DNA of 52,458 nt, taken from the NCBI GenBank assembly GCA_029338875.1, contig JAQYBF010000010.1, forward strand, positions 1-52,458, given 5' to 3'. Every line of letters begins with the position of its first letter. Position 1 is the first letter of the stretch. This stretch comes from Lachnospiraceae bacterium (GTDB taxonomy: Bacteria; Bacillota; Clostridia; Lachnospirales; Lachnospiraceae). The translations under genes were made by a program, and so were the position numbers. Positions 1 through 52,458 of the stretch are shown here, piece after piece. The notes under the pieces are model-generated. The model ran no database searches. It had not been told where the DNA came from and worked only from the letters and a program-made list of their open reading frames with translations.

Positions 1-1605
1 CTCTTCCTGGATCCTTCGGAAAACGGTGACGGCCAGCAGTGGACCAAGTATCCGATCGCTGTCATCGGCGCAGGCCCGGCAGGCCTGACCGCAGCCTGGT
101 TCCTTAGCAAGGAAGGCTATCCGGTCACCATCTTCGAAAAGGAAGATCGTCCGGGCGGCATGCTTTTAAACGGTATTCCGAACTTCCGTCTTGAGAAGGA
201 TGTCCTGGCTTCCGAAGTCGAGCTGGTGAAAAAAATGGGCGCTGAATTCAAGTGCGGCGTCGAGGTCGGTAAAGACGTTACCATTCAGGACCTCCGCGAC
301 CAAGGCTACAAGGCCTTCTTTATCGCCATCGGTCTGCAGGGCGGACGACTGGCAGGGGTTCCTGGCGAAGATGCAGAAGGAGTCGAGTCCGGTGTACATT
401 TCTTAAAGAGAGTCAACCTGGCAACCGGCACCGGTCTGTCGGATGAGAAGATCAGTGATCCGGTGCGCCTGGACGGCGATGTTGTTGTCGTCGGTGGCGG
501 AAATGTCGCTGCTGATGTGGCGCGGGCTGCGCTCCGTTGCACGGACGGTCATGTCACAATGCTCTGCCTGGAGCAGAGGGATGAGATGCCGGCTGCAAAG
601 GATGAGGTCGGGGAGATTCTTTCCGAGGGCATCGATCTTTGCAATGGCTGGGGCCCCAAGGAAATCAGGAAGAATGCGGATGGAAGCATTGCCTCCATCG
701 TCTTCAAGAAGTGCGTAAGCGTCAAGGACGAGACCGGCAGATTCAATCCGAAGTATGATGAGTCCGAGCTCAAGGAAATCCCCTGCAGCCATGTTCTCAT
801 GGCCATCGGCCAGTCCGCCGAGTGGGGTAAAATGCTCGAAGGCACCAGGGTCAAGCTCCGCCGGAACGGCACCGCAGAGGCGGATCCGGCAACCCTGCAG
901 ACCGCTGAGCCCGATATTTTCGTCGGCGGCGACATCAACCACGGCGCGCGTTTCGCCATCGATGCGATCGCAGACGGCCGGGAAGGCATGGTTTCCATCA
1001 ACCGTTTCGTGCATCCGGGCCAGTCCATGACCATAGGCCGGAATCTGCGGAACTTTATCGAGCTCGACCGCGACGACGTCCGGATCGAAAGCTATGACAA
1101 CGCTTCCCGCCAGACCCCGGGCATGCGGATGCCGAAGGAGTATGGAAATGTAGACCAGTCCGCCTTTAAGGGATTCAATGCGGAAGGTGGAAATGCAGAA
1201 GGCGGAAATGCAGGCCAGAGCGGCTTCTCAAATGAATTTGAAAATTCAGAAAGCGAAAATGCAGGCCAGGCCGGCTTCTCCAGGGAAGATATGATCAAGG
1301 CTGCCACCAAGTCCTTCGAGGATCTCCGCCTGCCTCTGACTGAGGAACAGGTCAAGATTGAGGCCAACCGCTGCTTAAAATGCGGCGCAACGACTGTTGA
1401 CTTCAATAAGTGTATCGGCTGCGGCCTCTGCACTACCCGCTGTGAATTCGATGCTATTCATCTGACCCGTGATCTGCCGCATTGCTCTGATATGTATACA
1501 GCAGAACAGATGATGGATGCTGTCAAAGCATATCTTCCAAAGCGGACCATGGCTATCATAAAGACCAAGATGCGGGGACATTCGGAATATCCGAGTGAGC
1601 AGTAA
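1..1605 (+). CDS. FAD-dependent NAD(P) oxidoreductase (glutamate synthase beta-subunit-like) with C-terminal 4Fe-4S ferredoxin segment; 5' truncated by window
   Basis: Open from base 1; AVIGAGPAGLTAAWFLSKEGYPVTIFEK and VVVGGGNVAADVAR dinucleotide-binding motifs; CIGCGLCTTRC near C-terminus. Confidence 0.85.
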   Translation, partial: LFLDPSENGDGQQWTKYPIAVIGAGPAGLTAAWFLSKEGYPVTIFEKEDRPGGMLLNGIPNFRLEKDVLASEVELVKKMGAEFKCGVEVGKDVTIQDLRDQGYKAFFIAIGLQGGRLAGVPGEDAEGVESGVHFLKRVNLATGTGLSDEKISDPVRLDGDVVVVGGGNVAADVARAALRCTDGHVTMLCLEQRDEMPAAKDEVGEILSEGIDLCNGWGPKEIRKNADGSIASIVFKKCVSVKDETGRFNPKYDESELKEIPCSHVLMAIGQSAEWGKMLEGTRVKLRRNGTAEADPATLQTAEPDIFVGGDINHGARFAIDAIADGREGMVSINRFVHPGQSMTIGRNLRNFIELDRDDVRIESYDNASRQTPGMRMPKEYGNVDQSAFKGFNAEGGNAEGGNAGQSGFSNEFENSESENAGQAGFSREDMIKAATKSFEDLRLPLTEEQVKIEANRCLKCGATTVDFNKCIGCGLCTTRCEFDAIHLTRDLPHCSDMYTAEQMMDAVKAYLPKRTMAIIKTKMRGHSEYPSEQ

Positions 1606-1930
1606 GAGATATAATAGCAGTAAGAGTTAGAATCCTTCAAAGGCCGGGATAGGCCTGCGGAATTATGAAGAATTTCTGGCTGTGGAAGAATGCTGAGGAT
1701 TGAAAGCAATTGTGCGGAATCTTTCACTGGTTCGATTAGGTCTGAGGAGGATTGAAGTGATTGTGTGTGAGATCTTTCGCTGGTCCGAATGACGTGTGGA
1801 GGATTGAACATGCCTGCGGAGTTATGAAGAACGGTTGACTGTGGAAAAAGCAGAAATATTCAGTAGCTTATGTTGATGAATAAGCTGATAAGTAATCGAT
1901 GTTGGCTTATCTGTAGAAAGTTCAGAAAAA

Positions 1931-2605
1931 ATGAGTGATCGTGCATTTGAAATCCTTGACACCAAGGAAAGAGTAATTGAAGACAATGATAAGGTAGCTG
2001 CCGAAGTCCGGAAGAAGCTTTCGGACAAGGGCGTCTTCCTTATTAACCTGATGGCATCTCCCGGAGCCGGAAAGACCACAACTCTGGTCAGGACCATCAA
2101 GGCCTTAAAGGACCGTTACCGGATCGGTGTCATGGAAGCGGACGTCGATAGTGATGTCGATGCAAGAGCGGTTTCCGAGGCCGGGGCCAAAGCAATTCAG
2201 CTCCATACCGGCGGATCCTGTCACATGGATGCGGATATGACCGAGCGTGGACTCGACGGTCTGGGACTGGATGACCTGGACGTCGTCTTCCTTGAGAATG
2301 TCGGAAATCTGGTCTGCCCGGCCGAGTTTGATGTCGGAGCCAACAAAAGAGTGGTCATCCTTTCCGTTCCGGAAGGCGATGACAAGCCACTGAAGTACCC
2401 TCTGATGTTTACGGTCGGAGATGTGCTTCTGATCAACAAGTATGACACCAGAGAGATCTTCGATTTTGACCTGGACCGGCTGAAGAAAAATGTTTCTGAA
2501 CTGAATCCGGATATGGAGGTCCTGCCTCTTTCTGCAAAGACCGGCGATGGCTTCGATGCCTGGATCAACTGGCTGACCGATGCGATTGAGGCAGCCCGGA
2601 AGTAA
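1931..2605 (+). CDS. hypB: Hydrogenase nickel incorporation GTPase HypB (copy 1)
   Basis: NLMASPGAGKTTTL P-loop, GVMEADVDSDVDA, FLENVGNLVCPAEFDVG, SVPEGDDKPLKYP. Confidence 0.9.
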   Translation: MSDRAFEILDTKERVIEDNDKVAAEVRKKLSDKGVFLINLMASPGAGKTTTLVRTIKALKDRYRIGVMEADVDSDVDARAVSEAGAKAIQLHTGGSCHMDADMTERGLDGLGLDDLDVVFLENVGNLVCPAEFDVGANKRVVILSVPEGDDKPLKYPLMFTVGDVLLINKYDTREIFDFDLDRLKKNVSELNPDMEVLPLSAKTGDGFDAWINWLTDAIEAARK

Positions 2606-2635
2606 GAGCAGTTGACATTATCTTAGGAGAATAGA

Positions 2636-3295
2636 ATGAAAGTTATAGAATTAAACGCATCGGTCACCGAATCCAACGACCGTGATGCAGATGCGCTTCG
2701 TCTGGAAATGAAGAAACAGGGAACCCTCTTAATCAATCTCATGTCTTCTCCCGGATCCGGCAAGACCACCCTTCTTTCGAAGACCGTGACGGATCTGAAG
2801 TCTGAAATGAAGATCGGTGTCATGGAAGCCGACATCGCTTCCGATGTCGATGCCGTGAAGATGGAATCCTACGGAGCGGTCTCCATTCAGGCCCATACCG
2901 ATGGCATGTGCCATATGGATGCAGGCATGACCCAGAGAGCTCTGGATGCCATGGGATCAAAGGGTCTGGATCTGATCTTCCTCGAAAATGTCGGGAATCT
3001 GATCTGCCCGGCTGAATTCGATACCGGCGCCGGCCGGAAGGTCATGATTCTTTCTGTTCCGGAAGGCGACGACAAGCCTCTCAAATATCCGCTCATGTTC
3101 CGTGAGTCGGATGCTCTGGTTATTACGAAAATGGATGCCCTGCCCTATTTTGATTTCGACCTGGAGAAATGCAAGGAGCGGGCAAAGGCTTTGAATCCGG
3201 ACATCCGGATCTTCCCGGTTTCCGCAAAGACCGGCGAGGGCATGGAAGCCTTCGAAGAGTATCTTCGCAGGGAAGTCGAGGACTGGAAGAAATAA
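2636..3295 (+). CDS. hypB: Hydrogenase nickel incorporation GTPase HypB (copy 2)
   Basis: Tandem paralog: NLMSSPGSGKTTLL, FLENVGNLICPAEFDTG, SVPEGDDKPLKYP. Confidence 0.9.
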   Translation: MKVIELNASVTESNDRDADALRLEMKKQGTLLINLMSSPGSGKTTLLSKTVTDLKSEMKIGVMEADIASDVDAVKMESYGAVSIQAHTDGMCHMDAGMTQRALDAMGSKGLDLIFLENVGNLICPAEFDTGAGRKVMILSVPEGDDKPLKYPLMFRESDALVITKMDALPYFDFDLEKCKERAKALNPDIRIFPVSAKTGEGMEAFEEYLRREVEDWKK

Positions 3296-3407
3296 TCGTT
3301 AGAGACGAATCATTTCAGACATACTGAAATGAAGCGGTGAAAAGTGATATGCAGCCAGGAAACTGTCTGCATATCCAGCCCCTAGACAATATAGAGGTAA
3401 AAGATAC

Positions 3408-3803
3408 ATGCATGAAATGGGAATTGTGCTTCATCTGGCGGACACGCTGGATCAGGCCGCAAAGGAAAACCATATTACAAAATACGGCTCCGTGACGCTG
3501 TCCGTGGGCGAGGTCTCCGGCATTATGACGGACTACTTCGAGGAGTGCTGGGACTACTTCAAGGGCCGGCATCCCCTTCTCAAGGATTCCAAGCTGAAAC
3601 TTGAAACCATCAAGGCCATCACCTTTTGCAGCAACTGTGAGAGAAATTATGAGACCGTAAAGTACGGGAAAACCTGTCCCTACTGTGGCTCTGGCGAGAC
3701 CTGGCTGATTACCGGAAACGAGTGCCTGATCAAGGAAGTGGAAGCTGAGACTGACGATGGGGAAGAAGGCGTTGTAGAGCAGGAAGCGGATAATCTGGTT
3801 TGA
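3408..3803 (+). CDS. hypA: Hydrogenase maturation nickel metallochaperone HypA
   Basis: Starts MHEMGIV; zinc motif CSNCERNYETVKYGKTCPYCGS; follows hypB. Confidence 0.9.
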   Translation: MHEMGIVLHLADTLDQAAKENHITKYGSVTLSVGEVSGIMTDYFEECWDYFKGRHPLLKDSKLKLETIKAITFCSNCERNYETVKYGKTCPYCGSGETWLITGNECLIKEVEAETDDGEEGVVEQEADNLV

Positions 3804-3948
3804 TTTCTGGTCGGATAAATTTGATTGATGACCAGCTAATTATGGAGGCAGACCAGTTGGTTTGATAACTGCTCTGATTAATTATTGCAACGTATCGTAT
3901 TATTGCTATGCTTTGCAAATACATCCAATCATATGATGAGTATAAAAA

Positions 3949-3972
3949 GAAGTCCTGGACGGGCTTCTTTTT
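3949..3972 (+). terminator. Intrinsic terminator after hypA
   Basis: GAAGTCC-TGGAC-GGGCTTC then T-run. Confidence 0.7.
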
Positions 3973-4017
3973 TGTATTCTGAAAAACATCTGCTATATAG
4001 GTCCTAGACAAACCTCG

Positions 4018-4291
4018 AACATCGGAATTTGAAATTTTTGCCGAAATCGATGTTTCAATATCCGGAAATAGGACGTGCAAACATCGGAATTTGAATTTTT
4101 AGTCGAAATCGATGTTCAAAAATCCGGAAATCAGAGGTACAAACATCGGGATTCAAGTTTTTTCCAGAAATCGATGTTTGACCGCCCAGAAATCAGGAAA
4201 ATAAACATCGGAATTCAGAATTTACTTCAAAATCGATGTTTATAATCAGAAAAGACATCTGAAAACAAATTTTCTGTTGAAATCGATGTTG
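4018..4291. repeat. Array A: 62-bp-period palindromic-ended tandem repeat
   Basis: AACATCGG at 4018, 4080, 4142, 4204 (exact 62 steps); CGATGTT at 4048, 4110, 4172, 4234, 4284. Confidence 0.9.
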
Positions 4292-4427
4292 AAATTAGAG
4301 AGAATAAAAATACTAAGCGACGTTATCCTCCCCCGGAACCAATGTTGAGACTTAGTCAAATCAAGCAGGCATTGAAATCTTAATTTTTGAGAGACCGATG
4401 TCGTAATATTTCCCAATCAACAAATTA

Positions 4428-4505
4428 CAAAGCTCAAAAGCTACAGGCAGCGGTGCAATTTGCAAAGCTCAAAAGCCACAGGCAACGGTGCAATTTACAA
4501 AGCCA
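4428..4505. repeat. 35-bp tandem repeat, about 2.2 copies
   Basis: CAAAGCTCAAAAGCYACAGGCARCGGTGCAATTTRC at 4428 and 4463, partial copy at 4498. Confidence 0.85.
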
Positions 4506-4744
4506 GGCAGGTTGTTAGGGCAATTCTCTGCCTTGGAGGAATGTCAAGGTTTGATTTAGCTTATTCTTAGGTACAGGTCAGACACTGGCAAAGCTTCATT
4601 TGTGGGAAAGTTCAAAGTCGGTCTAAGTTCAGCCACAGGCGCCAGAGTAAGTCTAATCTTAGTATTAGCTGCAGATTAGATTCAGACAAGATCTGTCTAT
4701 ATAAAGTACAGATCCAAAAAGTATGTTTCGGAAGGGAGAGTCAT

Positions 4745-5572
4745 ATGAAAAAATATTCTTTAAAACCAACCAGCCTTTATGATGAAGCCAGGCGAAGAAA
4801 GAGAGAACTGGAAGGTGTTTATTCCACAGTCAGGCAAAGGTTTTCCAAGTATCCTGCGGGGAAATTACATGTTGTGAACAACTGGGGAAACATGGAGTAC
4901 TATCTCAGGAATGATTCGACAGATAAAAGCGGGCACTATATTTCAAAGAAGCAGGAGAGAAAAATTCGCCTTTATCTGCAGAAAAAATACGATGAAGATA
5001 TTCTTAAAGCGCTTTCAAATGAGATTGCCGCACTGGAGCGATTTCTTAAGAGAGCAGATAAGGGAGATATTCGTATAAAGGAAATATATACCAATGCACC
5101 GGAGGAAATCAGAAAGCACATCTGTCCAATTGATATGAGCGATGCGGATTTTCAGGAAAAATGGATGAGCATCCCCTTTGAGGGAAAGAAAATTTCTGAT
5201 GAAGTTCCGCATTATCTTACGGATAATGGTGAGCGGGTTCGGTCGAAATCTGAACTGAATATTGCTAATGCGCTTCTTCGACATGGAATCCCATACAAGT
5301 ACGAATGTCCGCTCCGGCTTTCTGACGGGAATACAATGTATCCGGATTTTACCTTATATGATGTTCGTCGAAGACAGGAGATGTACTGGGAGCATCGCGG
5401 TATGATGGATGACCGACAGTATGCGTCGTATGCTGTTCAGCGGACAAAGAGTTATCAGAAGGCAGGAATTTTCCTCGGTGACAGGCTGATTTTCACAGAG
5501 GAAACATCAGGCAGCCCGCTTGGGACAGATGAAATTGAGTCAGTTATCAAGCATTACTTTAAGCCGCAGTGA
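4745..5572 (+). CDS. Hypothetical protein with PD-(D/E)XK nuclease-like core, flanked by 62-bp arrays
   Basis: RSKSE...MYPDFTL...EMYWEHRGMMDD spacing; RBS GAAGGGAGAG just upstream. Confidence 0.6.
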   Translation: MKKYSLKPTSLYDEARRRKRELEGVYSTVRQRFSKYPAGKLHVVNNWGNMEYYLRNDSTDKSGHYISKKQERKIRLYLQKKYDEDILKALSNEIAALERFLKRADKGDIRIKEIYTNAPEEIRKHICPIDMSDADFQEKWMSIPFEGKKISDEVPHYLTDNGERVRSKSELNIANALLRHGIPYKYECPLRLSDGNTMYPDFTLYDVRRRQEMYWEHRGMMDDRQYASYAVQRTKSYQKAGIFLGDRLIFTEETSGSPLGTDEIESVIKHYFKPQ

Positions 5573-5630
5573 AAATTGTCAGTGGGAATGGCTGATGAAT
5601 AGTTTTACCTGGGAATCTGTACGATTATAT

Positions 5631-5793
5631 AACATCGGAATTTGAGAATTTCTTCGAAATCGATGTTTGAAACTCCAAAAAGCGATAATACAGACATCGA
5701 GATTCGGAATTTTCTACAAAATCGATGTTTAAAACGAGTAAAAGACATCGAAAAGCTAATTTCGATTGAAATCTTCTATTGAAATCGATGCTC
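5631..5793. repeat. Array B: 62-bp-period repeat, same orientation as array A
   Basis: AACATCGG at 5631, equivalent at 5693; CGATGTTT at 5661 and 5723; degenerate third unit. Confidence 0.85.
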
Positions 5794-5832
5794 TAAGTGC
5801 AATCAGTTAACAGACAGCGAGATTTCAGATTT

Positions 5833-5999
5833 CAGGCCTTCTTTTTGGAAGAACAGCACCTAGGTGGGCACAAACTTAAGAACATGCAAGCCTTCTATAG
5901 AAATGGCAGGACCTGGGCCAGCACAATACTTAAGAACAGTCATGCCTTCTTTTTCAGAAACGGCAGCACCTGCGCAAGCACAATACTCAGGAACATGAG
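5833..5999. repeat. 54-bp tandem repeat made from the 3' end of the EamA gene
   Basis: CCTTCT...GCACAA(A/T)ACTTAAGAACA-type units anchored at 5837, 5891, 5945; the third is the coding end of the - strand gene. Confidence 0.85.
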
Positions 6000-7097
6000 C
6001 CCGCCTCCCAGAATCTCCGTTGCAGACATGGCCTGGCCCAGTATAATCCAGCCGGAAATTGCTGAGATCACAGACTCCAGACACATGAGAAGGGAAGCGA
6101 GCGCAGGGTTTAGATTTCTCTGTCCGATAATCTGCAGAGTGTAGGCGATGCCGCTGGAAAAGACGCCTACGTAGAGGAGCGAAGGCCCGGCCTCCACAAT
6201 GGATGGCAGGGTCGGATGCTCGAAAATCAGCATGAGAATGCCGGATTCGATGGCCACGACGAAAAACATGAGGCAGGAAAGGACAACGCCCCGGCAGCGC
6301 ATGGACCAGTAGTCGATGGTCATGATTTGGATGGCAAAGAGGAAGGCGCAGACCAGGACCTGGATGTCGCCCAGGGTGAAGCCGACGCCGGATTTTCCGG
6401 CCAGGCAGAGGAAATATAGACCAAGCAGCGAGAGTACCGCGCAGAACCAGATGTAGGGACGGACTTTTCTGCCCAGGAAAAGGCCCAGGATGGGAACCAG
6501 GATGACATAAAGCGCGGTCAGGAAGCCGGCTTTTGCAACTGTTGTGTTTCCGATGCCGAACTGCTGGAAGATGGTGGCAGCGGCGAGGGCGGTTCCGCAG
6601 ATCAGGGCGCCTTTGAGCTCGGCTTTGGTGACCGGGCCGATTTTGTAGGTTAGTTTGTCGGGAACGGATTCAGAAGAATTTTCTCCTGACAATTCAGGAG
6701 CCGCTGCAGATGATTGTCCCCTGTGGCTGATTTTCTCGACGATTACAGCGACCGGAATCAGGAAAATTGCGCCGATCAGGCTTCTTATGGAAGTGAAGGT
6801 CAGTCCGCCGATATATTCGGCCCCGACCGACTGGGCCACGAAAGCAGTTCCCCAGATCAGAGAGGCAAGAAAAAGAATGATGGAGCCCTTTAACTGACTG
6901 CCCGGCTTCAGACGGGCGGATTCCGAATCGAATGGTTTCGGAATGGAGGACTTCAAGCTGGATGGGTCAGGATTTGATAACTTCATACTTGATGCCCTCG
7001 AACCGGAAATCTTTGAACCGGCCGGCGTCTGACCGGGCGGATTCTCGCCTGCCAACGACAAATTTTCTATAGTGTTGGTAACTTTTTCTTCTGACAT
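5940..7097 (-). CDS. EamA/DMT family transporter
   Basis: Multiple hydrophobic segments; LIWGTAFVAQSVGAEYIGGLTFTSIRSLIGAIFL. Confidence 0.85.
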   Translation of the reverse strand: MSEEKVTNTIENLSLAGENPPGQTPAGSKISGSRASSMKLSNPDPSSLKSSIPKPFDSESARLKPGSQLKGSIILFLASLIWGTAFVAQSVGAEYIGGLTFTSIRSLIGAIFLIPVAVIVEKISHRGQSSAAAPELSGENSSESVPDKLTYKIGPVTKAELKGALICGTALAAATIFQQFGIGNTTVAKAGFLTALYVILVPILGLFLGRKVRPYIWFCAVLSLLGLYFLCLAGKSGVGFTLGDIQVLVCAFLFAIQIMTIDYWSMRCRGVVLSCLMFFVVAIESGILMLIFEHPTLPSIVEAGPSLLYVGVFSSGIAYTLQIIGQRNLNPALASLLMCLESVISAISGWIILGQAMSATEILGGGLMFLSIVLAQVLPFLKKKA

Positions 7098-7368
7098 GTG
7101 TTACTCTTTTCTCTAAAAGGTACTCCTAGGCATTTTGATTGAGGATGACCTCGACAAAAGAATGCTTTATGATAAGCCTGCTGAATATCTGAAAATGTAT
7201 TTCCGATTATTCTAATAATCCAAGGGATCACAGGAAAAATTCTTATGATCCAAGGGACTACCGGGATTTTTATGAGATCTATGAGATCACATGGATTTCT
7301 ATGATTATAACAGATATGAGAGAGAAGCATTCTCCTTTCTCGGAAAAGAAGGATTTAAAGAAAAACAA

Positions 7369-7500
7369 ATCCGCAGAGAATTTAAAGAAACTTCACGGAA
7401 AAGCGGGATTCAATGAAAAGTAAAATCCGCAGAGAATTCAAAGAAACTTCACGGGAAAGTAAGATTCGTTGAAAAGTGGATTTGCGGAGGAATTCATAGA
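7369..7500. repeat. Tandem repeat of about 57 bp immediately upstream of maf
   Basis: AATCCGCAGAGAATTYAAAGAAACTTCACGGRAAAG repeated (CCGC anchors 7371, 7428; degenerate third near 7483). Confidence 0.8.
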
Positions 7501-7513
7501 ATAGAGGTATAAC

Positions 7514-8170
7514 ATGAAAAAACAGATCATTCTGGCATCGGGCTCGCCGCGCCGGCTGGAGCTTCTCCAGCAGATCGGCCTCCGGCCCATCGTGGTTAAA
7601 AGCCGGATCGAAGAGAAAATCACCGAGACCGACCCGGCTCTCGTCGTCGAAGAACTTTCCCGGCAGAAGGCCTGCGATGTAGCGGAGCACCTGGAAGAAT
7701 ACCTGATCGAGAGCTCCTTTTCCGATCCCATGACAGGCCTTTCCGAGACAAATATAGACCCTGTCCCGGTTTTCAATCCAAGCCAGGCTCTGGTTCTCGG
7801 CGCAGATACAGTGGTTTCCTGTGATGGAAAAATCCTGGGCAAGCCCCATTCTCATGATGAAGCATTTCAGATGATCAAGCTTCTTCAGGGGCGGAGTCAT
7901 CAGGTTTATACCGGTGTAACGCTGGCACTGCCGGAAAGCTCGGACCGGTTTACATTTCATGAAGAGACAATTGTTCATGTCGTGCCTATGACAGATGCGG
8001 AGATCAGGGCCTATGCGGAAAGCGCCGAGCCCATGGACAAGGCCGGGGCATATGGAATCCAGGGGACGTTCGGCAAGTTCATCGACCGGATCGAGGGCGA
8101 CTACTACAACGTGGTCGGCCTGCCGCTGGCGCAGGTTTATGCGGAGATCAAGAAATTTGTTTTACGGTGA
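7514..8170 (+). CDS. maf: Maf family nucleotide pyrophosphatase
   Basis: IILASGSPRRLELLQQIGL, VLGADTVVSCDGKILGKP, DKAGAYGIQGTFGKFIDRIEGDYYNVVGLPL. Confidence 0.92.
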   Translation: MKKQIILASGSPRRLELLQQIGLRPIVVKSRIEEKITETDPALVVEELSRQKACDVAEHLEEYLIESSFSDPMTGLSETNIDPVPVFNPSQALVLGADTVVSCDGKILGKPHSHDEAFQMIKLLQGRSHQVYTGVTLALPESSDRFTFHEETIVHVVPMTDAEIRAYAESAEPMDKAGAYGIQGTFGKFIDRIEGDYYNVVGLPLAQVYAEIKKFVLR

Positions 8171-8184
8171 GAAAGAAGGAAATT

Positions 8185-8415
8185 ATGGCAGTAAATCCAG
8201 GATCAATTTTTAAGATTATGCAGCTCAAGAAAAGGTTTGAGGACAACCATCCCAAGATGGCCGCTTTCTTGCAGAATGTACTTCTGAGCGGCCTTCCGGA
8301 AGGGACAGTCATTGATATCCGCGTAGAGAAGCCGGGCGAGAACCCGATCGAAGCCAATATGCGGGTTACTGCCGACGATATTGAGATGGCCCAGGAGCTG
8401 AAATCCATGCAGTAA
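8185..8415 (+). CDS. Small conserved hypothetical protein
   Basis: 76-aa ORF MAVNPGSIFKIMQLKKRFEDNHPKM..., RBS AGAAGGA. Confidence 0.6.
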   Translation: MAVNPGSIFKIMQLKKRFEDNHPKMAAFLQNVLLSGLPEGTVIDIRVEKPGENPIEANMRVTADDIEMAQELKSMQ

Positions 8416-8417
8416 CC

Positions 8418-9224
8418 TTACTGCATCCTATTCTTGATAATCTCCCTCCGATATTCACTCGGCGACATGTGGTATTCTTCGCGGAAGACTCGGTTCATGG
8501 TACGCTGGCTGTCGAAGCCGGCATTCATGCAGGCCTCGGTGATGGACTGGTTGCTGAGGCGGAGGAGATGGACGAAGTCACGAAGGCGGGTCTGGTTCAG
8601 ATAGCGGTTGAAATTCATGTGAAAGGTCGAGGAGAAGAGCCTTGACAGGGCGTAGGGACTGACGTAGAGGTCCTTTGCCATGGAGGTCAGGGTCACTTCT
8701 CGGGTGTGGTTCCGGGCAATGTACTCGACAGTCCGGTAGATCAGGTCGTCGCTTCCCATGGAATCCTTCTGCACCAGGTGAAACATGGGAAAAATCCGGC
8801 CCAGAATGATCTGGAGATAGGAATCCATGAGGACATCGTGATAGACCTGGCGGTCGTCGAGATTTTCCAGGCAGATCAGGGCCTGGATGATGTCGTCGGA
8901 AACCCGCTCCTTGGGAATGACCGGATCCTGAGCTGTATAGCGCTCGAGCGCATCGCGGAAGGGCGGGCAGTGGTCGGCCGTCGAGTGGATGAAGAGGGCG
9001 TGGCCTTCCTCGCCGGACATATTCTGATAATGGTGGATGACCTGAGGAAAAATCAGGGCCAGATCGCCTGCCTCCATATGGAAGAGATTGGTTCCGCTTC
9101 CGATTTCCATGCTTCCGCTCCGAAGATAGACCAGCTCCATGGGTTCGTGCAGATGCGGCGGTACATGCTCAACAGATTTTACATAGACTTCAAAATCGGG
9201 TTTATTCTGATAGATCGCATACAT
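8418..9224 (-). CDS. AraC family transcriptional regulator
   Basis: N-terminal cupin-like domain and C-terminal VTLTSMAKDLYVSPYALSRLF...SITEACMNAGFDSQRTMNRVFREEYHMSPSEYR double HTH. Confidence 0.92.
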   Translation of the reverse strand: MYAIYQNKPDFEVYVKSVEHVPPHLHEPMELVYLRSGSMEIGSGTNLFHMEAGDLALIFPQVIHHYQNMSGEEGHALFIHSTADHCPPFRDALERYTAQDPVIPKERVSDDIIQALICLENLDDRQVYHDVLMDSYLQIILGRIFPMFHLVQKDSMGSDDLIYRTVEYIARNHTREVTLTSMAKDLYVSPYALSRLFSSTFHMNFNRYLNQTRLRDFVHLLRLSNQSITEACMNAGFDSQRTMNRVFREEYHMSPSEYRREIIKNRMQ

Positions 9225-9458
9225 CGGGAACGTCTCCTTACTTATTTCAATTCAATTTTTCGATCAAATTAATTCTTTTTTGTCGACTTTGATTTTGCAA
9301 ATTCGCTATAAGATAAAGCAAAAATAGCACATGTGACTGAATTTTGCAAGATTTGGCCAATAAACTTTTTCATCTGGCAAGCAGGTTTCAAATTCAGGGC
9401 CTATTATATAGACAGTTTCAGGGAACGTTCCCGAAGAGGAAGCCCTGGAACAAACCTA

Positions 9459-9674
9459 ATAAAAACCGGTAGCTGATATTACTCCCCCTACCCATATATG
9501 AGACACCATTTCTCATCCCCCCTTATTAGAGATATGAACTGTCATTTCAGAATGAAGCTCAGGTGTCGACGGTACCGGTTTTTATCTCATATATCCCCTC
9601 ATATACAGGTGGCGTTGCGAATTGTCACCAATTCCCTTTCACAAGCAGAGACCCCCTTCTCTGCTTGTTTTTTT
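9459..9674 (+). ncRNA. Candidate structured leader or small RNA (unclassified)
   Basis: 13-bp inverted repeat ATAAAAACCGGTA (9459-9471) / TACCGGTTTTTAT (9573-9585), nested ATATATGAGA/TCTCATATAT pair, terminator at 9641-9674, no convincing ORF. Confidence 0.45.
9641..9674 (+). terminator. Strong intrinsic terminator
   Basis: ACAAGCAGAGA-CCCCCT-TCTCTGCTTGT then T7. Confidence 0.9.
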
Positions 9675-9745
9675 GTGTATTTTTTCCATATAAACTCAAC
9701 ATAGCGGATGATAGAATCAGACTGAATAACAGAAAGGATTAAGAA

Positions 9746-10405
9746 ATGGCAACCATTTATTTCATCAGACACGGCCAGACTGACATGAATGTCCACCATA
9801 TGCTGCAGGGCCGGACCAATACCCACTTGAACGAGACCGGACGCACCATGGCGGCCGGCGCCGGAGAGTTTTTAAAGAAGGCAAATATAAAGCCGGACCG
9901 CATCCTGGTTTCTCCCCTCGATCGAGTCAAGGAGACCGTTGAAATCGCAAGCGGTATCGACCGGTCTAAATTTATCGAAGAGCCCCTGCTGATCGAGTTC
10001 TGCTTCGGACCTTACGAGGGCGTGGAGGCGCGGAAGATGGCGCCGGAATTCCATCATGATTTCTTCGAGACACCGGAGAAGTGCGTGATGCCGGAGGGCG
10101 CCGAGACTTACGAGGAGATTCTGGACCGGGCCAGGCAGTTCCTGGAGAAGCTGGCAAAGGACTATCCGGACGACGATCCGCGGACCATTCTCTGCGGGAC
10201 CCACGGCGGAATTCTTCATGCGCTGCTGGTTGTTGCCCAGGGCAAGGAGCTCCATAATTTCTGGAATGTGGAAGTGAAGAATTGCGCGGTCTTCAAGCTG
10301 ACTCACAATCCGGGAACGACGGATTACACGAAGCCGGCTGAGTACTGGACGATGGAGAATATTTTCCGGGGGTACGGGGATTCGTTTTCGAAGAAGGAGA
10401 AGTGA
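9746..10405 (+). CDS. Histidine phosphatase family protein
   Basis: IYFIRHGQTDMN, LNETGR, CFGPYEG, GTHGGILHALL. Confidence 0.88.
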   Translation: MATIYFIRHGQTDMNVHHMLQGRTNTHLNETGRTMAAGAGEFLKKANIKPDRILVSPLDRVKETVEIASGIDRSKFIEEPLLIEFCFGPYEGVEARKMAPEFHHDFFETPEKCVMPEGAETYEEILDRARQFLEKLAKDYPDDDPRTILCGTHGGILHALLVVAQGKELHNFWNVEVKNCAVFKLTHNPGTTDYTKPAEYWTMENIFRGYGDSFSKKEK

Positions 10406-10564
10406 GTGTGCTTCGGACGAAATAAATGCTTCTCTTTATAGGCTTGTTTTAGAGTACTTGTTGACAATACTATTGACTTGGAATTTTAAATTCTGAAGCT
10501 GATTTAATCGGATTCAGCTGACTTTATTCATTACTTCGGAGGATTTCAAGGAAAAACTTGAATC

Positions 10565-10635
10565 CCGATGTTTGCTTACTGATTTACCTGATTTCAAAAC
10601 ATCGATTACAAAGAAAAACTCAAATCCCGATGTCC
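10565..10635. repeat. Array C: 62-bp-period repeat in the opposite orientation to A and B
   Basis: CCGATGTT at 10565 and CCGATGT at 10627 (period 62); AACATCGAT near 10599. Confidence 0.75.
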
Positions 10636-10883
10636 ATTCAAGATTTCCTTGGAGACATACAAGGTTTCTGACTTGTTGTTTGAAATGAAGGCCAAATTGC
10701 ACGGTTGAATTGTATAGTCCAAATTCAAAGCCAAATGCCGGCTGAAATGAATAGTTCAAATTTAAAACCGGACTAAATGGTGGATAAAAATAAGAAAATC
10801 GAGCCGATTTTTGAATAATTATATAAAAATCTCTCGTAAATCATACAAATCTTGGATAAAGTGATAAAAAATACAATTTACCC

Positions 10884-10944
10884 TTGCATACAGTGAATAA
10901 TTATGATAGTATCACGGAGTCAGATGGTTAATTATTCATCTGAC
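10884..10944 (+). promoter_or_regulatory. Promoter with candidate ArgR-type operators upstream of the ABC transporter
   Basis: TTGCAT-17 nt-TAGTAT; TGAATAATTATGA in the spacer; inverted repeat GTCAGATG-N10-CATCTGAC containing TTAATTATTCAT. Confidence 0.5.
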
Positions 10945-11026
10945 CAGGGAAAAGAAAAAACTTTATTCACCATTTTATAACATTCTTTATTTATCAGATG
11001 AACATGGGATGGAAGAGAGGCACATT

Positions 11027-11776
11027 ATGAAGAAAATGAAGAAAATCGTCAGTCTTGCACTGACAGCGGTTCTGGCTTTTGGCGTACTGACCGCCTGTGG
11101 TTCTAAGTCAAGTTCGAAGGATACCCTGGTCATGGCGACCAATGCAACCTTCCCTCCTTATGAGTCGGTTTCCAATGACAAGATCGTCGGCATCGACGTC
11201 GACATTGCGAATGCCATTGCAAAGAAGCTGGGCAAGAAGCTTGAGATCAAGGATGTCTCCTTTGATTCCATCATCGCCGGTGTTCAGCAGGGCAAATATG
11301 ATTTCGGTATGGCCGGAATCACCGTTACCGAGGATCGTAAGAAGAATGTTGACTTCACCGATCCTTATGCAAAGGCTGTTCAGTCTGTTATCGTAAAAGA
11401 GGATTCCACGATTCAGTCCGTGGATGACATCACGAAGAACAACAAGATTGGCGTTCAGCAGGGCACGACCGGTGATATTTATGCAAGTGATGATTACGGT
11501 GAAGATGCCGTTATCAAGTACAACGACGGCCCGACCGCCGTACAGGCTCTGATCTCCGGAAAGGTTGACTGCGTTATCATCGACAGCGAGCCGGCCAAGG
11601 CTTATGTCGCTGCCAACCAGGGACTGAAGATTCTGGATTCCGCTTATGCAGATGAGGAATATGCGATCTGCGTCAAGAAGGGCAGTGATCTGAAGGGTGA
11701 CATCAATGATGCGCTCAAGGATCTGAAGGATGACGGAACGATCGACAAGATCATTGCTAAGTATATTAAGGAATGA
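11027..11776 (+). CDS. Amino-acid ABC transporter substrate-binding lipoprotein
   Basis: Lipobox LTAC; FPPYESVSNDKIVGIDVDIANAIAKKLGK. Confidence 0.9.
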   Translation: MKKMKKIVSLALTAVLAFGVLTACGSKSSSKDTLVMATNATFPPYESVSNDKIVGIDVDIANAIAKKLGKKLEIKDVSFDSIIAGVQQGKYDFGMAGITVTEDRKKNVDFTDPYAKAVQSVIVKEDSTIQSVDDITKNNKIGVQQGTTGDIYASDDYGEDAVIKYNDGPTAVQALISGKVDCVIIDSEPAKAYVAANQGLKILDSAYADEEYAICVKKGSDLKGDINDALKDLKDDGTIDKIIAKYIKE

Positions 11777-11819
11777 TCGAAGGGATCATCGCCAAGTATA
11801 TCAGGGAATGATGAGATTT
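11750..11819. repeat. 35-bp tandem duplication spanning the stop codon of the binding-protein gene
   Basis: ATCATTGCTAAGTATATTAAGGAATGATCGAAGGG / ATCATCGCCAAGTATATCAGGGAATGATGAG. Confidence 0.9.
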
Positions 11820-12094
11820 ACCGGATTTGTTGAAAGAAATTCAGATTTGAATTCGGTTTATATTTGGTCTAAATTTAGACCAGAATGAGATGCTCGAGGA
11901 ATCCGGAGATTCCGGAGAATTCGAGGAGCCCAAGGAACTTGAGAAATTCGAGGAGCCTGAGAAGTCCGGAGACTTCTGGGAATTCGAGAAGTCCGAGAGC
12001 CAGAAGAAATTCGACGATTCGGGGCATTGTGTAAATAAGGACAGGGGACGGCTGTGGCCGGCCCTTGTCTTCGTGTGTAGAAAGAGGACATTTT

Positions 12095-12814
12095 ATGAGC
12101 TTAAAAGACCAGTTCATACAGGCTTTCGTTGAGAATGGCCGCTATAAGCTTCTCCTTTCCGGCTTCGGGGCAACGCTTCTGATTACCCTGTTTTCGGCCG
12201 TGATCGGTGTGATCCTTGGCTTTGTCTGCGGCATGATCCGGGCAACCTACGACAAGAATAAGGAAGCTTTGAAACGGAGAGGCGGGTTCAGCTACTATCT
12301 TCTGGCCGTTCTGAATTTCATCGCGAAGATCTATATCACGGTTATCCGCGGTACCCCGACGGTTATCCAGCTCATGATTTCCTACTTCCTGATTTTCGCC
12401 ATGGCCCAGAATGGTGTTCCTATCGCCATCTTCGCCTTCGGTCTAAATTCGGGCGCCTATGTCTCCGAGATCATCCGGGGCGGCGTCATGTCGATCGACG
12501 AGGGCCAGTTCGAGGCCGGACGGTCGCTGGGCTTCAGCTATGTGCAGACTCTTCGTTACGTCATCATTCCCCAGGTTACCAAGTCGGTCTTCCCGGCTCT
12601 GATGAACGAGTTTATTACCCTCTTTAAGGAAACTTCCATTTCCGGATACGTCGGCATCCGGGATCTGACCAAGGGCGGAGATATCATCCGGTCCACGACC
12701 TATCAGCCTTTCATGCCGCTCTTCCTGATCGCCGGAATCTATCTCGTTTCTGTTCTGCTTCTGGAATATGTCGGCGGCAAGCTGGAGAGGAGGATGCGTC
12801 GCGATGAACGATAA
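12095..12814 (+). CDS. Amino-acid ABC transporter permease
   Basis: [44 protein letters not shown]. Confidence 0.92.
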
Positions 12815-13547
12815 GGTACTGGTTCAGGTCCGTGACCTGAAGAAATATTATAAAAACGGCGAAATCAAGGCTCTGGACGGGGTCTCTATTGATATCCATC
12901 AGGGTGAAGTTCTGGTTATCATCGGACCTTCGGGCTCCGGCAAGTCCACTCTGCTTCGGTCCCTGAATCTTCTGGAATTCCCGACCTCCGGCAGCATTGA
13001 TGTCGACGGGGTCGATATTACAAACCCCAAGATCAATATCAACAAGCACCGGCAGAAGATGGGCATGGTCTTCCAGCACTTTAATCTCTTTCCCAATATG
13101 ACCATTCTGGAAAATATGACCCTGGCGCCCATGAAGCTTCTCCATAAATCAAAGGAAGAAGCGGAAAAGCAGGCCAGAGAGCTCCTGAAGAGAGTCAATC
13201 TGGAGGACCGGGCGGATTCCTATCCCAGACAGCTGTCCGGCGGCCAGCAGCAGAGAATCGCCATCGTCCGGGCCCTCTGCATGGATCCGGAGATCCTGCT
13301 TTTCGATGAGCCGACTTCGGCTCTGGATCCGGAGATGGTCGGCGAGGTTCTGGATGTTATGAAGGAACTGGCCAGGGGCGGTATGACCATGGCGGTCGTT
13401 ACCCATGAGATGGGATTTGCCCGTGAGGTGGCCGATCATGTGGTCTTTATGGCGGACGGCAAGATCGTCGAAGAGGGCAGCCCGGATCAGATCTTCGATC
13501 ATCCGGAGAGCGAGAGGCTGAAGAGTTTTCTGGCCAAGATTATCTGA
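12804..13547 (+). CDS. Amino-acid ABC transporter ATP-binding protein (GlnQ-like)
   Basis: [47 protein letters not shown]. Confidence 0.95.
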
Positions 13548-13557
13548 TGATTACAGC

Positions 13558-13748
13558 GTCAAAAGTCTGCCACCACGCATGCAAAGCATGCAAGTGGTGG
13601 CAAGACTTGTTGACACTGCCCCACATGAGACATGAAGTGGCGCGTATGCGTCACGACAATGTCGAATGTGGCAGCGTGGTGGGAGTTGCGAAGCAACGAA
13701 ACCACGCGTAATCATAAGTGAGTGTCAAAAGGCACTTTTGACACTCAC
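13558..13748. other. Dense multi-hairpin intergenic element (candidate structured RNA or MITE-like element)
   Basis: Hairpin AAGTC.TGCCACCAC-GCATGC-AAA-GCATGC-AA-GTGGTGGCA.A.GACTT (13563-13608); GTGGCGC/GCGTCAC; CGTGGT...ACCACG enclosing GTTGC-GAA-GCAAC; perfect 14-bp GTGAGTGTCAAAAG-GCA-CTTTTGACACTCAC (13718-13748). Confidence 0.7.
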
Positions 13749-13877
13749 ATCTTCTGATCGCGCCTTCAGGCAAAAATGAAAAAATTATGAAGAATCTGCG
13801 GAAAGGCTTCGGGCGCGTTGCTTTTCGCAGATTCTTTTCATATAATTAGGAAGTACAGCCTAAGAATGGAGGCCCGA

Positions 13878-16112
13878 ATGGACGAAAATCAAAATCGTCC
13901 TCCATACAATGGAGGAAATAACAACGGGGACAACAATCGGCGGCAGCCGATTTTTATGTTTATCCTGTTCACTCTGATTGCCATCTTCATCACGACGATG
14001 ATCTACAGCAGCGTGAGTACAGGTTCCCAGCAGGAAGTTTCTTATTCCAAGTTCTACAGCGAGCTTGAGGATGGGAAAATCAAATCCGTTACCTTCTCGA
14101 ATCATCAGATTCAGTTTACTCTGAAGGACGGGGCGGATTCGGATCTGACCAAAAGCAACGACTCATCGAGGAACACCCTCTATGAGCTGACCGGCCAGTC
14201 CGTCGATGTGACCTATTACACCAACTATCTGGTGGAGGACCAGGATCTTCTGCCTCTTCTAAAGAAGCAGGACGTGAAGATCGTAGAGAAGCCGACCAGT
14301 TCGACCGGCGCGATTGTCTACAACATTCTCTCCTTTGTCCTGCCGCTTCTGATTCTCTGGGGCATCTTCGCCTTCGCCATGCGGCGGATGGGCGGAAGCT
14401 CGGGCGGCGGCGTCCTGGGCGTCGGAAAGTCCAATGCCAAGGTCTACGTCGAGAAGTCGACCGGCGTCACCTTCAAGGATGTTGCCGGACAGGATGAAGC
14501 CAAGGAATCCCTTCAGGAGGTCGTTGATTTCCTGAAGAATCCGAAGAAATATACGGCAATCGGAGCGAAGCTTCCCAAAGGTGCTTTACTTGTAGGCCCT
14601 CCCGGAACCGGTAAAACCCTTCTGGCAAAGGCCGTTGCCGGCGAGGCCGGTGTGCCTTTCTTCTCTCTGGCAGGTTCGGATTTCGTCGAGATGTTCGTCG
14701 GCGTCGGCGCATCCCGTGTCCGTGACCTCTTCAAGGAAGCACAGAAGCAGGCTCCCTGCATTATTTTCATCGATGAGATCGATGCCATTGGTAAGTCCCG
14801 TGACGGTGCTTACGGCGGCGGAAATGACGAGCGTGAGCAGACTCTGAATCAGCTGCTTGCAGAAATGGATGGTTTTGATTCCAGCAAGGGTATCCTGATC
14901 CTGGCCGCAACCAACCGTCCGGAGGTTCTGGATAAGGCCCTGCTTCGTCCGGGCCGTTTTGACCGTCGGATTATCGTTGACCGTCCGGACCTGAAAGGTC
15001 GTGAAGATACCCTGAAGGTGCATTCCAAGGATGTTCCTATGGATGATACCGTTGATCTGCACGCTCTGGCTCTGGCTACGGCCGGCCTGGTCGGATCGGA
15101 TCTGGCCAATATCATTAACGAGGCTGCCATTAATGCGGTCAAGAAAGGCCGCCAGTATGTCAACCAGTCGGATCTCTTTGAAGCCTTCGAGCTTGTCGCT
15201 GTCGGCGGCAAGGAAAAGAAGGACCGCGTCATGTCCGACAAGGAGCGGAAAATCGTCTCCTATCATGAGGTTGGACATGCTCTGGTTACCGCGCTTCAGA
15301 AGAATACCGAGCCGGTTCAGAAGATCACGATCGTGCCGAGAACCATGGGTGCTCTGGGATATACCCTGCAGACTCCGGAAGAGGAGAAGTATCTGCAGAC
15401 CAAGGATGAACTCCTTGCCAAGATCGTTACCCTGATGGGCGGCCGTGCTGCAGAGGAGCTGATCTTCGAGTCTCCGACCAGCGGTGCTTCCAATGATATC
15501 GAGCAGGCGACAAATATAGCCCGCAACATGATTACCCGTTTCGGCATGTCCAAGAAGTTCGGAATGATGGGTCTGGCTACGGTTAAGAGCCAGTATCTGG
15601 AAGGCCGTGCTTCCATGGAGTGTGCGGATGACACCGCAGCCGAGATTGATGAGGAAGTCCGTGAGATTATTCAGGATTCCTATGATGAAGCAATCCGTCT
15701 CCTGAAGGAAAACCGGGACATCCTGGATCATATCGCGGGATATCTCTACAGCCGTGAGACCATTACCGGTAAGGAATTCATGCAGATCTTCAGCAAGATG
15801 AAGGGCATTGAAGAACCGGCTCCGGTCGAGACCGATGAGAACGGAAATTCCGTTGATGAAGTCAATCATATGGGAGAAAATTCCGGCGACGTCGGTGAAG
15901 ACACCAAGGAACCGGACAGCGATGATTTCCTGGCAGGCCAGAAGGAAGGCCGGGAGGCACCACCTGCCGATGAGGCGGAGATGGCAAGGTCCTTCGGAAA
16001 TGTGAATAACAGCCAGGGGCAGGCGAGTCAGGGTCAGCAGAGACCGGTGAATCAGGACCAGCCGAACCAGACCAGCAACTGGCAGGATCCCAATAACGGA
16101 CAGAATATGTAA
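13878..16112 (+). CDS. ftsH: ATP-dependent zinc metalloprotease FtsH
   Basis: [16 protein letters not shown]-type AAA, zinc motif HEVGH; RBS GGAGG before 13878. Confidence 0.96.
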
Positions 16113-16137
16113 ATCCAAGAATTTCAATGAAATCAGA

Positions 16138-16166
16138 GGGGCTGTGAGTTTTCACGGCCCTTTTTT
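16138..16166 (+). terminator. Intrinsic terminator after ftsH
   Basis: GGGCTGTGA-GTTT-TCACGGCCC then T6. Confidence 0.85.
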
Positions 16167-16190
16167 GAACCATACAAACCGAGGTATTCC

Positions 16191-18056
16191 ATGTTCGATA
16201 TACAGGAAGAATTGAAAAAGCTCCCCGACCAGCCGGGGGTCTATATTATGCATGACAGCCGGGATGCCATCATCTACGTGGGCAAGGCCAAGTCCCTGAC
16301 CAAGCGGGTCCACCAGTATTTTCAGGCCAGTCATGACGAGGGCATCAAGAAGAAGCAGATGGTTGAGCACATCGACCACTTCGAATACATCATCACTGAC
16401 AGCGAGCTTGAGGCCCTGGTTCTTGAGTCCAACCTGATCAAGGAGCACCGGCCCAAGTACAACACCATGCTCCGGGACGACAAGACCTACCCCTACATTC
16501 GCGTGACCCTGGGCGAGGACTACCCGCGCGTGCTTTTCGCCCGCCGGGTCCTGAAGGACAAAAGCCGCTATTTCGGCCCCTTCACTTCGGGCAACGCTGT
16601 CCGCGAGACCATCGATCTGGTCCAGAAGGTCTTCAAAATCCGAAACTGCAACCGGGTTTTTCCGCGCGATTTCGGCAAGGACCGTCCCTGTCTCAACTAT
16701 CACATGAAGCTCTGCGACGGCATCTGCACCGGCCAGGTCTCCAAGGAGGCCTATCGGCAAAATGTAGACCGGGCCGTAGAATTCCTGAATGGAAACGACA
16801 AGCCAATCATCGAAGATCTGACCAAGAAGATGCAGGATGCGGCAGCCGAGCTGGATTTTGAGAAAGCGGCCCACTACCGGGACCTCATTCATTCGGTCGA
16901 GGCCTGCGTCGAGAAGCAGAAGATCACCCAGACCGGAGACGAGGACCAGGATATCATCGCCATGGCCCGCCAGGATGAGGACGCGGTCGTTCAGATTTTC
17001 TTTATCCGGGGCGGAAAGATGCTGGGACGAGACCATTTCTTCTTAAGTCTGTCCGAGGATGATTCCGAGGCCGAGGAGCTGGAGGCCTTTGTCCAGCAGT
17101 TCTACGCCGGAACGCCGGTCATTCCCAAGGAGATTTTCCTCCCTCAGGACCTCCCCAACCGGGAGCTGATCGAGGAATGGCTGACCGAGAAACGGGGCAA
17201 TAGGGTCTACCTCCGGGTTCCCCAGAGGGGTCAGAAGTCAAAGCTTGTCCAGCTGGCCCAGAGGAATGCCGAGCAGGTCCTGGTTCAGGACAAGGAGCGG
17301 ATCAAGAAGGAAGAAGGCCGGACCATCGGCGCCATGAAGGAACTTTCCGGACTTCTTCATATGAAGAATGTCAGCCGCCTGGAGGCTTACGATATTTCCA
17401 ATACCAACGGTTTCCAGTCGGTCGGCTCCATGGTGGTCTTCGAGAAGGGCAAGCCGCTCCGGTCCGACTACAGGAAGTTCCGGATCAAGACGGTTTCCGG
17501 CCCCAATGATTATGCTTCCATGAAGGAGGTCCTGACCCGCCGCTTCACCCATGGCCTGGAGGAGCAGAAGGAACTGGAGGAAAAGGGCCTGGAGCCCGAG
17601 ACCGGATCCTTCACCCGTTTTCCGGATGTGATCATGATGGACGGTGGCCGGGGCCAGGTCAATATCGCGCTTGAGGTGCTTGACGAGCTGGGCCTGGATA
17701 TTCCGGTCTGCGGCATGGTAAAGGATGACCACCATCGGACGAGAGGTCTATATTTCCACAATGTCGAGATCCCCATGGACCGGCATTCGGAGGCCTTCCG
17801 CCTGATCACCCGCCTGCAGGACGAGGCCCACCGCTTCGCCATCACCTATCACAAGTCCCTCCGGGGCAAGGCCCAGATTCATTCTTTCCTGGATGACATT
17901 CCAAATATAGGCCCGGCCCGCAGGAAGGCTCTGATGCGGAACTTTGAGAGCGCAGAGGCTCTGAAGGCGGCTTCTGTCGAGGATCTGGAGAAGATTCCGG
18001 AGATGAATGCCAAGGCCGCGGAGTCGGTGTATGAATTTCTTCATAAAACCGAGTAA
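16191..18056 (+). CDS. uvrC: Excinuclease ABC subunit C
   Basis: [41 protein letters not shown]-terminal HhH. Confidence 0.96.
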
Positions 18057-18142
18057 GACCCGCCTATCTTGCAGATTTCCTGCGGGAAAGGTATGATAAC
18101 AGAAGTGTGAACTAGCGATTTGGCCGCTAAAGGGGGCGACAT

Positions 18143-19087
18143 ATGGCAGGAGCAAAACTTTCAAAAATTGTTGACAAGATGCATCTCGTTAATTTCACGG
18201 ACAAGATTGATCTGACCAAGCATAAGGTCATCATTCCCGATGTCAACCGTCCGGCACTTCAGCTCAACGGTTTCTATGAACATTTCGAGAAGGACCGGCT
18301 GCAGCTGATCGGTTCCGTGGAACATGCCTATATGAACAAGAAGTCCATTGAGGAGAAGGTCTCGACCTGGGATGTCTTTTTGTCCCACCAGATTCCCGGC
18401 GTCATCTACTGCCGGGGCTTCAAGCCGGAGCCCGAGGTCCTGGATCTGGCCTACAAATACGATGTACCTTTGCTGGGAACCGACCGCGGGACCTCCGAAT
18501 TCATGGCCGAGCTGATCTACCTTCTGAACGGGGAGCTGGCTCCCATGAAGACCATTCACGGAGTACTGGTCGATGTTTACGGTGAAGGTCTTCTGATCAT
18601 TGGCGAAAGCGGAATCGGTAAGTCCGAGGCGGCTCTGGAGCTGATCCGACGCGGCCATCGTCTGGTTGCCGATGATGTCGTCGAGATCCGCGCGGTCAAT
18701 GAGCACACCCTGATGGGAACCTCGCCCGCTACCACCCAGTACCTGATCGAGCTTCGAGGCATTGGTATTATCGACGTCAAGTCTCTCTACGGTGTTGAGT
18801 GTGTCAAGGAAAAGACCAGCATTGACCTCGTCATCAAGCTGCAGGAATATGTGCCTGGTGCCGAGTATGACCGGCTGGGTCTCCAGGATGAATATATCGA
18901 TATCCTGGGCCACAAGGTCATCTGCCACAGCCTGCCCATCCGGCCCGGCCGGAACCTGGCGGTCATCTGCGAGACCGCTGCGGTCAACCACAGACAGAAG
19001 AAGATGGGCTACAATGCTGCCCAGGAGCTTTACCGCAGAGTGCAGGCCAATATCGCGGCCGGAGGAGACCAGGAAGAGGACGAGTGA
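18143..19087 (+). CDS. hprK: HPr kinase/phosphorylase
   Basis: IIGESGIGKSEAALELIRRGHRLVADD; LRGIGIIDVKSLYG. Confidence 0.95.
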   Translation: MAGAKLSKIVDKMHLVNFTDKIDLTKHKVIIPDVNRPALQLNGFYEHFEKDRLQLIGSVEHAYMNKKSIEEKVSTWDVFLSHQIPGVIYCRGFKPEPEVLDLAYKYDVPLLGTDRGTSEFMAELIYLLNGELAPMKTIHGVLVDVYGEGLLIIGESGIGKSEAALELIRRGHRLVADDVVEIRAVNEHTLMGTSPATTQYLIELRGIGIIDVKSLYGVECVKEKTSIDLVIKLQEYVPGAEYDRLGLQDEYIDILGHKVICHSLPIRPGRNLAVICETAAVNHRQKKMGYNAAQELYRRVQANIAAGGDQEEDE

Positions 19088-19135
19088 GTTTGCCTTTGGT
19101 CTATATTTAACTAAACAGAAAGGACATGAAGTAAG

Positions 19136-20533
19136 ATGGAACGTAAGAATGCATGGGCAAAGTACCCGGAAGGTGAAAAGAGACAGAAGGTTTATGATTT
19201 TGCAGAGGATTACCGCCTCTTTCTTTCAGAGCATAAGACGGAGCGGGAGTGCGCCGGCTTCTTTATCGAGGAGGCGAAGAAGGCCGGCTTCCGCGATCTG
19301 GATCAGCTGATCAGGGACGGTGAGACTCTGAAAGCCGGAGACAAGGTTTACCGCAGCAATTACGGCAAGGCAGTGTCTCTCTTTGTCATCGGCCGGGAGA
19401 ACCCGGAGAAGGGCTTTGCCATCCTGGGCGCCCACATCGACAGCCCCCGCATGGACTTAAAGCAGAACCCTCTCTATGAGGATACCGACATGGCATTTCT
19501 GGATACCCATTATTACGGCGGCATCAAGAAGTACCAGTGGGTGACCCTGCCTCTGGCTCTGCACGGCGTGATCGCCAAGAAGGACGGCTCCAAGGTGACC
19601 GTAAATATCGGCGAGGACCCCAGGGATCCGGTCTTCGGTGTCAGCGATCTTCTGATCCATCTGTCCGCTGATCAGATGAAGAAGGACGGAAGCAAGGTTG
19701 TCGAGGGCGAGGATCTGAATGTCCTGATCGGCTCCATTCCTCTGGATGAGGCAGCTGCCGGCGAGGAGAAGAAGGATCTGGTGAAGAAGAACATTCTCCG
19801 CATCTTAAAGGACAAGTACGGCATCGAGGAAGAGGACTTCCTTTCTGCTGAAATCGAGGTTACTCCGGCTGGCGCTGCCCGTGACTACGGCTTTGACCGC
19901 AGTATGATCATGGGCTATGGCCACGATGACCGGTCCTGCGCTTATCCTTCCTTCCGGGCCATCCTGGATGTCGAGCCGGGCGAGAAGACCTATGCCTGCC
20001 TGCTCGTAGACAAGGAAGAGATCGGTTCGGTCGGCGCAACCGGTATGCAGTCCACTTTCTATGAAGATACGGTTGCCGAGATTCTGGCTATGCTTGGTAA
20101 GGACTCCAATGTCTCCGTCCGCCGCTGCATGCGGAATTCCCGCGCTCTGTCCTCTGACGTCAGCGCAGCCTTCGATCCCAACTATCCCTCCGTTATGGAG
20201 AAGAACAACAGCGCCTACTTCGGCCGCGGCCTGGTCATCAACAAGTACACCGGCGCCCGGGGCAAGTCCGGAAGTAACGATGCTTCTGCGGAATACATGG
20301 CAGAGATCCGGAAGATCTTCGATTCGAACGATGTCTCCTGGCAGACCGCTGAGCTTGGAAAGGTAGACCAGGGCGGCGGCGGAACCATCGCCTACATTCT
20401 GGGTAACTATGACATGAAGGTCATCGACAGCGGCGTTGCCGTTCTGTCCATGCATTCCCCCTGGGAGATCATCAGTAAGGTCGACCTCTACGAAGCCTAC
20501 AAGGGTTACATGGCTTTCCTGAAGGAAGACTAA
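19136..20533 (+). CDS. M18 family aminopeptidase
   Basis: AHIDSPRMDLKQNPLYED; LLVDKEEIGSVGATGMQS; GRGLVINKYTGARGK. Confidence 0.92.
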   Translation: MERKNAWAKYPEGEKRQKVYDFAEDYRLFLSEHKTERECAGFFIEEAKKAGFRDLDQLIRDGETLKAGDKVYRSNYGKAVSLFVIGRENPEKGFAILGAHIDSPRMDLKQNPLYEDTDMAFLDTHYYGGIKKYQWVTLPLALHGVIAKKDGSKVTVNIGEDPRDPVFGVSDLLIHLSADQMKKDGSKVVEGEDLNVLIGSIPLDEAAAGEEKKDLVKKNILRILKDKYGIEEEDFLSAEIEVTPAGAARDYGFDRSMIMGYGHDDRSCAYPSFRAILDVEPGEKTYACLLVDKEEIGSVGATGMQSTFYEDTVAEILAMLGKDSNVSVRRCMRNSRALSSDVSAAFDPNYPSVMEKNNSAYFGRGLVINKYTGARGKSGSNDASAEYMAEIRKIFDSNDVSWQTAELGKVDQGGGGTIAYILGNYDMKVIDSGVAVLSMHSPWEIISKVDLYEAYKGYMAFLKED

Positions 20534-20643
20534 GCTGAATCGGTAAGACCATTCAGACCGGAAGATTGTCTCCGGTGAGACAGGGGACAATCACGAGGAC
20601 CGAGCGTCTGATGATGACCGAAATGTAATAAGGAAAACCTGAT

Positions 20644-21630
20644 ATGAGTGAATTAAAAAATCAGCGGGGCAGTAGGGTCTCTTCGGAGGCCCTGTTCCGC
20701 TTAAAAAAACGGATTCCGGAGGATGCCATCCTTCTGGAAGAACCAATGAAAAAACATACAACTTTCCGGATCGGCGGACCGGCAGAGGTCTTCTGTCAGC
20801 CGGATAAGGAATCGGATCTGGCGGAAATCATGAAGTGGATCCGTGCGGAGAAGCTTCCTTATTTCCTTCTGGGAAACGGCAGCAATCTTCTGGTCGGCGA
20901 TCTGGGAATCCCAGGTGTCGTCGTCAGTATGGGACGACTCAAGGGCAGCAGGGTCGAAAATGAAGACCTCTATGTCATGGCCGGAACCTCCATGGCAGCG
21001 GCCTATCATGCGGCACTGGATGCCTGCCTGTCTGGCCTTGAGTTTGCTTCGGGCATTCCGGGTTCAGTCGGCGGAGCTGTCTTCATGGATGCCGGTGCCT
21101 ACGGCGGAGAAATCAGGGACGTCCTGACCTCAGTCCGGGTTCTGCTTCCGGATGGAAGATTCAAGGAAATTCCTGCGGAGGAGCTGAACCTGTCCTACCG
21201 TCACAGTGCCTTTATGGAAGATCCCGAAGGCCAGGAACGGATCGTGGTCGGCGCACATTTCCATTTGAATTCCAAGGATCCCGAGGAAATCGCTGCGGTT
21301 TCTTCTGACTACAATCAGAGGCGGAGAGAAAAGCAGCCTCTGGAATACGGAAGCGCGGGGTCTACATTTAAGCGGCCGGAAGGCTATTTCGCCGGAAAGC
21401 TGATCCAGGATGCGGGCCTCCAGGGCTACCGGGTCGGCGACGCCGAGGTCTCGAAGAAACACGCTGGATTTGTCATCAATCTTTCCAATGCGAGCGCAGC
21501 CGATGTGCTGGCGGTGATCCGTCATGTGCAGGAGACGGTGTATGACAAGTTCCGGGTGAAGCTGGAGCCGGAGGTGCGCTTGGTTGGATGCTTCGCAGAA
21601 GAGAATACTGTGGGAATGAAATTCGGGTGA
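20644..21630 (+). CDS. murB: UDP-N-acetylmuramate dehydrogenase
   Basis: HTTFRIGGPAEVF, LLGNGSNLLV, GIPGSVGGAVFMDAGAYGGE, GSAGSTFKRPEGYFAGKLI. Confidence 0.95.
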   Translation: MSELKNQRGSRVSSEALFRLKKRIPEDAILLEEPMKKHTTFRIGGPAEVFCQPDKESDLAEIMKWIRAEKLPYFLLGNGSNLLVGDLGIPGVVVSMGRLKGSRVENEDLYVMAGTSMAAAYHAALDACLSGLEFASGIPGSVGGAVFMDAGAYGGEIRDVLTSVRVLLPDGRFKEIPAEELNLSYRHSAFMEDPEGQERIVVGAHFHLNSKDPEEIAAVSSDYNQRRREKQPLEYGSAGSTFKRPEGYFAGKLIQDAGLQGYRVGDAEVSKKHAGFVINLSNASAADVLAVIRHVQETVYDKFRVKLEPEVRLVGCFAEENTVGMKFG

Positions 21631-21801
21631 AACAGTAGATGAATTTAGCAATTCCAGATTAGAATGTATGAAATCAGGATTCTGAATCGTAATAAATCGT
21701 ACTTTTGCATAATATTCTTAATAAAATAGACGATTAATTATTCATTTTCACAGAGGCTAAGCCGTTAAAATAAGAGATGTTTAGATTTATGAGGGACTGG
21801 T

Positions 21802-22674
21802 ATGGGATTACTTCTTCTTACAGGTATGTCGGGCTCAGGTAAAAGCACAGCCTTCAAGATTCTTGAGGATATCGGCTATAACTGCGTCGACAATCTGCCC
21901 ATTCCGCTTCTGAAGAGTTTCGTGGATCTGGAACAGGCCGAAAAGGACCAGAAGGTGGCCGTCGGTATTGATATCCGGTCGGGAAAAAAGTTAGACCAGC
22001 TCGAAGGTATCCTGGATGAATTAAAACAGGACGGAAAGCAGGTTGAAATCCTTTTTCTGGATGCCAGTGACGAGGTTCTTTTAAAGCGCTACAAGGAAAC
22101 CCGGCGGAATCATCCGCTTTCGAAAGAGGAACGAATTCAGACGGGAATCCGGGAAGAAAGGCAGCGCCTTACATTTCTCAGGGAGAGGGCAGATCATATC
22201 ATTGATACGTCGAACCTTCTGACCAGGGAACTGAAGGAAGAAATCACCAAAATCTTCGTTGAAAAACAGGATTACAAGAGCATGAATATCATGGTCCTGT
22301 CCTTTGGATTCAAGTATGGAATCCCGGAGGATGCGGATCTGGTTTTTGACGTGCGTTTTCTCCCCAACCCTTATTACGATCTGAAGCTTCGGCCTCTGAC
22401 CGGAAATGACCGTCCCATTCAGGACTTTGTCATGAAATATCCTCAGTCTGTCGAATTTCTAAACAAGCTGGATGATCTGATGCAGTTTCTGATTCCCAAT
22501 TACATCCGGGAGGGCAAGAATTCTCTCGTGATTGCGATCGGCTGCACGGGCGGAAAGCACAGGTCCGTGACCCTGGCGAATGAGCTTTACGAAAGGCTTT
22601 CCAAGCATTCGGAGCATTATGGTCTGAAAATCGAACACCGCGACATCGATAAGGACCGTAAGATCGGCAAATAG
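21802..22674 (+). CDS. rapZ: RNase adapter / nucleotide-binding protein RapZ
   Basis: LTGMSGSGKSTAFKILEDIGYNCVDNLP; VAIGCTGGKHRSVTLANEL. Confidence 0.95.
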   Translation: MGLLLLTGMSGSGKSTAFKILEDIGYNCVDNLPIPLLKSFVDLEQAEKDQKVAVGIDIRSGKKLDQLEGILDELKQDGKQVEILFLDASDEVLLKRYKETRRNHPLSKEERIQTGIREERQRLTFLRERADHIIDTSNLLTRELKEEITKIFVEKQDYKSMNIMVLSFGFKYGIPEDADLVFDVRFLPNPYYDLKLRPLTGNDRPIQDFVMKYPQSVEFLNKLDDLMQFLIPNYIREGKNSLVIAIGCTGGKHRSVTLANELYERLSKHSEHYGLKIEHRDIDKDRKIGK

Positions 22675-23796
22675 TTGTCCTATTCATCGGACTTAAAGCA
22701 GGAGCTTCTGGGCCGCTTTCCAAAGGATCGGGCCTGCCAGACCGCGGAACTGGCGGGAATTTTTTCTTTCCTTGGAGAAGTGAGAGTGATTCCTGGTTCG
22801 AAGGAAGCTTCGAAGAAAGTTTCGGACGGCGCTTTTGCAGGTGATTCGAAGGAAGCCCCAGGCAGTGCATCCAGTGGCGACTCGAAGGAGCCTCAGCAGG
22901 AGACTTTCCATGAAAGTCACAGCATCACCTTCCGAACCGACCAGACCGGACTTCGGGATCGGATCCTGAGTCTTCTGGACAAGCTCATTAATTTTAAGGA
23001 TGAGACATCCGATACCGACAGCATCATCCTGACCGGTCCCAAGGCTGAAAAGCTTCTGGACATCCTCCACCACCCCATGGGACAGGGCCTGATTGAAAAT
23101 GGCCTGATCGAGGGATGGGAAGAAAAACGAGCCTATTTAAGAGGCTGTTTTCTGGCAGGCGGATCCATCTCGGATCCGAACAAGAGCTATCATTTTGAGA
23201 TAGCCGCCAGGAATCCGGCCCAGGCCAGACAGATCGTTTCCGTAATGGAGACCTTTGATCTGCACGGGAAGACTGTGGCACGTCAGGGACGTACCGTGGT
23301 CTACCTGAAGGAAAGCAATGAGATTTCCGATATGCTGAATATTATGGAGGCATCGGTCACATTGCTGGATTTTGAGAATATTCGTATCCGAAAGGACATG
23401 AATAATGCCGTCAACCGCAAGGTCAACTGCGAGACGGCAAATATAGGAAAAATGGTGGAAGCCGCCGTAAGAGAAGTGCGGGACATTGAACTGATCCGGG
23501 ATACCAGGGGCCTAGGCTCTCTGTCCGGTAAGCTGCGGGAAACCGCAGAGCTCCGCCTCTTACATCCGGATGCTTCTCTTCTGGAGCTTGGCCGGATGAT
23601 GGACCCGCCTGTCGGCAAGTCCGGCGTGAACCACAGACTCCGAAGGATCGGAGCAGTTGCTGATGAGATTAGAAAGCAGGAGGAAAACTGTGATGAAAAA
23701 GGAAGTAGTTGTTCAGATGGCAAATTCAACAGAAGCAACACCCATTGCACATCTGGTACAGCTGGCAAATCAGTATCAGAGTCAGGTTTACTTTGA
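22675..23796 (+). CDS. whiA: WhiA DNA-binding protein with atypical N-terminal insertion and C-terminal tail
   Basis: TTG start abutting the rapZ stop; AYLRGCFLAGGSISDPNKSYHFEI; NRKVNCETANIGKMVEAA; C-terminal HTH VGKSGVNHRLRRI. Confidence 0.92.
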   Translation: MSYSSDLKQELLGRFPKDRACQTAELAGIFSFLGEVRVIPGSKEASKKVSDGAFAGDSKEAPGSASSGDSKEPQQETFHESHSITFRTDQTGLRDRILSLLDKLINFKDETSDTDSIILTGPKAEKLLDILHHPMGQGLIENGLIEGWEEKRAYLRGCFLAGGSISDPNKSYHFEIAARNPAQARQIVSVMETFDLHGKTVARQGRTVVYLKESNEISDMLNIMEASVTLLDFENIRIRKDMNNAVNRKVNCETANIGKMVEAAVREVRDIELIRDTRGLGSLSGKLRETAELRLLHPDASLLELGRMMDPPVGKSGVNHRLRRIGAVADEIRKQEENCDEKGSSCSDGKFNRSNTHCTSGTAGKSVSESGLL

Positions 23797-23941
23797 GATC
23801 GGAAACAAGAAGGTCAATGCAAAGTCCATTATGGGTATGATGAGCCTGGTACTGACCACCGGATCCAAGGTTACGGTTTCTGCAGAGGGACAGGATGAGT
23901 CCGATGCTGTAGACGCCATGGAAAAGTTCCTGACCGCTTAA
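23693..23941 (+). CDS. HPr-like protein lacking the His15 site, keeping the Ser46 site (Crh-like)
   Basis: KKEVVVQMANSTEATPIAHLVQLANQYQSQVYFEIGNKKVNAKSIMGMMSL; AGGAGG RBS at about 23679; overlaps whiA. Confidence 0.85.
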   Translation: MKKEVVVQMANSTEATPIAHLVQLANQYQSQVYFEIGNKKVNAKSIMGMMSLVLTTGSKVTVSAEGQDESDAVDAMEKFLTA

Positions 23942-23962
23942 GTTTCCGGAGGGCAGAGGCGA

Positions 23963-24850
23963 ATGAAAAAACTTCTGTTTATTTTTAATCCCAGATCAGG
24001 CAAGGGCCAGATCCGTGCCTGTCTGCCGGAGATCCTTGACATCATGGTCAAGGCCGGCTTTGACGTGACGGTTCATACGACCCAGAGTCAGGGGGATGCC
24101 ATCGAGGTTACAAAGGAACGGGCCATAGAGTTCGACCGGATCGTCTGCAGCGGCGGTGATGGCACTCTCGATGAAGTCGTATCCGGCATGATGCAGTCGC
24201 CGGTCAAGATTCCGATCGGTTACATTCCGGCCGGATCCACCAACGATTTCGGAAATTCCCTCGGCATTGACAAGGACATGACCAAAGCTGCAGAGATTGC
24301 AGTCAGCGGAAAGCCCTATCCGGTGGATATCGGTTCCTTTAACGACCGGCATTTTGTCTACGTGGCAGCCTTCGGTATCTTTACCGAGGTTTCCTATTCG
24401 ACCCCTCAGGACATGAAGAATAACCTCGGCCATCTGGCCTATATTCTCGAGGGTGCCAAGCAGCTTCGGGACGTGCCTTCTTACCGTATGCAGGTCGAAT
24501 ATGACGGCAATGTCATGTATGACGAGTTCATCTACGGTATGATCTCCAATTCCAACTCCATCGGCGGATTCCGTCAGATGGTGCCCCAGGATGTCAGCTT
24601 AAATGACGGCCTCTTCGAGGTGACCCTCATTCGGATGCCAAAGAATCCGATCGAGCTGGCCGAAGTTTTAAACTGTCTGCAGACCGGACGGAGGGATTCG
24701 GATATGCTCTATTCCTTCCAGACCTCAAATCTCAAGCTTACGGCGGGTGAGGATGTGTCCTGGACTCTGGACGGCGAGTATGGCGGGACACAGAAGGTCT
24801 CTGAGGTCAGTCTCTGTCACAAGGCTCTGGAAATTATGGTTGAAGCCTAA
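23963..24850 (+). CDS. Diacylglycerol/lipid kinase family protein (YegS-like)
   Basis: FIFNPRSGKGQIR; VCSGGDGTLDEVVSGMM; GYIPAGSTNDFGNSLGI. Confidence 0.93.
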   Translation: MKKLLFIFNPRSGKGQIRACLPEILDIMVKAGFDVTVHTTQSQGDAIEVTKERAIEFDRIVCSGGDGTLDEVVSGMMQSPVKIPIGYIPAGSTNDFGNSLGIDKDMTKAAEIAVSGKPYPVDIGSFNDRHFVYVAAFGIFTEVSYSTPQDMKNNLGHLAYILEGAKQLRDVPSYRMQVEYDGNVMYDEFIYGMISNSNSIGGFRQMVPQDVSLNDGLFEVTLIRMPKNPIELAEVLNCLQTGRRDSDMLYSFQTSNLKLTAGEDVSWTLDGEYGGTQKVSEVSLCHKALEIMVEA

Positions 24851-24957
24851 ATTCCTTTGCTCTATAATAGCTTAGACAGAGTGTGCCGGAAAAAGCGGTA
24901 TTCTGTCGATGTATCAATTTAATAATTCTTAGTAGATTATTTTGGAAGGAGATTATT

Positions 24958-25821
24958 ATGATCGTTTCTGCTGCTGAGATGCTGAAAAAGGCCAAGGCTG
25001 GTCATTATGCAGTCGGCCAGTTCAATATCAATAACCTGGAGTGGACCAAGGCAATTCTCAATACTGCTCAGGAAATGAACTCCCCTGTCATCCTTGGTGT
25101 ATCCGAGGGTGCCGGCAAGTACATGACAGGCTTTGCTACCGTAGCAGCTATGGTCCGTGCAATGGATGAGACTCTTGGAATCACCGTTCCTGTAGCTCTT
25201 CATCTGGATCATGGTACTTACGAAGGAGCCAAGAAGTGCGTTGAGGTTGGTTTCTCCTCCATTATGTTCGACGGTTCTCACTACGACATCGAAGAGAACG
25301 TTGAGAAGACCAAGGAACTCGTAAAGCTGGCTCATGACAATGGAATGTCCATCGAGGCTGAAGTTGGTGCCATCGGCGGCGAGGAAGACGGCGTCATCGG
25401 TATGGGCGAGTGCGCTGATCCGGACGAGTGCAAGAGAATCGCTGATCTGGGCGTTGATATGCTGGCTGCAGGTATTGGTAATATCCATGGTATCTATCCG
25501 GCAAACTGGAAGGGACTTTCCTTCGAGACACTGGATGCCATCCAGCAGAAGACCGGCGATATGCCTCTGGTTCTTCACGGCGGTTCCGGAATCCCTGATG
25601 ATCAGGTCAAGAAGGCCATCACCCTTGGCGTATCCAAGGTAAATGTAAACACTGAGTGCCAGCTGGTATTCGCAGCCGCAACTCGTAAGTACATCGAAGA
25701 AGGCAAGGATAAGCAGGGCAAGGGCTATGATCCTCGTAAGCTTCTTCTTCCGGGCTATGAAGCAATCTGCCAGGAAGTCAAGGAGAAGATCGAGCTCTTC
25801 GGTTCCAAGGACAAGGCCTGA
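24958..25821 (+). CDS. fba: Class II fructose-bisphosphate aldolase
   Basis: VALHLDHGTYEGAKKCVEVGFSSIMFDGSHYDIEENVEKT; LVLHGGSGIPDDQVKKAI. Confidence 0.95.
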   Translation: MIVSAAEMLKKAKAGHYAVGQFNINNLEWTKAILNTAQEMNSPVILGVSEGAGKYMTGFATVAAMVRAMDETLGITVPVALHLDHGTYEGAKKCVEVGFSSIMFDGSHYDIEENVEKTKELVKLAHDNGMSIEAEVGAIGGEEDGVIGMGECADPDECKRIADLGVDMLAAGIGNIHGIYPANWKGLSFETLDAIQQKTGDMPLVLHGGSGIPDDQVKKAITLGVSKVNVNTECQLVFAAATRKYIEEGKDKQGKGYDPRKLLLPGYEAICQEVKEKIELFGSKDKA

Positions 25822-25870
25822 ATATAAGAGAATATGTCAGCTGACAGAGCTTCTGTCAGCCTGATTCAAT

Positions 25871-25907
25871 AGAGGATGTTCCAGTCGGTGCATCCTCTTT
25901 TGTTTTT
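25871..25907 (+). terminator. Intrinsic terminator after fba
   Basis: AGAGGATG...CATCCTCT followed by T-rich tract. Confidence 0.75.
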
Positions 25908-25922
25908 TAGAAGGAAAAACAA

Positions 25923-28043
<2,121 letters not shown>

Positions 28044-28078
28044 GGCTGAAAGGCTTCGGAATTTAAGTTTTCAAAAAA

Positions 28079-28122
28079 ATACTTCAGAGAAAGCTTCTGG
28101 CTGACTCTGAAGTATTTTTTTA
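28079..28122. terminator. Bidirectional intrinsic terminator between convergent glnN and PBP genes
   Basis: A-tract + ATACTTCAGAG...CTCTGAAGTAT + T-tract. Confidence 0.85.
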
Positions 28123-28210
28123 TAGAAACAAGTTCCCGGCAGCTTTGCTGGCTTGTGTGAAAAAACGGCCTGTGGTCGATTCTTCAGTAGATCTTCTGGT
28201 ACCCGGCAGC

Positions 28211-30934
28211 TTATTCTGTCCTTGTGGCGGTATTACCTGCAGTTGATTTCTCGGAAGAACCAGCAGCTGTGGAAGACTTGGTTGGATTCGTTCCACCGCC
28301 GGAAGCGGCTCCTCCCGATGTTGTTCCTGCTCCGGAGGATGTCCCGGATGCTCCGGAAGAAGCCTCCCCAGTTCCGGCCTGGCCCTCGGTCGTGATATTG
28401 ATATCCGGCACGGTGATGGTCGGCTGGGTGTGGACGTTACAGGTCTTCTGAAGGGTGGCATCATCGATCAGATACTGCGACTCCTCGGTTCCCTGGCTTC
28501 CGCCGGTGACGAAGACCTTCTCCTCCACCTGTTCTGCCGGGCAGTAAGGACCGGCCGGGAGACCGGATGCCAGGCAGATCTTGACCTTGATGTGGTGGTC
28601 GCAGGTCTCGGTCGGAACGGTATCCTTGGCGAAATACTCGTTGATGGTCTTGTCGCCGCGGGGATCGGCATTGCAGACGCCGTCAACCGGGAGCTTTCCG
28701 GATTCGGAGCAGACCGAAGCCTGGACAATGTCCGAAGGCATAGGGAAACCCGGATCGGTCAGGCCGTCATTGATCTGCTTCATGATATTCCGCCAGATAT
28801 TCTTGGAATAGGTGGTGGTGGACTGCGGCGTATTGTCATCGTAGCCGCCCCAGACGGTCAGGGTGTAGTAGGGGCTGAATCCGGCCATCAGAGTATCGCG
28901 GCTGTCGTTGGTGGTTCCGGTTTTTCCGGCAACCGTGATGGTGGAAGGATTGGCCCGGACACCGGTACCGCTCGTCATGACATCCTGCATGGCACTGGTC
29001 AGAAGCCAGGCCGTGGAATCCTTGATAACCCTTGTGCCCTCGGCTGACTGGGTGCTTTCGTTATTCAGGATGACATTTCCGTCATTGTCTTCGATCTTGG
29101 TATAGAAGGTCGGCTTGTGGTAGAGGCCGGAGTCTGCGATAGTGGCGTAGGCTCCGCAGAGCTCAAGGGTGGTGACGCCCTTTGTGATACCGCCGATGGC
29201 CAGGGTCTGGTTGTTATCGCCGCTGGTCAGGGTGGAGATGCCGAAATCCTGGACGTACTGGTAGCCAAGGCTGGTTCCGATCTCGGTCAGAGCCTTGACG
29301 GCGACGACGTTGATCGAGTTTTTGATGGCTTCCCGGAAGGTCGTGAAACCGGTGTAGCGGCCGTTGGAGTTTCGAATCTGCTTGTCCGAGGAAGCGTAGG
29401 TTGTAGGCGCATTGTCCTCGACCGAGGCCAGGGTCTTGCCGCCCGCATCCAGTGCCGGCGCATAGACGGCCAGTATTTTAAATGTAGACCCAGGCTGTCG
29501 TGTGATATTGACCGCCCGGTTCAGGGTCTTGCTGGCGTTTTTGTCCCCGCGGCCGCCGACCAGGGCAAGAACCTTTCCGGTCTTCTGGTCGATGATGGTT
29601 GCCGCTGCCTGGGGCTGGAGGGTGAAGGTTACGGACTCGTTGCCCGGAGCGATGGTGTCACCATCCTTCAAAATGGCCGCCTTATATTCATCAATGGATG
29701 CCTGAGCTTCCTCCTGGCTATTGTAGTTGATGGAGTAGTTGGGGTCCTTGGTCTGGCGGAAGTAGTTCAGGAGGGTCTGGCTGCTGTAGTTTTCAAAGGT
29801 TCCGTCTGCCTTGGTCACGGTCAGGGCATAGGAGAAGGAAACCTTGGGCTGGAAGCCGTAATTGTCCTGATTGTTGATCTCGTTTTCGGCGATCTCCTGG
29901 AATTTGGTATTCTGGGTGGAGTAGATTTTCAGGCCGCCGGCATAGAGCTTCTGATAGGCCTGGGTCTCGGTGTAGCCGAGCTTGCTGACCAGATCATCGA
30001 TGACCTCATCGGTCAGAGCGTCCACAAAATAGGAGTTTACCGAATCATCGGATGCGGCGTTGTTGGCATTTTGAATCCGCTCATAGACGTTGTCGTTCAG
30101 AGCCTCCTCGTACTGGGACTTCTTGATCAGGCCCTGGTCCAGCATGTCCTTTAAGACCTGTTTCCTTCGGACTGCATTCTGATCCGGATTGGAGATCGGA
30201 TTGTAGCGGGTCGGGTTCTGGGTGATGGCGGCAATGACCGCTGCCTCGGAAAGGTTCAGTTCGCCGACATTCTTATTAAAATAGCGCTGGGATGCGGCCT
30301 GCACACCAAGTGTGTTCTGGCCTAAATTTATTGTATTAAGATAATTCTCCAGAATGGTCTGTTTGGAGGTGATCTTCTCCAGTTGAACGGCCAGGTACTG
30401 CTCTTGGATTTTCCGCTCCAGGGAATCCCGGAAGGTCTTCTCCGAGGTCCAGGTGGAGAAATAATTGTTCTTTAAGAGCTGCTGGGTGATGGTGCTGGCG
30501 CCCTGCATGCGGCCGCCCTGGGTCAGACCGGTAAAGCCGGCCCGGAGGATTCCCCGGATATCGACACCGTTATGCTCATAGAAGCGGGCGTCCTCGATGG
30601 CGATGAAAGCGTTCTGAACGTCCTTGGGAATCTGGCCCAGAGTGACATATTCCCGGTTGGCGCCCGATGCGGCCAGCTTCTGGATGGCGTTTCCGTCGCT
30701 GTCATAGACGGTCGTGGAGTAGCCGGTCGGGGAAATATTGATCGTGGAGACATCCGGCAGCTCCTGGATCAGCTTCCTTGCGTAGAGGGTAAAGGCAGCC
30801 AGTACCCCGGCAATGAGAACCAGAAGAAAGACCAGGATGGATCGGACGACGACGACCCCGGCTTTTTTCCGACGGCGAAGGGACTTCCGGGAGGAAGTCC
30901 GGTTCGAGGTCACGTTATTTTTACCTAAATTCAT
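28211..30934 (-). CDS. Class A penicillin-binding protein (transglycosylase/transpeptidase)
   Basis: AIEDARFYEHNGVDIRGILRAG, STITQQLLKNNYFS; RQPGSTFK, KTGTTNDSRD; Ser/Gly/Thr-rich tail. Confidence 0.95.
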   Translation of the reverse strand: MNLGKNNVTSNRTSSRKSLRRRKKAGVVVVRSILVFLLVLIAGVLAAFTLYARKLIQELPDVSTINISPTGYSTTVYDSDGNAIQKLAASGANREYVTLGQIPKDVQNAFIAIEDARFYEHNGVDIRGILRAGFTGLTQGGRMQGASTITQQLLKNNYFSTWTSEKTFRDSLERKIQEQYLAVQLEKITSKQTILENYLNTINLGQNTLGVQAASQRYFNKNVGELNLSEAAVIAAITQNPTRYNPISNPDQNAVRRKQVLKDMLDQGLIKKSQYEEALNDNVYERIQNANNAASDDSVNSYFVDALTDEVIDDLVSKLGYTETQAYQKLYAGGLKIYSTQNTKFQEIAENEINNQDNYGFQPKVSFSYALTVTKADGTFENYSSQTLLNYFRQTKDPNYSINYNSQEEAQASIDEYKAAILKDGDTIAPGNESVTFTLQPQAAATIIDQKTGKVLALVGGRGDKNASKTLNRAVNITRQPGSTFKILAVYAPALDAGGKTLASVEDNAPTTYASSDKQIRNSNGRYTGFTTFREAIKNSINVVAVKALTEIGTSLGYQYVQDFGISTLTSGDNNQTLAIGGITKGVTTLELCGAYATIADSGLYHKPTFYTKIEDNDGNVILNNESTQSAEGTRVIKDSTAWLLTSAMQDVMTSGTGVRANPSTITVAGKTGTTNDSRDTLMAGFSPYYTLTVWGGYDDNTPQSTTTYSKNIWRNIMKQINDGLTDPGFPMPSDIVQASVCSESGKLPVDGVCNADPRGDKTINEYFAKDTVPTETCDHHIKVKICLASGLPAGPYCPAEQVEEKVFVTGGSQGTEESQYLIDDATLQKTCNVHTQPTITVPDINITTEGQAGTGEASSGASGTSSGAGTTSGGAASGGGTNPTKSSTAAGSSEKSTAGNTATRTE

Positions 30935-31257
30935 AAAAACCTCCGTGTGAAACGGTTACATACCTTCTCTTTTCTCTGATGGCTATCATAGATATGGTAC
31001 CCACATCCTTTGATGCCATAATTATCATAATTATATCATAGCTTCCCGGAATCATGTATAATAATCAGAAGCAGAGAAGACAGCTGAGATGATGAACCTG
31101 AATCTGACAGAAGGAACGGGATCCGGAAGAATTGAAGAACCGGATTTGGAAGAATCAAAGAGTCAGAACCGAAGAAACAGAGTCGGATCCGAAAGAAATA
31201 AAGAATCAGATCCGAAGAAGCAGACGCAGATCCGAAAGAATCGGGCAGGAAGAGGCT

Positions 31258-31917
31258 ATGGAAAACGAGAAAATTGTGATGGAAGATGGCGAAGGTTATT
31301 ATGAAGAGAAAAAGTCACGTTTTCTCTCCGAGCTTCATGCCGCTCATTCCGAGGCAGAGGCTCTGGCCATCGTGGAGTCTGTCAGAAAGAAATATTATGA
31401 TGCCAAGCATCACTGCTTTGCCTACCGGATCGGAGAAAAGGGAGACCTGATGCGGGCTGCGGACGACGGAGAGCCACAGGGAACTGCCGGCCGGCCCATT
31501 CTGGATGTCCTGACCGGTCAGGGAATTCATGATGCGGTTTTGGTGGTGACCCGGTATTTCGGAGGAACCCTTCTTGGAACCGGCGGCCTGACAAGGGCCT
31601 ATTCCAAGGCGGCAGGGGATGCCGTGGAGAAGAGTCTGGTTCTGCCCGAGGAGAAGGGCGAGGTCTTCGACCTGGTCTATCCCTATGATATGGCCGGAAA
31701 GGTGGAATATCTCTTCCGCAATTCGGACGGCATCCTTCTCTCCCAGGATTATGGCAGCGCTGTCAGCATCCGGGGCATCCTGCCGGAAGAACGGGCGGCC
31801 CGCTTCTTTGAAGATCTGCGGAATCAGAGCAAGGGCAGCCTGAAGACGGAAAACAGGAAGCCCTGTTCCTTTGTTCGGAAGGATGGAAGAGGAATCCTGT
31901 TGAATTCTGAAAGCTGA
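31258..31917 (+). CDS. YigZ/IMPACT family protein
   Basis: EEKKSRFLSELHAA; HHCFAYRIG; DDGEPQGTAGRPILDVL; VVTRYFGGTLLGTGGLTRAYSKA. Confidence 0.93.
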   Translation: MENEKIVMEDGEGYYEEKKSRFLSELHAAHSEAEALAIVESVRKKYYDAKHHCFAYRIGEKGDLMRAADDGEPQGTAGRPILDVLTGQGIHDAVLVVTRYFGGTLLGTGGLTRAYSKAAGDAVEKSLVLPEEKGEVFDLVYPYDMAGKVEYLFRNSDGILLSQDYGSAVSIRGILPEERAARFFEDLRNQSKGSLKTENRKPCSFVRKDGRGILLNSES

Positions 31918-31955
31918 TGGAAATTTCAGACTTAAAATTTTTTTCACAAAAGTGC

Positions 31956-31984
31956 TTGACATCAAAGGCAGTGTCCTGTATATT
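31956..31984 (+). promoter_or_regulatory. Sigma-A-type promoter for tRNA-Gln
   Basis: TTGACA-17 nt-TATATT. Confidence 0.85.
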
Positions 31985-32018
31985 ATCATTTGTTGACGCG
32001 AGAGCGGCAGAACAATAA

Positions 32019-32091
32019 TGGCCCATAGCCAAGCGGTAAGGCAACGGACTCTGACTCCGTCATTTCGCAGGTTCGAATCCTGCTGGGCCAG
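32019..32091 (+). tRNA. tRNA-Gln (anticodon CTG)
   Basis: TGGCCCA/TGGGCCA acceptor; anticodon arm ACGGA-CTCTGAC-TCCGT; GGTTCGAATCC T-arm. Confidence 0.95.
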
Positions 32092-32097
32092 CTTCAG

Positions 32098-32127
32098 GCA
32101 CTGTGTTTTACACAGTGCTTTTTTTAT
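32098..32127 (+). terminator. Terminator after tRNA-Gln
   Basis: GCACTGTG-TTTTA-CACAGTGC then T7. Confidence 0.9.
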
Positions 32128-32217
32128 TACATATTTCAGACGGAAAGTCCATTGATGAATCTTTTCAGATTTGAGTTATGAAAACTGGGATAAGGTCTGT
32201 AGAAAAGGAGAAAGAAA

Positions 32218-32928
32218 ATGTATGAAATGCATGGCAGGGTGCGCTACAGTGAAGTCGACTCCGAAGGAATCCTCACGGTTCCGTCTCTGATTAATTACTT
32301 TCAGGATTGCTCTACATTTCAGACCGAAGACACCGGCTTCTCCTTAAGCTGGCTCAAGGCCCACGGGCAGGGCTGGTATATCCTTTCCTGGCAGATTGAT
32401 ATCGACAGGCTTCCGAAAATCGGCGAGGAGATCGAGATTACGACCCGGCCAGTCGCCTATAAGGGCCTCTATGCCATTCGTGATTTTACTATGGAGTATC
32501 CGGGACAGGATCCCTTTGTCCGGGCACGGTCCATCTGGGTTCTCATGGACCTTGTTCATATGCGCCCGACCCTTCCCTCCAAGGAAATGAAGGACGCCTA
32601 CGGTCTGGACGAGCCTGCGGAAGGCAAGTGGGGCGGCCGGAAGATTCCGACGCCTCCGGCCGAAGAACTGAAGGAAGCCGGAAGCTTTCTTGTGACCCGG
32701 GTCTACCTGGATTCCAATCATCATATGAATAATGAGAAATATGTGGAAGAAGCCATGGCCGTCCTTCCGGAAGGCAGGAAGATCAGAGGAATCCGGACCG
32801 AATACCGGAGACAGGCAGTCCTCGGGGATACGGTCTATATTTATACAAAGACAGAGGAAGGCAGGATGACAGCTGTCCTGAAGGATGCCAAGGATGTCCT
32901 GGCTGTGGTCTGCCTGCTGACACAGTGA
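32218..32928 (+). CDS. Acyl-ACP thioesterase family protein
   Basis: VRYSEVDSEGILTVPSLINYFQDCSTFQTEDTG hot-dog pattern; WYILSWQIDIDRLPKIGEEIEI; DSNHHMNNEKYVEEA. Confidence 0.85.
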   Translation: MYEMHGRVRYSEVDSEGILTVPSLINYFQDCSTFQTEDTGFSLSWLKAHGQGWYILSWQIDIDRLPKIGEEIEITTRPVAYKGLYAIRDFTMEYPGQDPFVRARSIWVLMDLVHMRPTLPSKEMKDAYGLDEPAEGKWGGRKIPTPPAEELKEAGSFLVTRVYLDSNHHMNNEKYVEEAMAVLPEGRKIRGIRTEYRRQAVLGDTVYIYTKTEEGRMTAVLKDAKDVLAVVCLLTQ

Positions 32929-33084
32929 ATTCATGATTGAATAAGAATCAGGAATTTTTTTGAAATATAGAGCGCATTCGAAAAATGAATCAGGAATAAA
33001 AATTCTGAAAAGAAGAAAATGGAAACAGACGAAAAGAATCTAAAAGAAAAATCTGAAAACGATTGATAATAGAAAGGAAACTGC

Positions 33085-33915
33085 ATGAAATTAGGTGAAA
33101 TACAGAGCCTCCGCATTGTCCGCTTCAAGGACTTCGGTGCCTATCTGGGCGAGGACGGATCCGATGAGACCGTGCTTCTGCCGAAAAAGGAGGTCCCCGA
33201 GACCGCAGGCGTGAACGACGTCCTGAAGGTCTTCCTTTATAAGGATTCGGAGGACCGGCTGATCGCGACGACGCGGGAGCCGAAGATCACGCTTGGGAAA
33301 ATGGCGGCCCTGACGGTCCGCGAGGTCTCTAAGATCGGAGGCTTTCTGGACTGGGGTCTGGAGAAGGACCTCTTCCTTCCCTACCGGGAGATGGTCGGAA
33401 AGGTTGAGGCAGGCGATGAGATCCTGGTCCGCCTTTACATCGATAAGTCCGGCCGGCTGGCTGCTTCGATGAGAGGGCTTTACAAGCTTCTTTCGACGCA
33501 GGCATCCTATCAGAAGGGCGATGAGGTCAGCGGACGGATCTACGAATTCGGTCATGATTTCGGAACCTTTGTCGCCGTGGACGACAAGTATTCGGCCATG
33601 ATCCCGAAGTTTGAGCGGACCAGCCAGTTCCGGATCGGCGATATCCTGGATCTGCATGTGACAGGCGTCAAGGAGGACGGAAAGCTGGACGTTTCTCTCC
33701 GGAAGTCCGCAGTTGAGGAGATTCCAGAGGATGCCCAAAAAATCCTGGACCTTTTGGATTCCTATGCCGGCGTTCTTCCCTTTACCGAGAAGGCTAAGCC
33801 GGAGGTCATCTTCCGGGAAACCGGCCTTTCCAAGAATGCCTTCAAGCGGGCCGTCGGCCACCTTTATAAGGAAAGAAAAATTACATTAGAGGGTGGAAAA
33901 ATTCGGAAAGCGTGA
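33085..33915 (+). CDS. S1-domain RNA-binding protein (CvfB-like)
   Basis: DFGAYLGEDGSDETVLLPKKEVP; GGFLDWGLEKDLFLPYREM; C-terminal winged-helix-like FRETGLSKNAFKRAVGHLYKERKI. Confidence 0.88.
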   Translation: MKLGEIQSLRIVRFKDFGAYLGEDGSDETVLLPKKEVPETAGVNDVLKVFLYKDSEDRLIATTREPKITLGKMAALTVREVSKIGGFLDWGLEKDLFLPYREMVGKVEAGDEILVRLYIDKSGRLAASMRGLYKLLSTQASYQKGDEVSGRIYEFGHDFGTFVAVDDKYSAMIPKFERTSQFRIGDILDLHVTGVKEDGKLDVSLRKSAVEEIPEDAQKILDLLDSYAGVLPFTEKAKPEVIFRETGLSKNAFKRAVGHLYKERKITLEGGKIRKA

Positions 33916-33979
33916 TACAATTATATTGAATCAAATATAAAACACACAATCTGAAGAACAGATTAGAAAGGCGGTTCCT

Positions 33980-34897
33980 ATGGAGACATTCGATACACTG
34001 ATTATTGGCGGCGGTCCTGCCGGTCTTACGGCAGCCATTTATGCAAAGCGGGCCGGACTTTCCATGGTCTGCCTGGATCCGAGCCCCATGGGCGGCGGCC
34101 AGATCGTCAACACCTACGAGGTCGACAATTATCCGGGTCTTCCGGGAATCAGCGGTATGCAGCTGGGCATGGAAATGAAAAAGCATGCCGAGAAGCTGGG
34201 CGCCGATATCCGGGTGGAGACCGTACAGTCGGTGGAAAAGGACGAGGATGTCTGGAAGGTTACTTCTAATAAAGAGACTTATCTGACAAAGACCATCATT
34301 CTCTGCGCCGGCGCCAGCAACCGGAAACTCGGCGTTCCAGGCGAGAAGGATCTGACCGGAGCCGGTGTCTCCTACTGCGCAACCTGTGACGGTGCCTTTT
34401 TCCGGAACAAGGTTACGGCCGTCATCGGCGGCGGTGACGTGGCTCTGGAGGATGCGATCTTCCTTTCCCGTTTTGCCTCCAAGGTTTACTTGATTCACAG
34501 GAGAGATGCCTTCCGCGGAGCCAAGGTTCTTCAGGACGAAGCTCTTTCCATCGATAAGATCCAAGTACTTTATGATACCATCCCGGATGAAATCCAGGGC
34601 GACGGCCAGGTCAATGGCCTGAAGGTTCATAATAAGAAGACCGGTGAGAGTCAGGTGCTTCCTGTGAACGGTGTCTTCATCGCAGTAGGAACCGAACCCA
34701 ATACCCATGACTGGTCCTGGCTTCCTGAAAGAGATGAGAAGGGCTATATCATCGCCGGAGAAGACGGCGTGACTTCCATCCCCGGTATCTTTGCCGCCGG
34801 TGATGTGCGGACCAAGCAGCTCCGCCAGGTTATCACGGCAGCTGCTGACGGTGCAAACGCAGTGACCAGTGTGCAGAGGTACCTGATCGAGCATTGA
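33980..34897 (+). CDS. trxB: Thioredoxin-disulfide reductase
   Basis: IIGGGPAGLTAAIYAKRA; SYCATCDGAFF; GIFAAGDVRTKQLRQVITAAADG. Confidence 0.95.
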   Translation: METFDTLIIGGGPAGLTAAIYAKRAGLSMVCLDPSPMGGGQIVNTYEVDNYPGLPGISGMQLGMEMKKHAEKLGADIRVETVQSVEKDEDVWKVTSNKETYLTKTIILCAGASNRKLGVPGEKDLTGAGVSYCATCDGAFFRNKVTAVIGGGDVALEDAIFLSRFASKVYLIHRRDAFRGAKVLQDEALSIDKIQVLYDTIPDEIQGDGQVNGLKVHNKKTGESQVLPVNGVFIAVGTEPNTHDWSWLPERDEKGYIIAGEDGVTSIPGIFAAGDVRTKQLRQVITAAADGANAVTSVQRYLIEH

Positions 34898-35100
34898 CAA
34901 GAGACCCTGTCCATGTTATTATACTTAGGATTTTTAACATATCTGTAACAAATCTAGATAAGCTGTTACAAATAAATCTGAAATTTAGCATTTTTTGCGG
35001 ATTTATAAAACAAATAAGGCTATTTGTTAGATTATTTGTAAATTGGCAAAGATAAGTTTGTAAAGCTAAGTAAAAACTACAGTATACAAGGGACGGGATT

Positions 35101-36417
35101 ATGAATCAGAATAAGAAACTGAGAGGTCTGGCAACACTTACAATTGCAGCAGGAGCAATGATTGCAGGAAGTTCACTGACAGCAAATGCAGCTCCTCTTG
35201 CCGGTGCATCCAGCATGGCAGCATCTACCATTGCCAGCACAAGCACTTCCGAAAAGAGCCAGGCAAAGGAAACAGCTAAGACAGCTTCCGTATCCACCAG
35301 AGCCGGTGTTTCGGCAATGCTTTCCAAGATTACAACTGCTTCCCAGACAAAGGCAGATCTGCAGATCACTGCAGAGAAGGAAGCCCAGGAAGCCGCAGCC
35401 GTAGCTGCAGCCAATGCGGCAGCTGAAGAGCAGGCCCGCTACGCAAAGCTTGCCGTTGCCAATGTTACAGATTACGCATATATCCGGACTGCTCCGGATG
35501 CCAACAGCGATTACGCAGGAAAGATTTATGCCAACAATGTTGCAACTGTAAACAGCCAGGAGGGCGACTGGTACAATGTCACTTCCGGTGATGTTACAGG
35601 ATATATTCATAAGGATTATCTGATCGTTGGCGACAAGGCAAGAATCGATGCCGCAGCCAAGAATACTGTAACCGTAAATACTCCGACTCTTCGTGTCCGG
35701 ACAGCAGCAGATTCCAATGCTTCCGTACTGACCATGGTGGCCGGAACCACCGAGTATACAGTTGTCGATAATTCCAATCCCGACTGGGCCGGAATCGCAA
35801 CCCCTGCAGGCAATGGATATGTAAGCCGCCAGTTTGTTTCTGCTGTCGCAACCAGCTACAGCTATGCAGAATCCAAGGCTGCAGAGCAGGCACGTCTGGC
35901 AGCCGAAGAGGCACAGAGACAGGCAGAGGCAGCAGCCGCAGCTGCAGCAGCCCAGAAGAAGGCAGCTGAGCAGGCCGCCAAGGCAGCACAGGCAGCGAAG
36001 TCTGCAAGGGCTGCAGCAAAGGCCGGTAAGAGCACCACTTCCTCCGGAAAATCCTATTCCGCTCCGAGCGGTGGATCCGGAAGCGCTGTTGTAAGCTATG
36101 CAAGCCAGTTCCTCGGCAATCCTTATGTCTATGGCGGAAGCAGCCTGACCAATGGTACTGACTGCTCCGGATTTGTCATGAGCGTCTATTCGAAGTTCGG
36201 TGTCAGCCTTCCTCATTCTTCTTCCGCAATGCGTTCTGCAGGAAGAGGCGTTAGTGTATCTGACATCCAGCCGGGCGATATCGTATGCTACAGCGGCCAT
36301 GTAGGCATCTATGCCGGCGGCGGTCAGATGATCAATGCATCCAATCCGAGAACCGGTATCAAGTACTCCAACATCAACTACAAGCCGATCGTATCTGTCC
36401 GCAGAGTGCTGAACTAA
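35101..36417 (+). CDS. Secreted SH3b-NlpC/P60 cell-wall hydrolase
   Basis: Signal peptide; two SH3b-like repeats; Ala/Lys-rich coiled linker; NPYVYGGSSLTNGTDCSGFVMSVYSKFGVSLPHSS and GHVGIYAGGGQMINA. Confidence 0.93.
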   Translation: MNQNKKLRGLATLTIAAGAMIAGSSLTANAAPLAGASSMAASTIASTSTSEKSQAKETAKTASVSTRAGVSAMLSKITTASQTKADLQITAEKEAQEAAAVAAANAAAEEQARYAKLAVANVTDYAYIRTAPDANSDYAGKIYANNVATVNSQEGDWYNVTSGDVTGYIHKDYLIVGDKARIDAAAKNTVTVNTPTLRVRTAADSNASVLTMVAGTTEYTVVDNSNPDWAGIATPAGNGYVSRQFVSAVATSYSYAESKAAEQARLAAEEAQRQAEAAAAAAAAQKKAAEQAAKAAQAAKSARAAAKAGKSTTSSGKSYSAPSGGSGSAVVSYASQFLGNPYVYGGSSLTNGTDCSGFVMSVYSKFGVSLPHSSSAMRSAGRGVSVSDIQPGDIVCYSGHVGIYAGGGQMINASNPRTGIKYSNINYKPIVSVRRVLN

Positions 36418-36443
36418 GCTTTATTTAACATCTGAAACAATGG

Positions 36444-36468
36444 GGGACCTCGTATGAGGTCCCTTTTT
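36444..36468 (+). terminator. Terminator after NlpC/P60 gene
   Basis: GGGACCTC-GTAT-GAGGTCCC then T5. Confidence 0.85.
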
Positions 36469-36574
36469 GCTTTCCTGGAATTGGCTTCTGCCACCTGTAC
36501 ATCTTCCCGAAGCCCGGCAAAGCTGTCTGTACAGACTGCACAAAGTTTATACATTTTTTAGAATTTGACAGGTT

Positions 36575-36667
36575 TTATCCACAGTTATCCACGGAAACCA
36601 CAAACTTTTTCCACTTCAGAAAGGCCGAAAAACCGACTTATACACAGAATTATCCACATTATCCACA
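36575..36667 (+). promoter_or_regulatory. DnaA-box cluster (five same-strand boxes)
   Basis: TTATCCACA 36575, TTATCCACG 36585, TTATACACA 36638, TTATCCACA 36650, TTATCCACA 36659. Confidence 0.8.
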
Positions 36668-36914
36668 AAAGCCGGAGAGCGTTAAAAAAATGACGAAGGC
36701 CCGAAAAAGAACGGCTGTTTTGTTAAATGATGACAAAATTCGCCGAATCCGGAGAAACCTACTTGACAGGAGATAGAGCTGTTTGCTGGACAGAAGTGTA
36801 ACTGTAAAAAATGCATAAATACATTCAAAGAGGTATTCCATTTTTCGTGCATTTATATTAAACTGAAAAAAGATATGGTAAAACTACCATAAAACATTCC
36901 AACGGAATTGTTGA

Positions 36915-38042
36915 ATGTGTATAGTTACGAGTATGGAATTGGGGGATGCGATCGTGGTATCTAATCAGGTTCTGCAGAAAACTCTTGACGGGTTGACACA
37001 AATTACAAAGAAAAACTTTGCTGTGACAGATTCAGAAGGTGGGATTCTTGCTACAACTATGGAGGATACCAGGCGGTATGTGGACTCGGCGCGAAGCTTT
37101 GCCGGTTCCGACGCCGACAGCCAGACCATCTTCGGATGTCATTACATGAAGGTCTTTGATGAGCAGAGACTGGAGTTCATCGTCATCGCCCAGGGGGATT
37201 CCGAGGAAGCCTATACGGCGGCCCGGATCCTGGCCTTCCAGATCCAGGAACTCATGGTGGCCTACCGGGAGCGCTTTGACCGCGATAACTTCATCAAGAA
37301 TCTGCTCCTGGACAACCTCCTTATGGTCGACATTTATAACCGTGCGACCCGCCTCCATGTGGACATTGAGGCCCGCCGGATCGTCATGGTCGTTGAAGTC
37401 GGCGATGACAAGGACGGAGATGACATGGAGCGTGTCAGAACTCTGTTCAGCGGACGTTCCAAGGATTTTGTCACCGCTGTCGATGAGCAGAACATCATTA
37501 TCGTAAAGGAGCTCCAGCCCGGAGACACCTACGATGATGTCCAGAAGATTGCCAATACGATCGTTGATCTCTTCCACGGCGTACCGGACCGAAATGTCCG
37601 TGTGGCCTACGGCACCATTGTCAATGAAATCAAGGATGTCTCCCAGTCCTACAAGGAAGCTTCCCTGGCCCTGGATGTCGGAAGAATCTTCTTCAAGGAT
37701 CGGAATGTCATTGCCTATTCGGTACTTGGCATCGGACGGCTGATCTATCAGCTGCCCATTCCCCTCTGCAAGATGTTCATCAAGGAAATCTTCAAGGACA
37801 AGACGCCCAACGATTTCGACGAGGAGACCATCACAACCATCAATAAGTTCTTCGAAAATAATCTGAATGTATCCGAGACCTCGCGTCAGCTTTACATTCA
37901 TAGAAATACTCTTGTCTATCGGCTGGATAAGCTGCAGAAGGCGACGGGACTGGATCTCCGTGTCTTCGAGGACGCCATCACTTTCAAAATTGCTCTGATG
38001 GTGGTAGAGTATATGAATTATATGGAGGACCATAATTTCTGA
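36915..38042 (+). CDS. CdaR/PucR-type transcriptional regulator
   Basis: N-terminal sugar-diacid-recognition-like domain; C-terminal FFENNLNVSETSRQLYIHRNTLVYRLDKLQKATGLDLR. Confidence 0.85.
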   Translation: MCIVTSMELGDAIVVSNQVLQKTLDGLTQITKKNFAVTDSEGGILATTMEDTRRYVDSARSFAGSDADSQTIFGCHYMKVFDEQRLEFIVIAQGDSEEAYTAARILAFQIQELMVAYRERFDRDNFIKNLLLDNLLMVDIYNRATRLHVDIEARRIVMVVEVGDDKDGDDMERVRTLFSGRSKDFVTAVDEQNIIIVKELQPGDTYDDVQKIANTIVDLFHGVPDRNVRVAYGTIVNEIKDVSQSYKEASLALDVGRIFFKDRNVIAYSVLGIGRLIYQLPIPLCKMFIKEIFKDKTPNDFDEETITTINKFFENNLNVSETSRQLYIHRNTLVYRLDKLQKATGLDLRVFEDAITFKIALMVVEYMNYMEDHNF

Positions 38043-38059
38043 CAGGAGATCTGATTTAA

Positions 38060-38740
38060 ATGATCAAACTTGAACATGTTAGTAAGTCGTATCAGGCGGG
38101 GGTCCCTGCCCTGAACGATATCAGTCTGCACATCCATCCGGGTGAGTTTGTTTTTGTAACCGGTGCGAGCGGCTCCGGTAAATCTACACTGATCAAGCTT
38201 CTTTTGGATGAATTTCCTCCGACCGAGGGCAGGATTGTCGTCAACGGCAAGGACCTGGCCGGAATCAAACATCGTTCCATTCCCAAATATCGAAGAAATA
38301 TCGGCTGCGTTTTCCAGGACTTCCGTCTCCTTCCGGACCGGAATGTCTATGAGAATGTCGCCTTTGCCATGAAGGTCGTCGAGGCTTCCAATCGTGAGAT
38401 TAAGAAGAAGGTGCCTCAGGTCCTGTCCATGGTCGGACTGGCTGCCAAGTACCGGTCTCTGCCCCGCCAGCTTTCCGGAGGTGAGCAGCAGCGTGTGGCC
38501 ATTGCCCGAGCCCTGGTCAACCGGCCCCGTGTCATCCTGGCCGACGAGCCGACCGGAAATCTCGATAATCATACCGCCTGGGAGATCATGGGTCTTCTGG
38601 ACGAGATCAACAAGAGAGGAACCACCGTCCTTGTCGTCACCCACAATCTGGAGATCGTTGAGCGCATGAAGAAGCGTGTGATTACGATCAAGAGAGGTTC
38701 CCTGATCAGTGATGTAGAACCGGAGGACGAGGACTTATAA
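38060..38740 (+). CDS. ftsE: Cell division ATP-binding protein FtsE
   Basis: [55 protein letters not shown]; followed by ftsX. Confidence 0.95.
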
Positions 38741-39648
38741 TGAAAATCAGCAGTATCTTTTACAATATCAAACAGGGCTTCAAGAACATCTGGCGGAACA
38801 AGATGTTCTCCATGGCTTCCATCGCAACCATGGCGGCCTGCATCTTCCTTCTCGGTCTCTTCTATTCGATCGGCGCCAACTTCCGCGGCATGGTCAAGGA
38901 CGCCGAATCCAGCGTCTCGGTCACCGTCTTCTTTAACGAGGGCCTGACCCAGGACCAGATTGATGCGATCGGAGCCAAAATAAAGGCCAGACCGGAAGTC
39001 GACAAGACGGTCTACGTTTCCGCTGATGAGGCCTGGGCCGAGTACCAGAAGGAATACTTCAAGGGTAATTCCGAGGCGGCCGAGACCTTCAAGGACGACA
39101 ACCCCATGGCAAATTCCGCCAACTATCAGGTCTATCTCAAGGATGTCTCCCAGCAGGAGAAGTTCGTCAATTATGTGCAGAAGCTGGACGGCGTCCGAAA
39201 AGTCAACCAGTCCAAGGCCGCAGCACGGACTCTGACCGATTTCAACAGGCTCCTGACCCTGATCTCGGTGGCTGTCATTGCCATTCTGATCGCAGTCGCA
39301 GCCTTCCTGATCTCCAACACCATCACGGTCGGCGTCTCCGTCCGCAAGGATGAGATCGCCATCATGAAGCTGATCGGCGCCAAGGACAGCTTCGTCCGCG
39401 CGCCTTTCGTTGTCGAGGGCGTGGTCATCGGCCTGATCGGCTCCCTGATCCCCCTGGCCATCCTCTGGTTCCTCTATCAGAAGATTCTGGCCTATATTTC
39501 GACCCGTTTTACCTTCCTGAGCAATCTGGTGGACTTCGTGCCGGAAAAGGAGATCTTCCATTTCCTGCTCCCGGTTGCCCTCCTTCTCGGCGTCGGCATC
39601 GGCTATATCGGAAGCCGGGTGACTCTGAAGAAGCATCTCAAAGTCTGA
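38740..39648 (+). CDS. ftsX: Cell division permease FtsX
   Basis: GFKNIWRNKMFSMASIATMAACIFLLGLFYSI; overlaps ftsE stop. Confidence 0.95.
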   Translation: MKISSIFYNIKQGFKNIWRNKMFSMASIATMAACIFLLGLFYSIGANFRGMVKDAESSVSVTVFFNEGLTQDQIDAIGAKIKARPEVDKTVYVSADEAWAEYQKEYFKGNSEAAETFKDDNPMANSANYQVYLKDVSQQEKFVNYVQKLDGVRKVNQSKAAARTLTDFNRLLTLISVAVIAILIAVAAFLISNTITVGVSVRKDEIAIMKLIGAKDSFVRAPFVVEGVVIGLIGSLIPLAILWFLYQKILAYISTRFTFLSNLVDFVPEKEIFHFLLPVALLLGVGIGYIGSRVTLKKHLKV

Positions 39649-39735
39649 CAGAGGCTTCTGACGGACGAGGTTTGAGAGACAGAGATCTGACTGACATAAG
39701 TCGGCAGAAATATAGACCTGAGGGAAATTTGCTTT

Positions 39736-40995
39736 ATGAATGATGAACAAAATCAGGAAAACGAAAGCGGACAGACAGAAGAACAGGAAGCCAGAGCCAA
39801 GTTAAAGGCCGAGAAGAAAAAGAAGCGTCACACCTTCCTGGCAGGCTTTGTCAGCGCCCTGGTTCTTGTGACCATTATCGGCATCGGCTTAAGCCTGGTC
39901 TTCCACATCAGCCCCAGCGGCTTCCTAAGTGCGAAGACACAGACCAAGCTCAACATGCTTTCTTCCATTATCGATGATTATTACTATAAGGACGTGAGCG
40001 ATTCCGCCAAGGCGACCGGTCTCTACAAGGGACTGATGGAAAGCATGGACGATCCCTATACCGAATATTACACGCCCAAGGAATACCGGGAGCTCATGGT
40101 CAGCCTGTCCGGCGACTATGCCGGCATCGGCGCAGTCCTGACCCAGGACAAGGATACCAAGGCGGTCTCCATCGTCCAGGTCTACGATGACTCTCCTGCC
40201 AAGAAGGCAGGCCTTCAGGCCGGCGATACCATTGTCTCGGTCGACGGAAACGAAGCCGACCAGGAAAGCCTGGATGACTTCGTTCAGAGGGTCCGCGGCA
40301 AGAAGGGGACAAAGCTCACCATGGTCTATATTCGGGACGGTGAGCAGAAGACCGTCGAGATCACCAGGGAACAGGTCATCGTGCCTTCTGTTTCCCATCA
40401 GATGCTGACCGACAAGATCGGCTACATCCGGATCTCCCAGTTCTCTGACGGAACCCAGAAGGAATTCGAGGAGGCCCTGGAGGATCTGAAGAATCAGGGC
40501 ATGACATCGATCGTCTTTGACTTAAGAGACAACGGCGGCGGCATGGTCGATTCCGTGGTCGCCATCCTTGACGACATCCTGCCTAAGGGAACCGTGGTCT
40601 ATACCAAGAACAAGGAAGGCAAGCGGACCAACTACACTTCGGATGACGCAAAGCAGCTGGATATGCCGATGACCGTCTTAGTCAATGAAAATACAGCCAG
40701 CGCGGCCGAGATCTTCACCGGAGCCGTTATGGATTTCAAGAAGGGTACTGTGATCGGAACAAAGACCTTCGGCAAGGGCATCGTGCAGACGACTCTGCCC
40801 CTGTCCGACGGCAGCGCGGTAAAGCTTACAACTGCCCGCTACTATACGCCGAGCGGCGTCTGCATCCAGGGCAAGGGCATTGAACCGGATATCAAGCTGG
40901 AGCTGGATTATAGCGGTGACAGCAGTGCGGCCTATGACTGGACCAAGGACAATCAGGTGCAGAAGGCCATTGAAGTTCTGAAGGGCGAGCAGTAG
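39736..40995 (+). CDS. S41 family carboxyl-terminal processing protease
   Basis: PDZ domain; FDLRDNGGGMVDSVV; VNENTASAAEIFTGAV; GTKTFGKGIVQ. Confidence 0.93.
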   Translation: MNDEQNQENESGQTEEQEARAKLKAEKKKKRHTFLAGFVSALVLVTIIGIGLSLVFHISPSGFLSAKTQTKLNMLSSIIDDYYYKDVSDSAKATGLYKGLMESMDDPYTEYYTPKEYRELMVSLSGDYAGIGAVLTQDKDTKAVSIVQVYDDSPAKKAGLQAGDTIVSVDGNEADQESLDDFVQRVRGKKGTKLTMVYIRDGEQKTVEITREQVIVPSVSHQMLTDKIGYIRISQFSDGTQKEFEEALEDLKNQGMTSIVFDLRDNGGGMVDSVVAILDDILPKGTVVYTKNKEGKRTNYTSDDAKQLDMPMTVLVNENTASAAEIFTGAVMDFKKGTVIGTKTFGKGIVQTTLPLSDGSAVKLTTARYYTPSGVCIQGKGIEPDIKLELDYSGDSSAAYDWTKDNQVQKAIEVLKGEQ

Positions 40996-41054
40996 CGGAC
41001 TGACAGAAAACAGATAAGAACGGATAAACAGGTAAGAAGAGAAAGGAAAAAACC

Positions 41055-42191
41055 TTGGTAGAATTAGATAATATCAAAGTTGACCTGCAGAATTATAAGC
41101 CGGCCCTGGAAGAGACCAGAAAAGGGCTGGATCTGGAAAACAAAGACCATAAGATTGAAGAGCTGGAGCGGGCCATGGAGGCTCCGGATTTCTGGGACAA
41201 TCCCCAGGAGTCTACCGAGAAGACCAAAAAGCTCAAGGCTCTGAAGGATGATGTCCAGGATTTCCACAGCCTGGAAAACCAGTACAATGACATCCTGGAT
41301 CTGATTGATCTTGCCAATGAAGAGGATGACCGGGAGATGATTCCGGAAGTCCAGAATGATTTCGAAGAATTCAAGACCAAGCTTGAGAATCTGCAGATCC
41401 GGACTCTTCTGTCCGGCGAGTATGATATCGAGAATGCCATCATTACACTGCATGCAGGCGCCGGCGGAACCGAAGCCTGTGACTGGACCTCCATGCTTTA
41501 CCGTATGTACACCCGCTGGGCCGATCAGCACGGCTTTCAGACTGAGCTTCTGGACCTGCAGGAGGGCGATGAGGCCGGCATCAAGTCGGTGACCTTCCAG
41601 GTCAACGGCGAGAACGCTTACGGATTCTTAAAGTCGGAGCATGGAGTTCACCGGCTGGTCCGCATTTCTCCCTTCAACGCCAATGCCAAGCGGCAGACCT
41701 CCTTCTCATCCTGCGAGGTTATGCCGGATATTGAAAAGGACCTGGATGTCGAGATCCGGGACGAGGATATCCGAATCGATACCTACCGTTCCTCCGGTGC
41801 CGGCGGACAGCACATCAACAAGACTTCATCTGCCATTCGAATCACCCACTTCCCGACCGGCATCGTGGTTACCTGTCAGAATGAGCGGTCCCAGCTCATG
41901 AACAAGGACAAGGCCATGCAGATGCTGAAGCAGAAGCTCTATATGAAGAAGCTGGAAGAAAATGCCGAAAAGGAAGCAGCCATCCGAGGCGAGGTCATGG
42001 AGAATGGCTTCGGTTCCCAGATTCGTTCCTATGTCCTTCAGCCCTATACCATGGTCAAGGACCTTCGGACCGGCGAGGAATCCAGCAATGCCCAGAAGGT
42101 TCTGGACGGGGGCCTGGATCCCTTCATGCGGTCCTATCTCCGCTGGCTCAGCCTGGGCAAACCAAAGTGGAAGGGCCAAGATGCGGAGTAA
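41055..42191 (+). CDS. prfB: Peptide chain release factor 2
   Basis: TTG start; [44 protein letters not shown] (GGQ). Confidence 0.95.
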
Positions 42192-42299
42192 ATTTGAAAT
42201 GAAATCGCCTGAAATGCGAGACCCTGTGGCATTGTATTTGATTTGGCAAGGCTCTATAATTAATTTAAACTTTTAAAAATATATATTGTAATTGGATCT

Positions 42300-44020
<1,721 letters not shown>

Positions 44021-44067
44021 AAAATAATTAATCGTAAAAAAGCAGTACAAGTTTAAAAGTATAAAAC

Positions 44068-44123
44068 AGCTCAATGCCTTTGCTTTGGCGATTCTTCGAA
44101 AAGTGAGAGCATTGAGCTTTTTT
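44068..44123 (+). terminator. Intrinsic terminator after glpK
   Basis: AGCTCAATGC...GCATTGAGCT then T-run. Confidence 0.75.
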
Positions 44124-44203
44124 CGGTCTTGGGGAAGAGAAGAAGGCAGAAAGGCTGAAGAAAGGGTTTGCAGAGGAAAAGGAAAAGCAAGAAGGAACGA
44201 AGC

Positions 44204-45655
44204 ATGATTGAATTAACCTCCATCATTCAAAGTGACCGGGTTCTAAGCAGGGGAGAGATGGCAAAAATCGCCCTCCGCCTGTCCGGTCCGGCCATTCTGG
44301 CCCAGATTTCCTCGATTGCCATGCAGTACATCGATGCGGCCATGGTCGGTCAGCTGGGCGCGACTTCTTCGGCTTCGATCGGCCTGGTTTCGGCTGCCGT
44401 CTGGATGATGGGCGGTGTGACCAATGCCTTCTCCTATGGTTTTTCGGTCCAGGTGGCCCAGGGCCTGGGCGCCGGCGAAGAAAAAAGGGTCCGGAAGGTC
44501 GTCCATCAGGGCATTTTCTCTCTTCTGATCCTCTCCCTTCTGATCGGGATCTTAGGCGTCCTGATCGCCGGCCGTCTGCCCTACTGGCTGGGCGGCTCCG
44601 GAGAGATGGCCAGGGAGGCAAAAGGCTATTTCCTGACCTACGCTTCTTTCCTGCCCCTGGTTCAGATGATGTACTTCGGCGGCGCCGTTCTCCAGGCCAG
44701 CGGTGACATGAAGACGCCCTCGATTCTGGAAAGTCTCATGTGCGTGGAGGATGTGATCCTGAACGCTCTTCTGATTTTCCCGGCAGGGGCAAATGCAGAC
44801 CGCTCTTTCGTTCCGGCTCCCCTGGAGATCGGTGCAGGTTTAGGTGTAACGGGTGCCGCTCTCGGAACCTGTCTGGCTTATCTGATCACGGCCTTTGCCA
44901 TGTGGTACTGCATTCTCTTCCGGTCCGATCCTCTGCACTGGAGGAAGGAAAAGAAGCCCTTTGAAAAGAGCATTCTGACCCGTGCTCTGCAGATCGGAAG
45001 CCCCATGGCTTTTGAGGAGGTGGCCCTGACCGGAGCCCAGCTGGTATCCACCATGATTGTGGCGCCCCTGGGAACCATCGCGGTCTCGGCTCATTCCTTT
45101 GCCATCACGGCGGAATCCATCTGCTATATGCCGGGCTACGGACTGGAGGGTGCAGCATCCACCCTGGTCGGTCAGGCCTACGGGGCAGGAAAGAAGAAGC
45201 TGGCCAGGTCCTTCGGCTGGATGACCATTCTTCTTGGAATGGGGATTATGGCCGTGGCCGGAGGAGCCATGTATTTCCTCTGTCCCTGGGTTTTCCGCTT
45301 TCTGACACCGGTTAAGGCGGTGCAGAAACTGGGTGTCCGGGTCCTCCGGATTGAGCTGATGGCAGAGGCACTCTTTGGCGCATCGATTGTCAGTGCCGGA
45401 GCCCTGCGGGGTGCGGGCGATACCTTCGTTCCGGCACTCATGTCCCTCTTCAGTATGTGGGGTGTCCGTCTGACTCTGGCCAGTATCCTGTCGAAGAGCC
45501 TGGGCCTTCGCGGCGTCTGGACGGCTATGGCTATCGAACTGTCCTTCCGGGGAGTGATTTTCCTCATTCGGTTCGCACGGAGTAAGTATCTGAAGGATAG
45601 CGGGCCGGGAGACAGCGGATCAGGATCAGAGAAGATTGCTTCGGGGCAGACGTAG
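44204..45655 (+). CDS. MATE family efflux transporter
   Basis: GPAILAQISSIAMQYIDAAMVGQLGATSSASIG; Multiple TM; VGQAYGAGKKKLA. Confidence 0.92.
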   Translation: MIELTSIIQSDRVLSRGEMAKIALRLSGPAILAQISSIAMQYIDAAMVGQLGATSSASIGLVSAAVWMMGGVTNAFSYGFSVQVAQGLGAGEEKRVRKVVHQGIFSLLILSLLIGILGVLIAGRLPYWLGGSGEMAREAKGYFLTYASFLPLVQMMYFGGAVLQASGDMKTPSILESLMCVEDVILNALLIFPAGANADRSFVPAPLEIGAGLGVTGAALGTCLAYLITAFAMWYCILFRSDPLHWRKEKKPFEKSILTRALQIGSPMAFEEVALTGAQLVSTMIVAPLGTIAVSAHSFAITAESICYMPGYGLEGAASTLVGQAYGAGKKKLARSFGWMTILLGMGIMAVAGGAMYFLCPWVFRFLTPVKAVQKLGVRVLRIELMAEALFGASIVSAGALRGAGDTFVPALMSLFSMWGVRLTLASILSKSLGLRGVWTAMAIELSFRGVIFLIRFARSKYLKDSGPGDSGSGSEKIASGQT

Positions 45656-45672
45656 GAAGCCCCGGATTCTTG

Positions 45673-45899
45673 ATTTAAACAACGATTTTGAGGAAAAACT
45701 CGAATTCCGATGTTTATTTTCAGGGTTTACCTCGTTTTAAACAACGATTTTGAGGAAAAATTTGAATTCCGATGTTTACTTTCGGTAATTTACCTCGTTT
45801 TAAACAACGATTTTGGGGAAAAACTCGAATTCCGATGTTTATTTACAGGGACTGCCTCGTTCTAAACAACGATTTTGAAGAAAAATTCGAATTCCGACC
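45673..45899. repeat. Array D: 62/63-bp-period repeat, opposite orientation to A and B
   Basis: CCGATGTTT anchors 45707, 45769, 45832, truncated 45894; AAACAACGATTTTGAGGAAAAAYTYGAATTCCGATGTTT. Confidence 0.9.
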
Positions 45900-46029
45900 A
45901 CTTTTTTGGTGGGGAAGGGTTATGATCATTCAGAAAAATTGAAGCCATAGAATCATAGATAGCGAATCATAGACAAACAATCATAAATCCATAGAACTAC
46001 ATAGAAACCAATAACCAAGAGGAGTAAGT

Positions 46030-48393
46030 ATGGAAATCACAAAGAAGATCGCAGAAGAGTTGAAGATACGCCCGGAGCAGGCAGAGGCCGCTGTCCGGCT
46101 GATCGATGAGGGTAACACCATCCCCTTCATCGCCCGTTACCGGAAGGAAGTGACCGGAGCCCTGAATGATGAGGTGCTCCGGAAGCTGGACGAGCGGCTG
46201 ACCTACCTCCGCGGACTAGAGGACCGGAAGCAGACAGTTCTTTCCGCAATCGAGGAGCAGGGCAAGCTGACGGCAGATTTGAAGAAGCGGATCGAAGCGG
46301 CCGAGACCCTGGTTGTTGTCGAGGACCTCTACCGCCCTTACAAGCAGAAGCGGCGGACCCGGGCCATGATGGCCAAGGAGAAGGGACTTTCCCCTCTGGC
46401 GGAGCTGATTAAAGCCCAGGACTTCTCCGGCGATCTGGAAAAGGAGGCCGCGGTCTATATTTCTTCTGAGGAAGGGAAGGAAGTGAAGTCGGCGGAGGAG
46501 GCCCTGGCCGGGGCAAAGGACATCCTGGCTGAGGAGATTTCCGATGTGGCCGACTACCGGATCTACATCCGCGATCTGACCGAGAAGAAAGGCACGATTT
46601 CGTCCAAAGCCAAGGACCCCGAGGTCAAGTCGGTCTATGAGAACTACTACGATTTCGAGGAGAAGATCGAGGGCCTGCCGGGCCACCGGATTCTGGCCCT
46701 GAACCGGGGCGAGAAGGAGAAGATCCTTCAGGTAAAGGTAAACCTCCCGGAGGATGAGATCCTTTCCTACCTTAGAAAACAGATCATCGTAAAGGAAAAC
46801 CCGGTGACCGGCCCGGTCCTGGAGGAAGTCATTGAGGATGCATTGAGCCGGCTGATCGGACCTGCCATCGAGCGGGAAATCCGTTCGGGTCTGACCGAGC
46901 AGGCCGAGGACGGCGCCATCGATGTCTTCGGAAAGAACCTCCATCAGCTTCTCATGCAGCCGCCCATCCCCAATCAGACCGTACTGGGCTGGGATCCGGC
47001 TTTCCGTACCGGCTGCAAGCTGGCTGTCGTCGATCCGACCGGAAAGGTCCTGGACACGACCGTCATTTTCCCGACCGCACCCCAGAACCGGGTCGAGGAG
47101 TCCGAGAAAATTGTGGCCCATCTGATCGAGAAGTACCACATCACCCTGATTTCCCTGGGCAACGGCACCGCCTCCCGGGAATCCGAGCAGATCATCGTCG
47201 ACCTTCTCAAAAAGATTCCACAGAAGGTCAGCTATGTTATCGTCAATGAGGCTGGCGCCTCCGTCTATTCGGCATCCGAGCTTGCGACCGAGGAGTTCCC
47301 GAATTTCGATGTGGGACAGAGAAGCTCGACTTCCATGGCGAGACGGCTGCAGGACCCGCTGGCTGAGCTGGTAAAGATAGACCCCAAGGCCATCGGTGTC
47401 GGCCAGTACCAGCATGACATGAATCAGAAGAAGCTTTCCGGCCAGCTCAATAACGTGGTCGAGGACTGCGTCAATGAGGTCGGTGTCGATCTGAACACAG
47501 CTTCCTATTCTCTGCTGGAATACGTCTCCGGCATGACCAAGACCATTGCAAAGAACGTGGTTTCCTACCGGGATCAGAACGGCCGTTTTACCTCCCGACG
47601 CGACCTTTTGAAGGTTCCCAAGCTCGGACCCAAGGCCTTTGAGCAGTGCGCTGGCTTCCTTCGGATTCCCGGCGGAAAGAATCCTCTGGACAATACTTCG
47701 GTCCATCCGGAATCCTATGAGGTAGCCGAGAAGCTTCTGAAGTCTCTGGGCCACAGCCCCGAGGACCTGGCAAAGGGCGGCATCCCGACCATCGACCGGG
47801 AGATTCCGGACATGAAGAAGGAGGCGGAAGACCTGGGTGTCGGCGAGCTGACTCTGGAAGACATCGTAAAGGAACTGAAGAAGCCGGGCAGAGACCCTCG
47901 TGAGGACATGCCAAAGCCCATCCTCCGGTCCGATGTCCTTTCCATTGATGACCTGAAGCCGGGCATGGTTCTGAAAGGTACTGTCCGGAACATCGTCGAC
48001 TTTGGCGCCTTTGTGGATATCGGCGTCCATCAGGACGGACTGGTCCACATTTCTCATATGACAAAGAAGTTCATCAAGCACCCGCTGGAAGTCGTTTCGG
48101 TTGGTGATGTGGTGGATGTCGAGGTCCTCGATGTGGATCCGGCCAAGCAGCGGATCGCCCTTTCCATGCTGATCGGTGAGGCAGATGCAGAGCATGGCGG
48201 AAAAAAGGAGGACCGGAAGAGCTCCGGTTCTGACAGGGGCCAGGGCCAGAGACAGGAAAATCATACCCAGGGCAGGAATCGCGACCAGGGTCGTAATCGA
48301 GGCAAGGGCCAGAGAAACCAGAATTCCGGCAGAAGGAATACGGCAACGACCTCTCTAGGAGATCTGCTTAACGGACTGAATCTCAAGAAATAA
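46030..48393 (+). CDS. tex: Tex-like RNA-binding transcription accessory protein
   Basis: Tex N-terminal domain, VLGWDPAFRTGCKLAVVD, HhH region, S1 domain GTVRNIVDFGAFVDIGVHQDGLVHISHM; Gln/Arg/Asn-rich tail. Confidence 0.95.
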   Translation: MEITKKIAEELKIRPEQAEAAVRLIDEGNTIPFIARYRKEVTGALNDEVLRKLDERLTYLRGLEDRKQTVLSAIEEQGKLTADLKKRIEAAETLVVVEDLYRPYKQKRRTRAMMAKEKGLSPLAELIKAQDFSGDLEKEAAVYISSEEGKEVKSAEEALAGAKDILAEEISDVADYRIYIRDLTEKKGTISSKAKDPEVKSVYENYYDFEEKIEGLPGHRILALNRGEKEKILQVKVNLPEDEILSYLRKQIIVKENPVTGPVLEEVIEDALSRLIGPAIEREIRSGLTEQAEDGAIDVFGKNLHQLLMQPPIPNQTVLGWDPAFRTGCKLAVVDPTGKVLDTTVIFPTAPQNRVEESEKIVAHLIEKYHITLISLGNGTASRESEQIIVDLLKKIPQKVSYVIVNEAGASVYSASELATEEFPNFDVGQRSSTSMARRLQDPLAELVKIDPKAIGVGQYQHDMNQKKLSGQLNNVVEDCVNEVGVDLNTASYSLLEYVSGMTKTIAKNVVSYRDQNGRFTSRRDLLKVPKLGPKAFEQCAGFLRIPGGKNPLDNTSVHPESYEVAEKLLKSLGHSPEDLAKGGIPTIDREIPDMKKEAEDLGVGELTLEDIVKELKKPGRDPREDMPKPILRSDVLSIDDLKPGMVLKGTVRNIVDFGAFVDIGVHQDGLVHISHMTKKFIKHPLEVVSVGDVVDVEVLDVDPAKQRIALSMLIGEADAEHGGKKEDRKSSGSDRGQGQRQENHTQGRNRDQGRNRGKGQRNQNSGRRNTATTSLGDLLNGLNLKK

Positions 48394-48517
48394 AATGAAC
48401 GAAATTTCCCGCCGGCCGGGCGAATATATGCTTTGAAAACCTCGAAAGCAGGAGGGAAAAGGGGTATAATCCTGGTATAGAAGGATTTTGTGTATCTTTC
48501 GGAAAGGGGAAATTACT

Positions 48518-48862
48518 ATGGAGAAATTCAAAGATCTGCAGGAACTGGTAAAGAAGAAGGGCTTCGGTTCAACGGAATACAACCATATCAACGGCGATCC
48601 GGTCTATCTTTCACGCGGCATCCGGGAAGTTTTCCTGGGCGATAAGAAGACGGAGAATCTTCTGATAAGTGTTGTGACGCGTTTCCAGAAGAAGGACTAT
48701 GGTGATGCCGCAGAGCATGGCAAGAATCCCCGCCCCGGACATGAATATGGCCGCTATGAGATTTCCCCTTTGACCGCGGATGATGATACAGATACAGGCG
48801 TATGGCTCCATCGGGCAGAGGATTCGATCATGGTTTACTTCGCTTTCGAGCGTGGCAAGTGA
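48518..48862 (+). CDS. Conserved hypothetical protein
   Basis: 115-aa ORF with RBS AAGGGGA; ...ISPLTADDDTDTGVWLHRAEDSIMVYFAFERGK. Confidence 0.7.
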   Translation: MEKFKDLQELVKKKGFGSTEYNHINGDPVYLSRGIREVFLGDKKTENLLISVVTRFQKKDYGDAAEHGKNPRPGHEYGRYEISPLTADDDTDTGVWLHRAEDSIMVYFAFERGK

Positions 48863-48947
48863 GACCTGCATCTGAGGCAGCAGCTTTGTAAGCAGGCAGA
48901 GAACGTTTTGCTTCTGAATGCGGCAGGTAAGACCTGCATCTGAGATA
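48853..48947. repeat. Direct repeat with about 68-bp period including a stop codon region
   Basis: GGCAAGTGAGACCTGCATCTGAG (stop of preceding gene) and GGCAGGTAAGACCTGCATCTGAG. Confidence 0.85.
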
Positions 48948-49013
48948 GGCAGTCTATAGATTCATTTTTGCTTCATCATTCAAATGATGTAAGAAAAAAG
49001 GAAACAACGACTC

Positions 49014-49042
49014 TTGACAGGACTGCGACAGTGGTCTATATT
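49014..49042 (+). promoter_or_regulatory. Promoter of riboflavin transporter leader
   Basis: TTGACA-17 nt-TATATT just upstream of the FMN riboswitch. Confidence 0.85.
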
Positions 49043-49062
49043 TGACTGGTAAACAAAATAAG

Positions 49063-49275
49063 TTCTTCGGGGCAGGGTGCAATTCCCGATCGGCGGTAAA
49101 GTCCGCGAGCATTTGCAAGAACCGGTGAAACTCCGGTACCGACAGTTAAAGTCTGGATGGAAGAAGAGAAGCAGATTCTATGAGGTCTGAAAGGTCGTGC
49201 GAAAGCAGGATTTGAAATGCCTCACAGACAGAAACCGATTCCAAGTACCCCGAGTCTATACTCGGGGTATTTTTT
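49063..49275 (+). ncRNA. FMN riboswitch (RFN element) with terminator expression platform
   Basis: TTCTTCGGGGCAGGGTGCAATTCCCGATCGGCGGT...AACCGGTGAAACTCCGGTACCGACAGTTAAAGTCTGGATG; terminator TACCCCGAGTCTATACTCGGGGTATTTTTTT. Confidence 0.95.
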
Positions 49276-49396
49276 TGGTCAGAAAGCTGTGTTGATAAGA
49301 AATCAATTCGGCGGGAACTGATCAGACAGGGAGGATACGGCAGAAACTTCTCTTTTTGTTTCGAAGACAGAACCGTCTACGGAAAGGAAGAAAGAG

Positions 49397-50098
49397 ATGG
49401 AAAACACAATGAATCAGACCAATCAGTTGAACGAAATGGCTGCAGAGCGCCGCGCCAAGAAGGAGGACCTGGAAAAGCGGGCCAGAGCCATCGAGCAGAC
49501 CGAGAGCAGAGGCCAGAAGAGCACGGTTCGTTTCCTGGCAGTGACCGGCATTCTTTCGGCAGCCGCCTTCGTCCTTCAGTACATTGAGATCGCCGTTCCC
49601 TTCATGCCGAGCTTTATCAAGTTCGATTTCTCGGATCTTCCGGCACTGCTCGGATCCTTCGCTTTGGGCCCTGTTTCCGGTATCCTGATTGAACTCATCA
49701 AGAACCTTCTGCATTCTGCCGTATCCCAGTCCTTCGGCGTCGGAGAGATTTCAAACTTCATTCTCGGAGCCGTTTTCGTCGCAGTCGCAGGACTGATTTA
49801 TAAGAGAAAGAAGACCCGGACCAACGCTCTGATCGGTGCTTTCGTCGGTGCAGCAGCCATGGCTCTGATCTCTCTTCCGTCGAACATCTTCCTGGTATAT
49901 CCTTTCTACTATAACTTTATGCCCAAGGAAGTCGTTCTTCAGATGTATCAGGCCATCATTCCTTCGATTAAGAACATGACCCAGGCGCTTCTGGTATTCA
50001 ACATGCCTTTCACCTTTGTAAAGGGTGTTATCAGTGTCCTGATCACTATGCTGATCTACAAGCCCCTGTCTCCGGTTCTTCACGGAAGACGCGGATAA
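49397..50098 (+). CDS. ribU: Riboflavin ECF transporter S component (RibU-like)
   Basis: Membrane protein with LPALLGSFALGPVSGILIELIKNLLH; directly downstream of FMN riboswitch. Confidence 0.9.
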   Translation: MENTMNQTNQLNEMAAERRAKKEDLEKRARAIEQTESRGQKSTVRFLAVTGILSAAAFVLQYIEIAVPFMPSFIKFDFSDLPALLGSFALGPVSGILIELIKNLLHSAVSQSFGVGEISNFILGAVFVAVAGLIYKRKKTRTNALIGAFVGAAAMALISLPSNIFLVYPFYYNFMPKEVVLQMYQAIIPSIKNMTQALLVFNMPFTFVKGVISVLITMLIYKPLSPVLHGRRG

Positions 50099-50344
50099 TA
50101 AAAAACCGCATCAGATCTATTGCTCAGCCGCTCCAATGCCGGCTCCTTACGGAAAACGCGGAAGATTATGGGCGGACAGAAAAATAGTTTTTTGCCTGTT
50201 TGATCATCACTTATAGCGTATGAATCCTCCCTTTCCTCGTGCTATGATTGGTTCATCAGGAGCCGGTAAATATAGACCGAGGAGAGGGAGGCTTTTTTGA
50301 CACAGTATGAAAGACCGGAATAAACTGAAATAAATCAGCCCGGA

Positions 50345-50371
50345 GGACCGCCTGGTGCGGTCCCTTTTTTT
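50345..50371 (+). terminator. Intrinsic terminator
   Basis: GGACCGC...GCGGTCC then T7. Confidence 0.8.
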
Positions 50372-50485
50372 GCCTTTCTTTTCGTGCTATACTGTTTTGG
50401 ATACTGAATAAAAAGAATGCAGGCATCTGCCCTGATCCCTGAATAGAGGAAGCAGATGCGTCTTTTGACCAAAATGGAGACTTTC

Positions 50486-51109
50486 ATGTCAGAAAAAAGA
50501 CAGAATACAGAGAAAGCAGTGAACACAGAGAAAGCAGAGAAGGTAGAGAATACAAAGAAGGCAGAGAAGGCAGACAGAAATGAAGACCCTACCTTCGAGG
50601 TGCAGCTGACGGCTGATGATATGTATAAGTTTCATCTTTATCATACCTACAGCCATGTGAACGGAATCATTTCCCTTCTGATCGGCGTCATTGCCATTGT
50701 GGCCGGATTCTGGAACCTGGTCCAAGGCGGGACGACCTATGCGGCCATGTATCTGGTCATCGGCGTTATGCTTCTTGTCTATCAGCCGATCTTCTTAAAG
50801 ACCTCGGCCAAGAAGCAGGTCAGCGCGACTGAGGTCCTGAAGCGTCCGATCACCTATACCTTCCGGGAGGACGGCGTTCTGGTTCATACGCCCCTGAAAC
50901 TCCCTGGGCAGAAACATAGTGCGTCCGGAACAGATGCTCTTCTGACCTGGAATATGATCGGAAAGGCAGTGCTGAATAAAAATCAGCTCCTCCTTTACGC
51001 AGGAAAGTCGGGCGCCTATATCATTCCGCGGCAGCTTCTGGCTGATCGGGAAGAGAATGTAAAAACGATCCTTCGGGAGCATCTCGGCAAGAAGCAGCTG
51101 AAATTGTGA
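50486..51109 (+). CDS. YcxB-like membrane protein with low-complexity Lys/Glu-rich N-terminus
   Basis: Two TM segments followed by YTFREDGVLVHTPL...LLTWNMIGKAVLNKNQLLLYAGKSGAYIIPRQLL. Confidence 0.65.
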   Translation: MSEKRQNTEKAVNTEKAEKVENTKKAEKADRNEDPTFEVQLTADDMYKFHLYHTYSHVNGIISLLIGVIAIVAGFWNLVQGGTTYAAMYLVIGVMLLVYQPIFLKTSAKKQVSATEVLKRPITYTFREDGVLVHTPLKLPGQKHSASGTDALLTWNMIGKAVLNKNQLLLYAGKSGAYIIPRQLLADREENVKTILREHLGKKQLKL

Positions 51110-51312
51110 TCAGAGTCCGAATGAGTGAGTTGAAAAAATCGAGGGTATGGATTAATAGGAGAATTGAAATCCTAGGGGCCTAAAAGTATGGTAGATTATC
51201 GGAGCGATTAACAGATAAAAGCTAATAATCATCAGAATTCATCAGATTCTGTGAGACTTCATGAGATTCAAAGATACAAGTAATTAAATAGAAAATACAG
51301 AGATAAAGTGTC

Positions 51313-51744
51313 ATGAGAACAGTTTATGAAAGCAATTCCGCCGAGGAGACGCGTGCCCTCGGCAAAAGAATGGGTGAAGAGGCCCAGGCCGGAGATGTCA
51401 TTGCTCTGACCGGAGATCTTGGTGTCGGGAAGACCGTATTTACCAAGGGAATCGCCGAAGGCCTCGGCGTGAAGGAACCGGTCTCAAGTCCGACCTTTAC
51501 AATCCTGCAGGAATACCGGTCCGGCCGCATGCCCCTCTATCATTTCGATGTCTATCGGATCGGAGATCCGGAGGAGATGGACGAGGTCGGCTTCGATGAC
51601 TATATCTACGGTGACGGACTCTGCCTGATCGAGTGGGCGGAGCTGATTTCCGACCTCATGCCGGATCACTACCGGCAGATCACAATCGAAAAGGATCTGA
51701 CCAAAGGCTTCGATTATCGGCGCATTATCGTTGAAGACAAATGA
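51313..51744 (+). CDS. tsaE: tRNA threonylcarbamoyladenosine biosynthesis ATPase TsaE
   Basis: ALTGDLGVGKTVFTKGIAEGLG; SSPTFTILQEYRSGRMPLYHFDVYRI; LIEWAE. Confidence 0.95.
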   Translation: MRTVYESNSAEETRALGKRMGEEAQAGDVIALTGDLGVGKTVFTKGIAEGLGVKEPVSSPTFTILQEYRSGRMPLYHFDVYRIGDPEEMDEVGFDDYIYGDGLCLIEWAELISDLMPDHYRQITIEKDLTKGFDYRRIIVEDK

Positions 51745-51811
51745 GACGGATCGATTCGGCTGATGACCGAATCCGGAACACTTCGATGAAAAGATGGAAA
51801 GGACTACATTT

Positions 51812-52458
51812 ATGAAAATCTTAAGCCTGGATGCTTCAGGCAATGTCGCTTCGGCTGCCCTGTCCGACGGGGACAAGCTGCTCGGCGAATATACCATGAA
51901 TACGAAAATGACACATTCGCAGACCCTGCTTCCCATGGTGGACGCCCTTCTGACTCTGACCGGTGAATCCAAGCAGTCGATCGAGGCCATCGCAGTTGCC
52001 GGCGGTCCGGGCAGCTTCACCGGCCTTCGGATTGGTTCAGCTACCGCCAAGGGTCTGGCTTTCGCCTGGAATGTGCCCATCATTTCCGTGCCGACCGTCG
52101 ATGCCATCGCCTACAACATGGCCGGCGCCGAGGGCCTGGTCTGCCCCATTCTGGACGCCAGACGTCAGCAGACCTATACGGGCATCTATGCTTTTCATAC
52201 AAATGTAGACCATAAGATCGAAATGGACGTTGTCCGGCCGGAGTGCGCCGTGAAGATCGAAGAGATCGTCGACGATCTGAACCAGCGCGGCCAAAAGGTT
52301 ACCTTCCTGGGTGACGGCATTCCGGTTTTCAAGGATTATATCGCCGAGCATCTGACCATGCCTTATGCTTTTGCACCTTTCCATGAGCGTCTGCAGAGAG
52401 CCGGAGCCCTGGCTGCCCTGGCTTCTGTCTATGCGGCAGAGGGAAAGATGGAGAAGGG
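51812..52458 (+). CDS. tsaB: tRNA threonylcarbamoyladenosine biosynthesis protein TsaB; 3' truncated by window
   Basis: MKILSLDASGNVASAALSDGD; HSQTLLPMVDALL; VAGGPGSFTGLRIGSATAKGLA; no stop before window end. Confidence 0.93.
   Translation, partial: MKILSLDASGNVASAALSDGDKLLGEYTMNTKMTHSQTLLPMVDALLTLTGESKQSIEAIAVAGGPGSFTGLRIGSATAKGLAFAWNVPIISVPTVDAIAYNMAGAEGLVCPILDARRQQTYTGIYAFHTNVDHKIEMDVVRPECAVKIEEIVDDLNQRGQKVTFLGDGIPVFKDYIAEHLTMPYAFAPFHERLQRAGALAALASVYAAEGKMEK

Follow-up and report, generated by a model that had tools for sequence, protein, structure and literature searches.

Short intergenic repeats are known from several groups of Firmicutes. In the Bacillus cereus group the repeats bcr1-bcr3 are described as MITE-like in structure and function and are often transcribed within UTRs (PMC3446304), and in Streptococcus pneumoniae BOX and RUP are MITE-like, fold strongly and have terminal inverted repeats (TIRs) and target duplications, BOX being modular with variable internal parts (PMC3049150). 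The IStrons unite a structured RNA with a DNA transposon, being a group I intron plus an insertion sequence (PMC4227781). Clostridiales-1, known from Clostridiales and the human gut, was listed as a probable RNA without a cis-regulatory role in a paper whose main text is silent on its function, mobility, TIRs and duplications (Weinberg et al. 2010, PMC2864571). Rfam classes it as an sRNA gene (RF01699).

The window analysed here is a stretch of 52,458 nt from a Lachnospiraceae bacterium (contig JAQYBF010000010.1). Between the stop codon of a glnQ-like ABC ATPase gene and the downstream ftsH gene it contains a cluster of hairpins that is a copy of the published candidate RNA Clostridiales-1. 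This copy is very probably a non-autonomous DNA transposon (MITE) of about 205 bp that carries the Clostridiales-1 cloverleaf; it would depend on a transposase supplied in trans and may be helped by its structure to persist or to move. It resembles bcr1-bcr3 as a short intergenic MITE-like repeat of Firmicutes, and BOX in the modularity of its forms. These likenesses are of description; the host groups differ, bcr1-bcr3 are not RF01699, and the RF01699 cloverleaf, unlike BOX and RUP, is conserved across many genera. With the IStrons it shares the joining of a structured RNA to a DNA transposon, but Rfam scans of the window copy and of another copy in its genome (L056) matched no known ribozyme, group I introns included, no transposase is located inside, and the element is intergenic. 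As far as the literature examined shows, it is new that Clostridiales-1 is a transposable element in most of the copies examined; a search of incomplete coverage, with the 2010 supplement outside it, found no paper that treats Clostridiales-1 as mobile. A long-listed candidate RNA is thereby identified as a mobile unit of DNA, for which the ends, a preferred target and empty sites can be given.

Identification as Clostridiales-1

When the element was scanned alone with permissive filters, RF01699 matched over the full model with 88.8 bits, where the curated cut-off is 48, and the copy L056 scored 127.7 bits. The cloverleaf and the taxonomic group are also those of Clostridiales-1, but the Rfam model extends only to 13714, and the right-end palindrome and the right TIR fall outside it. 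An Rfam scan of the whole window with fast filters and gathering thresholds missed the match, its sole hits being an FMN riboswitch and a tRNA, and the first-look filter of the genome search likewise missed the window copy, a match 40 bits above the cut-off, so that all RF01699 counts are lower bounds. Matches are present in at least 84 of 150 sampled genomes of the bacterial family, above the cut-off in at least 65, with at least 17 scored candidates each in many genomes, and in none of 14 control genomes. The preliminary description had proposed a new structured RNA; the fold is indeed conserved by covariation, but the RNA was already in Rfam.

Extent and structure of the element

The features of the element are listed in Table 1. 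Its overall fold is a three-arm cloverleaf followed by a separate palindrome. In arm 2 an outer stem CCACAT/ATGTGG encloses the stem GTGGCGC/GCGTCAC (13637-13654), and arm 3 consists of CGTGGT/ACCACG enclosing GTTGC/GCAAC. The folding energy of positions 13540-13760 is -113 kcal/mol compared with -63.7 +/- 4.2 for 200 shuffles (z = -11.6), and the reverse strand folds nearly as strongly. All stems named in the preliminary description are present, whereas the closing stem of the cloverleaf, the outer stem of arm 2 and the TCTGA duplication were absent from it. The unit proves to be larger than was noted, and a pairing proposed to close the whole element, 13558-13566 with 13734-13742 (GTCAAAAGT/ACTTTTGAC), is real but belongs to the longer TIRs. 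These are 18 bp, imperfect, and read TGAT-N4-G-K-GTCAAAAG, inverted at both ends. The last hairpin had been described as lacking a T-run, which is correct for the plus strand, where the element contains no Rho-independent terminator; a weak match is found on the minus strand only. A mosaic repeat without clear ends, as suggested by BLASTN alone, was rejected.

Table 1. Features of the MITE between the glnQ-like gene and ftsH, and a second repeat of the window
Feature	Position	Strand	Basis or remark
Whole MITE, 205 bp	13548-13752	+	TIR pair and 5-bp duplication; missing from the syntenic locus in congeners G004 and G003
Left target-site duplication TCTGA	13543-13547	.	Same as 13753-13757; single TCTGA in G004
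Right target-site duplication TCTGA	13753-13757	.	
Left TIR TGATTACAGCGTCAAAAG	13548-13565	+	
Right TIR AGATGTGAGTGTCAAAAG	13735-13752	-	
Clostridiales-1 RNA (RF01699) cloverleaf	13548-13714	+	cmscan 88.8 bits, model 1-166; fold
Cloverleaf closing stem TGATTAC/GTAATCA	13548-13554 / 13708-13714	+	Fold
Arm 1, long bulged hairpin with GCATGC/GCATGC	13555-13617	+	Fold
Arm 2, conserved GAG/CGA internal loop	13621-13671	+	Fold; loop kept over 28 copies
Arm 3, GGGA/GAAA internal loop	13674-13707	+	Fold; conservation
Right-end palindrome, 14-bp stem, 3-nt loop	13718-13748	+	Includes inner part of right TIR
Second dispersed repeat	4018-4294, 5631-5796, 10527-10630, 45669-45897	both	

Copies, target-site duplications and empty sites

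The element shows the features expected of a MITE: TIRs, a target-site duplication, a short non-coding unit with many dispersed copies, and empty sites. Both a check for duplications and one for further copies had been proposed for the locus. The first revealed TCTGA on both sides of the window copy, the TGA of the left repeat being the stop codon of the glnQ-like gene. The second revealed dispersed copies in congeners. The TIR pattern has 15 occurrences in G000, 24 in G003 and 40 in G007, compared with 0, 2 and 3 for the reversed control, and there are tens of copies, mostly 183-217 bp long, in each of several other genomes, among them G046 with 142 exact TIRs. Duplications were counted in 96 distinct TIR-pair copies, the window copy and 95 others, from over 20 genomes of the bacterial family, taken from RF01699 matches and some TIR-pair loci and chosen regardless of their flanks. 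A perfect 5-bp duplication flanks 52 of the 96, compared with a mean of 2.5 and a maximum of 8 when the right flanks were shuffled in 1000 trials, and since the set includes a few spurious pairs this fraction is conservative; another 10 copies have a perfect 6-bp match. The first position of the duplication is T in 48 of the 52 and the fifth is A in 50, indicating a target consensus TNNNA. Within the genus, perfect 5-bp duplications flank four copies besides that of the window (TAGTA, TAGGA, TTTCA and TTACT). A Butyrivibrio fibrisolvens plasmid carries one copy with the duplication AAATA, and this copy, taken with the distribution of RF01699, points to Lachnospiraceae.

A clean empty site belongs to a 97-bp copy (G000:C76), for which the congener G004 has a single TAGGA between flanks that are 86% identical. 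At the glnQ-ftsH locus G004 is 93% identical and has one TCTGA and no element, and the locus of G003 is likewise without it; in G004 the bases directly to the right of the window insertion have diverged, which makes this empty site less clean than that of the 97-bp copy. There is strong support for regarding the window copy, and most of the others examined, as small transposable units of DNA whose insertion duplicates five target bases.

Such a unit would be moved by a DDE-type transposase, presumed to act in trans, that recognizes the 18-bp terminal repeats; it inserts into AT-rich intergenic DNA at TNNNA with duplication of 5 bp. For the window copy the insertion point was very probably the stop codon of the glnQ-like gene, and the congener whose locus is closest is free of the element. 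Copies have spread in bursts. Their persistence may be due to near-neutral insertion between genes.

In 15 genomes with high copy numbers none of 26 rve and 30 DDE_Tnp_1 loci has matching ends, nor has any of 17 rve loci in the genus, and no transposase was found inside TIR pairs of 1-2 kb. Some candidates were rejected. An IS21-like element (L160) was considered for its TIR-like string, which overlaps the start of its own istA gene; a 1,583-bp TIR pair in G110, considered as an autonomous transposon, consists of two element copies flanking a MATE-type gene, and TIR pairs of 1.2-1.5 kb in G046 similarly have host genes between them. Viral contigs contain no match to the left TIR and three to the right end (L231 8366-8383, L232 41-58 and L233 3655-3672). 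Two of these adjoin an apparent phage integrase region, so that a prophage may have its integration site beside the palindrome or inside it.

Short and modular forms

Forms of 39, 71, 97 and 130 bp also bear duplications. In G046 the full form of 185 bp occurs together with one of 71 bp that is arm 1 only and one of 130 bp that is arm 1 plus arm 3, several with duplications of their own, and the 39-bp forms of the genus, solo versions of the right-end palindrome with their own duplications, are two TIRs back to back. The cloverleaf seems therefore not to be needed for transposition, and the shorter forms, which still bear duplications, probably arose by loss or fusion of hairpin modules. The reverse situation is found in G087 and in some copies of G148 and G070, where the cloverleaf core is unchanged in kind but ends in different sequences that lack this TIR. 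The core is thus separable from the TIR, and the description as a MITE does not extend to every RF01699 member. In the G087 copies L154, L362/L321, L374 and L382 the closing stems of such cores (AAAGCCC/GGGCTTT and similar) extend into the flanks as perfect inverted repeats, resembling what would be expected if the core had been inserted into the loop of another (terminator) hairpin. Two head-to-tail tandem arrays with three RF01699 matches each are located in G070 (C5:256720-257222 and 1148792-1149190).

Conservation of the fold

A test of covariation, also among the checks proposed earlier, was made with RNAalifold on 28 representative copies. It predicts 40 pairs, 35 of them with at least one compensatory change, and the internal loops GAG/CGA and GGGAG/CGGAG are nearly fixed. 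Judging from these changes and the fixed loops, the folded interior is maintained beyond simple descent. Among single changes from Watson-Crick pairs within subfamilies, G-U exceeds A-C over the whole element (49 vs 26, p = 0.011) and in the right-end palindrome alone (10 vs 1), but not significantly in the cloverleaf alone (38 vs 25, p = 0.13). The overall excess would favour the plus-strand fold, but with the cloverleaf-alone counts selection at the RNA level is only a possibility.

The compensatory changes could also be the product of DNA hairpin repair, by template switching between the arms of a palindrome, and the unit would then be a plain selfish palindromic MITE with a functionless fold. 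Both arm 1 and the right end come close to perfect palindromes, and the almost equal folding of both strands, the duplications around forms that lack the cloverleaf (39 and 71 bp) and the missing G-U excess in the cloverleaf fit this account as well. Repair should, on the other hand, erase the mismatches of the two internal loops, which remain constant as the surrounding stems vary, and the overall G-U excess and the persistence of the core with unrelated ends also speak against it; we regard it as possible, though rather unlikely. The likeliest reason for a maintained structure would be that it helps the MITE to persist or to move, acting either as RNA, when a copy is cotranscribed with an adjacent gene, or in the form of single-stranded DNA. 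The question is then why a MITE would keep a covarying cloverleaf with fixed loops when 39-bp forms bear duplications. On a wider reading, mobility itself would be what the cloverleaf serves, whether as a functional RNA or as single-stranded DNA with a structure, for instance as a scaffold for recognition or a cofactor of the transposition machinery, and it would have been joined to several types of ends as a portable module of different small mobile elements in the family; this wider role we consider improbable.

Covariation over 28 copies and the classification in Rfam would also suit an independent gene for a small RNA, or an RNA acting in trans, whose copies spread by other means. Also in favour, one copy in G087 (L321), with tandem copies of arm 3, lies ahead of a reading frame similar to ribosomal protein L33 and has a promoter-like TTGACA-17-TATACT upstream. 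Against a primary role of this kind, the duplications and empty sites indicate DNA transposition, there is no σ70-like promoter at the window copy, and tens of copies per genome lie in both orientations to genes, all of which makes a small RNA gene very unlikely. Mobile repeat and RNA had been set against each other as alternatives for this locus; marks of each are indeed found, yet in one and the same unit, and of the earlier proposals that of a MITE-like unit is borne out by the inverted repeats, the 5-bp duplications in many copies, the empty sites and the dispersed copies. The case serves as a warning: a transposable palindrome can turn up in a covariation screen or an RNA annotation, and what a pipeline counts as sRNA genes may be copies of a MITE.

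Relation to ftsH and neighbouring genes

A role as cis-regulator of ftsH, as had also been suggested, or as 3' UTR regulator of the glnQ-like gene would agree with the position directly between the two genes and with a palindrome that, with a weak T-tract, could terminate transcription on the reverse strand, but it is barely credible for an element that has no conserved position upstream of ftsH in relatives, being missing in G004 and G003 where the ftsH leader is kept, and whose copies adjoin other genes. Of 20 copies tested, 19 have gene calls on both sides, with 7 in sense, 7 in antisense and 3 and 2 in mixed arrangements, and this lack of orientation bias fits poorly with a regulator tied to one gene. 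The element is not supported as an ftsH regulator, and its effect on ftsH is probably neutral. The leader itself consists of a hairpin AAGAATCTGCG/CGCAGATTCTTTT (13790-13838) followed by TATAAT (13841-13846), likely a terminator and the ftsH promoter, and its conservation in the element-free G004 and G003 indicates that it is independent of the element.

Copies are abundant in the bacterial family, often no more than tens of bases away from a gene, and may in this way shape UTRs and genome rearrangement. The 183-bp copy L056/L069 (G000:C60) closely follows the -10-like box TGATATAATACAG and precedes the start of an RNase H-like gene, and is probably transcribed as a 5' UTR.

Other features of the window

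A second dispersed repeat occupies four places (Table 1); its units, about 62 nt long, are arranged in tandem and each contains an inverted ACATCGG...CGATGT motif. The FMN riboswitch of the Rfam scan is located at 49059-49172, with a score of 106.7 bits.
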